Assembly: GCA_009784115.1 (NCBI GenBank)
Contig: WRCH01000009.1
Location: 1-49,107 of the forward strand
Reading direction: 5' to 3'
DNA length: 49,107 bases
Origin: Chitinispirillia bacterium
GTDB taxonomy: Bacteria > Fibrobacterota > Chitinivibrionia > Chitinivibrionales > Chitinispirillaceae
In this document: positions 1 through 49,107 of the stretch, piece by piece
Layout of the letters: each line of letters opens with the position of its first letter
Position numbering within the stretch: position 1 is the stretch's first letter
Position numbers and translations under genes: made by a program
Notes under the pieces: model-generated
Seen by the model: only the letters and a program-made list of their open reading frames with translations
Told to the model about the DNA's origin: nothing
Database searches by the model: none

Positions 1-587
1 ACTAAAACGCTTTCGTCCGCATAGTTATCTATCAGTACGATTGATTTCTTTGCCGATTTTATAAGATCTGAGGCGAAAACGTAAGCGTCAAAGATTTGTC
101 CGCCAAAGAATACGCCTTGCACTGGCGGCAGGGCGGTTTTTACGAAGAAATCTATTTTTTTCTCGGTTTCGGTGACACGGTGTTCTATGCGTTCAAAGCG
201 TTGATTTACAGCGTAGCCTTTTAGAACGTAATCTTTTAAAATTTGGGTAGCCCAAATACGGAACTGAGTGCCTTGAAACGATTTAACCCTATAACCAACC
301 GAAATAATTACGTCAAGATTGTAAAACGTAACCGGTTTATCAGAATTTGGAATGTGCAAATTTTGCACATTGCTTTTTTCGCCAAGCTCACCCTCTGCAA
401 AGATATTACGGATATGCTTTGTTATAACAGACCTTTCGCGGCCAAATAATAGTGACATTTGCTCCTGAGTCAGCCAAACCGTCTCCTCTTCTAACCGAAC
501 CTCAACCGCGACAGTATCATTCGGCTGATACAGCACTATTTCGCCTTTACCCATATTTTCGCTTGTTGCAATCGTACCGGTTATCAT
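1..587 (-). CDS. RhuM-like (virulence RhuM family) protein, C-terminus truncated by window edge
   Basis: Manual reverse translation from ATG at 587: MITGTIATSENMGKGEIVLYQPNDTVAVEVRLEEETVWLTQEQMSLLFGRERSVITKHIRNIFAEGEL...NVQNLHIPNSDKPVTFYNLDVIISVGYRVKSFQGTQFRIWAT; these are typical RhuM family motifs. Open to the window edge, hence missing from the ORF track. Confidence 0.85.
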   Translation of the reverse strand, partial: MITGTIATSENMGKGEIVLYQPNDTVAVEVRLEEETVWLTQEQMSLLFGRERSVITKHIRNIFAEGELGEKSNVQNLHIPNSDKPVTFYNLDVIISVGYRVKSFQGTQFRIWATQILKDYVLKGYAVNQRFERIEHRVTETEKKIDFFVKTALPPVQGVFFGGQIFDAYVFASDLIKSAKKSIVLIDNYADESVL

Positions 588-934
588 AATTACCTCAAAA
601 ACGTTTAGGTTAATCCTGCTAATCCTAAAATTCTGTAAATCCTGATCAAAAACACACATCCGGGAACCGGGAATAAATACCGAAAACTAAGAGTTGAGAT
701 ATTTCTGAGAAAATACTGAGAAGTAAGCGTATCTAAGAAGTTATAAATATAAATTAAGCGATATAAAATACAAGCGGAAATTAAATCAAAAAACATCTCC
801 GCTCCTCAATTGATATTGTATTTTATTTAGAGATATGTTACAACATAGAAAAACAAATTGTTTTCAAAATGGATGCAGAATGTCTGTTGCAACGCTCCTG
901 CGTACCAACGGTATCGTCTTTTATACTTATTTTC

Positions 935-1030
935 TTACAAATCAGAATTCTCTTGAAATAGTTAAAGAGGGTTTGATTGAGATTTTGAAGAAGATTTAGA
1001 CCCCAAATTGATATTTTTAGAAGTTCCGCT
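935..1030 (+). repeat. 96-bp direct repeat, copy 1
   Basis: ttacaaatcagaattctcttgaaatagttaaagagggtttgattgagattttgaagaagatttagaccccaaattgatatttttagaagttccgct; 1 mismatch to 2170-2265. Confidence 0.95.
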
Positions 1031-1234
1031 GATTTAACTTTCCATTATAGATATCCCCGTCCAAATACGTTTTATTTCATTAAGCAGCAGCCGTTAGGAT
1101 TTTCGCGTTGAGTATGATTTTGGATAGCATTATTGTGTGAAGTTTTGTATATTATTATTAAGTTGGGGCTGATAATTATAAGCCCTTGCTTCGGTTACGG
1201 CGTGTAATCACAAAATTTCAGTTAGGGGGTATGT

Positions 1235-1468
1235 ATGGCTAAAGAAACAATGTCGTTGGATGAGAAGTTGGATATATCGCTAAAAGCCTTAGAATTATCG
1301 GACGCGGGGGATCATGAAGGATATATACGTCTTATGAAGACTACTCCCATGCCTCCTTTTTTGGCAAAGGTAATGAAAGAGAAAGTTGGAGTTGATTACC
1401 TTATCAACAGCGGCTGGAATCTATCGGAAGCGGAGGCGGAGTTTGGAGCTGATTGGCTTAGTAGATAG
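1235..1468 (+). CDS. small conserved-looking hypothetical protein (77 aa)
   Basis: ORF with RBS-like ttagggggt upstream of ATG; MAKETMSLDEKLDISLKALELSDAGDHEGYIRLMKTTPMPPFLAKVMKEKVGVDYLINSGWNLSEAEAEFGADWLSR. Confidence 0.7.
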   Translation: MAKETMSLDEKLDISLKALELSDAGDHEGYIRLMKTTPMPPFLAKVMKEKVGVDYLINSGWNLSEAEAEFGADWLSR

Positions 1469-2000
1469 CGTTAATGCGGCAGTATCGAACATTAATTTTG
1501 GCCGTAAGGGTTTTGCAACCAGAGGAAAGGAGCAAGAGGGGCGTATTGCTTACGAAAAGGGCATAGCTAATGCTATGGTGGCTTTTAAGCAGGCTCAAAA
1601 AAGCGCTAACCCTCAAACAATTATCCTTGCGGAGTACACCTTTTTATCTCAGGAACTTCACCTTTGCGATGCGAGAGACAAGAACGCATTGGTTAGTCTC
1701 AAATCAGCCATTGAAAGTTTTGACGAAGCTTTTCTTTGTCTTGAAATTGTAGAAAAACACGACCTTTATCAAGCGGTTGAAAAGTGCTGTTCACGCCGCA
1801 GTAAATGCCGGGTAAACGGATTTCCAAAAGATGCCTTTCACCTGGCCTGCGCTTCCCACAGGGCACGGCTGAAAAACAATTTGAGTTCCATTGGTATAGA
1901 CCCTATAGAAAAATTACTGTTAGAACAGCGTCGCTTGAACCTCACCACCGCTCAAAACAGCTATGTCAACAAACAAAATATCGCACTGTCTGTACCTTAA
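1443..2000 (+). CDS. hypothetical protein, translationally overlapping the preceding ORF
   Basis: ORF 1386..2000; likely start TTG near 1443 preceded by ggaggcggag, overlapping the end of the 77-aa ORF. The start is uncertain. Confidence 0.55.
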   Translation: MELIGLVDSVNAAVSNINFGRKGFATRGKEQEGRIAYEKGIANAMVAFKQAQKSANPQTIILAEYTFLSQELHLCDARDKNALVSLKSAIESFDEAFLCLEIVEKHDLYQAVEKCCSRRSKCRVNGFPKDAFHLACASHRARLKNNLSSIGIDPIEKLLLEQRRLNLTTAQNSYVNKQNIALSVP

Positions 2001-2057
2001 TAAACACGATTGTTTTAATCAAACTAATTAGCAAATGTCAAAGACGTAAAAATGTAA

Positions 2058-2234
2058 CTTCTGCGTTTTGTAGAGCTGGGAATAACGCCGGAAGAGCTGT
2101 TTGGCGAAGCTGTTGGCAAAAAAATGAGAGAGGTTATAATCAGAGATTACTTGTCAAAATCCGGTGATATTACAAATCAGAATTCTCTTGAAATAGTTAA
2201 AGAGGGTTTGATTGAGATTTTGAAGAAGATTTAG
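2058..2234 (+). pseudogene. C-terminal fragment of an unknown protein, no start codon
   Basis: Open frame after a TAA at 2055: LLRFVELGITPEELFGEAVGKKMREVIIRDYLSKSGDITNQNSLEIVKEGLIEILKKI*; its last part is the direct repeat also present at 935. Confidence 0.5.
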
Positions 2235-2265
2235 ACCCCAAATTGGTATTTTTAGAAGTTCCGCT
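2170..2265 (+). repeat. 96-bp direct repeat, copy 2
   Basis: Near-identical to 935-1030 (one a/g difference). Confidence 0.95.
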
Positions 2266-2354
2266 TGTAATCGGGGACGTGGTTTCTTTTTTTTATCATC
2301 GGATGCCTATTCAATCTGTTGATAGTTATATTTATAAAAGTTATATTTTAAGAT

Positions 2355-3449
2355 ATGGCTTTTTCAGAAACAGATAAATTTTTCATGCAGCGAGCCTTGG
2401 AGCTTGGTCACGGAGCGAAAGGGAAAACATTCCCCAATCCGGCAGTTGGCGCCGTTGTTGTTGATGCTTACGGTAAAATTGCAGGCGTTGGCGCGACCGG
2501 TGTATACGGAGGCCCGCACGCGGAAAAAACTGCTTTGCGTAAGGCAAAGGGCGCGGCACTTGGAGCGACGCTCTACGTTACGCTTGAACCCTGCTCACAC
2601 TTTGGACGCACTCCGCCATGTACAGATGAAATTATAAAGAGCGGCATAAAAAGAGTGGTGATCGCAGTGAAAGACCCCAATCCGCTTGTAAGCGGCAAAG
2701 GCTTGCGGCAGCTTAAGTCACACGGTATAACCGTGCAGTCAGGTTTACTCAGGGATGAAGCCGCGCTTATCAACGAAGATTTCTTTTGGGCGATAACAAA
2801 AAAGCGTCCCTGGGTCACTTTAAAACTTGCGATGACGCTTGACGGCCGCATTGCCGATGAACAAAACAGATCCAAGTGGATAACGTCCGAGAAGTCAAGG
2901 CAATTTGTTCAAGAATTAAGAAGATGCCACAGCGCGGTAGCCGTAGGTAAAAATACGTTGCTGTGTGATGATCCTAAACTCACCGCGCGCTGCGGGAGAA
3001 AAATTTATTTTCCGGCACGCATTGTTTTTTCGTCGGATAAAAACATCCCGCAAAGCAGTTACTTTTCTACCCATTACAATGAAGCAAGAAGCATAGTTGT
3101 CGTCAGAAACAGCAAAAAACAATTTATTGAACGCGTTGATAATATTGAATACTGGCATACATCATCCCCTCAATACAAAGAGAGCATCGCTGAGTTTCTT
3201 GACATGGCGTATAACGAGGGGCTCACCAGCATTTTTATGGAGGGCGGTCAGAAGTTGGCAAGCGGGTTCCTCGAAAACGGATTTGTCAACAAGGTACATC
3301 TCTTCTATGGAAACAAAATTTTAGGCAATGGTTCACAGGGTTTGCTTTTTTCAAAAGGCTTGCCGATATCGAACTCTCTTTGTCTCAATAAAATCACCCA
3401 TCAAACTTTAGGCGAAGATTTCCTTGTATCGGGATATATCAGCAGGTAA
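2355..3449 (+). CDS. ribD: bifunctional diaminohydroxyphosphoribosylaminopyrimidine deaminase / 5-amino-6-(5-phosphoribosylamino)uracil reductase
   Basis: Deaminase motifs HAEKTAL and PCSHFGRTPPCTD; reductase part RPWVTLKLAMTLDGRIA and MEGGQKLASGFLE. Confidence 0.95.
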   Translation: MAFSETDKFFMQRALELGHGAKGKTFPNPAVGAVVVDAYGKIAGVGATGVYGGPHAEKTALRKAKGAALGATLYVTLEPCSHFGRTPPCTDEIIKSGIKRVVIAVKDPNPLVSGKGLRQLKSHGITVQSGLLRDEAALINEDFFWAITKKRPWVTLKLAMTLDGRIADEQNRSKWITSEKSRQFVQELRRCHSAVAVGKNTLLCDDPKLTARCGRKIYFPARIVFSSDKNIPQSSYFSTHYNEARSIVVVRNSKKQFIERVDNIEYWHTSSPQYKESIAEFLDMAYNEGLTSIFMEGGQKLASGFLENGFVNKVHLFYGNKILGNGSQGLLFSKGLPISNSLCLNKITHQTLGEDFLVSGYISR

Positions 3450-3453
3450 CAAA

Positions 3454-3549
3454 TATACCGAATCACGGCACACGTTTACACTGTGCCGCTAAGCGGCAGA
3501 GCCGGCCCTGCGTGCGGTGCAGTGTAAACGCGTGCCGTTTACCGGCATA
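3454..3549. repeat. palindromic repeat family P1, copy 1 (between convergent ribD and purL)
   Basis: Left arm CGGCACACGTTTACACTGTGCCGC versus reverse complement of right arm CGGCACGCGTTTACACTGCACCGC; outer ends TATACCGAATCACGG / TATGCCGGTAAACGG. Family members at 23373, 34925 and 37284. Confidence 0.9.
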
Positions 3550-3550
3550 G

Positions 3551-6500
3551 TTAAGAAAAGTACTTAACCCCAGATTCAAAAATTTTCTGATCGCTTTCAC
3601 CATAGATATTTTTCGCGACCCATTTTCCTATGCGTTCGGAGTGTCCCATTTTGCCAAAGATTCGGCCATCTGGACTCAATATTCCCTCTACCGCTCCGCA
3701 GGAACCGTTGCTGTTTCCGTTTATAGTGTTTTCATATTCGCCGTCACAATTAACGTATCTTGTTGCGATCTGTCCGGATTCTGTAAGCGCATCAAGCTGC
3801 TCCTTTGAAGCGACAAAACGTCCTTCTCCGTGAGAGATTGGAATTGCGTGTACATCGCCGATCTTTACATTAGATAGCCAGGGCGAATTAGTCGAACATA
3901 CTTTTGTATAGGCGATTCTTGATATATGTCGTCCGATAGTATTAAATGTTAATGTAGGACTGTTTTTCTCAGCATTACGTATTTCACCGTAAGGTACAAG
4001 TCCCAAGTTGATAAGGGTTTGAAATCCGTTGGATATTCCAAGCATGAGTCCATCCCGTTTAGAAAGAAATTCAGCGATAGCGTCTTTAATGCGTTGATGG
4101 TGCATAAACGCGGGGATAAATTTACCGGCGCCGTCCGGTTCATCACCGGCGCTAAAGCCTCCCGGGAACATAATGATCTGCGCGTTAGCAATTTTATCAG
4201 CCATCTCTTTCACGGATTTTTCCATATCCCCAAGTTTCATATTTTTGAGGATAAAGAAATCGCTTTGAGCGCCCGCTTTGTTAAAGATATTAGAGCAATC
4301 GTATTCGCAGCATGTTCCGGGGAAGACAGGAATCAACACGCGTGGTTTTGCAATCTTCACGCCTTTATATGGAGAAATCGTTTTTGTCGGATTTTTTGCA
4401 ACATCCTTGATTTCTGTTGAACATGCCGGTTGAGGTGCATCTATCGGAAAAACTTTTACAAGAGGTTTTTCCCAAGCCGCATAAAGTTGTTCCAAATCAA
4501 TTTTTGAGCCGCAAACATTTATCTCTTTTTTGTCAGTGGTAAATCCCAAAAGCTCAATATTTGCATCATCCCCAAAAATGTTCTTTACATTATCACTATT
4601 GCCGTTGATCTCAATCACCAAGTTACCATAATCAGGCGTAAAAATCTGTGATGCCTTGATACCGTCGTCAAAACTAAATCCTATACGATTACCAAAACAC
4701 ATTTTTGATACGGCTTCTGCCAATCCGCCAAGACCTACTGTATGAGCGGAAACAATATCACCTTTACTAATAGCAGCAGTAACAGCACTGTAGCTTTTAT
4801 TAAGCACATCGAAATCAGGCATCTCAAATTCATCACGCGGAATTGACACAAGATAAACAGCGTTTCCGCTTTTTTTAAATTCTGGCGATATCGTCTTAGA
4901 TACGTCAACAGGCGCAATCGCGAATGAAACTAATGTGGGCGGTACGTTTATATCTTTAAAAGTGCCTGACATACTGTCTTTACCGCCAAGCGCCGCAGTA
5001 CTCAATTTTGTTTGCGCAAGATACGCTCCAAGAAGCGCGGCGAATGGTTTGCCCCAGCGGGCTTTATCATTTCCAAGTCTTTCAAAAAATTCCTGAAATG
5101 TCAAACGGATTTTAGTATGGTCACCACCGGACGCAACAACTTTCGCAACCGAATGCACCACCGCGTAAAGCGCTCCGTGGAACGGACTCCAGCTTGACAG
5201 GTTCGGATCATAACCATAACTCATCGCCGTACCGGTACTTGTCTCTCCATTGAGCACAGGCAGTTTTGCAACCATCAATTCAGCAGGTGTGGATTGATAC
5301 TTTCCGCCCAATGGCATGAGGACTGTTGCGGCTCCGACAGAACTGTCGAACATCTCCGCCAAACCTCTTTTGCCGCAGATGTTGATGTCTGAAAGCGTCT
5401 CTGTAAACGCGCCTGACAGATCGCCATTTTTCCATTTTGCAGAAAGTGTCTTTGCAAAGAAATTGTCATTTTTTGACGGCGCGTTTACTTTTACCTCTGT
5501 ATTTTGTGATATACCGTTAGTGTCTAAAAAGTCGCGGCTGATATCTACAATCGTTTTCCCGCGCCACTTCATGTGCAAACGGCGCGTATCGGTAACACTC
5601 GCTACGACGGCGGTTTCCAAGTTTTCACTGTTTGCCGCGTCTTCAAAACTTTTCAAATCAGATTTCGCAATGACAACAGCCATTCTCTCCTGAGATTCCG
5701 ATATGGCAAGTTCTGTTCCGTCAAGACCCGCGTATTTTGCCGGGACAGCGTCCAAGTTGATATCAAGCCCCGGAGCGAGTTCTCCTATGGCAACCGATAC
5801 CCCGCCCGCTCCAAAATCGTTGCAGCGTTTAATCATTCTGCTGATCTTCGGATCTCTGAAAAGTCTGATGATTCTGCGCTCTATAGCGGCGTTGCCTTTT
5901 TGCACCTCTGCGCTGCATACGGTTATAGATTCCTCCGTTTGCTCTTTTGAGGAACCGGTAGCGCCGCCGCAGCCGTCGCGTCCTGTTCTGCCTCCGACTA
6001 ATACCACTATGTCACCTGATTCTGGAACACCGCGTACTACATTTGACTTTGGAGCAGCGGCGACAAGAGCGCCCAGTTCCATACGTTTTGCGACATATCC
6101 GTCATGATAAATTTCGGAAAGGAATCCTGACGCAACTCCTATTTGATTGCCGTAAGAGCTGTAGCCGCGGGCCGCGATAGTAGTGATCTTTGACTGAGGC
6201 AGTTTACCCGGCAGCGTTTTTTCTACAGGCGTACGCGGATCACCGCAGCCTGTTATACGCATCGCCTGATACACGTAGGAACGTCCGCTGAGCGGGTCGC
6301 GGATACCGCCGCCAAGGCAGGTTGAAGCGCCGCCGAAAGGCTCTATTTCTGTGGGATGGTTATGCGTCTCGTTTTTGAACATGACGAGCCATTCTTCAGT
6401 TTTACCGTCAATCACGGCGGGAACGACAATGCTGCACGCGTTGATCTCTTCTGATTCGTCAAGATCATTTAGAAGCCCTTTTTTGCGCAGTTCCTTCATC

Positions 6501-7345
6501 CCCATCTGTGCGATATTCATCAACGTGATATCTTTTTTGTGATTATCACCGTAAACAAATTTCCGTGTGTCTTCATAAGTTTTTAATGCGGTTTTTACGG
6601 GAGTATTGAGCGGCGCTTCTTCTATTTCAATATTGTTGATGCTTGTTAAAAAAGTTGTGTGGCGGCAGTGATCCGACCAGTACGTATCAAGCATGCGGAT
6701 CTCTGTAATAGTAGGATCGCGCTTTTCGGTATCTCTAAAATATTGCTGACAAAATAGAAGGTCTTCGGACTTCATGGCTAATCCCAAAGAGTTCCTCATC
6801 TTTTCAAGACCGTCTTCACTCATAGTGATCAACCCTGATAGTATTGCTACATCTGCGGGAGTATCAACGCTGATATGAAGTGTATCAGGCTTATGAAAAG
6901 ATGCTTCTCTTGAATCAACAGGATTTATAACGCAGCGTTTTACTTTTGCGAACTCGTCATCGCTGATATTTCCTTTGAGGACAATAACCAGAGCTGCTGC
7001 CACAGCGGGACGTTCAGCGAGAGTAAGAAGCGAGACGCATTGAGCGGCGTTATCTTCTTTCTGGTCGTATTGTCCGGGAAGATACTCGACCGCAAACACC
7101 CGGTCTCCATCCCCCAAAGCGATACTTTCATCATAAACATTATCAACAGAAAGATCAGCAAAAACAATGTTTTTTGCGGATTGATAATGTTCATCAGACA
7201 AACTTTCTATATCATATCGGTTGATTGTCCTGACTCCGCTCAGCCCTGAAATACCCAAATTTTCCTTGAAATCAAGAAAAAGTTTATTCGCATAAACATC
7301 GTACCCATCACGTTTTTCAACAAATAACCGTCTGACCTTGCTCAT
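3551..7345 (-). CDS. purL: phosphoribosylformylglycinamidine synthase
   Basis: 1264 aa; DTYWSDHCRHTTF, FKNETHNHPTEIEPFGGASTCLGGGIRDPLSGR, glutaminase part PVFPGTCCEYDCSNIFNKAG, ISHGEGRFV. Confidence 0.97.
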   Translation of the reverse strand: MSKVRRLFVEKRDGYDVYANKLFLDFKENLGISGLSGVRTINRYDIESLSDEHYQSAKNIVFADLSVDNVYDESIALGDGDRVFAVEYLPGQYDQKEDNAAQCVSLLTLAERPAVAAALVIVLKGNISDDEFAKVKRCVINPVDSREASFHKPDTLHISVDTPADVAILSGLITMSEDGLEKMRNSLGLAMKSEDLLFCQQYFRDTEKRDPTITEIRMLDTYWSDHCRHTTFLTSINNIEIEEAPLNTPVKTALKTYEDTRKFVYGDNHKKDITLMNIAQMGMKELRKKGLLNDLDESEEINACSIVVPAVIDGKTEEWLVMFKNETHNHPTEIEPFGGASTCLGGGIRDPLSGRSYVYQAMRITGCGDPRTPVEKTLPGKLPQSKITTIAARGYSSYGNQIGVASGFLSEIYHDGYVAKRMELGALVAAAPKSNVVRGVPESGDIVVLVGGRTGRDGCGGATGSSKEQTEESITVCSAEVQKGNAAIERRIIRLFRDPKISRMIKRCNDFGAGGVSVAIGELAPGLDINLDAVPAKYAGLDGTELAISESQERMAVVIAKSDLKSFEDAANSENLETAVVASVTDTRRLHMKWRGKTIVDISRDFLDTNGISQNTEVKVNAPSKNDNFFAKTLSAKWKNGDLSGAFTETLSDINICGKRGLAEMFDSSVGAATVLMPLGGKYQSTPAELMVAKLPVLNGETSTGTAMSYGYDPNLSSWSPFHGALYAVVHSVAKVVASGGDHTKIRLTFQEFFERLGNDKARWGKPFAALLGAYLAQTKLSTAALGGKDSMSGTFKDINVPPTLVSFAIAPVDVSKTISPEFKKSGNAVYLVSIPRDEFEMPDFDVLNKSYSAVTAAISKGDIVSAHTVGLGGLAEAVSKMCFGNRIGFSFDDGIKASQIFTPDYGNLVIEINGNSDNVKNIFGDDANIELLGFTTDKKEINVCGSKIDLEQLYAAWEKPLVKVFPIDAPQPACSTEIKDVAKNPTKTISPYKGVKIAKPRVLIPVFPGTCCEYDCSNIFNKAGAQSDFFILKNMKLGDMEKSVKEMADKIANAQIIMFPGGFSAGDEPDGAGKFIPAFMHHQRIKDAIAEFLSKRDGLMLGISNGFQTLINLGLVPYGEIRNAEKNSPTLTFNTIGRHISRIAYTKVCSTNSPWLSNVKIGDVHAIPISHGEGRFVASKEQLDALTESGQIATRYVNCDGEYENTINGNSNGSCGAVEGILSPDGRIFGKMGHSERIGKWVAKNIYGESDQKIFESGVKYFS

Positions 7346-7527
7346 TTTTACCGCCCCCGTATTTATGCCCGCTGTGAGGATCTAATGATCCGTGAAAAGA
7401 GATTAAAAATAAATATTGCGGTGAAAGGGTAACAGGATTAAATTAGATTTTTTTTGACCGATAAGGGGATATTCTTCCGGCCACGGGAACTCATGGTGAT
7501 ACGTGGTTTGGGACTTATGATAATGGA

Positions 7528-7556
7528 CGGGCGGCCGCGAGGGCCGCCCCTACGGG
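7528..7556. repeat. GC-rich hairpin family P3, intergenic copy
   Basis: cgggcggccgcgagggccgcccctacggg; arms GGGCGGCC / GGCCGCCC. Confidence 0.75.
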
Positions 7557-7559
7557 GTA

Positions 7560-9617
7560 TTACCTGACGCCCACCATCATCGAAACGCGTTCCTTCTTTC
7601 CGTCTGATGTGGTGATCGTGCCCTTAACCAAATACGTTCCCTCGGATACGGGACGGCTTTTACGGTCTGTCAAATCCCATGATCCGATAATGCGCCTCGG
7701 CTCATCGGCGTCATCTGTACGGGTGCGATTAATCGCGCCCCCACGGTTGATATCATCGGTGACGCGGATTTTATTGACGATATTGCCTGACGCGTTGTAA
7801 ATCGTCAATGTACCGCGGATGGGTGCGGCATAAAGGGCACCCGCGAGGGGTGCCCCTGCGAAGAAATTTACCATTCCCGATGATTTTGTCACAGGATTTG
7901 GGCCTGCGGTGAATGATAACGCCTGTACGGGTTGAAAATTTTCAACCCCAATGTCTTTATTACCGCCAACATTCGGGATAACCCTGTCAGGTGAAAGAAT
8001 TGAGGTAACAGGGCTGCCGGTTACCGTAAACGTGACCTCTATAGCGGTAATCATTGAGATACCCGGAGCGCCAAAACCAATGTGGCCGCGGCGCGGAGCC
8101 ACCGTAGCTGTGTCGGTAAGGTGATTTTGAGTAGACGACTGCCAGCCGTTCCACAATTGAGCGTTTACGCTGCCATCCCTGTTCAAAAGGGGAGTGGCGC
8201 CCCGCGTATTACCAAGAGACACATCAATGAGAGTCACAATGCCCTGCTTAGTTTCGGGAGCCGGCACACCTCTGACTATAACCTCATCAAATGTTATGAC
8301 AGCGTCCTCCCAGCCCGCAGGGACGAACGCCTCGCTCTCAAGGGCGAGTCCCGTAAAACTATCATACTCCATCGTGTAAACCTTCGCCGTGTAAGTACCG
8401 TCACCGGTAATCGTGATCGGCGCGCCTCTAAATGGAGGGTTAGCCGCGTCACCGATAGATTCACGCACTGTAAGCAGAACCCTGAAACTGCCTTGCGGAT
8501 CGGTTTGGGGCGGCGGGGGAGGGGCAATAGGCGCGTCTGTAAAATTAATCGGCCCTATGTAAGACGTCGCGATAACAATATTATCGTACCAGGCGCTGGT
8601 TTTAACAGGAATTACATTGGATCCGAAAGTGAATCCCACCTGATCTATTTTTAAATCATTTATATCACGCAGCCGCATATTCGGGAAATCCATGATAACT
8701 TCTCCGTCAATCCAGGCGGTAATCCTGCCGTCACGCTCACCCGGAGTATTGGCTTTTATCATAAGCTCGTAGCAGTACCATCTGCCAAGTTCAACAAAGA
8801 ATTTGGGGAGCGGCACAAACTCCGGGCCGTAGTCGCCGCGCCAGTGATTCCACGGCATGACCTCACCATCGGGATAAAAAGCGTCGCCGTATTGCTCACC
8901 GGCTCTGTAATTACCATCAGCCCGCCACGGCTCTCCCGGACTCCTTGCCGACATTCCCGGGATTGGCACGGATCCTTCGTAATTGTAGCGCTGCTCGGGG
9001 TGATAAATATACGCTTTCATGCTGTAACCGTCATATCCTGCAGCCGCCGAATTTTCTAACTGAATAAGGAATTTATTTGTACCGTCGGCAGCTTTACCCG
9101 GCCCCATGTGCGCCGGACCGCTGCTCCAGTATCGGGATGAAACGCTGGTTCCGTTATGATTGGAAATACCGGGCGGTACGTGATAGGTAGTGCATATTTT
9201 GTGATAATAACGGACGAAAATGAGATCCTGCTGCTGAGTTTGATCAAGGTCTAAACTGATCCCTGTGTGCCGCGGTGAATTTCGCGCAAACAGATCAAGC
9301 TGCAGGGACTGTGTTCCGGTAACCTTGTTCTCACTCGAAAAAAGTACGTGGGTGCCTTCGGGCGCCGGGTTCTCGCCGTTTGTAACACCCCAGCCGCCGG
9401 CTGTGAGGTCGCGCCACACGCTATAGCCTTCAAAATTGTCCGCCCGGATTACATCGGGGTGATCCCCAATTCCAACGTCACCGGGGAAGAGCGCAGCAAT
9501 CCCTATCCCTGTATTACCTGTCAAGCCGGCATTGGCTTGCGCGTTTGCCGCAAAGGCTGCAATTGATACAGCTATCACAGCAGCGGTTTTTTTAAGGAAT
9601 GATTTACACATGTTCAT
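7560..9617 (-). CDS. secreted polysaccharide-lyase-like (jelly-roll) protein with C-terminal FlgD/T9SS-type Ig-like module
   Basis: Signal peptide MNMCKSFLKKTAAVIAVSIAAFAANAQANA; RYYHKICTTYHVPPG...YDGYSMKAYIYHPEQRYNYEG...GRWYCYELMIKANTPGERDGRITAWIDGEVI resembles PL14-like lamina folds; PPPPPQ linker; C-terminal GTLTIYNASGNIVNKIRV...GSWDLTDRKSRPVSEGTYLVKGTI. Confidence 0.7.
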   Translation of the reverse strand: MNMCKSFLKKTAAVIAVSIAAFAANAQANAGLTGNTGIGIAALFPGDVGIGDHPDVIRADNFEGYSVWRDLTAGGWGVTNGENPAPEGTHVLFSSENKVTGTQSLQLDLFARNSPRHTGISLDLDQTQQQDLIFVRYYHKICTTYHVPPGISNHNGTSVSSRYWSSGPAHMGPGKAADGTNKFLIQLENSAAAGYDGYSMKAYIYHPEQRYNYEGSVPIPGMSARSPGEPWRADGNYRAGEQYGDAFYPDGEVMPWNHWRGDYGPEFVPLPKFFVELGRWYCYELMIKANTPGERDGRITAWIDGEVIMDFPNMRLRDINDLKIDQVGFTFGSNVIPVKTSAWYDNIVIATSYIGPINFTDAPIAPPPPPQTDPQGSFRVLLTVRESIGDAANPPFRGAPITITGDGTYTAKVYTMEYDSFTGLALESEAFVPAGWEDAVITFDEVIVRGVPAPETKQGIVTLIDVSLGNTRGATPLLNRDGSVNAQLWNGWQSSTQNHLTDTATVAPRRGHIGFGAPGISMITAIEVTFTVTGSPVTSILSPDRVIPNVGGNKDIGVENFQPVQALSFTAGPNPVTKSSGMVNFFAGAPLAGALYAAPIRGTLTIYNASGNIVNKIRVTDDINRGGAINRTRTDDADEPRRIIGSWDLTDRKSRPVSEGTYLVKGTITTSDGKKERVSMMVGVR
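7834..7860. repeat. GC-rich hairpin family P3, copy inside a CDS
   Basis: agggcacccgcgaggggtgcccctgcg, same layout as 7528-7556 (GGGCNNCC-GCGAG-GGNNGCCCCTRCG), read in-frame as AGAPLAGAL. Confidence 0.6.
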
Positions 9618-9856
9618 CTCCTCCTGTTATTATTTGTCATCGACCCCGGGGGCCGGAGTTTCATTAATTTCATTTTGAAAAATATAAATAACCAACATCG
9701 CAAAGGGCAACCTTATCTCAAATTGAAAGTAAAGCGGTGCAGAATTTGGAACACATTGTAAAATGGTGCGATGACGTCGCGGAAACATCCCCTGAATGAA
9801 ATTGCTTGAAATAAATAACTTGCATGGTTTTTGCCTCTATTTTAGAGCAGGCCGGC

Positions 9857-9897
9857 TTGTCATTGCATAATGAACATAGCGGCTGCGTTAATTTTAA
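9857..9897 (+). repeat. direct repeat R2, copy 1
   Basis: ttgtcattgcataatgaacatagcggctgcgttaattttaa; second copy at 11988-12028. Confidence 0.9.
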
Positions 9898-10103
9898 TAT
9901 GCCATCGTAACGCAATAAAAGTAACTCCGCTCCAACCATATGTAATTTTGAACCGCATCCATTACAGCTTCTACATATTTAGTTTGCCAGTAATAACCGG
10001 CAGGAATTATCTTTGATGAGGATTACATTCTCTTGATTTTTACTTCCCAAATTCGATTTTTGTTTGAATCAATAAATCAATTACCCCAAGGAGACATAAA
10101 TCG

Positions 10104-10922
10104 ATGAAAGAGCGCAAACTAGTTCGGTTTGACTGGGCGCTGAAACGGCTGCTTCGCAATAAAGCTGATTATGTCGTGCTTGAGGGTTTTCTCTCTGTGC
10201 TCTTGGGTGAAGATATAAAAATTATCAGTATAAAGGAGAGCGAAGGGAATCAGGAACACGCCAAAGACAAGTTTAACCGTGTAGATATATTTGTAGAAAA
10301 CAGTAAGGGCGAGTTTCTTATAATTGAGATGCAGAACAGCGAAGAGGTTGATTATTATTACAGAATGCTTTATGGAGTATCCAAAGCGATAACAGAGCAT
10401 CTGTCAATAGGGGATGACTATTACAACGTACGCAAAATATATCATATCAACATTCTTTATTTCCGGATGGGCAACGGGAGTGATTACGTCTATCACGGTT
10501 CTACGGAATACCGAGGCATTCACAACAATACGGTATTGCAGCTGACAGAAAATGAGAGAGAGTTTTTCGCGAAAGATAATGTTAAAGACCTGTATCCCGA
10601 ATATTACATATTGTGCGTTAAAGATTTTGACAATGTCGCTAAAAGCAGTCTTGATGAGTGGATTTACTATCTTAAAAACGCGGAAATCCCCGAGAGTTTT
10701 ACGGCGCAGGGTTTGAAAGAAGCGCGCGCGAAACTCCTTTATGATGATATGACAGTAGAGGAAAAGCAAGCCTATATCCACTATTTAAACCAGACGCGCT
10801 ACGAACGAAACGCAATAAAAAATTCTTATGATAAAGGGAAAATAGAGGGCCAAGCCGAGGTATTGGCTCTCTTGGAAAAAGGTATCCCTGTAAATGAGAT
10901 TAAGAAAAAACTTGGAATCTAA
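10104..10922 (+). CDS. Rpn family recombination-promoting nuclease / PD-(D/E)XK transposase-like protein
   Basis: MKERKLVRFDWALKRLLRNKADYVVLEGFLSVLLGEDIKII...NRVDIFVENSKGEFLIIEMQNSEEVDYYYRMLYGVSK; D...E-x-Q nuclease core; RBS aaggaga. Confidence 0.93.
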   Translation: MKERKLVRFDWALKRLLRNKADYVVLEGFLSVLLGEDIKIISIKESEGNQEHAKDKFNRVDIFVENSKGEFLIIEMQNSEEVDYYYRMLYGVSKAITEHLSIGDDYYNVRKIYHINILYFRMGNGSDYVYHGSTEYRGIHNNTVLQLTENEREFFAKDNVKDLYPEYYILCVKDFDNVAKSSLDEWIYYLKNAEIPESFTAQGLKEARAKLLYDDMTVEEKQAYIHYLNQTRYERNAIKNSYDKGKIEGQAEVLALLEKGIPVNEIKKKLGI

Positions 10923-10997
10923 AAATACTTGCAGCAGAAGAACATTACACAAACCGCAAAAGCAACTAAAGATAATTTGTGTATCTACGCCCCCGAT

Positions 10998-11068
10998 TTA
11001 AAAAAAGGCCGACCGAAACGAGCTGACCTTTTGAGAATGATTGTTTAGTTTGTGTACGAGTTAAGGAA
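10998..11068 (+). repeat. direct repeat R1, copy 1
   Basis: tttaaaaaaaggccgaccgaaacgagctgaccttttgagaatgattgtttagtttgtgtacgagttaagga; copy 2 at 11919-11987. Confidence 0.92.
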
Positions 11069-11142
11069 TAGAAGAAAAAATCACGCAAAAGCTGTTTGTT
11101 GTTGTTGGAAGTGGTACCATTAACATCAGTGCTGGAGCGAAA

Positions 11143-11562
11143 TCATCGTTCATGAAAAAGGAGCCAATAATCTCGAGGTATTAAGATTTTGGTATTTTTA
11201 TATTGGGGTAAAGTAAAATCATTTGTGTTTCCGGTAACGATAAAATCCGCATTACTTTCATCTGCAAGTTCGAGTATTTTGTTATCATCTTTATCCGAAA
11301 TAACATCTAATTTTATTTTCGGTGAATACATCAAAGCCTCTTTTTTTACAAACGAAATTATAGATTCAGCCCGCAGAAAGAAATCTCTGTATTTGCAAAA
11401 TTTTTCACGACAAAGCACCTCTATATACTCATATAGCAATGGCAATGACAAGCATAGTACGACTTTTTTCTCCAAAAGCAAATCATACACTATTTTTCTA
11501 GGGAAGCTATTTTGTATTAACGCGGACACAAACACATTTGTATCAACTACGATTTTTTGCAT
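11143..11562 (-). CDS. PIN-domain putative toxin of a type II toxin-antitoxin system
   Basis: MQKIVVDTNVFVSALIQNSFPRKIVYDLL...LDVISDKDDNKILELADESNADFIVTGNTNDF: conserved PIN acidic residues. Confidence 0.92.
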   Translation of the reverse strand: MQKIVVDTNVFVSALIQNSFPRKIVYDLLLEKKVVLCLSLPLLYEYIEVLCREKFCKYRDFFLRAESIISFVKKEALMYSPKIKLDVISDKDDNKILELADESNADFIVTGNTNDFTLPQYKNTKILIPRDYWLLFHER

Positions 11563-11773
11563 TTTTTCTTACAGCCCCGACTTCTTTTGATATTTCGTCC
11601 ATTGTCATAGCAGAAAGCCCGCACTTTTCAGCATAATACAAACTTTCGTCAAGCAATCGCTTTGCTATTTTTACCTCTACTATTTCCAAAAGGTCGGTAA
11701 AGTTCATTTGGGTTTTGCTGAATCCAAATGCTCCGTATTCCGCGTCAGAAATCTTTATGCTTAATGTTTGCAC
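11543..11773 (-). CDS. putative antitoxin partner
   Basis: Directly upstream of and overlapping the PIN gene; likely GTG start at 11773 after AGGAGG (gtg caa aca tta agc). The ORF track starts earlier at 11818. Confidence 0.75.
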   Translation of the reverse strand: MQTLSIKISDAEYGAFGFSKTQMNFTDLLEIVEVKIAKRLLDESLYYAEKCGLSAMTMDEISKEVGAVRKNAKNRS

Positions 11774-11918
11774 AACAACCTCCTTTTTTAAACTGTAAAA
11801 TAATAAATGCGAAAACAAGCTGTTCTAAAAATACGGCATTGGTACGCATACTCTCGCATCTATGTAATTATTACGTATAGAGCATAGCGAAAAGCGAGGG
11901 GAATCTTTTAAATGTTTA

Positions 11919-11987
11919 TAAAAAAGGGGCGCGCGAAACGAGCTGACCTTTTGAGAATGATTATTTAGTTTGTGTACGGGTTAAGGA
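11919..11987 (+). repeat. direct repeat R1, copy 2
   Basis: tataaaaaaggggcgcgcgaaacgagctgaccttttgagaatgattatttagtttgtgtacgggttaagga. Confidence 0.92.
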
Positions 11988-12028
11988 TTGTCTTTGCATA
12001 ATGAACATAGCGGCTGCGTTAATTTTAA
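11988..12028 (+). repeat. direct repeat R2, copy 2, abutting R1 copy 2
   Basis: ttgtctttgcataatgaacatagcggctgcgttaattttaa versus 9857-9897. Confidence 0.9.
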
Positions 12029-12056
12029 AAGGCAAGGCCCCCCGCTGTGGGTAGTC

Positions 12057-12704
12057 TTACCTGACAACAATCTTAATTGCATTACTTAATATTAACGTTA
12101 TAATGATAGTCAATAGCATAATATTTAATGTGCTTGAGAAACAAGGTTTTGGACATTTATAATTGAATGACTGGCAAACAGAGTTGATGGATTTAACATC
12201 AATATCGAAATAGGGGCCGTACCTTGTTTCAAAGTATTTGAGCAGTATTTTTGATATCGCCACCGCCAAAAGTTTCGTAATTATATCAATAGACAGGTCC
12301 TTTGCGATATTAATTACTTCAACCGGTATAGTAAAGCAAAGTTCAATGCTCCCCTCGTAAACACGCTCAACCTTTACTTTACAAATAGGAATACCAACGA
12401 GCTGTTTACATTCTTCTGGTAGTTTATTTTCAAGGACGCTAATGGCGAATTTTTTTAGACCGTCGTATGTTTCTTCTAAATTTTCGTCAAACTCATATTT
12501 TTTTGGCAACGATACCAAATTATGGCCTATTCTATTTCGATAATCACGGTTAAAATCAATAGATGCCAAAAAAAATGCTTTACAAGATGTATTATGGAGT
12601 TCACGTTTTTTGAAAAGCTGCATGGCTACATTCGTTGAGCAGGCAGACTCAACATTCCTTTCGTTGTTAATTTTATTGTGAGAGGATTGCCTAATGCCTC
12701 TCAT
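12057..12704 (-). CDS. hypothetical protein with C-terminal transmembrane anchor
   Basis: 215-aa ORF; soluble N-terminal part, C-terminal hydrophobic LNIMLLTIIITLILSNAIKIVVR; no family recognised. Confidence 0.6.
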   Translation of the reverse strand: MRGIRQSSHNKINNERNVESACSTNVAMQLFKKRELHNTSCKAFFLASIDFNRDYRNRIGHNLVSLPKKYEFDENLEETYDGLKKFAISVLENKLPEECKQLVGIPICKVKVERVYEGSIELCFTIPVEVINIAKDLSIDIITKLLAVAISKILLKYFETRYGPYFDIDVKSINSVCQSFNYKCPKPCFSSTLNIMLLTIIITLILSNAIKIVVR

Positions 12705-12743
12705 AGAATTTATGTTTTATTAGCGTCGATTAGATGGCTCGGC

Positions 12744-13598
12744 TTATGTCGTCTGTCCCTCACGGAACTGAGATACCACAGATTTTTTTCGCAAAAAACG
12801 AAATGGTCCTAATGTGGCTTTGTGTAAAATTGTCAACTCGGTTTTAATTTGCATTACGATGGGCGGTAGAATAACTCTTTCTATTAATCTTTTAACTTCT
12901 TCTCTTTTCAATTCTATAGAATCGTTTGCAATTTCATAGCCGAAAGTAGAAGAGAAAAGGACTGCTTGTATGGAAGGAGTACCGTAAGCTTGATTATCCG
13001 GATGCTCAATAATTCTTAACCCAATTGTTGAACCATACTTCTTAGTTATCTCAAACATTTCTTTATTACGTGAATTTAATATATATTTTCCTTTCAATTC
13101 CCCTTCGCTCTTTACATCGTTCAATAGTTCAAAATCATGGGGGCTGTCATCTAACAGATAACGTCCAAATGAACCTTTCTCATTTAGAATAATATTCTGC
13201 TGTAAACCGGGTTTGTTGCTTGTAACGACGTATTGGCAATTATCACGATTTCCATCAAAAGCAAAAAACAATGAAGCGGAGATATAATTCTCATCCACGC
13301 CTGAAATTTCATGAATTGATTTGATTAGAGCGTTTAAAGTTTCCCGTATTCGAGCCTTAGAATTTTTTCGAGAATCAATTAACGGTACAAGCCAATTAGT
13401 CAAAAAAATATACACTCCAATAACAATAAACATGCTAATAGTAATAACTTTCCCATTATCAGTTATATTGCCGTCACTATTTCTAAAACCCAAATCTATT
13501 CCGAAAAAATCTAATACAACCAATCCCCAAGCCATTGGAATAATTGCCACCAAAGTCCTTAACATTGGATTTTTGATAAGCAGATTTAACAAGTACAT
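12744..13598 (-). CDS. hypothetical two-TM protein with cytosolic possibly GAF-like domain
   Basis: Two N-terminal hydrophobic helices (LVAIIPMAWGLVVLDFF; VITISMFIVIGVYIFLTNWLVPLI), then a soluble region with alternating beta-like pattern. Confidence 0.65.
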   Translation of the reverse strand: MYLLNLLIKNPMLRTLVAIIPMAWGLVVLDFFGIDLGFRNSDGNITDNGKVITISMFIVIGVYIFLTNWLVPLIDSRKNSKARIRETLNALIKSIHEISGVDENYISASLFFAFDGNRDNCQYVVTSNKPGLQQNIILNEKGSFGRYLLDDSPHDFELLNDVKSEGELKGKYILNSRNKEMFEITKKYGSTIGLRIIEHPDNQAYGTPSIQAVLFSSTFGYEIANDSIELKREEVKRLIERVILPPIVMQIKTELTILHKATLGPFRFLRKKSVVSQFREGQTT

Positions 13599-13892
13599 TT
13601 GTATAGTATCCTTTCTGTTAATTATTTACATCGTTTTACATAACGTAACGTAAATTTTGGTATTGTTAATTTACCGCGTAAAAATGTTTGTTACTGCTCA
13701 TAAACCATACTTGCCCATTGACAATAGAACATGCTTTCTGTTTTCATAAATATTGTGGCTCTCATACTCCCGTGCCTACGCTTAAACCCAATCTCGCGGA
13801 CTCGGCTCCAAGGCTCGGTACCGGCGGCTCGCTAAGCTTTGCCGGAGGTGGAGTTACACCACCCTATATATACACGCGCCGAACTGGCGCTC

Positions 13893-14471
13893 TCAGTCCT
13901 TAACGCAACGCAACGAAAACCCGTTACTCTTGTCGCTCACATAAATGCCCATGCGCTCGTTGCAGTAAATGCCAATGTTGTTCGCGTTGCCACTACTCGC
14001 GTTGCTCTCAGTGGCGCTCCACCAGTGGCCGCCGATACCGGCATTGCGGAACGTGCTTGCGTTGCTGTCGCGGCGGCCGCCGGGCAAAGCCGAAAAACCG
14101 TACTCATCTGTACCGGGAATATAAACACTACATGTATTCCAACCTGTTTGTGATCTCAACTTAGTTCCGGCTATTAACCAGTCGCCAGCAAAACCAATCA
14201 ATCGCCCCCACTCTGCAAAACTGGGAACATGCCAACCAACCGGACAAATTCCCTGAACACCACTGGGATTAGATGAGGAACTGGACGCACCATTCATAAC
14301 CTCCGCCCAAATGTAAAGACGGCCGTATTTTGCGCAGCTATCTGGATGATTAAGATAACAAACACCAACACTATCACTGCCAACACCGCGATAATTCAAA
14401 TTCTCCGCCATCCAAATCTGATTACCGATTTGTACCCAACCCTTAAATTGACCAGTTTTTATTTTTGTCAA
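13893..14471 (-). CDS. FISUMP-type (Fibrobacter succinogenes major paralogous) domain protein, lacking a signal peptide; possibly 5'-truncated
   Basis: WVQIGNQIWMAENLNYRG...CAKYGRLYIWAEVM...GICPVGWHVPSFAEWGRLI...GFSALPGGRRD...GIGGHWWSATE...GFSLRCVKD is the hallmark pattern; predicted start is TTG with an in-frame stop just upstream. Confidence 0.85.
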   Translation of the reverse strand: MTKIKTGQFKGWVQIGNQIWMAENLNYRGVGSDSVGVCYLNHPDSCAKYGRLYIWAEVMNGASSSSSNPSGVQGICPVGWHVPSFAEWGRLIGFAGDWLIAGTKLRSQTGWNTCSVYIPGTDEYGFSALPGGRRDSNASTFRNAGIGGHWWSATESNASSGNANNIGIYCNERMGIYVSDKSNGFSLRCVKD

Positions 14472-14729
14472 TATAAAAAATCTACTTACAACACCTCATA
14501 CCACCATCACAAAAGCAAAAACACCGTTGCCCCGCTTTCCCGTTAAGCAGTATAATTCGCTGAAAGCGCGCCGCGCGTAAAAAAGAATTGCATCGACCAT
14601 AGCGCAATGTTATATTATATAATATATAGGTATCTTCACCCGAAACCTATGTATGCCGTCGTGCGGTATATTATGTATATATTGGTAAAACAATCTAAAC
14701 GTTTTAATAAATTTTGGAAAGAGGGAGAG

Positions 14730-16706
14730 ATGAAAAAAGTCTCAATTAAAAGGAGTCTCACAGTTTTTTTATCTGTTTTGAGCCTCAGCGTTCCTGCCTT
14801 TGCGGATTTTGATGATCTTTTTGGAGGCGGCGGCAGTGAACCGGCCCCGTCTCTGTCAGACACACCCGGGGCGACAATCCGCGCAATAGATCAATCTTCA
14901 ATCGATGACCTGTTCGGCGTGTTTGAAGAGGTTTCCGATAAGCCCGCGGAGGTCAAGCCCGAAAGAGTTCTTCCGCCGTTTCATGGAGATTACAAAGTAC
15001 TCATCAGCCGTCCGGTTTACGCGGTATTTGAAGCGGAGACCAGAACAAAATGGATCTCAGCGATGGGCGAGATGTACTCGCACTACAAAGTCAGCTCTTT
15101 CCCGCGCACGCATGTGTTTTCCATTGAACAGGTCAACGGCGTTCTGCCGAATTACCGCGACTACAACCGCAGAATAAGCCGCCAAATCTATATCGAAACC
15201 GCAAGACGGCTTGGGGCGACTCACATTCTCTATCAGGAGTATCAGCCGCAGAGAGGAAACAACACTCTCTACTCAATGGAACTCTTTTGGATAGAGCAGA
15301 ACGCGACTGTTGTAAGAGCCACGCAGGTCGTTCAGCATCAGCACTTTGAAGCGGGGCTTGATATCTGCCTTGCAAAAATCGCCGAAGCTATGGATCCCGG
15401 CGCAAAGAATACGAACGCTTTTAAGGTCAATATGTTTGGCCGTGATCAAAAAAATATAGAGGCGTTCGGAAACGCTCTCGCCAACGAGGGTAATTTCAGT
15501 AAGGAGCGCGCCGCTGCCACCTATACCGCTATAGAGAGAATGCTTCAGAGGAGTCCGCCTCTTGGTTTCCATTACGCGGCCGCACAGATTGCCGGGCGCG
15601 CGGAAAACTACATGAAAGCTATCGAACATATTAACGCGGTTATAAGCCAATCCGGAGACCACCCCGCGCTGCAGCTTCTTCTCGCGGAGTACATGCGCGG
15701 AGCGGGGCGTTACAGCGAGGCGCTGAGCGCCGCGCAAAACGCGTCCCGCAGTCAGGCGCTTGCGCTTGCGGTATCCATAGAGAGAGCGGCAATCTATCAG
15801 GCGCAGGGGAATCTTGATCAGGCGCACCGGGAGTATACAACCATTCTGCAAAGCGGTCAGGCGGATGGGCGGGTATTTTTCCGTCTTGCTACTTTGAGTA
15901 TCCAAATGAACAGAATGAACGAGAGCACCGAATATCTTACAAGAGCGGAACAGAGCGGGCTCACACTTGACGAAAGCGAATACTTTGAACTCGGCTCCGC
16001 TTTCGCGAAAGTTCCCGGTTTCGAAGAGCAGGCTATGGAGCACCTCAGGAGAAGTTTGGGGGTAAGGCAGTCAAACGAGGCGGCATGGGTAGTTATAGCG
16101 GAAATCCATAAGCGCACCGGAAACCAGCAGGCGGAAGCGGAAAGTTATGTAAACTTAGCCAAACTCAACATGAATGAGCACAAGGGCAGACTTAAAACGG
16201 CCGGTGAAATTTACGAGAGAATCGGGATGGTAGACAGGGCAAAAGACGCCTACGCAACATTTTTAGAACGGCGTTTTGTTGACCACGAGGTATCAATGAG
16301 TCTCGCGCGCATTTACTTTAATGAAAAAGACTGCAGAAGAGTTGATCAAACGCTCAGAGGGATAGATACAATTCCTGAAGCGATACAGATGCTTAGAGAC
16401 TGCGGTATCGCAAGACGCGCCATAGATCCTTCTCAGGCGATGGCGGGCGACAAAATGTCGGGAGTGAGACTTACTATACGGCTCTCGTCAGTCGGGCTTT
16501 TGGTTGGCGGGATTGCCGGCGGGTACTACTTTAACAGTCAGGTCGATGAACTTGTAAAAGAGTACACCTCAGACGCGGCGCACAGCAGGCCAAAGGCTGA
16601 CAAACTCAGAAAAGATATTGAAACCAATCAAATGCTGCGCAATGTTTTTTACGGCGCGGGCATTGGCTTGGGGTTAGCGGGCTTTAGCGTTACGTTTCTT
16701 TTTTAA
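14730..16706 (+). CDS. secreted TPR-repeat protein
   Basis: Start moved from the ORF track to ATG 14730 (gagggagag RBS, MKKVSIKRSLTVFLSVLSLSVPAFA signal peptide); multiple TPR-like helix pairs; C-terminal hydrophobic LTIRLSSVGLLVGGIAGGYYF and VFYGAGIGLGLAGFSVTFLF. Confidence 0.85.
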   Translation: MKKVSIKRSLTVFLSVLSLSVPAFADFDDLFGGGGSEPAPSLSDTPGATIRAIDQSSIDDLFGVFEEVSDKPAEVKPERVLPPFHGDYKVLISRPVYAVFEAETRTKWISAMGEMYSHYKVSSFPRTHVFSIEQVNGVLPNYRDYNRRISRQIYIETARRLGATHILYQEYQPQRGNNTLYSMELFWIEQNATVVRATQVVQHQHFEAGLDICLAKIAEAMDPGAKNTNAFKVNMFGRDQKNIEAFGNALANEGNFSKERAAATYTAIERMLQRSPPLGFHYAAAQIAGRAENYMKAIEHINAVISQSGDHPALQLLLAEYMRGAGRYSEALSAAQNASRSQALALAVSIERAAIYQAQGNLDQAHREYTTILQSGQADGRVFFRLATLSIQMNRMNESTEYLTRAEQSGLTLDESEYFELGSAFAKVPGFEEQAMEHLRRSLGVRQSNEAAWVVIAEIHKRTGNQQAEAESYVNLAKLNMNEHKGRLKTAGEIYERIGMVDRAKDAYATFLERRFVDHEVSMSLARIYFNEKDCRRVDQTLRGIDTIPEAIQMLRDCGIARRAIDPSQAMAGDKMSGVRLTIRLSSVGLLVGGIAGGYYFNSQVDELVKEYTSDAAHSRPKADKLRKDIETNQMLRNVFYGAGIGLGLAGFSVTFLF

Positions 16707-16805
16707 CGGTGATTATCGTTACGATGGGAATCTTTCATAGAAGTTAAGTTTTGGATGTTGAAACAGAAAATAAAATATAGCTCTGTATTACACAGGAGGA
16801 GTAAG

Positions 16806-18407
16806 ATGAAAAAAATTGCGATAGTACTGGGAGCGCTTGGGGCGCTTGTAATGTTTTCGATATACTGCGCCGAATTTGACCCCACCGGAAAGCATTTGAA
16901 TCTGCTTGACTCAAAAAATGAGCAGAGGCTCATTGATTCTTTGGGGCTCTGCAAAGGTTTTGATATCTCGTCTACAGTTACCATAGGGGGCAGAATCTAT
17001 CATAGCTGTCAAGAGTTGGTGAATGACGCTCTCGCGGAAAACGTACCCGGAACAGCAAACATATTTAATCCGGAGCATGAACTTAATCAGACATTCAACG
17101 AAGACAGAACGCCGACTTCAGTCACTGTCGCAAGCAGCAGCAAAGAGGTGACAATCGTTTATGGAAATTTCGCACGCTATGAAGCGCTCTTAAACTGGGA
17201 GGGGGTCGAAGTTAGACCGGCAATCGTCCACCCCGAACGCAATGTAACAGTTGTAGATGCGGCAAACGGCGCTCCTGTGGGGGACAACGGAAAAAATGAC
17301 GGTGATCTTGGCCACGGCGTAACCCCCGAACCCGGCAGATATACCATCACATACACCGCCAGCAGAACTCTTAAGGACGGAACGCCTTTCAGCGATTCCG
17401 ACACAAGAACGCTGATTGTCAACCCGAGGCCCATAGGCGATACTTTGGCGCCTAGAATTACAGTAAACCCAACCCACATGGAACTCACGTTAGATAATCC
17501 GCCCGCCAAGTTTAATATGATGCAGGGCGTAATCGCGAATATAAATGATCCCAACGTATTTGTTAAGATAACCGGAGAGATTCCTTTTACTGTGTTCACC
17601 ACTATCCAACCGCCCAGCACAAGACCGGTTCTTGCCTTGCCGCTTACACCGGGAGGAGATACTACTATCGTAGGTACCGGTACTTTTACTGTAACTTATA
17701 CCGCGGTAAACCCCAATCCGCCGCACGCGTCAGTCACCGCGACGAGAACCGTAACCGTATCTCCAGTGCCGGTAGGAAATCTCCCGACGCCGGTTATTGC
17801 GCTCTCATTCTATAATTTCAGAAACAGCCACGGTATCAGTGAGGATTTTAGAACCACAGATACTCTGATAATAGGCAGAACTAGCTTTAACGCTTTCAGA
17901 GAACCCGGCCATGGAGCTACGCCGCAATTGGGAGGTGTAACTGCCAGTTATACAAATAATGGTGTAGTGCATAATATAAGCGATAGAGTGGTTTATGATC
18001 CGAACAATCCAACGAGTTTTAGTGAACCAGAGCTGCCATACTCAATAACCTATAGAGTTCTAAGAGCGGAGGGTGAACATGATGCAGGAATCGTCACCCG
18101 TACTGTAAATGTTACCGATAACGCCTGCCCGGCAGGAGACCGTGCCGGCCCCACAAGCGCTATTCAGGCCGCTTTTCCCACAACTATCCCCGCTGGAACT
18201 CGGTGGATAGTGCCTCCTAACAATAACTTGTGGCGTGTAGTAGCTAATGATGACGGGGGCATGACGCCATACAGATTCATAGACTACGGCGGCCTTAACA
18301 CCAATAGTCCGCAGCCCGGAACCTATACTATAAAAATGTGGGCAATAGGCTTTTGCGGCACACCTACACCTGACGGCATACTCACAAGAACCATTATGGT
18401 GCAATAA
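16806..18407 (+). CDS. lipoprotein with repeated Ig-like (DUF5011-type) domains
   Basis: ATG 16806 after aggaggag; MKKIAIVLGALGALVMFSIYC lipobox-like; repeated PGRYTITYTASR / GTFTVTYTAVN / PGTYTIKMWA motifs. Confidence 0.75.
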   Translation: MKKIAIVLGALGALVMFSIYCAEFDPTGKHLNLLDSKNEQRLIDSLGLCKGFDISSTVTIGGRIYHSCQELVNDALAENVPGTANIFNPEHELNQTFNEDRTPTSVTVASSSKEVTIVYGNFARYEALLNWEGVEVRPAIVHPERNVTVVDAANGAPVGDNGKNDGDLGHGVTPEPGRYTITYTASRTLKDGTPFSDSDTRTLIVNPRPIGDTLAPRITVNPTHMELTLDNPPAKFNMMQGVIANINDPNVFVKITGEIPFTVFTTIQPPSTRPVLALPLTPGGDTTIVGTGTFTVTYTAVNPNPPHASVTATRTVTVSPVPVGNLPTPVIALSFYNFRNSHGISEDFRTTDTLIIGRTSFNAFREPGHGATPQLGGVTASYTNNGVVHNISDRVVYDPNNPTSFSEPELPYSITYRVLRAEGEHDAGIVTRTVNVTDNACPAGDRAGPTSAIQAAFPTTIPAGTRWIVPPNNNLWRVVANDDGGMTPYRFIDYGGLNTNSPQPGTYTIKMWAIGFCGTPTPDGILTRTIMVQ

Positions 18408-18485
18408 GCGCAAGGCCGGCGCCGTATTATTTTTGGCGGCTCCTCACGGGGGCCGCCCCTCCTTCTTTAGGGTGAAGGTGCACAG

Positions 18486-18513
18486 GCCCGGCCGGAAAAC
18501 GGCCGGGCTTTTA
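18486..18513 (+). terminator. Rho-independent terminator
   Basis: gcccggccg-gaaaa-cggccgggc followed by tttt. Confidence 0.85.
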
Positions 18514-18706
18514 TTATACGCCGCCCCCTCAAAACAACCCCTGTTTACCGCCTCTATACATTATTATTATAAAATTAGTGCAGTTTCTATCGAAAAGTGT
18601 TGCACAATTTGAGAAACAATATTAAATTATAAAGAAGACCGTTCCGGGCTTACTGTCTCTTGTTTTAACTTAACCGTATAAACCCGGGTATATCAGGAGG
18701 AAAAAA

Positions 18707-19513
18707 GTGAACCGTGTAAGTTTTAGAGCGCTGCTTTTTTTATGCGCAGGTGCGGTTTTATTTTCCGTTAGCGCGAAAGTAATTGTAGTGCCCTCAGAGG
18801 GGGTAAAAAATATTGCCGCGGCCATGACTATCGCAAGGCAGGGCGATACCGTAAGGGTTATGGAGGGCAGATACAGAGAGAACATATTTATAAGTCCGGG
18901 AGTTACGCTTTTATCAAACACTCTGTTCGGCGCGGTTCTTGACGGCAGGGGAAAAGGTACAATCGTAAATATGGGTACCGGTTCAACCATAAGCGGCTTT
19001 GAGGTGAGAAACGGAACAATAGGCATTCTCTCCTCGTCTGCGCAAACTACGATAAGGCAGTGCAGGATCACGGGTAATCTCCAAAGCGGAATTATGTGCG
19101 TTGGTACTCTGCCGAATATTGAGGATAATTTTATTGTATACAACAAAGGCTCCGGTATTCAGGGGTGGGATGTGCGTACAACAAGCGGTTCGGTGAACCA
19201 TAACACTATTGCGTTTAACGGCAACCACGGGATCTCTCTTGGGGGTTCTTCCGCTATTACTGTAGAAAATAACATTATCGCTTTTAACGAGCAGTTTGGG
19301 GTAAAACCGGGGGATGAGACGGTGCGCATAGAGCTTATTAACAATAACTTCTATCAAAACACAAAGTTCACCAGCACTCTTCCGGCAGATAATATCTCAA
19401 CAGACCCTCTTTTTGTTGACGCGAAGCGCCATAACTATAACTTACAGAAAGAGTCGCCCTGCATCGGTCTTGGCCGGGATAACCAAAATCTTGGAGCAAG
19501 GATATTACATTAA
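18707..19513 (+). CDS. secreted right-handed parallel beta-helix repeat protein
   Basis: Signal peptide; GDTVRVMEGRYRENIFISPGVTL, GSGIQGWDVRTTSGSVNHNTIAFNGNHGISLGGSSAITVENNIIAFN (NosD/Beta_helix pattern). Confidence 0.88.
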   Translation: MNRVSFRALLFLCAGAVLFSVSAKVIVVPSEGVKNIAAAMTIARQGDTVRVMEGRYRENIFISPGVTLLSNTLFGAVLDGRGKGTIVNMGTGSTISGFEVRNGTIGILSSSAQTTIRQCRITGNLQSGIMCVGTLPNIEDNFIVYNKGSGIQGWDVRTTSGSVNHNTIAFNGNHGISLGGSSAITVENNIIAFNEQFGVKPGDETVRIELINNNFYQNTKFTSTLPADNISTDPLFVDAKRHNYNLQKESPCIGLGRDNQNLGARILH

Positions 19514-19557
19514 TACCATGAAAAATTTGAAGCAAGGATATCACATTAGTATTATGA
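19496..19557 (+). repeat. two imperfect tandem copies (~27 bp, period ~35) at the 3' end of the first beta-helix gene
   Basis: agcaaggatattacattaataccatga / agcaaggatatcacattagtattatga. Confidence 0.75.
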
Positions 19558-19584
19558 TAATTAAACCATATATGGGAGTTGGTC

Positions 19585-20403
19585 ATGAATATTAGAAACG
19601 GTATTGTTACTGTGTTCTCGTGTTTGGCGGGTTTGCTTTTCGCGGCGCCCTCTGCAGCCGCCGTAATTAACGTTCCTTCCGCGGAGGCTCGTACTATTTC
19701 GGAAGCTATGATAAAAGTCCGAATGGGAGATACGGTACTTGTGGCGCCCGGTGTTTACAAAGAGCGGGTGATTATGGCTCCGGGAGTGGCGCTCGTGTCC
19801 ACCTCTCTTTTTGAGGCCAAAATAGACGGTCAGGGCCGGGGGACAGTTATAACGATGTCCAAAAACAGTACGATTTCAGGATTTGAGATAAGAAACGGTA
19901 CTATCGGTATTTTTTCGAGCGATCTTGGCAATGTGATAAGCCAAAACCGTATTGTGAATAACTGGCAGACCGGTATTATTACCGTGCGCCACCTTCCCAA
20001 GATTGAGGATAACATCATAGCGTTTAACCGCTCTTCGGGTATTCAGGGGTGGGATGTGCGTTCTACATCGGTCTCTATAAACCACAACTCTATCGCCTAT
20101 AACGGAAACCACGGCATAGCGATGGGCGGTTCTTCAGAGATCATTATAGAGAATAATGTAATCGCTTTTAATGAGAGATTTGGTCTTAAAGTGATTCAAG
20201 ACGCGGAAAAAGTTCAAGTTTCAAGCAATAACTTTTATCAGAACCTTTGGGCTCCCGGAAAGGCTCTGCCTGAAAACAACCACTCGTTTGATCCTGCGTT
20301 CATTGCCGCACGCCGCGCGATGAACTTTAAACAGGATCCTAACCGGTGCTGTAAGGCGAAGAGCGAAGAAGATGAAAACCTTGGCGCAAGATTAACTTAT
20401 TAA
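19585..20403 (+). CDS. secreted right-handed parallel beta-helix repeat protein (tandem paralog)
   Basis: Close paralog of 18707..19513 (shared STISGFEIRNGTIGI, SSGIQGWDVRSTS, NGNHGIAMGGSS); start MNIRNG at 19585. Confidence 0.88.
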   Translation: MNIRNGIVTVFSCLAGLLFAAPSAAAVINVPSAEARTISEAMIKVRMGDTVLVAPGVYKERVIMAPGVALVSTSLFEAKIDGQGRGTVITMSKNSTISGFEIRNGTIGIFSSDLGNVISQNRIVNNWQTGIITVRHLPKIEDNIIAFNRSSGIQGWDVRSTSVSINHNSIAYNGNHGIAMGGSSEIIIENNVIAFNERFGLKVIQDAEKVQVSSNNFYQNLWAPGKALPENNHSFDPAFIAARRAMNFKQDPNRCCKAKSEEDENLGARLTY

Positions 20404-20431
20404 AAAAAACACCGATAAGGACGATTAAATC

Positions 20432-22753
20432 ATGAGTACTTGTTTCAGACGTAAAATTACAAGGACATGGGCGGCATTAATTTTTATGTGTGCCGCGGGC
20501 ATTGTCTCTACGGTAAAAGCGGCGGGGCTTCCCGGAGAGTTTATTATTTCAGACCGCTGGCGCCATGTTTATTCAAAATACTCCGGAACAATCAATCCGG
20601 CGTTTATTAACGAAGAAAACTATACGGCGCTGCGCTTCCTCTTCGCCTCCACACTTGAGCGCTTCTATATGCACGAGGCGGGGCTCACGGTTCCGCTTGA
20701 TCTGCACTCGGCAGTGGGCGTATCGTGGATGATGCAGGGCGCAAGCGCTTATGAGGTCACCGATATAGGCGGAAACGCCACAGGGTCTACAATCAGAGAC
20801 CAAAACCATTTTGTAGCGCTTACATATGCGAATAACATATGGAACAGGCTTACTGTCGGCGGAAATCTCAACATCATCTCCCAAAACGTAGCGAATATGG
20901 TAGATGGCGGCGCCGAGCTCACAGCGGAAAACGGAATGCGTTTAGGGTTTGGAATTGACCTTGGTTTAACATGGAAAGCTATGCGCCACCCATTGTTTGG
21001 AGACCACCTTGTAGGGCTCTCCACTCAAAACCTTTTTACTCATATTTTAGACAGTGAAGAGGTATTCGCACGCGCGCTCAGAGTATCGCTTCTCTCCAAT
21101 TTTTGGGAGAGAAGAGTTGAATACGGCGCCGACTTTATTATAAAAGACTTTGGCGCCGACGACAATGTCTGGCAGCCGGGATTCAGCCCCGAGGGCGAAT
21201 GGGAGCTCTCTCAAAAAATCGGAGTTAACATTCTGAGACTGTTTAAGGTTTACATGCTCGCGGGCTGGAACACAGACGGTTTTGACTACTACGGTTTTGC
21301 CTTTGGCGCGAATATGCCCGGTTTCTTTAACGGCCGCGACATTGAGGGTATCATGCAGTACGTCTCTATAGACGAAAACGCCAATACCATGAGCTTTTAC
21401 GCGCGTACAGAACTTGGCCGCCACAGGGAAGAGAACTACGCGCGCAAAATGGCGCGCCGCGGAGCTTTGGGGCCAAACCTCCTCTACAATCAGGCTCTTG
21501 AGCTGTTCCACAGAGGCGAGTGTTACAGAGCTTACTGGATCTTCTCTCAAATAGCTGTAGAATTCCCCGACTTCTTCAGAAATGATATGGTCAATCTATA
21601 TCAGGCGAAGTGTCATGAGTGTCTTGATCTTCGCAAAAGCGCGGAAACAATCTTCAACCGTACTAAAGACGATCACTCAAGAAGCGTAGTTGTGCCTCTT
21701 GCGGATTTGGGTCTGATGCGCGTACACTACAGAAACAACGATCACGGAAGAGTTGAGCAGCAGTTTGAAGAGCTTAACCGCCTTGGTGTTCCTGATTCTA
21801 TAAAATTCCACGCCTACTACATCATGGGACAGAGCGCCATGAAGCGGGGCGACCACTCAAGAGCGCGTCAGCTGTTCACTATGATACCCGACGATCATCC
21901 CGACTACGTTTTCGCCTTTCACAGCGCCGCCGTTGTTAATATGATGAGCGACAACATGGCGGGCGCGATAGCCGACCTCGAACAGGTAATTCAGGTTAGG
22001 CCGAGAAACAAGGCGCAGGAGGAGATGATAAACCGCTCTTATGTATTCCTTGGATTTTTATACTATGAAGACCTTTCGGTAGAGGGCGCCTTAGCAAGAG
22101 CGGTTACCGCTCTTAGAACAGTGCCGAGAAACAGCTATTACTATTCAGACGCTCTCTTGGGTCTTGGATGGACAGCTCTTAAGGCAAGACAGTGGGATGA
22201 CTGCCGAACCGTAGGTACAGAGCTCGCGAGAACCTCAAGCGATCCTATTTTGCAGAGCGAGGGCGACCTTATTGCGGCGTATGCTCACGCGATGCAGCGT
22301 CAGTGGGATCCGGCAGTAAGACTTCTTGAGGGCGCGGCAAGAAGATTGCAAGATTACCGCGGTCCGAGCGAATCGGAAATGGGACAGAAAAGCGCGGCGT
22401 ACGGCGGTAACAGAGCCGACTACGAAATGATGGGTTTGAGAATTGACGAACTTGGACAGGCGCGTCAGTCTTCGATAATTCAGGCTTCTATCGACAGTCT
22501 TAACACTCCTCACGTCAGATTAAAGGCTTCAATAGACCAGTTCTATAAAGATGCTGACGAACACCAGCGCGCCAGTTTTTTCGCACGCTCCGTAGAGCAG
22601 GTTAAAGAGGATATCGACTACGCTCTCGCGCGTTTCTCAAGACACGCGGGTTCAAGCGGTATGCAGCGTCAGCTCCAAAGATCAACCGGCGAAGTTGAAG
22701 CGATTGACGACGAGCTCGAAAGATTGCGCAGAGAGCTTGAAGGCTTAGAGTAA
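20432..22753 (+). CDS. PorV/PorQ-like outer-membrane beta-barrel fused to TPR repeats
   Basis: N-terminal signal region, NPAFINEENYTALRF and alternating barrel strands up to ~aa 330, then TPR-like ALELFHRGECYRAYWIFSQIAVEFPDF repeats. Confidence 0.7.
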   Translation: MSTCFRRKITRTWAALIFMCAAGIVSTVKAAGLPGEFIISDRWRHVYSKYSGTINPAFINEENYTALRFLFASTLERFYMHEAGLTVPLDLHSAVGVSWMMQGASAYEVTDIGGNATGSTIRDQNHFVALTYANNIWNRLTVGGNLNIISQNVANMVDGGAELTAENGMRLGFGIDLGLTWKAMRHPLFGDHLVGLSTQNLFTHILDSEEVFARALRVSLLSNFWERRVEYGADFIIKDFGADDNVWQPGFSPEGEWELSQKIGVNILRLFKVYMLAGWNTDGFDYYGFAFGANMPGFFNGRDIEGIMQYVSIDENANTMSFYARTELGRHREENYARKMARRGALGPNLLYNQALELFHRGECYRAYWIFSQIAVEFPDFFRNDMVNLYQAKCHECLDLRKSAETIFNRTKDDHSRSVVVPLADLGLMRVHYRNNDHGRVEQQFEELNRLGVPDSIKFHAYYIMGQSAMKRGDHSRARQLFTMIPDDHPDYVFAFHSAAVVNMMSDNMAGAIADLEQVIQVRPRNKAQEEMINRSYVFLGFLYYEDLSVEGALARAVTALRTVPRNSYYYSDALLGLGWTALKARQWDDCRTVGTELARTSSDPILQSEGDLIAAYAHAMQRQWDPAVRLLEGAARRLQDYRGPSESEMGQKSAAYGGNRADYEMMGLRIDELGQARQSSIIQASIDSLNTPHVRLKASIDQFYKDADEHQRASFFARSVEQVKEDIDYALARFSRHAGSSGMQRQLQRSTGEVEAIDDELERLRRELEGLE

Positions 22754-22802
22754 TATTGTAAAAGCGGACGGGAGCAGATCCCGTCCTTACAAACCGCGAT
22801 AT

Positions 22803-22825
22803 TTTTAAGGGCGGCCCTCACGGCC
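22803..22825. repeat. GC-rich hairpin family P3, intergenic copy
   Basis: gggcggccctcacggccgcccct: arms GGGCGGCC / GGCCGCCC. Confidence 0.75.
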
Positions 22826-22852
22826 GCCCCTCTTTTTGAAGGACTAATAGTA

Positions 22853-23335
22853 ATGGAAAAGAAAAAAGCTGAAAAAAAGACGGTAAAACTACCCAAAGGC
22901 GCTCTCAATACAACCAATATGCTCTTTCTTGTAAGCCGTGAGTTTAAGCGTCATAAGCGTTATAAAACGCCGTTTTCAACCGTTACCGCGTCAATAAAGC
23001 AGATTATACAAAATGATGAAAAACGCACGCCGAACACAGATGAGATAAACGAACTGCTCCCTCAATTCTTCAGCATCATTCAGCCGCTCTTGCGCGATAT
23101 TGATCTTGCGGGTACAATAATTTCACCGGAGATCTTCTTAGCTTTGCCTATGACCGACGAGATGGGAGCAAGAACCGTAAAGGTGAGAATTCTAGAAAAA
23201 GTAGACCGCAATACGTTCACCGTCGCAGGTCAGGAAGTTAATCTGAGCGTGAGAGTTACGTTTTTAGTTCCGTCAGAAGAGACGAAAGATACCAGAGCTT
23301 TTATTAAGCAGGCGATGGTTGAGCATTATTCGTAG
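22853..23335 (+). CDS. small protein with degenerate GGDEF-like fold
   Basis: FLVSREFKRHKRYKTPFSTVTASIKQI...LRDIDLAGTIISPEIFLALPMTDEMGARTVKVRILEKV lines up with R.rR...fsl..idid...R.GGDEF.v.LP.td..gA.....ri, without GG(D/E)EF. Confidence 0.6.
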   Translation: MEKKKAEKKTVKLPKGALNTTNMLFLVSREFKRHKRYKTPFSTVTASIKQIIQNDEKRTPNTDEINELLPQFFSIIQPLLRDIDLAGTIISPEIFLALPMTDEMGARTVKVRILEKVDRNTFTVAGQEVNLSVRVTFLVPSEETKDTRAFIKQAMVEHYS

Positions 23336-23372
23336 CTTGCTTTGCGCATTTTCAGTGTGCTATACTGAATAA

Positions 23373-23443
23373 CGGCATAAATCTGCACTGTGCCGCTAAG
23401 CAACAGAAACGGCTCTGCGTGCGGTGCAGTGTAGATTTTTATG
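23373..23443. repeat. palindromic repeat family P1, copy 2 (convergent junction; overlaps nudix stop codon)
   Basis: Left CATAAATCTGCACTGTGCCGC; reverse complement of right CATAAAAATCTACACTGCACCGC; flank TATACTGAATAACGG. Confidence 0.88.
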
Positions 23444-23870
23444 TATCTGCTCCGTCCGCGATCAACCTGACGCAATTATCCAAGATCTGTTTAAGACTCT
23501 CGTAAGGCAGAAGTTCATTAGTTTTTGAGACACTGTTCCACTGAGGGTTTCGTCCGGGTTCGCCGTCATTTTCTTTTGATACATAGCGCATCAAATGATA
23601 TTTTACACGGCAGCGCTTATTCTTGTGTGTAAATTCTCTTTCACCGGCGTAACCAATAATCGTACCGCTCATGCCCGCTTCTTCAAGACACTCACGCGCG
23701 GCGGCTTCGATGTCGCTTTCGCCCTCTTCGATGTGGCCTTTTGGAAAAATTCGCGCGGTTGGGTCTTTTTTAGGATGGACGGTTAGGATTTGGATTTCTC
23801 CATTGTCATCGCAGCGGTACATCACTGCTCCAGCTTGTTCAACGATGGGCAGTGAATTTAAATCATCCAT
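23439..23870 (-). CDS. NUDIX hydrolase
   Basis: Nudix box GHIEEGESDIEAAARECLEEAG. Confidence 0.93.
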   Translation of the reverse strand: MDDLNSLPIVEQAGAVMYRCDDNGEIQILTVHPKKDPTARIFPKGHIEEGESDIEAAARECLEEAGMSGTIIGYAGEREFTHKNKRCRVKYHLMRYVSKENDGEPGRNPQWNSVSKTNELLPYESLKQILDNCVRLIADGADT

Positions 23871-23884
23871 ATCACACCTGTTTT

Positions 23885-24712
23885 TCAGCTCTTCATTCTA
23901 AGAAAACCGCGTTCGCTGTTTTTTACAAAATCAACTATATTTTTCACTTCGGCGCTATCAGGAAACTCCGTTTCCAATTTTGAGATTGCGTCATTTAAAG
24001 AGAGTTCTTCTCTGAAAAGAATTTTGTAGGCGCGTTTGATATTGAGTACCTGATCTGCGGTGAAACCGCGCCGTTCAAGACCTACTTTGTTAAAACCCGC
24101 AACTCTTACAGGGTCACTGCCGGTAAGCGCATAGGGGACAACGTCGTTGACAAGCAGGCCAAACGCGCCGACCATCGCGTAGTCGCCGATCTTTACAAAC
24201 TGATGAATCGCTACAACACCGCCGATTGTCACAAAGTTTCCAACCGTAACGTGTCCTGCCATCGCAAGGCCGTTTGAGATGGTTACACCCTCTCCCAAAA
24301 CGCAATCGTGAGCGATGTGGCAATAGGCCATGATCCAGCAATTCGCGCCGATTTTAGTTGCGCCGCTCGCGGAAGTTCCGCGGTTTACAGTTACGAATTC
24401 GCGCAGTATCGTGCCGTCGCCGATAATGGTAAGGGCCTTTTCGCCCGCGTATTTTTTATCCTGAGGTTCAAGGCCGATAGCGGCGCCTTTGAAGATACGG
24501 CAGTTTTTACCGATGCGCGTACCTTCGCCTACAACGACGTGGGAGTCTATTACAGAGCCATCGCCGATCTCTACGTCACTCTCTATGACGGCGTAAGGGC
24601 CGATCTTTACGTTAGAGCCTATTACCGTACCCGGTTCGATTATCGCGGTGAGGTGGATGTTATTCGTTGGGTTACGCTTGCCGCCTCCGGCGCATGGGCA
24701 GTTATTAGCCAT
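23885..24712 (-). CDS. lpxA: acyl-ACP--UDP-N-acetylglucosamine O-acyltransferase
   Basis: Hexapeptide repeats, IHLTAIIEPGTVIGSNVKIGPYAVIES, GLEPQDKKYAGEKALTIIGDGTILREFVTVNRGT, IAHDCVLGEGVTISNGLAMAGHVTVG. Confidence 0.95.
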   Translation of the reverse strand: MANNCPCAGGGKRNPTNNIHLTAIIEPGTVIGSNVKIGPYAVIESDVEIGDGSVIDSHVVVGEGTRIGKNCRIFKGAAIGLEPQDKKYAGEKALTIIGDGTILREFVTVNRGTSASGATKIGANCWIMAYCHIAHDCVLGEGVTISNGLAMAGHVTVGNFVTIGGVVAIHQFVKIGDYAMVGAFGLLVNDVVPYALTGSDPVRVAGFNKVGLERRGFTADQVLNIKRAYKILFREELSLNDAISKLETEFPDSAEVKNIVDFVKNSERGFLRMKS

Positions 24713-24733
24713 TAGCTAGCCTCTCTACACAAG

Positions 24734-24834
24734 GCGGTACCCTGTGTTAATGATGGCAGCCTTTCAGGCTGCGGAAAAAACAAGATTCGTACCCTGAAAG
24801 GGTGCTATTATTACCATAGGACATCGCCCTATGA
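24734..24834. repeat. intercistronic multi-hairpin repeat, variant of family P2 (overlaps lpxC/fabZ stop)
   Basis: gcagcctttcaggctgcgg, accctgaaagggt, cataggacatcgccctatg in tandem. Confidence 0.7.
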
Positions 24835-26244
24835 TTTCGCCAGCTCTACTTCGCGCGCCGGCTCTGCCTTCTTATTCGCTTCAAAGAGCGCAAGCCCTTC
24901 CGCTTCGCAGACTAATTTGTCGCCTACGTAGCACTTGCCTACGAACTTTCCGGTGCCGCGGCGGAACTGGAGCATCTTTACCTCTATGCGCAAAACGTCG
25001 CCGGGCCTTACGATACCTCTAAAACGCGCGTTGTCAATCCCCATAAAAAGCACTTTACCGTCCGGGGCTTGATCATCACCCTTTTTATAGAGCCCCATGA
25101 TCCCAGCAGCCTGAGCTATAGCCTCTATCTGAAGCACTCCGGGCATAACCGGATTTCCGGGGAAGTGGCCCTGAAAAAAGTTATCGTTAAAAGAGACATT
25201 TTTTGTCGCGACAATCTCTTTACCCGGTATGATGCTTGTCACCTTGTCAATGAACAGAAATGGATAACGGTGAGGCAGTATCTTCATGATATCTTCATAG
25301 TCAAGCTGAATGCTCTCCGCTACTCTCTTTTTAGCACGCTTTTTTACATATTCGCGGATAGTTTTTGCCATCTCTATATTTGCCGCGTGTCCGGTGCGCG
25401 ACGCGAGTATGTGTACGTTAATCGGTTTACCGAGGAGATAGAGATCGCCTATAAGATCAAGCGCCTTATGGCGGCACGGTTCGTTCCAGTAACGCAGTTC
25501 TGTGTCATTCAAGAAACCGTTTTTACCGGACTTGACAGGAACCTTGTTGTCAAAAAGTTTTGTCAGATATTCCGCGCGTTCGTCTGTCAGCTCAACATCC
25601 TGCACCACAAGAGCGCTGTCAAGAGTTCCGCCTTTTATGAGACCCTTCTCTCTAAGCGTTTGAATTTCTGAAAGGAAACAGAATGTACGCGCTGAGGCAA
25701 AATCTGTGACGTAGTCTTTTAGAGAAAACATCGTAGTCCATTGAGCGCCGAGAGCGGGATAGTTGTAGTCAATCCCAAGAGTCACTCTGAGCTTGTCAAG
25801 AGGGAAAGCTCCGAGAGCGATGTCGCCTTTTACATACATGAGCGGTTCGTCGATATTTATGAACTCACGCTCCGCAGACTGCTCAACAATGCCCGCGCTC
25901 TGAACGAGCTTGACATAAGGCATGGCGCTGCCGTCCATTAAGGGAATCTCCTGCGCGTTCACTTCAACGCGGCAGTTATCGATTTCAAGACCCGCGAAAC
26001 AGGACATCATGTGTTCTATTGTGTAAACTTTAACGTCATCTTTGCCGATAGTTGTTCCGCGCGCCAAGTCTACAACGTAATCAATGTCGGCGGGAATTTC
26101 AGGCTTGCCCTCAAGGTCTGCCCTTACAAAACGGATTCCGTAATTTTCAGGCGCGGGGTGCAAAGTTACCTGAGCGCTTACACCGGTGTGCAAACCGGTT
26201 CCTGTAAGAGAGACGCTTTTCTTTATAGTATGCTGGAGCGCCAT
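24829..26244 (-). CDS. lpxC/fabZ: bifunctional UDP-3-O-acyl-N-acetylglucosamine deacetylase / 3-hydroxyacyl-ACP dehydratase
   Basis: LpxC half (QHTIKKSVSLTGTGLHTGV...CRHKALDLIGDLYLLG) fused to FabZ half (ILPHRYPFLFIDKV...FQGHFPGNPVMPGVLQIEAIAQAAG). Confidence 0.96.
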   Translation of the reverse strand: MALQHTIKKSVSLTGTGLHTGVSAQVTLHPAPENYGIRFVRADLEGKPEIPADIDYVVDLARGTTIGKDDVKVYTIEHMMSCFAGLEIDNCRVEVNAQEIPLMDGSAMPYVKLVQSAGIVEQSAEREFINIDEPLMYVKGDIALGAFPLDKLRVTLGIDYNYPALGAQWTTMFSLKDYVTDFASARTFCFLSEIQTLREKGLIKGGTLDSALVVQDVELTDERAEYLTKLFDNKVPVKSGKNGFLNDTELRYWNEPCRHKALDLIGDLYLLGKPINVHILASRTGHAANIEMAKTIREYVKKRAKKRVAESIQLDYEDIMKILPHRYPFLFIDKVTSIIPGKEIVATKNVSFNDNFFQGHFPGNPVMPGVLQIEAIAQAAGIMGLYKKGDDQAPDGKVLFMGIDNARFRGIVRPGDVLRIEVKMLQFRRGTGKFVGKCYVGDKLVCEAEGLALFEANKKAEPAREVELAKS

Positions 26245-26268
26245 TATAAAAAGTATCCTTTCCGTGAA

Positions 26269-27309
26269 TTAAACGCTGGTCGCGTTTGCCGCGTTTTTTA
26301 ACGATTCAAGTTCAGTTTTTAAACGTTTTACCTCTTTTAACAGATCAGGCAGCTCAGACATACAAGCCTCTATGCGCCTCATTGTCATAAAATCTCTCGC
26401 CGGATAACCGGTTATCTTAGCCTTGGGTTTTACATCTTTTGACACACCGGACTTGGCGCCTACAAACGAATCGTCGCCGATCTCAATATGCCCCACAAAC
26501 CCAACCTGCCCCGCGATAATAACACGTTCGCCTACACGGGTCGAACCGCTTATACCGGTCTGCGCCGCAATAGCGGTATTCGCGCCGATCTCAACATTAT
26601 GCGCAAGATGGATAAGATTATCAAGTTTAACGCCTTTACCGATGACAGTCGGCTCAAAATTCCCTCTGTCAATAGTAACACAAGCTCCGATCTCTGCTCC
26701 GTCTTCTATTATGACAATCCCAAAACAGGGAATGCGCACAAACTGCGCCCCCGATTTAGCGTTGCCGAATCCATCGCTTCCAATCACCGCGCCCGACTGT
26801 ATCAGCACATCAGACCCGATGATCGTACCGTAGCGGATCACCGCGCCGCTGTCGATACGCACGCTCTCTCCGATACGCGTACTGCGCTCAATCACACAGT
26901 TCGCGTCTATACGCGTATTAGCTCCGATATGTACATCAGCGCCGATAACCGTTCCCGGACCGATTGAAACGGAAGCGTCTATTTTAGCGGACGGATCAAC
27001 AAAAGCGCTCTTGTGAATCCCATCACCAAAGAGAGGGCTCGCATCCTCAAAAAGCTGAGCCGTAAGCGCATAGCCCAAATACGGATCGTCAACCTCAAGG
27101 CAGATCTTACCGGGAAACACGACGCCTTTTTTAACGATAACCGCACCCGCGCCGCTGCAATCTATCTGTTCTTTATACTTGGGATCAGAGAGAAAGGTTA
27201 TATCATCAACTTCAGCAAGTTTGGGGGAGGAGATACTTTTGATCTCAACATCCCCTTTACCTTCAGGAACCGCACTGCAAATTTTTGCCGCAATAAGAGA
27301 TAATTTCAC
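26269..27309 (-). CDS. lpxD: UDP-3-O-acylglucosamine N-acyltransferase
   Basis: Hexapeptide repeats, ITFLSDPKYKEQI, GFGNAKSGAQFVRIPCFGIVIIEDGAEIGACVTIDRG, NLIHLAHNVEIG. Confidence 0.95.
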   Translation of the reverse strand: MKLSLIAAKICSAVPEGKGDVEIKSISSPKLAEVDDITFLSDPKYKEQIDCSGAGAVIVKKGVVFPGKICLEVDDPYLGYALTAQLFEDASPLFGDGIHKSAFVDPSAKIDASVSIGPGTVIGADVHIGANTRIDANCVIERSTRIGESVRIDSGAVIRYGTIIGSDVLIQSGAVIGSDGFGNAKSGAQFVRIPCFGIVIIEDGAEIGACVTIDRGNFEPTVIGKGVKLDNLIHLAHNVEIGANTAIAAQTGISGSTRVGERVIIAGQVGFVGHIEIGDDSFVGAKSGVSKDVKPKAKITGYPARDFMTMRRIEACMSELPDLLKEVKRLKTELESLKNAANATSV

Positions 27310-27311
27310 TA

Positions 27312-27836
27312 CTACTTTTCCTTAGCTAATTGAGCAAGTACCCGATCTGTGAGATCATAGGACTGTTTAGCGAAGATAACTCCGCCGGCACGCCAATCAA
27401 ATATATAATCATACTGCTCATCGCGGGCGATTTTTTCGATAATCTTGTGAATTTTCTCTAATATCGGCTTGGTAAGTTCCTCATTTTTTGTAATGACTTC
27501 GCCTCTTTGACCAAACTTCTCCTGCAAAAACCGCTCATGCTGAATTATTCTCTGTCTGAGATCATCCTCAAGCGCTTTCTTGCGCTCCGCGCTCAAAAGA
27601 AGGCTCTGCTTCTCAAGCTGATCTCTTAGTTCTGTAATCTCTCTGGCTCTTTTTGAGGCTTCCTGCTCCCACTTCGCCACTTCCTTATTAAATCTGTCCT
27701 GCGCAACTTTTGTCCCTTCAAAGTTAGTAAATATTTTCTCTGAGTTGACATATCCAATTTTCATCTGCGCGGACGCTCCGCTAAGCGCCGCGGCAGCAAA
27801 GAAAAACAGCGCCGCCGCTTTAATTTTTCTAACCAT
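27312..27836 (-). CDS. OmpH/Skp family periplasmic chaperone
   Basis: MVRKIKAAALFFFAAAALSGASAQMKIGYVNSEKIFTNFEGTKVAQDRFNKEV...; start moved to ATG 27836 after aaggggg. Confidence 0.9.
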   Translation of the reverse strand: MVRKIKAAALFFFAAAALSGASAQMKIGYVNSEKIFTNFEGTKVAQDRFNKEVAKWEQEASKRAREITELRDQLEKQSLLLSAERKKALEDDLRQRIIQHERFLQEKFGQRGEVITKNEELTKPILEKIHKIIEKIARDEQYDYIFDWRAGGVIFAKQSYDLTDRVLAQLAKEK

Positions 27837-27877
27837 GAAAAACCCCCTTATCATATATTTTGTAAATAGTTTGCTCA

Positions 27878-30163
27878 CTAAAATCCACGATTCATAATAA
27901 TATGCCAGTTAAACCCATGCGGCTTATTACCGAGTTCTCTTTTGTTTAATGGATCAAGACCATACCCTACGTCAACTCCCATAACGCCGATCATCGGCAG
28001 GTTGATGCGCAAGCCTCCGCCTACGCCCCGGTAAAGATCGCTTAGGTCAATTTGGGAGATTTGAGGCCAAGTATTTCCCATATCCAAAAACATTCCAAGA
28101 TACATCGTCTGATCTACAATAGGATAACGAAGCGAAAGATTTGTGGCAAACATCGCTATACCATCCCCCATCGAACGGTTGCGGTATCCGCCGAACGCCC
28201 AGTCTGGATATCCCCTTATCATCGCGTCGCCGTACGCGCCGCCGCCGGTAAAAAGGTCGTTGCCGGAGATCGTGATCGTACTGCCGAGTCTGGTGATGGC
28301 GCCCATCTTTACCTCACTGCCAAAAACGAGCTTGCCCGGAAGCCTGAAATAGTGTTCATAGGAAGCTATTCCCTTAAGATATCTGTAGTCACCGCCGACA
28401 CCGCCGACCTCAGGCGTCAGGGTGAGGCGCGATCCCTCGTTAGGGAACAGCGGCATATCAAGATCATAGCGCTCTACATTAAAACGCACTTTACTCATAA
28501 GACCTGATTCTACAAGATGGAGATGTCCGAGAGTATCGTTAGACCTGCTGTTTTGCTCGCGGCTTAACTGATAGATCGTCTGAAAACGGAATTTATTATC
28601 CGGCCATGAGAGACGCGAGCGTCCCACGCCCACTCTGAACCCGTAGCTTAAAGTTGTATCTCTCTCGCCGCTCCAGTAGCTATAAATCTGCTGATCGCCG
28701 AACACCGTTCCCGTGAGCCACCAAGGGGTATCCCACGCCCAGGGTTCGGTGAAACTCACCATCCCAAGACGGCGGTAAGCGCCGTACTGCGCCTCAAACT
28801 TTAACTCCTGCCCCGCGCCGCGAAAGTTTGGAATAGCGGTAGAGAACGTACCGGTAAGCTTATCGTGATCACTGTAGGCGGCTCCGATAGTGAGCTGACC
28901 AATGTTATCTCTCTCTGTAATGTCAAACACAAGATCAATCGTGCCGTCGGGATTGGGGACGATATCCGGCACAATATTAGTGAAGTAGTTAAGACGGAAG
29001 ATATTCTGCTGGCTCTGCGCCATTAAAGATTGACGGTATCTCTGCCCCGGCATAAGCACTATTTCACGCCTGATGACTTTTTCCATTGTTTTGTTATTAC
29101 CGCGCACATCAATTTTACGCACTATCGCGGGGCGCCCCTCAAATACATCAAATACTATATCAATAGTATCGGCGTTCTCACCGCGGTACGAGCGCCGGTC
29201 GTCGAACCTCACCCACAGATACCCCTCTTCCCGATAGGCGCCCTCCATGTGGAACTTTGTCATCTCAAACTGACTCTTCCTGAAAGGCCGGCCCTTTGTA
29301 AGCGCCGACTTGGAAGCGAGAACATCCGAATCAACAATTCTGTTGCCTGCAAATGTGATGTCACCGGCGTAGTATCTGCGTCCTTCGCTTATGTCAATCT
29401 CAATAAAGATATTCCGTTTATCCTCAGAATACCAAACGCTGTCGCGCTCTATGGCGACGTCAAGAAAACCTCTCTCGTGATAGTGCATCATAAGCGTATC
29501 AAGGTGGGCGCGGTAGAGGTCTTTGTTAAAATCACCCGAACGCCACCAGCGGTTTTCTTTAGTTTTAAACCGCTTCTCAAGCCATCTGCGCGAAACATCT
29601 TCATTACCATTAAATACAATAGATTTTATTTTAACGCGCGGACCTTCTTTAATGTCGAACCTGACAATAGCGTTTCCTGGAACGCTGGTACGTATCACCT
29701 TAGCCTCAATCTCAGCTAAGTGATACCCCTTATCGGCATACATTTCAAACAGTTTCTGCCTGCTTGCGTGAAGCCCGGCGTCGCTGAGCGGTCTGTGGAG
29801 CCTTACGATCTCCGCTTTTTGGAGCGCTTTTCTCTTTATCTTTTTATTACCGTGAAACTCTGCTTTGTCTATAATAGGAAATTCGTCAATATCAAGCACA
29901 AGCGACACGCCCTCTTCGCTCTCCTCCTCCACAAAAAAATCTACCGAACGGAAGTTACCGGTTCTATGGAGACGGCGGATAGACTCCTGTATGTCTGATG
30001 GGGTAAAGGGCTGCCCTACTTTAAGTTCAATAGAATTTAAGACAGCTTCCTCAGTAGTAATTTCAAGTCCATCTATCCTTAAAGCATCAAGTACCCTTGC
30101 ATTGGGCGCAGCCGCAAAGAGAAGAATGAGAGCTGGGATAACGGCAAGAGAGATTTTTTTCAT
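27878..30163 (-). CDS. bamA: outer membrane protein assembly factor BamA
   Basis: POTRA-like repeats, GRRYYAGDITFAGNRIVDSDVL, C-terminal barrel ending in F; located next to skp/lpxD. Confidence 0.95.
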   Translation of the reverse strand: MKKISLAVIPALILLFAAAPNARVLDALRIDGLEITTEEAVLNSIELKVGQPFTPSDIQESIRRLHRTGNFRSVDFFVEEESEEGVSLVLDIDEFPIIDKAEFHGNKKIKRKALQKAEIVRLHRPLSDAGLHASRQKLFEMYADKGYHLAEIEAKVIRTSVPGNAIVRFDIKEGPRVKIKSIVFNGNEDVSRRWLEKRFKTKENRWWRSGDFNKDLYRAHLDTLMMHYHERGFLDVAIERDSVWYSEDKRNIFIEIDISEGRRYYAGDITFAGNRIVDSDVLASKSALTKGRPFRKSQFEMTKFHMEGAYREEGYLWVRFDDRRSYRGENADTIDIVFDVFEGRPAIVRKIDVRGNNKTMEKVIRREIVLMPGQRYRQSLMAQSQQNIFRLNYFTNIVPDIVPNPDGTIDLVFDITERDNIGQLTIGAAYSDHDKLTGTFSTAIPNFRGAGQELKFEAQYGAYRRLGMVSFTEPWAWDTPWWLTGTVFGDQQIYSYWSGERDTTLSYGFRVGVGRSRLSWPDNKFRFQTIYQLSREQNSRSNDTLGHLHLVESGLMSKVRFNVERYDLDMPLFPNEGSRLTLTPEVGGVGGDYRYLKGIASYEHYFRLPGKLVFGSEVKMGAITRLGSTITISGNDLFTGGGAYGDAMIRGYPDWAFGGYRNRSMGDGIAMFATNLSLRYPIVDQTMYLGMFLDMGNTWPQISQIDLSDLYRGVGGGLRINLPMIGVMGVDVGYGLDPLNKRELGNKPHGFNWHIIMNRGF

Positions 30164-30364
30164 CTTTTATTTAAACAAACCCTTCAATTAAAAACACAAA
30201 CCCTAAAAAACGCAGAAAACGCAAAAGCCTATTAAAATAATTCCACGCAGCCGGTAACTGCAAAACATACGGGATATCATCCCCGCCAATATTTTCGCTC
30301 GGGCGGACGAATTATTGATCTGTCGATTAAATATTATCCGCCATCCGCCGAAATCCCCAAATTC

Positions 30365-30414
30365 CCCCGGGTTAAAACCCGGGGCTACAATCTTGCACCC
30401 CTAAAGGGGTGCGG
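30365..30414. repeat. paired-hairpin repeat family P2, copy A (between bamA and clpC)
   Basis: cccccgggttaaaacccggggctacaatcttgcacccctaaaggggtgcgg. Confidence 0.9.
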
Positions 30415-30441
30415 AATGAAATGTTTAATTGATATCTCAAA

Positions 30442-32862
30442 TTAGCTTTTCTTGAAAACGATATGATCGTTTTCCGCCTCAAGCGTTATGGTATCACCGT
30501 CTTCAAATTTATTAAGCAAGAACTCCTCGGCCAGCGGGTCTTCTAAAGAGCGCTGGATTGAGCGGCGTAATGGCCTTGCTCCGAGCAATGGATCAAACCC
30601 GCCGTCTACAAGAAGTTTCTTGACCTCGGGGGTGAAAACGAGCTTAATGTTTCTATCCACAAGACGCTGCGCGACCTCCGCGAGCTGAATCTCAACAATC
30701 TGAGCTATCTCCTCTTTGCCAAGCGGGGTAAATACAATAGTCTCATCAACACGGTTTAAAAACTCAGGGTTAAAGATACGCTTGAGTTCGTCCATAACTT
30801 TGCTCTTCATCGCCTCATAATTTGAGGCGTCATTTGTTCTGCCAAAACCAACGGCGCCCGTCTTCTTAACATCGCGGGTACCGGCGTTTGAGGTCATTAT
30901 GATTATCGTATTTTTAAAATTAACGTGACGTCCGTAAGAGTCGGTAAGCACACCGTCGTCAAGTATCTGCAAAAGCAGATTGAAAACGTCGGGATGCGCT
31001 TTCTCAATCTCGTCAAGCAAAATTACCGAGTAAGGCTTCTTGCGGATCTTTTCGGTAAGCTGACCGCCCTCCTCGTAGCCAACATATCCCGGTGGCGCCC
31101 CAACAAGACGGGAGACCGCAAACTTTTCCATGTATTCAGACATATCAATACGCACAAGCGCGTCTTCGGTATCAAAAAGCGACTGCGCAAGCGCCTTGGC
31201 AAGCTCCGTTTTGCCAACCCCTGTAGGCCCAAGAAAAATGAACGACGCAATAGGGCGGCGCATATTGTGAAGCCCGGCGCGCGAACGCCTGATACTTCTC
31301 GCGACAGCGCTCAGCGCCTCATCCTGACCAATAACACGCCGGCGCAGCTCATCCTCAAGATGCACGATCTTCTTTGTCTCCTCTTCGGCAAGCCGCGCGA
31401 GAGGGATGCCTGTCATTGTTGCGATAACTTCGGTAATAATCGTCTCATCTACAAGAAGCCGCTCTTCAGCCTTAGACTTGCGCCACAGAGCTTTTCTTTC
31501 TAAAAGCGTACCTTTTAATTTTTCCTGTTTGTCGCGAAGTTTCGCGGCGCGCTCAAACTCCTGCTGCTCTACGGCGCGCTCCTTATCCTTTACCACATCG
31601 GAGATCTCTTTCTCCATATCGCGAATCTCCGTTGGAATCTCCATGCTTGAAAGACGCTTTCTCGCGCCCGCCTCATCAATAACGTCAATCGCCTTATCCG
31701 GCAGAAAACGATCTGAAATATAACGCTCCGATAGCTTCACGGCGGAGTCTATAGCTTTATCGGTATAGGTAACTTTGTGATGCTCCTCATAATTGTGGCG
31801 CAGTCCGCCGAGTATCTGAATCGTCTCCGCGACATTCGGCGGATCAACCATAATAGTCTGAAACCGGCGGGCAAGCGCTCCGTCCTTTTCTATATATTTA
31901 CGGTACTCATCCAGAGTAGTAGCGCCAACGCACTGAATCTCCCCGCGTGAAAGCGCAGGCTTAAAAATATTTGAGGCGTCAAGACTTCCCTCTGAACCGC
32001 CCGCCCCCACGATGGTGTGCAATTCATCAATAAATATTATGATATTTTCATTCTTTTGAAGCTCGACCATTAGAGCCTTAAGCCGCTCCTCAAACTGACC
32101 GCGGTATTTTGTCCCGGCAACCATAGAGGCCATGTCAAGATTAATAACCCGCTTGTTTTCAAGCACCTGCGGGATATTTTTTTCGATGATTTTTTGCGCC
32201 AATCCCTCAACAATAGCCGTCTTTCCAATACCCGGCTCACCGATAAGTACCGGATTATTCTTTTTGCGGCGGCTTAAAATCTGTACGACCCTTTCGATCT
32301 CTTTCTCTCTTCCGATCACCGGGTCAAGTTTATTTTCGCGCGCCATAGCGGTAAGATCACGGCCAAAATGATCTAAAAACGGCGTTTTGCTCTTCTCTTT
32401 AGGAGCGCTGGCGTTTGATTCCCCCCCCCGCAGAACTCTGCCGATCTCCTCTTTCACCCGCTCATAGTCAAGCCCGGCGCTCGCGAGCGCGTTAGCCGCC
32501 GCGGACTCGGTATCTTTCATAAGCGCTAACAGCAGATGCTCTGTACCGATATATTTATGAGACATGGAGCGCGCCTCATTAGCCGCGATCTCAAGCACTT
32601 TTTTCGCCCGCGGGGTAAAGGGAAGCATCTGCCCCAAAGTCATCATCCCGCCGGTGGAGGTTATGGCTTTCTCTATACTTGATGTGAGCTCATCAAGATC
32701 AATGCCCATGCTGCGCATGACGGCAACCGCTACGCCGTCGCCCTCTTTAATGAGGCCGAGGAGCAGATGCTCCGTGCCCACATAGTCATTGCCAAGCCTC
32801 ACCGACTCTTCTCTGGCGATCTGCATCACTTTTTTGACGCGGTCAGTAAACATCCCGTTCAT
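30442..32862 (-). CDS. clpC: ATP-dependent Clp protease ATP-binding subunit ClpC
   Basis: N-domain [34 protein letters not shown], two Walker A motifs ([27 protein letters not shown]), UVR-like middle region [16 protein letters not shown]. Confidence 0.97.
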
Positions 32863-32877
32863 TATTCAGCTCTTCCT

Positions 32878-32928
32878 CCAGGGGTTGAAACCCCTGGTTA
32901 CAGATATGGCATCCCTTCGGGATGCGGA
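32878..32928. repeat. paired-hairpin repeat family P2, copy B (between clpC and mcsB)
   Basis: ccaggggttgaaacccctggttacagatatggcatcccttcgggatgcgg. Confidence 0.9.
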
Positions 32929-32947
32929 AAAAATATAATTCTAAATG

Positions 32948-34051
32948 TTATCGAACGCCCTTGCTTCTTTTCTTCTTTGTGAGCAAATTTCTAACCAAAT
33001 TTGCCCGCGAAATATCCAAATCCATCTCTACCTCTTCCAAACTGCGGTGAATATGCAGATGCGCGGGCATGCAAATCATAATCATCTTGTTTATCTCCTC
33101 CGCGTTTATCTCGCCGTAAATCCCGCATTCAGCTCCAAGCCTGAGCGCGCTTGTCAGATTGAGAAGTTCTGTAAACGACAATGTTCTCGCGTGAGTAAGA
33201 ATCCCAAGCGATCTGAAAACCTTGTCGCTGAGTTCAAGATGCGCGTCTCTTAAAAGCCGCTCCCGCGCTTTGCGCTCATGGGAGACCACCTCGCGTATAA
33301 CTTTTTCGGTAGACTCAATAAACTCCTCTTCGCGCGCCCCCATGGTGGCCTGATTGGAGAGCTGGAAAAAGTTGCCCGCAATCTCAGAATTCTCCCCAAA
33401 AAAACCGCGCGTAGAGACTCCCATCTGACTTGCGCCCTGCAGTACCGCGTCAACCGTCTTTGTAAGCACAAGTCCCGGCAGATGCAAAAGACAGGAGACA
33501 CGCAAACCCGTCCCGCAGTTTGTAGGACAGGAGGTGAGAAACCCTAAACGCCCGTCGTAAGCGTATTTTAGATATCTGCCGATATAATCATCCAAGCGGT
33601 CGATCTGATGAAAAATCTCAAACGTACGGAAACCTGAGTCCATCCCCTGTAACCGCAGATGATCCTCTTCATTTATCATAACACTAACGCGCCGCTGATT
33701 CTCGCTTGCGACTCCCCTCTCACCTTCCGCGTGCAAAAGGTCTACACTCACAAGCCGCTCTTCAATAAGAAACTGCTGTTCAAGCGCGCGCAAGCGGCCG
33801 AACTTGACAATTTCAAATTCTGAACCAAAAAGCCTTGGCGGCACCGAGGCCATTACCGCCGACACTTCGCCGAAAACTCTCTGCTTCTCCCGTGCGGGAG
33901 CAAAACGCGGAAACTTGCGCCCCTCAAGATTTCGCGCAAGACGTACCCGTGTAGAGATAACAACATCGCTGCTGGGACCGCCGCTATGAAACCATACCGG
34001 TAATTGACCGTAAAGATTTAACCCCCGGCCGCGCCGTTTTACACCGCTCAT
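32948..34051 (-). CDS. mcsB: protein arginine kinase McsB
   Basis: Phosphagen kinase motifs VVISTRVRLARNLEGRKFP, TSCPTNCGTGLRVSCLLHLPGL, NQATMGAREEEFIE; next to mcsA and clpC. Confidence 0.95.
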   Translation of the reverse strand: MSGVKRRGRGLNLYGQLPVWFHSGGPSSDVVISTRVRLARNLEGRKFPRFAPAREKQRVFGEVSAVMASVPPRLFGSEFEIVKFGRLRALEQQFLIEERLVSVDLLHAEGERGVASENQRRVSVMINEEDHLRLQGMDSGFRTFEIFHQIDRLDDYIGRYLKYAYDGRLGFLTSCPTNCGTGLRVSCLLHLPGLVLTKTVDAVLQGASQMGVSTRGFFGENSEIAGNFFQLSNQATMGAREEEFIESTEKVIREVVSHERKARERLLRDAHLELSDKVFRSLGILTHARTLSFTELLNLTSALRLGAECGIYGEINAEEINKMIMICMPAHLHIHRSLEEVEMDLDISRANLVRNLLTKKKRSKGVR

Positions 34052-34524
34052 TTAACTTCCTGTTTTAGGTGGTATATCGCGTCTCTTAACTGCGCGGCCT
34101 CTTCGAACTGTTCATTTTTGACGGCAATATCAAGATCACTTTTTAACTGCTTAAGATTTTGGACGCCTCTGTTCTCCATCGCCTTAAACACCCCGTACTT
34201 TTTACCCTTATGCTTTGTGCTTCCGTGAACCTGCAGCATAATTTTTGTAATTGCCGCCTCAAAAGCGTTGTAGCACTCCGCACACCCAAGCCGGCCCACA
34301 GAGCGAAACATAGAGAGTTTGAGCGAACACTTGGGACACAGAACCTCTTCCTCAAGCTCCTCCAGGGTGACCTCTGTCTGCCCGTCGCCGTTCTCTCCAA
34401 GCGTAATTCCGCGCTTGGCGGCGCACTCTTCGCAGAGGTGAAAGGTCTGCGACTGATTCTGCATAATATGCGTGAGATGAACTATAGCCGGATTTACTCC
34501 GCAATCTTCGCACTTCTTATCCAT
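34048..34524 (-). CDS. mcsA: McsA-like zinc-finger/UVR activator protein
   Basis: CxxC pairs CEDC, CEEC, CPKC, CAEC and C-terminal UVR motif LKSDLDIAVKNEQFEEAAQLRDAIYHLK. Confidence 0.93.
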   Translation of the reverse strand: MDKKCEDCGVNPAIVHLTHIMQNQSQTFHLCEECAAKRGITLGENGDGQTEVTLEELEEEVLCPKCSLKLSMFRSVGRLGCAECYNAFEAAITKIMLQVHGSTKHKGKKYGVFKAMENRGVQNLKQLKSDLDIAVKNEQFEEAAQLRDAIYHLKQEVK

Positions 34525-34791
34525 TTTTTACTAACCCTTTTATTTCAGCTTTTTATGGAAATTAAGCATAATATATAAAAATACTAAATGCGTAAGGTGT
34601 ATATAAAGTAATTATATGGAATTGCTAATTACGGATGTTTTTGGGGGATGCGGTGTGCTGGGTATATCAGGTTAAAAATGCTCATTGAATTCATCTATAG
34701 AGATATGATTCTTGTCCCATAGTGTAGACAATGTGTTAAGCCTTATAGTAAAATTTATAAAATCATTGTTTAATGACAGGGGGTTAAAGTA

Positions 34792-34932
34792 ATGGGTAAG
34801 AAAACATTAAGGCGTGAGTACAGCAAGGAGTTCAAGGCTGAAGCGGTTGCGCTTGTGCGTAAAGGGGAGAAGCCAACATATTTTCGTTTTTCATTTTTGC
34901 GAAATTGTATATTATACTGGTGTGCGGCATAA
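34792..34932 (+). pseudogene. 5' remnant of an IS3-type transposase OrfA
   Basis: MGKKTLRREYSKEFKAEAVALVRKGEK typical OrfA N-terminus, then unrelated; stops at a TAA inside palindrome P1 copy 3. Confidence 0.7.
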
Positions 34933-35005
34933 ATTGACACTGCGCCGCACGCAGCTGCACGTAGGGCCGTGAGGCTGCTTAGCGGCACAGTGTCAATTTA
35001 TGCCG
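34925..35005. repeat. palindromic repeat family P1, copy 3
   Basis: CGGCATAAATTGACACTGCGCCGC and reverse complement of right arm CGGCATAAATTGACACTGTGCCGC (1 mismatch over 24); TATACTG flanks on both sides (tatactggtgtg / ttagtcagtata). Confidence 0.93.
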
Positions 35006-35083
35006 TTAGTCAGTATATAAAGCTATTGGCTTCCATAGACGGGATTAGACGTCAAAAAATAAAAATGTTTCGGAGATCTTTTA

Positions 35084-36973
35084 ATGGCTTTCGTAAATAA
35101 CATATACAACACTAATTTTCTTGAATACGCATCCTACGTAATAAAAGACCGGGCGATCCCGCACGTTGACGACGGTTTAAAACCGGTACAGCGGCGCATT
35201 TTGCACACGCTTTTTGAAGTGGATGACGGTAAATTCCACAAAGTCGCCAATGTTGTGGGTCAGTGCATGAAGTATCATCCGCATGGAGACGCCTCTATCG
35301 GGGATGCGCTTGTAACATTGTCTAATAAGAATCTGTTTATTGATCAGCAAGGTAACTTTGGCAATATTTTTACCGGTGACCCAGCCTCGGCTGTACGTTA
35401 CATTGAATGCCGTCTCTCTCCGCTTGCGAGAGAGGCTCTGTTCAATCCTGAGATCACTGAATTTGTTGACTCTTACGACGGCCGTAACCGTGAACCTGTC
35501 ACCCTGCCCTCAAAACTTCCGGTGCTGCTCGCTCTTGGCGCGGAGGGTATCGCGGTGGGTATGGCGACAAAAATTCTGCCCCATAACTTAATAGAACTTA
35601 TGGAAGCGCAGGTCGTTTTCTTAAGAGGAAATTCGTTTACGATTTATCCCGATTTTCCAACAGGCGGATTTGCGGATGTTTCAGAGTATGACGATGGCAA
35701 CGGTAAAGTGCTTTTAAGAGCAAAGCTTGACATAAGTGACCCCAAGCGTATTGTCATAAGGGAGCTGCCTTACGGTTCCACCACAGAATCTATTATTGAC
35801 TCTATCGAAGCCGCAACCCGTAAAGGTAAACTTAAAGTAGCGGGAATAAGCGATTTTACAGCCGAAAATGTAGAAATCGAGGTAAGGCTCGCGCGCGGGG
35901 TTCACACACAGGATACGGTAGACGCGCTATATGCGTTTACAGATTGTGAATCATCCGCATCAGTCAACCTTATGGTAATTAAGGATGAGAAGCCTGTTGT
36001 GATGACAGTGACGCAAGTCATTCAGCATAACTCCGAAAAACTTGTTGAGATACTGAAAGCGGAGCTTAAACTTGAAGAGCAAAAACTAAAAGATAGACTG
36101 CACGCAAAAACGCTTGAGCAGATTTTTATTGAAAATCGCGTCTATAAGAAAATCGAAGATGAGAAAACTTCCGACGGCGTAGTTAAAGCGGTGTTTGACG
36201 GACTCAAACCTTTTCAAAAACTGATTAAAAGAGAAGTTGTCAAAGATGACATTGACACACTGTTAAAAATTCCTATCAGACGCATCTCCCTTTACGACAT
36301 CAACCGCGCGAAAAAAGAGATGAAGGAGATTAACGACAGGCTCAAGGAGATAAAGCAGGCTCTTGGCGCAATTGTCGAATATACAATAGAGTTTTTGGAA
36401 AAAATCATCGAAAAATACCGTAATTTACACCCGCGGCGTACAGAGCTTATCTCATTTAAAAAGGTTGACGTGAGAGAAGCCGCGCAGCGTAATCTAAAAT
36501 TACGTTATGATAAAGATACCGGTTATCTCGGGCATGAGGTAAACGGCAATGTGCTTTTTGATGTCTCTCAATACGATAGGGTTCTTGTCATAAGAAAAGG
36601 CGGAGCTTACTCTGTAATAGATGTGCCTGAGAAGTTATTCGTTGACAAAGGGATGCTTTACTGCGGGTTTGTGGATAAAGATCTCATATTCAACGTAATT
36701 TACAGAGACGATAAAACAAAATTCCCCTATATAAAGCGGTTCAAGATTGAGCAGTTTATCCTGAATAAAGGCTATACCATTGTGCCTGATGACTGTACTT
36801 TACTGCGTCTCACCACAGACTCAGAGGCGGTGGTAACAATAGATTACAAACCTCAGCCGCGCCTAAAGAAACTTGAAGATAGTTTTTCTGTTAAAAACTA
36901 TCTTGTCAAAGGTGTAAAAGCGGGCGGGGTGAGACTTTCTAATAAAGAGATGAAATCGCTCAAGATGTCGTGA
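35084..36973 (+). CDS. type IIA topoisomerase subunit A (topoisomerase IV / ParC-like)
   Basis: YASYVIKDRAIPHVDDGLKPVQRRILHTLFE, YHPHGDASIGDAL, QGNFGNIFTGDPASAVRYIECRLSPLA (catalytic Tyr). Confidence 0.92.
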   Translation: MAFVNNIYNTNFLEYASYVIKDRAIPHVDDGLKPVQRRILHTLFEVDDGKFHKVANVVGQCMKYHPHGDASIGDALVTLSNKNLFIDQQGNFGNIFTGDPASAVRYIECRLSPLAREALFNPEITEFVDSYDGRNREPVTLPSKLPVLLALGAEGIAVGMATKILPHNLIELMEAQVVFLRGNSFTIYPDFPTGGFADVSEYDDGNGKVLLRAKLDISDPKRIVIRELPYGSTTESIIDSIEAATRKGKLKVAGISDFTAENVEIEVRLARGVHTQDTVDALYAFTDCESSASVNLMVIKDEKPVVMTVTQVIQHNSEKLVEILKAELKLEEQKLKDRLHAKTLEQIFIENRVYKKIEDEKTSDGVVKAVFDGLKPFQKLIKREVVKDDIDTLLKIPIRRISLYDINRAKKEMKEINDRLKEIKQALGAIVEYTIEFLEKIIEKYRNLHPRRTELISFKKVDVREAAQRNLKLRYDKDTGYLGHEVNGNVLFDVSQYDRVLVIRKGGAYSVIDVPEKLFVDKGMLYCGFVDKDLIFNVIYRDDKTKFPYIKRFKIEQFILNKGYTIVPDDCTLLRLTTDSEAVVTIDYKPQPRLKKLEDSFSVKNYLVKGVKAGGVRLSNKEMKSLKMS

Positions 36974-36992
36974 CTTGTTTAAAAAACAAAAA

Positions 36993-37229
36993 TTACATCG
37001 CAAGTTTATCTTCGAGCGTGTTGCCTACTTTTTGCCAAAGCTCAGTGGTACGGATCGCCTCACCTTTTCTAAGGGCGAACCTTTCGCGGCAGCGCTCAAT
37101 CTCTTCATCTATCTGCTCTCTGCTTAAACTGTATTTTTCTTCAAAATAATCGTAGAGCTCCTCGCGGGATTCCCATTTGAAATCTGTTGTTCGATTTACA
37201 CGCAGTCTGTCCATTTTCTCTTCTGACAT
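36993..37229 (-). CDS. hypothetical protein
   Basis: 78-aa ORF MSEEKMDRLRVNRTTDFKWESREELYDYFEEKYSLSREQIDEEIERCRERF..., coding-like composition. Confidence 0.65.
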   Translation of the reverse strand: MSEEKMDRLRVNRTTDFKWESREELYDYFEEKYSLSREQIDEEIERCRERFALRKGEAIRTTELWQKVGNTLEDKLAM

Positions 37230-37283
37230 TTTTCTGAATCCTATCTTATATTTTATGATACTGATAAATTATATACTGAACCA

Positions 37284-37355
37284 CGTCATAAATTGACACC
37301 GCACCGCACGCAGGGCCGGCTCTGCTGCTTAGCGGTACAGTGTCAATTTATGACG
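37284..37355. repeat. palindromic repeat family P1, copy 4 (overlaps ispE stop codon)
   Basis: CGTCATAAATTGACACCGCACCGC and reverse complement of right arm CGTCATAAATTGACACTGTACCGC; flank TATACTGAACCACG. Confidence 0.92.
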
Positions 37356-38208
37356 ATAATAACGTTTCTGTTATTAACGTACGATAATCAAGAGAACTTG
37401 CAACCTTTTTAGCATGATCAGAATCTAACGCAATACCGTACATTGTTGACCCCGAACCGCTCATCCCCGCCGCAAGACAACCCGCTTTAAGCAAATCCGC
37501 GCGAATCTCTTCTAACTTTGGAAACCGCTTAAATACGGATATCTCAAAATCATTATGCACAAAGTGCGCCGTACCTTCAAAACTGCCCTGTTCAAGAGCG
37601 CTTTTGAGATGATCTGTTATTAAAATACTTTTTCCAACACCGCTGTAGTCAAGAGAAGCGTACGCATCTTTTGTACTCACTCCAAAATCGGGGAGTACCA
37701 ATACAAAACATATTTTTAAATTTGTGTTTATAGATTCAAGCACACCGGTAGTCTCGCTGTCAAACGCGGTTTTTCCGGTGAAGAAAAACGGCACATCCAT
37801 TCCAAGCTGCCGGCCAAGAGCGCAAAATTGCTCGTGTGTAAAATTGAGTTCCCAAAGCTCATCGAGGATGGTAAGCATAGCAGCAGCGTTTGCCGACCCG
37901 CCGGCCATACCTCCCATTACAGGGATCTTTTTTTCAATAATAATTTTAAGCGGCTGATCAATATCAAATTGCTTTCTGACAAGTTCACATGCCTTGAGAC
38001 ATATATTGCTATTGTCAAGAGGAACAAGAGGGTTATCGCACTCTATCAAGTCATGGCGGTAAGGCTCCGCGTGGAGCGTATCGGCCAAAGCTACCTGATG
38101 CTTGATAATCCCCAATTCATGATACCCTTGCATCGGTCCGTCTTCAAGACGGCGGACGATATCAAGGGCGAGAGTTAAGCGGGTGGGAGAGGTTTTTGTA
38201 ATCATCAT
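37348..38208 (-). CDS. ispE: 4-diphosphocytidyl-2-C-methyl-D-erythritol kinase
   Basis: GHMP kinase motifs KKIPVMGGMAGGSANAAAML and AAGMSGSGSTMYGI. Confidence 0.93.
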   Translation of the reverse strand: MMITKTSPTRLTLALDIVRRLEDGPMQGYHELGIIKHQVALADTLHAEPYRHDLIECDNPLVPLDNSNICLKACELVRKQFDIDQPLKIIIEKKIPVMGGMAGGSANAAAMLTILDELWELNFTHEQFCALGRQLGMDVPFFFTGKTAFDSETTGVLESINTNLKICFVLVLPDFGVSTKDAYASLDYSGVGKSILITDHLKSALEQGSFEGTAHFVHNDFEISVFKRFPKLEEIRADLLKAGCLAAGMSGSGSTMYGIALDSDHAKKVASSLDYRTLITETLLSS

Positions 38209-38768
38209 TCAGCCAAGAAAACATCCGCCGCAGTGATTTGACAATCGGGCAATACACTAACCTGTACGGTATCTGTATCACCATATGTTTTTCCGATATA
38301 ATCGCCGTTGTCAAGTATATTAACAGTTATTGTCCTTGAAGCCGGATCAACTATCCAATACTCCCGTACCCCTGCCGTTTTGTAAAGATTATATTTTGTC
38401 CAGCGGTCGTGGCGCGTAGTGGAGGGGGAGATAATTTCAATGATGAAATCGGGTGCACCTATGCCTCCTTTTTCATCTATTTTTGAATTATCACATATTA
38501 CCGCTAAATCAGGCTGAACAACAGTATCATCTCCGTCGTCAGCATTCAGGCGAACATCAAAGGGAGCGGGAAAAAGTCTGCAGGGTTTACCTTTTAGAAA
38601 CGTACCGAGTTGCAATATAAGTTCCGTAAGTATCCCCTGATGAAGCGGCGACGGCGCCGACTGCATTTCAAACGCTACTCCATTGATAAGCTCCCAGCGC
38701 TTGCCATCTTCCCATGTACAGTAATCAGCATAAGTGTAAAGTTCATCTTTTCTTTGCGGTAATGACAT
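38205..38768 (-). CDS. Uma2 family endonuclease (DUF820-like)
   Basis: MSLPQRKDELYTYADYCTWEDGKRWELINGVAFEMQSAPSPLHQGI...VQPDLAVICDNSKIDEKGGIGAPDFIIEIISPST; start at 38768 preceded by aaaggag. Confidence 0.93.
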   Translation of the reverse strand: MSLPQRKDELYTYADYCTWEDGKRWELINGVAFEMQSAPSPLHQGILTELILQLGTFLKGKPCRLFPAPFDVRLNADDGDDTVVQPDLAVICDNSKIDEKGGIGAPDFIIEIISPSTTRHDRWTKYNLYKTAGVREYWIVDPASRTITVNILDNGDYIGKTYGDTDTVQVSVLPDCQITAADVFLAE

Positions 38769-38897
38769 GGTTTTCTCCTTTTCGATAACGATCATACATA
38801 CATAAATATAATACATTGAAGCAACCAATAATCCAGCAATCACGGCATATTATTTGCACAAATAAATAATATAAAATGTTAAAGAGGAGCTGTAAAA

Positions 38898-39338
38898 ATG
38901 AATAAACAAGATTTTCTGACGATGACGCGTCATTTAGTTGATGAATCACACGCGGCGGTTCTCGCCTCTACAGACAAAGACGGGCACCCGCATATCCGCT
39001 GGGTGGTGCCGGGATTTTTGGGAAATCATGAAGGGGCGATTTACACAGTGAGTGTGGCGACTTATCCCAAAGTTGATCAGTTTCTTAATAATCCCAACGC
39101 GGAGATGATGCTGCAAACTCCGGGGTTAACAAAGATTGTAAACCTGCGCGGCATCATTAATGTTCTTGACAATCCAACAATCAAATCCGAAGTTTTGGAG
39201 TGTTTGGGTGAGCGGCTTCACGCTTTTTGGAGAACCACAAAGCCGGAGGGTGATCTTGTTGTTTTGGAATTTGTACTTAAGGAAGCAACTTACTATGTAC
39301 CAATGAACAATAACCGTCTTACGGTTTTTTTAGGATAA
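38898..39338 (+). CDS. pyridoxamine 5'-phosphate oxidase-like FMN-binding protein
   Basis: AAVLASTDKDGHPHIRWVVPGFL...YTVSVATYPKVDQFLNNPNAEMML. Confidence 0.85.
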   Translation: MNKQDFLTMTRHLVDESHAAVLASTDKDGHPHIRWVVPGFLGNHEGAIYTVSVATYPKVDQFLNNPNAEMMLQTPGLTKIVNLRGIINVLDNPTIKSEVLECLGERLHAFWRTTKPEGDLVVLEFVLKEATYYVPMNNNRLTVFLG

Positions 39339-39353
39339 TACAGGCAGGTAACA

Positions 39354-40370
39354 ATGAGCAATGAACAGCGCGCAGATTCCAAAGCAAATAATAATTCCGC
39401 AATGCAACGTGATCAATCAAAATCACTGCAACTCAGACTGCTTAAAAAAATGCTCCTTATCCGCCGCTTCGAAGAGGCAGCGGCGCGCATGTACGGTTTG
39501 CAGAAGATAGGTGGGTTCTGCCATCTTTACATAGGGCAGGAGGCGGCCGCTGTCGGCGTTATAGAAGCGCTTGATTTGAAGCGTGATTATGTGCTTACCG
39601 CCTATAGAGATCACGGAACCGCAATAGCGTGCGGAATGGAGAGCGGCCCTCTTATGGCAGAGCTTTACGGTAAGGAGAGCGGATGCTCTAAAGGCAAGGG
39701 CGGCTCTATGCACTTTTTTGATAAAAAGCGTCATTTTTTGGGAGGCAACGGAATTGTGGGCGCTCACATCCCCCTTGCCGGCGGAGTTGCAATGGCTGTG
39801 AAGTATAATAAAAGCGGCGGAGTGGTGATCTGTTTTTTTGGAGACGGCGCGATTCACCAAGGGTCTTTTCATGAGACTCTGAATATGGCCGCGATATGGA
39901 ATCTTCCTGTACTTTACATATGTGAAAATAATAGATACGGGATGGGAACGGATTTTCGCCGCGTAAGCAGTGTTACGGATTTTAAGGCTGTAGGGGGCGG
40001 ATACGGAATAGAGAGTAAAAGCGCAAACGGTATGGATGCTGCAGAGGTCTATAACACCACTTTGGAGATCACCGAAAAGATGCGCGCCAAGAATGCCCCC
40101 GCGTTTTTAGAACTGCAAACTTACCGTTACAAAGGACACTCGATGAGTGATCCGGGGCGTTACCGCAGCCGCGAAGAGCTTGATCACTATAAAGAGCAGG
40201 ATCCCATTACGCTTCTGCGCTTTACAATGGAGAAAAGCGGATTTGTTGACGAAGAGCAATTTAAAAAGATGGATTCAGAGGTTAAAAAAGAGGTAGAGAC
40301 AGCGATTAAATTTGCCGAAGAGAGCAGAGAGCCGCCTGTTAAAAGCTTATATGAGGATGTGCTGGCGTGA
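39354..40370 (+). CDS. pdhA: pyruvate dehydrogenase E1 component alpha subunit
   Basis: RFEEAAARMYGLQKIGGFCHLYIGQEAAAVG, GDGAIHQGSFHETLNMAAIWNLPVLYICENN (TPP motif). Confidence 0.94.
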   Translation: MSNEQRADSKANNNSAMQRDQSKSLQLRLLKKMLLIRRFEEAAARMYGLQKIGGFCHLYIGQEAAAVGVIEALDLKRDYVLTAYRDHGTAIACGMESGPLMAELYGKESGCSKGKGGSMHFFDKKRHFLGGNGIVGAHIPLAGGVAMAVKYNKSGGVVICFFGDGAIHQGSFHETLNMAAIWNLPVLYICENNRYGMGTDFRRVSSVTDFKAVGGGYGIESKSANGMDAAEVYNTTLEITEKMRAKNAPAFLELQTYRYKGHSMSDPGRYRSREELDHYKEQDPITLLRFTMEKSGFVDEEQFKKMDSEVKKEVETAIKFAEESREPPVKSLYEDVLA

Positions 40371-40456
40371 GATCTTGCGGGATATCGCGGTGGGTTTTAA
40401 CCTCTGGCTATGGGGGAGAGATAACGTTTGACAACAAGCAAGGATCATAATCCAAA

Positions 40457-41434
40457 ATGTCAACAATAACTTTTAGAGAAGCATTGCGGCAGGCGATTGA
40501 CGAAGAGATGGAGCGTGACTCTTCTGTCATAATTATGGGGGAAGAGGTTGCGGAGTATCATGGGGCTTATAAGGTAAGCCAGGGGCTTTTTGAAAAATAC
40601 GGATCAGCGAGGGTGATTGACACACCGATATCTGAGGAGGGGTTCACCGGAATTGGTATTGGGGCGGCGATGGCGGGGATGAGACCCATAGTTGAGTGGA
40701 TGACTTTTAATTTTTCTCTGCAAGCGCTTGATCAGGTTTATAATAACGCGGCGAAGATGCGTTATATGTCCGGCGGACAATTTAATATTCCCATAGTCTT
40801 TCGCGGCCCTAACGGGCCGGCAGAGTTTTTGGCGGCTCAGCACTCTCAGGCGCTTCAATCAATTTACTGCCACTGTCCGGGACTCAAGGTCATGGCTCCC
40901 TCAACTCCTTACGATGCCAAGGGGATGCTTAAAACAGCTATTCGCGATGATAATCCGGTTGTGTTCTTGGAGAGCGAACTTATGTATGGATGGAAAGGAG
41001 AGGTGCCGCAAAAGGAGTATGTTATTCCATTCGGGTCGGCCGATATAAAACGAAGCGGGAAAGATGTAACCATAATCACCTTTTCAAAACCTGTGAAAAT
41101 GGCTCTTGAAGCGGCTGATGCGCTTGTACAAATAGGAATAGAGGCAGAGGTTGTTGATCTGCGCAGTTTGCGTCCTCTTGACGAAGAGGCAATTTATAAC
41201 TCGGTGAAAAAAACTAACAGATGTGTTGTTGTGGATGAGGCGTGGCCTTACGCGAGCGTTGGAAGCCACGTTGGGTTTTTAGTATCAAGCGCGTGTTTTG
41301 ATTATCTTGACGCTCCTGTGCAGCTTGTGTCAGGTGAGGATGTTCCGATGCCCTATAATCACAATCTCGAACTTGCGGCGCAGCCGTCTGTGACAAAAAT
41401 TGTTGAGGCTGTGAGGAGTATTAAAAATGGCTGA
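40457..41434 (+). CDS. pdhB: pyruvate dehydrogenase E1 component beta subunit
   Basis: MGEEVAEYHGAYKVSQGLFEKYGSARVIDTPISEEGFTGIGIGAAMAGMRPIVEWMTFNF. Confidence 0.95.
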   Translation: MSTITFREALRQAIDEEMERDSSVIIMGEEVAEYHGAYKVSQGLFEKYGSARVIDTPISEEGFTGIGIGAAMAGMRPIVEWMTFNFSLQALDQVYNNAAKMRYMSGGQFNIPIVFRGPNGPAEFLAAQHSQALQSIYCHCPGLKVMAPSTPYDAKGMLKTAIRDDNPVVFLESELMYGWKGEVPQKEYVIPFGSADIKRSGKDVTIITFSKPVKMALEAADALVQIGIEAEVVDLRSLRPLDEEAIYNSVKKTNRCVVVDEAWPYASVGSHVGFLVSSACFDYLDAPVQLVSGEDVPMPYNHNLELAAQPSVTKIVEAVRSIKNG

Positions 41435-42590
41435 AAAAATATTGATGATCGCGCTTTCGCCTACAATGGAGGCGGGTGTTATTACAAAGTGGAATAAAAA
41501 AGTTGGTGATAAAGTATCAACGGGTGATCTGCTCTGTGAGGTTGAGACAGATAAAGCGGCTATGGATTACGAATCACAGATTGACGGCACTATTTTAAAG
41601 ATTTTGGTTCCCGACAAAACGCGCGTTAAAGTAGGTGATCCTATTGCCGTTATTGGGGAGGATGGAGAGGAATTCTCCGGTTTGTTAGATTTATCAACAG
41701 AAAAAAAGACAGCGCAATCATCCATACACAGTGAAAATCTGCCCGGCGGCGTTAAAGCATCTCCCTTAGCAAGAGAGACCGCGCGAAAACTTGGCGTGGA
41801 TTTACACTCTGTTGAGGGAAGCGGTCCGGGCGGCAGGATTGTTAAAGAGGATGTGGAACAGAACGCGGCGGCGATCAACAATAAAAAAACTACAGAAACC
41901 GGCGCAGTAACATTCACTGCTGAAAAACTAAGTGAAAAACGCAGGGTGACAGCCCGGCGTATGTCGCAATCCGCAGCAAATATTCCTCATTTCTATTTGT
42001 CAATACCGGTACGTATGGACTCTATTATCCATACCCGAAATTCACTTAACAAAAAGCGCGGTAAAAAAATCTCAATGAACGCATTTTTAATAAAATTCGT
42101 TACAGTTGCTCTCCGGCGTAATCCGCAAATAAACGCCTCATGGCAGGATGACAGTATAAAACAGTTTTCAAATATTGATATAGGGCTTGCCGTCGCGTTA
42201 TCTGACGGACTTATCACCCCTATTGTTAAAAACTGCGAAGCAAAAGGTATTTTACAAATTGATGATGAATTGAAAATTTTGATTGACAAAGCGAAATCAG
42301 GCAGGCTAACGCCCGAAGAATACACCGGAGCCACATTTACAATAAGTAATCTTGGCGCATGGGGAGTACGTTCCTTTACGGCTATCATAAACCCGCCTGC
42401 GTCTGCCATACTTGCAGTAGGTGAAATCTTCAAGGAACCGGTTGCTGATGAGGATGAAAAAATTGTTGTGCAATCAAGGATGATGCTTACTTTGTCAAGC
42501 GATCATCGTGTGATTGACGGGGCTATGGCCGCTGCGTTTGCCGCGGATTTGCGGGGTATTATGGAGAATCCGGCCGAGGCGTTGTTTTAA
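41427..42590 (+). CDS. pdhC: dihydrolipoamide acetyltransferase (E2), single lipoyl domain
   Basis: Lipoyl motif ETDKAAMDYES; E3-binding ASPLARETARKLGVDLHSVEGSGPGGRIVKEDV; catalytic LSSDHRVIDGAMAAAF. Confidence 0.94.
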   Translation: MAEKILMIALSPTMEAGVITKWNKKVGDKVSTGDLLCEVETDKAAMDYESQIDGTILKILVPDKTRVKVGDPIAVIGEDGEEFSGLLDLSTEKKTAQSSIHSENLPGGVKASPLARETARKLGVDLHSVEGSGPGGRIVKEDVEQNAAAINNKKTTETGAVTFTAEKLSEKRRVTARRMSQSAANIPHFYLSIPVRMDSIIHTRNSLNKKRGKKISMNAFLIKFVTVALRRNPQINASWQDDSIKQFSNIDIGLAVALSDGLITPIVKNCEAKGILQIDDELKILIDKAKSGRLTPEEYTGATFTISNLGAWGVRSFTAIINPPASAILAVGEIFKEPVADEDEKIVVQSRMMLTLSSDHRVIDGAMAAAFAADLRGIMENPAEALF

Positions 42591-42727
42591 ATACGCTTTT
42601 TTACCTACTTCTAATGGAAATGACGTATTTTTATTGCGGGAGTAATCTAATTCTCAGTAAAAAACAGTGTCTCCCTCAAAATGTGTTTTGTAAGGGTTTT
42701 TAAATTTTTTTTAAAAGAGGAGTTTGA

Positions 42728-43987
42728 GTGCTGGAGAGTACAATAGGATCAAATCTCGCAATTACAATTCTCTTTTTTGCCGGCGCCTTTGTTGTTATAG
42801 GTGATTTCGCGGCTACACTGTTCACTATCATTTATCAAAAAGTTATCTATCGCGGTATCCGGGTAAAGTTTGACGCCTCCTACGCTCCCATGTGCAGTAT
42901 TATTGTACCTTGTAAAGGTATTCCAAAAAATTTCGGGAACAACCTGCGCGGATTTCTGCAGCTCGATTATTCAAACTACGAAGTAATCTACGTCACAGAA
43001 AGCGGAAGCGATTCCGCTGTGCCTGAAATTCGCAAAATACTCTCCGAGGACAAACGCGCGAAATTTACGGTTGCGGGGCTCGCGTCAAAATGCGCTCAGA
43101 AAAATTATAATCTTCTTGCCGCTCTGCAAGAAGTATCCGGCTCTTCGGAGATATTTGTATTTGCAGATTCCGATATAAAGCCGGCAAAAGAGTGGCTGCG
43201 TGAAATTGTCCTCCCCCTGCAAAACAGCAAAATAACTGTGACCACCGGCTTTAGATGGCTTATATCTACCGCAGGATCGCTTGGAGAAATTTGCCATACT
43301 TACATTAATATTTTCATCTACACCTGTTTTTGCGCAGCCTGCTATTTTGGAGGCGTAGGTCTTTGGGGCGGCTCAATGGCTATACGCCGCAAAGATTTTG
43401 AAGACCTAAGCGTAGCTAAAAAGTGGGCGGGCGCCGCGGTTGACGATATGAGCTTATCGGCAGTGGTTTTCAAAGCCAAGCGCAAGGCGATGGTCGTACC
43501 CTCATGCGTGACAGTTACAGATGATCTGATAGAAACGGTATCCGGCGCGACGTCGTGGTTTGAAAGACAGATTATGTATTTAAAAGCGTATCAAAAAGGG
43601 TTGTGGCTTTTTACGCTTTTGTTAGTGCTCACTGCGAGTATACTTCTTTGTCTTTTGCCAATAGCCGCAATAGCCGCGCTTCTTATGAAAGACATTCATT
43701 TGTTTTGGACTCTTGGGGGCGGGGTTTCGCTGTTTTTTATCGCCGGACATACTATTGTAGCGCTGCTCTACCCGTTTTTGGGAAAGATGCCGTTTTTTGG
43801 ACGGTTTCTATTGTTACAGCCTTTTATGCGCATGACCCATGCCATAGCTTATCTAAAGACATGGTTAACAAATACAATTACGTGGGCAGGTATCAAATAT
43901 CAACTTGCACGAAACGGTGACGTGAAAAACCTTGAGCGTCCGCGGATAGAGGAAAAAGTCCCTGTTTCAGAAGTAGAAGGAATATAA
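42728..43987 (+). CDS. membrane glycosyltransferase family 2 (HpnI/ceramide glucosyltransferase-like)
   Basis: CSIIVPCKGIPKNFGNNLRGFLQLDYSNYEVIYVTES, FVFADSDIKPAKEWLREIV, VDDMSLS, C-terminal TM helices; upstream gaggag RBS. Confidence 0.88.
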   Translation: MLESTIGSNLAITILFFAGAFVVIGDFAATLFTIIYQKVIYRGIRVKFDASYAPMCSIIVPCKGIPKNFGNNLRGFLQLDYSNYEVIYVTESGSDSAVPEIRKILSEDKRAKFTVAGLASKCAQKNYNLLAALQEVSGSSEIFVFADSDIKPAKEWLREIVLPLQNSKITVTTGFRWLISTAGSLGEICHTYINIFIYTCFCAACYFGGVGLWGGSMAIRRKDFEDLSVAKKWAGAAVDDMSLSAVVFKAKRKAMVVPSCVTVTDDLIETVSGATSWFERQIMYLKAYQKGLWLFTLLLVLTASILLCLLPIAAIAALLMKDIHLFWTLGGGVSLFFIAGHTIVALLYPFLGKMPFFGRFLLLQPFMRMTHAIAYLKTWLTNTITWAGIKYQLARNGDVKNLERPRIEEKVPVSEVEGI

Positions 43988-43990
43988 ACG

Positions 43991-44641
43991 ATGTCTATGC
44001 GATGTGCCGTGTTCGCATCCGGCGGCGGAAGTAATTTTCAGGCTCTGCTTGACCGCAAGGCAAAAGGTGATTTGAGTGTTGAGTTTGTCTTGATGATAGG
44101 CAACAACAGTAAAGCCGCGGCTTTCGATCGCGCCCGCTCAAATAATATTCCATCCCTGCATATTGCGCCTTCTCATTTTCACAGTGAAGAGGAGTATGCG
44201 CAGGCGATGATAGCCGCATTGACAGAAGCGCAAACTGAATTCATAGTATTGGCCGGTTACATGAAAATGCTCCCTTCACGCATTGTAAAAGAGTACCGTA
44301 ATAAAATTATAAATATCCATCCCGGTCTTCTCCCGGCTTTTGGGGGTAAAGGGATGTATGGAATGAATGTTCATAAAGCGGTACTTGAATACGGTGCGAA
44401 AATTTCAGGCGTTACAGTGCATTTTGTTGATGAGGAGTATGATCACGGTCCTGTCATAATGCAAAAAGCGGTGGATGTTCTTGATGATGACGACGCGGAA
44501 GCGCTTGCTTCCCGCGTGCTTGAAGCGGAGCATGATACGTATTGGCGGGCGTTGGAGGATATTGCTTTGGGGCGGATTTGTGTTGATGGGCGGAGGGTGT
44601 CTGTGTCTGCCGGCGGTGTCGCCTCCTCCTCCCCGGGTTAA
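43991..44641 (+). CDS. purN: phosphoribosylglycinamide formyltransferase
   Basis: CAVFASGGGSNFQALLDRK, IINIHPGLLPAFGGKGMYG, GVTVHFVDEEYDHGPVIMQKAV. Confidence 0.95.
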   Translation: MSMRCAVFASGGGSNFQALLDRKAKGDLSVEFVLMIGNNSKAAAFDRARSNNIPSLHIAPSHFHSEEEYAQAMIAALTEAQTEFIVLAGYMKMLPSRIVKEYRNKIINIHPGLLPAFGGKGMYGMNVHKAVLEYGAKISGVTVHFVDEEYDHGPVIMQKAVDVLDDDDAEALASRVLEAEHDTYWRALEDIALGRICVDGRRVSVSAGGVASSSPG

Positions 44642-44681
44642 AACCCGGGGTTACCAAGCGTTGCACCCTTTCGGGATGCGG
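44631..44681. repeat. paired-hairpin repeat family P2, copy C (purN/rnhB junction, contains purN stop)
   Basis: ccccgggttaaaacccggggttaccaagcgttgcaccctttcgggatgcgg. Confidence 0.92.
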
Positions 44682-44686
44682 GATAA

Positions 44687-45337
44687 ATGGAAAAACAGGA
44701 ATTGGAAAAAACTAAAAGTTTATACGAATATGATATCACCGCTTCTGAAAATAACAGTATCAGAATCGCCGGAGTTGACGAGGTCGGACGAGGCCCCTTA
44801 GCCGGGCCTGTAGTAGCGGCAGCTGTGATTCTTGATTTGAGGTCGCCTATAGAGGGGATAAACGATTCTAAAAAGTTAAACGAAAAACGCCGGAATGAAC
44901 TGTACGAAAAAATAATGGCAAGCGGATGCGTTTACGGGGTGGGAATAGTAAGTCATGAAGAGATTGATAAGATAAATATTCTGCAAGCAACTTTTCTCGC
45001 GATGAGATCGGCGCTTGAGAAACTTGAAAGGCTTTACGATATTATGCTGGTTGATGGAAATCAATTCATCGCCGGGATAGATAAGAAGTTACAGCGGACG
45101 GTAGTAAGCGGAGACGGCGTGAGCGCAAACATTGCCGCGGCATCAATAATAGCAAAGGTTACCCGCGACCGTATTATGGATGAACTGCATGGAGAGTATC
45201 CAATGTATGATTTTAAAGATAACAAGGGTTACGGAACAAAAAAGCACATGGCGGCGATTAAAGACAATGGCTTGAGCCCGATTCACCGCAAAAGCTTTTG
45301 CAGTAAATGTGTGATACAAACAGATCTCTTTTCGTAA
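44687..45337 (+). CDS. rnhB: ribonuclease HII
   Basis: IAGVDEVGRGPLAGPVVAAAVIL, NDSKKLNEKRR, IAAASIIAKVTRDRIM. Confidence 0.95.
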   Translation: MEKQELEKTKSLYEYDITASENNSIRIAGVDEVGRGPLAGPVVAAAVILDLRSPIEGINDSKKLNEKRRNELYEKIMASGCVYGVGIVSHEEIDKINILQATFLAMRSALEKLERLYDIMLVDGNQFIAGIDKKLQRTVVSGDGVSANIAAASIIAKVTRDRIMDELHGEYPMYDFKDNKGYGTKKHMAAIKDNGLSPIHRKSFCSKCVIQTDLFS

Positions 45338-45401
45338 CGGAGATCATTGGTGCAATGCAATACAAACGGATCTTTTTTCATAAACAGGAGCGTGACTAAA
45401 A

Positions 45402-46715
45402 ATGGCAGATGTAAAGGCGTTTAAGGGATTTAGATTTGCAATTAACAAACCGGAAGAACTTGGCAGGCACTGCGCTCCGCCTTACGACATGATTGATGAC
45501 GCGATGGTTGAAACGCTTTACGCTAAAGATGAACTCAATGTCGTGAGAATCACCCAGAACAGACGCGCTGCATCAGACAGCGCGAATAAAGACCGCCACT
45601 TAAGAGCGGCAGTTTTTTTTAAGGAGTGGATTGATAAGGGAATTATCGTTCAGGATGACAGCGATTCTGTTTATATTTACAGACAGCAATTTACAACAGA
45701 ACAAAACGGCAAAACTGTCTCGCATGAACGTACGGGTATATGCGTACTTGTTAAGTTAGTTGCTTTTGAAGATCAGATCGTGTTTCCTCACGAGTACACT
45801 CTCTCAGGCCCCAAGCAGGATCGCTACGAGCTCATGGAGACTACAAAGTCTAACACCGGGCAGATTTTTGGTCTTGCCACAGATGATGACGGCAAATTCT
45901 ATACAATGATCCGCAAGATCATGGAGAGCGCCGCTCTTGCCGGAACATTTACAGATGAGAACAACGTCATCCATACCCTGTACCGCTGTACGGATGATAC
46001 TTTTATCTCAGAAACAACATTTTTGATGAAGACACGAAATATCCTTATCGCAGACGGTCATCACAGATATGAAACGGCGCTTAGATTCTACAGAGATCAA
46101 AAAAGCGAAGACTTCTCACATGTGATGATGACGCTTGTCTCTATGGCGGACCCGGGTCTTGTGATCCGTCCGTTTCACCGCTTGGTACGAAAGAGCGATA
46201 TGGGCAAATCGGTGACAGATATGAAAAGCGAGCTTTCCAACTATTTTGATCTCGAACCGTTAGGAGTTGTATCCGCGGATACGATAAGCGCCGCTCTTGC
46301 TGAAAAACCTGAAATAGAAATTGTATTTTGGGACAGTGTTAATGGTGATCTGACCGGCTTACGCCTTAACGCAGGCGGGGAAAACTTTTTGAAAAACACC
46401 ATGCCGCAGCAATCCGATAACTGGAAGCACTTGGACGTATCCAAAATAAACGCCATAATCATAAACGGTATTTTACAGCTTCCCTTAGACGGGCATGTAC
46501 TTCACGACATTGTAAACTATGTCAACGATGTAAGTTCAGGCGCCGTACAGCTCACAAAACACGCGGGCGATTTTTACGGCGGCTTTTTTATTAGGCCGAT
46601 GTCAATATCTGTAGTTAACGAAACGGTAAAGGGCGGAGAGCGGATGCCTCAAAAATCCACCAACTTTTTTCCTAAACTTTATTCGGGGCTTGTTTTTAAC
46701 AGGATGCAAAAATAG
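45402..46715 (+). CDS. DUF1015 family protein
   Basis: VKAFKGFRFAINKPEELGRHCAPPYDMIDD...YIYRQQF...RNILIADGHHRYETALRFY. Confidence 0.92.
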   Translation: MADVKAFKGFRFAINKPEELGRHCAPPYDMIDDAMVETLYAKDELNVVRITQNRRAASDSANKDRHLRAAVFFKEWIDKGIIVQDDSDSVYIYRQQFTTEQNGKTVSHERTGICVLVKLVAFEDQIVFPHEYTLSGPKQDRYELMETTKSNTGQIFGLATDDDGKFYTMIRKIMESAALAGTFTDENNVIHTLYRCTDDTFISETTFLMKTRNILIADGHHRYETALRFYRDQKSEDFSHVMMTLVSMADPGLVIRPFHRLVRKSDMGKSVTDMKSELSNYFDLEPLGVVSADTISAALAEKPEIEIVFWDSVNGDLTGLRLNAGGENFLKNTMPQQSDNWKHLDVSKINAIIINGILQLPLDGHVLHDIVNYVNDVSSGAVQLTKHAGDFYGGFFIRPMSISVVNETVKGGERMPQKSTNFFPKLYSGLVFNRMQK

Positions 46716-46720
46716 TTTTA

Positions 46721-47773
46721 TTGGTGAAACAGATGAAAATATTGCAGTTACTAGCCGGTCTTGTTTTAGCAGTTGCCGGTCTTTATATATTTTTTGGTAA
46801 ATCCGGCGAGGGAGAAGAGGCTATACTCTCCTCTCTTATGCGGGAGCTTTCCAATACAAGCATCTCCGCGCTTGCGCTCTGCGCGGTTTTATCAATTTTT
46901 GTTATGTGGCTGCGCGGTCTCAGGTGGCATATTATGCTCCCGAAATGCGAAGACGGCGCTCATAAAAAGGGACTGTTCCGTATTGTAACCATTGCGTTTA
47001 TGATAAATAATATATTACCGGCCCGCCTTGGCGAAGCGGCGCGCGTTGTTTTACTTTGGAAACGAAACGGTTTTCCTGTAGCAACAAGCATAGGGTCGTT
47101 AGTTGTGGAGCGGATACTTGACGCGATAGTTTATGCCTCGTTCTTTTTTGTTCCGATTTTTCTCTCGCCTGCTCTTGCTTCAAGACTGCAAAACGACGTT
47201 CACCCCGCGGCAATGCTTTTTGCGGTTGGTGCGGCAGTTATAGTTGCGTTAACCGTAGGACTTCTGATTTTTTACGTTTTGAAACCGCAATGGTTTAGAA
47301 AAACTGTTGGAAAAACAGGGAAATTTTTGCCTTCAAAAATCAGCGGCAAAGGGCAAAATATAGGGGCGCAGCTTGAATCAAATCTCAACTGGGCGTTTTC
47401 TAAACGTAAAATTATACAAATAGCCTTTCTCTCCTACGCAGTCGCGTTTTGCTACAGCTTAATGCTTATTGTTCTCGCTTCGCAGTGGGGTACGTTTGGA
47501 ATTATAGAGAGCATGTTCGGACAGGCGTTCGCCTCTTTCGGCGCCGCGATTCCGCTTACGCCGGGATACGTAGGCACGCTTCACGCGGCTTTAAAAACGG
47601 GGCTTACGCTTACGGGCATAGACCCAACCAAAGCGATGGCAATGGCTGTTATCTATCACGCTCTGCCATTTGTTACCGTTACCGCGGCGGGACTTTTATT
47701 TTTATTTAGTTTTAATATCAAATTCAAAGATATCACTCAGAAACCGGTGGGAGTGAAAAGTGAAGAGGGGTAA
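46721..47773 (+). CDS. lysylphosphatidylglycerol synthase TM region / YbhN-like flippase family protein
   Basis: Multiple TM helices; WLRGLRWHIMLP, NNILPARLGEAARVVLLWKRNGFPVATSIGSLVVERILD, PLTPGYVGTLHAALK. Confidence 0.9.
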   Translation: MVKQMKILQLLAGLVLAVAGLYIFFGKSGEGEEAILSSLMRELSNTSISALALCAVLSIFVMWLRGLRWHIMLPKCEDGAHKKGLFRIVTIAFMINNILPARLGEAARVVLLWKRNGFPVATSIGSLVVERILDAIVYASFFFVPIFLSPALASRLQNDVHPAAMLFAVGAAVIVALTVGLLIFYVLKPQWFRKTVGKTGKFLPSKISGKGQNIGAQLESNLNWAFSKRKIIQIAFLSYAVAFCYSLMLIVLASQWGTFGIIESMFGQAFASFGAAIPLTPGYVGTLHAALKTGLTLTGIDPTKAMAMAVIYHALPFVTVTAAGLLFLFSFNIKFKDITQKPVGVKSEEG

Positions 47774-47788
47774 GAGGGGAATTTATTT

Positions 47789-48775
47789 ATGAATACCGAT
47801 TACGATGTACAAACGGCACATGAACTATGCAAGACAGTCGCAGCTATCAAGGCAGAAATTGCTAAAAGAATAGTTGGACAAATTGAAGTGATAGACGACC
47901 TTCTTGCTTGCTTTTTGGCAGGGGGCCATTGCCTTCTCACTGGAGTTCCCGGGCTTGCTAAAACTATGCTTGTGCAAAGTCTTAGCCGCTGTCTTGATCT
48001 TGAGTTTAACCGTATTCAGTTTACGCCTGATCTTATGCCCTCCGATATAACGGGGTCAGAAATTTTAATGGAGGACAGAGCGAGCGGACGGCGGGAGTTT
48101 AAGTTTATTAAAGGGCCGATCTTCGCCAATATCGTCTTGGCGGATGAGATAAACCGCACGCCTCCCAAAACGCAGTCTGCTCTGCTTCAGGCGATGCAGG
48201 AGCAGGAGATTACTTCATCTGGGGTCACTCATTCTCTGCCTAAACCGTTTTGGGTTCTGGCCACTCAAAACCCCGTCGAGCAGGAGGGAACCTATCCTTT
48301 GCCCGAAGCTCAGCAAGACCGGTTTATGTTCTCTATAGAAATCGGATACCCCGACATGAATTCAGAGCTTCTCATAGCCCGCAATAATGCCGATTACCAA
48401 AATGTAGAGTTAAAACCGGTTGTTACAAAAGAACAAATTTCAACATTCAGAGAGCTTGTAAAGCGTGTGCCAGCGGCCAATTCGGTTGTTGAAGCGGCGG
48501 TATCTCTTGTACGCGCTACAAGACCCGCGGAAAAAGAGTGCAGCGATGATGTCCGCAAGTATTTAACGTGGGGGGCAGGTCCGCGCGCATCACAATTTTT
48601 AGTACTTGCGGCCCGCGCATTCGCTCTTCTTGACGGCAGGCCCACTCCTGATGTTAAGGACATCCACCGCGCAGCATATCCTGTTTTGCGCCACCGGTTA
48701 GTACGCTCTTTTCACGGCGACGTGGAGGGGGTTGGTACGAATGATATTATTGACAAGTTAATTCGTCAGCGGTGA
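47789..48775 (+). CDS. MoxR family AAA+ ATPase
   Basis: GHCLLTGVPGLAKTMLVQSLSRCLDLEFNRIQFTPDLMPSDITGSEI, VLADEINRTPPKTQSALLQAMQEQ, ATQNPVEQEGTYPLPEAQQDRFMF. Confidence 0.96.
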   Translation: MNTDYDVQTAHELCKTVAAIKAEIAKRIVGQIEVIDDLLACFLAGGHCLLTGVPGLAKTMLVQSLSRCLDLEFNRIQFTPDLMPSDITGSEILMEDRASGRREFKFIKGPIFANIVLADEINRTPPKTQSALLQAMQEQEITSSGVTHSLPKPFWVLATQNPVEQEGTYPLPEAQQDRFMFSIEIGYPDMNSELLIARNNADYQNVELKPVVTKEQISTFRELVKRVPAANSVVEAAVSLVRATRPAEKECSDDVRKYLTWGAGPRASQFLVLAARAFALLDGRPTPDVKDIHRAAYPVLRHRLVRSFHGDVEGVGTNDIIDKLIRQR

Positions 48776-49107
48776 TTAAAAAATCAAAATCTTAAAATTT
48801 TCATAAAATGAACGAACTATCCCGCCCGCCTTTACTTCGGTCTTGTAGTTTTTGCCCATTGCTATAAGGTTATTAGCAAAATGGTCATATTCGTCTATTA
48901 TCACAAAATTAACATCATTGTGCAACCTCAATTGCAAGATGATAAGGAGTTTTTTGGGATGGTAAAGTTCCATCTCCCCAATCCACCCTGTTTTTAGACG
49001 GTCTGCACCAATTTTTATATAAATGGATCAAAAATCGGATAATTTTCAAAGTTTGTATCCCATACCTGTTTCTTTGATTCGCGCTCCTTTGCCTTTCTGA
49101 TACGGAT
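48776..49107 (-). pseudogene. degenerate AAA-ATPase-like / PD-(D/E)XK (DUF1703-type) protein fragment(s)
   Basis: NFVIIDEYDHFANNLIAMGKNYKTEVKAGGIVRSFYE is the characteristic DEYD.FAN motif of this family, but the ORF is only 65 aa, ends right after the motif, and the upstream same-strand frame has a stop (…WDTNFENYPIFDPFI*). Confidence 0.6.

Follow-up and report, generated by a model that had tools for sequence, protein, structure and literature searches.

What are the four palindromic sequences scattered through the window (the whole 49,107-nt stretch of DNA that was analysed), and do their cores truly invert relative to their flanks, as an earlier note on this DNA proposed for two of them? 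The four copies exist and belong to one dispersed repeat, which we refer to as P1, with limits wider than first noted for copies 2–4; P1 is a small mobile hairpin element that carries no gene. The positions of the copies, with the strand on which the core is oriented, are as follows:

3454..3549, minus strand: P1 copy 1, both ends kept, between convergent ribD-like and purL-like genes
3486..3517, minus strand: conserved core of copy 1, short form
23361..23443 (high-coordinate limit approximate), minus strand: P1 copy 2, right-hand TATA end lost, adjoining a NUDIX gene
23393..23424, minus strand: conserved core of copy 2, short form
34913..35017, plus strand: P1 copy 3, full length with near-perfect arms
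34945..34985, plus strand: conserved core of copy 3, long form with an extra AGCTGCACGC-type stretch
37272..37355, plus strand: P1 copy 4, right-hand N5-CAGTATA end lost
37304..37335, plus strand: conserved core of copy 4, short form

Copy 3 lies upstream of the gene for a topoisomerase subunit A (35084-36973), and about 35 bp before this copy ends a segment (34706-34878) that resembles the beginning of an IS3-type orfA and has pieces up to 97% identical elsewhere in the genome. A sequence at 14653-14670 matches the P1 end, yet no element stands behind it. The window also holds repeats of other kinds. A 96-bp direct repeat (935-1030 and 2170-2265) is 99% identical over a separation of 1235 bp, and two types of small hairpin repeat, one of the GCATCCCTTCGGGATGCGG type (24756, 32909, 44663) and one of the CCCCGGGTTAAAACCCGGGG type (30365, 32878, 44631), twice occur near each other. 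Between genes, at 13739-13856 on the minus strand, lies a fragment that Rfam matches to group II intron domain 1-4/6 with 56.4 bits, which exceeds the gathering score; no obvious intron reverse transcriptase gene adjoins it.

Across the MAG of the uncultured host (Chitinispirillales, Fibrobacterota; bin 89% complete, 5.6% contamination) P1 is about 105 bp long, mostly intergenic and found in either orientation. It is laid out as TATACTG-N5, an 18-bp arm, a conserved core, the matching arm and N5-CAGTATA; written in the orientation of the core it reads TATACTG-N5-CGGCATAAATTGACACTG-CA-CCGCACGC(AGCTGCACGC)AGGGCCG(GCTCT or TGAG)GCTGCTTAGCGG-CA-CAGTGTCAATTTATGCCG-N5-CAGTATA. A strict core pattern matched the genome 40 times against 0 for its reversed control and an end pattern 212 times against 0 for its control, so the repeat is not a product of chance. 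A covariance model built from 36 copies, searched against the genome and its relatives, found at least 90 full matches here and related elements in four genomes of another genus, and a core model found at least 123 P1 cores in the MAG among 150 scored matches; given the 5.6% contamination of the bin, a few of these copies may belong to a sister organism instead. TATA is conserved at both ends in 84-90 of 92 copies, beyond which the sequence is AT-rich and otherwise unconserved. Such ends appear compatible with a TA target but are no proof of one. P1 is thus short, repeated, devoid of coding capacity and bounded by conserved inverted ends, the features by which a MITE is recognised; among the end-pattern matches listed, half of the total, no autonomous transposon shares its ends.

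P1 occurs in clusters and as tandem copies, and some copies are degenerate, truncated or mosaic. One tandem array (L250:1355-1549, corresponding to G000:C19:11836-12030) has three P1 cores 73 bp apart, and its inner units are missing the left half of the element. A multi-copy gene beside some copies reads as a methyl-accepting chemotaxis protein and is unrelated to P1.

The apparent core flip in the window has a simple explanation. Both ends of P1 carry the same inverted repeat, TATACYG-N5-CGGCAY, and each arm repeats the other in inverted form, so inversion of the whole element visibly reverses only the asymmetric core. What had been read in copies 3 and 4 as a core reverse-complemented behind the same flank is therefore mostly the orientation of an entire element, which is nearly palindromic and inserted either way round. 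The N5 stretches, however, differ between the two ends (GTGAA versus AACCA, for example) and provide an independent polarity, by which the majority of copies genome-wide share one end/core order. Copy 1 (GTAAA/AATCA) and copy 3 (GTGTG/ACTAA) have this majority order, copy 2 is consistent with it, and copy 4, without its right end, can be read either way; a true core/end swap is proven by no copy in the window. When core orientation is tabulated against flanks across the genome, about 10 of the 89 copies scored show a core swapped relative to the ends, and swapped orders occur within the end types GTACA/CATAA, GTGTA/AATCA, GTGAA/AACCA and AGTAA/CTTCA. A minority inversion of the core relative to the ends, or an exchange of ends between copies, is thus real. 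Random orientation among flanks with no real similarity, which the earlier note had named as the outcome that would count against its proposal, is not what the genome holds, as the shared TATA ends attest.

That the outer arms vary among copies while each remains complementary to its partner is borne out well beyond the window. Double changes, on both sides of a pair, are found in 67 cells of the alignment of 36 copies, compared with 26.2 +/- 3.1 in shuffles (none of 500 reached 67), none of the slid controls came near that value, and the covariation score is 0.242 compared with 0.120 in shuffles; nine of 24 stem pairs are changed on both sides, a pair count that alone is not above shuffles. 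In 89 copies the two arms differ on average at 1.28 of 18 positions, as opposed to 3.18 when right arms are permuted (n=2000; lowest mean 2.63). Perfectly matched arm types stand up to 7 of 18 positions apart from one another, which indicates that changes arrive in matched blocks, and a few mosaics (L177:1914, L171:206) carry two different arm types. Stem covariation is strong and lies far beyond shuffles, which goes against the other outcome that the earlier note had named. Of the proposal that P1 is either a structured element under selection or the result of arm homogenisation with core flipping, the constraint, the covariation and, genome-wide, the minority flips hold up; the flip in the window copies does not. 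The data suggest that selection on the fold and homogenisation of the arms by copying, which are compatible with each other, are both acting.

The mismatches that do recur in the stem are asymmetric between strands: most are A.C on the core strand and hence G.U on the opposite strand. The expectation that remaining mismatches would mostly be G-U pairs thus holds on the reverse of the CCGCACGC...GCTTAGCGG strand and fails on that strand itself. In the other genus the core strand has 119 A.C against 25 G.T. In the MAG the counts are 119 against 1 in distinct copies at the fixed CA/CA site and 19 against 8 at one core pair (p about 0.05), whereas ordinary arm positions are even at 54 against 44, with no strand bias. 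Counted by columns, about eight are mostly A.C within a genome and none mostly G.T (two-sided sign test about 0.008), although these columns are partly related by ancestry; because shared columns dominate the cell counts outside the ordinary arm positions, the asymmetry depends on these recurrent columns. The predicted fold is very stable, averaging about -54 kcal/mol on one strand and about -59 kcal/mol on the other, and the opposite strand gives the more stable predicted RNA in 31 of 36 copies.

Gene context offers no counterpart to this asymmetry. The genes flanking 83 copies are convergent in 16 cases, divergent in 22 and co-directional in 45, like random placement, and P1 often lies within a few bases of the end of an ORF. 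Since gene context is random, the strand preference most likely belongs to the copying cycle of P1 itself, and, judging from the even counts at ordinary arm positions, individual copies seem to undergo neutral decay once inserted. The pattern expected from selection for G.U would, however, also result if a single-stranded intermediate were subject to strand-specific mutation bias.

Evidence of movement comes from copy 4 (37272-37355), which is missing from the same gene junction both in the co-binned contig G000:C103, where the flanks of the empty site are 82-84% identical to those of copy 4, and in contig C52 of the congener G001. This empty site implies that P1 has moved. It is the single empty site seen and falls at a copy without its right end, where a target duplication is unreadable; clean syntenic empty sites were sought for copy 1 and for copies in L190 and L174, and none was found. 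Locus L229, on the same contig G000:C103, is about 83% identical to window positions 36994-41685. A sister organism seems to be included in the bin and to be the source of the empty site.

P1-type elements occur in five of 151 phylum genomes: this MAG (G000) and the four genomes of the other genus, in the same family, with 45 (G010), 48 (G015), 9 and 65 core matches (G018 and G020 being the remaining two carriers), 167 cores in total. The hairpin tip is common to both genera (GCAACTGCACGTAGGGCCGTGAGGTTGC in this genome, GCAACTGCACGACAGCCGTGATGTTGC in G015 and GCAACTGCACTTAGAGCAGTGATGTTGC in G020); the arms in the other genus differ in sequence and are often at least 30 pairs long, and they are still complementary. 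The core model found no P1 cores in the congener G001 or the other family members searched, and viral contigs had no match for two core patterns. Strict-core matches in another genus of the phylum, g24 (L041-L045), belong to a different repeat, CCGCACGCGGACANATTACGGCCTTCGGCCTTTACTGTCCGCTTAGCGG, from which the P1 ends and arms are absent and whose own ends and arms are unrelated to them. Another repeat, apparently palindromic, at L190:347-416 has many short matches in the P1-free G001.

How might such an element spread? The reading we prefer, and to which we give about an even chance of being right, is that P1 is a non-autonomous, gene-less MITE-like element that propagates via a strand-specific folded single strand, has its arms matched by template switching, and decays without evident host function. 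The folded strand would be ssDNA, or RNA opposite to CCGCACGC...GCTTAGCGG, and the mobilising machinery would recognise its hairpin tip, in which case the tip should be conserved, the arms free to drift so long as they pair, and G.U tolerated on one strand. Template switching between the arms during replication, a published source of matched multi-base stem changes (PMC8794818), would rewrite one arm from the other and so produce matched-block changes, and this process or recombination between the arms may sometimes invert the core relative to the ends; core/end swaps could alternatively arise from exchange between different copies. Inserted copies would then decay with no evident function for the host. 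Searches for IS630-type and Y1 transposases did not lead to a mobilising enzyme for P1, which counts against this reading.

The TATA at both ends, the near-random flanks, the length of about 105 bp and the intergenic spread would equally suit an ordinary double-stranded DNA MITE mobilised in trans by a DDE transposase with TA targets (IS630/Tc1-like) or by some other transposase, with arms matched by template switching and no strand-specific fold, and TA-ended precedents such as RUP are known (PMC2229807). We nevertheless regard this as unlikely. Such an element does not predict strand-asymmetric wobble columns, and arm-to-arm copying should correct the fixed CA/CA mismatch that is present in nearly all copies; moreover, IS630-type DDE_3 (PF13358), the one DDE family searched for, is absent from all five carriers. 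A strand-specific hairpin, clusters and tandem copies would be expected if P1 were a REP-like hairpin mobilised on ssDNA by a RAYT/IS200-type Y1 transposase; preserved pairing is reported for REPs too (PMC2817692), and this genome encodes a RAYT-like Y1 protein. The tested Y1 loci, however, carry no flanking P1 copy, Y1 transposases are found in some carriers only with a distribution that does not track P1, and there is no Y1 match in G010 or G015 despite their 45 and 48 cores (MAG incompleteness weakens these absences). As P1 is also far longer than a REP and has no evident GTAG/GGAG head, we think this origin quite unlikely.

It is very unlikely, in our estimate, that P1 is a bacterial SINE-like hairpin that would spread by transcription into RNA, reverse transcription and reinsertion, with the tip serving for recognition, the arms rewriting each other as copies are made and the core inverting incidentally. 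That the host retains P1 as a functional RNA element acting on adjacent genes, whether as terminator, regulator or stabiliser of 3'UTRs, would fit the very stable fold and the location between genes, often a few bases from an ORF end, but it is highly improbable. Orientation relative to genes is random, and terminator and 3'UTR roles were rejected on this ground; the congener has the same gene pair without P1; and copies are degenerate, truncated and mosaic. No T-run follows any of the four window copies, so that the earlier view of them as something other than simple terminators stands. Nor is there an Rfam family: the four window copies had no match at gathering score, and elsewhere only generic miRNA-type hairpins matched below threshold.

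Compensatory changes are usually read as evidence of selected RNA structure, and template switching in replication yields them too (PMC8794818). P1 preserves a natural record of the way in which long hairpins are copied and their arms stay matched: with at least 123 cores here and 167 in four relatives, of known strand and including mosaics and core inversions, the two causes are separable by counting. Were the mobilising enzyme found, a transposition system that recognises hairpins would also become known from a little-studied phylum.

Our literature search found no paper on repeats in this bacterial group, which is no proof of absence. Among known systems, P1 resembles the palindromic MITEs RUP, Correia/NEMIS, ERIC and the Rickettsia palindromic elements (RPE), which are about 100-150 bp long, present in many copies, mostly intergenic, hairpin-forming and gene-less; RUP and some RPE also carry TA at their ends (PMC2229807). 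Unlike these elements, P1 has arms that vary freely yet stay matched around a conserved tip, wobble mismatches that favour one strand and, in some copies, a swapped core/end order, and where an IS630-type partner has been proposed for RUP, none was found in the five P1 carriers. REPs share with P1 high copy number, species specificity, clustering and pairing preserved between variants, but they are 20-40 bp long, have a GT(A/G)G head and flank a rayt gene (PMC2817692), in contrast to the roughly 105 bp, TATACYG ends and lack of such a head in P1. Because the defining feature tested failed in each case, P1 is not filed under REP/RAYT or IS630-linked MITEs. The repetitive and double hairpin elements of sponge and Allomyces mitochondria are likewise short, dispersed hairpins of scattered distribution, and an RNA intermediate has been suggested for those of Allomyces; the sponge elements are organellar and keep the stem while the loop varies (PMC2800124), the reverse of the bacterial P1. 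Template-switch mutation of RNA hairpins produces matched two-arm changes, of the kind that P1 displays, without step-by-step compensation (PMC8794818), but it is a mutation process and not an element, and on its own does not evidently account for the strand bias of the remaining mismatches. By anatomy, then, P1 is a palindromic MITE-like repeat, set apart by matched arms that drift around a fixed tip, by wobble on one strand and by core/end swaps.
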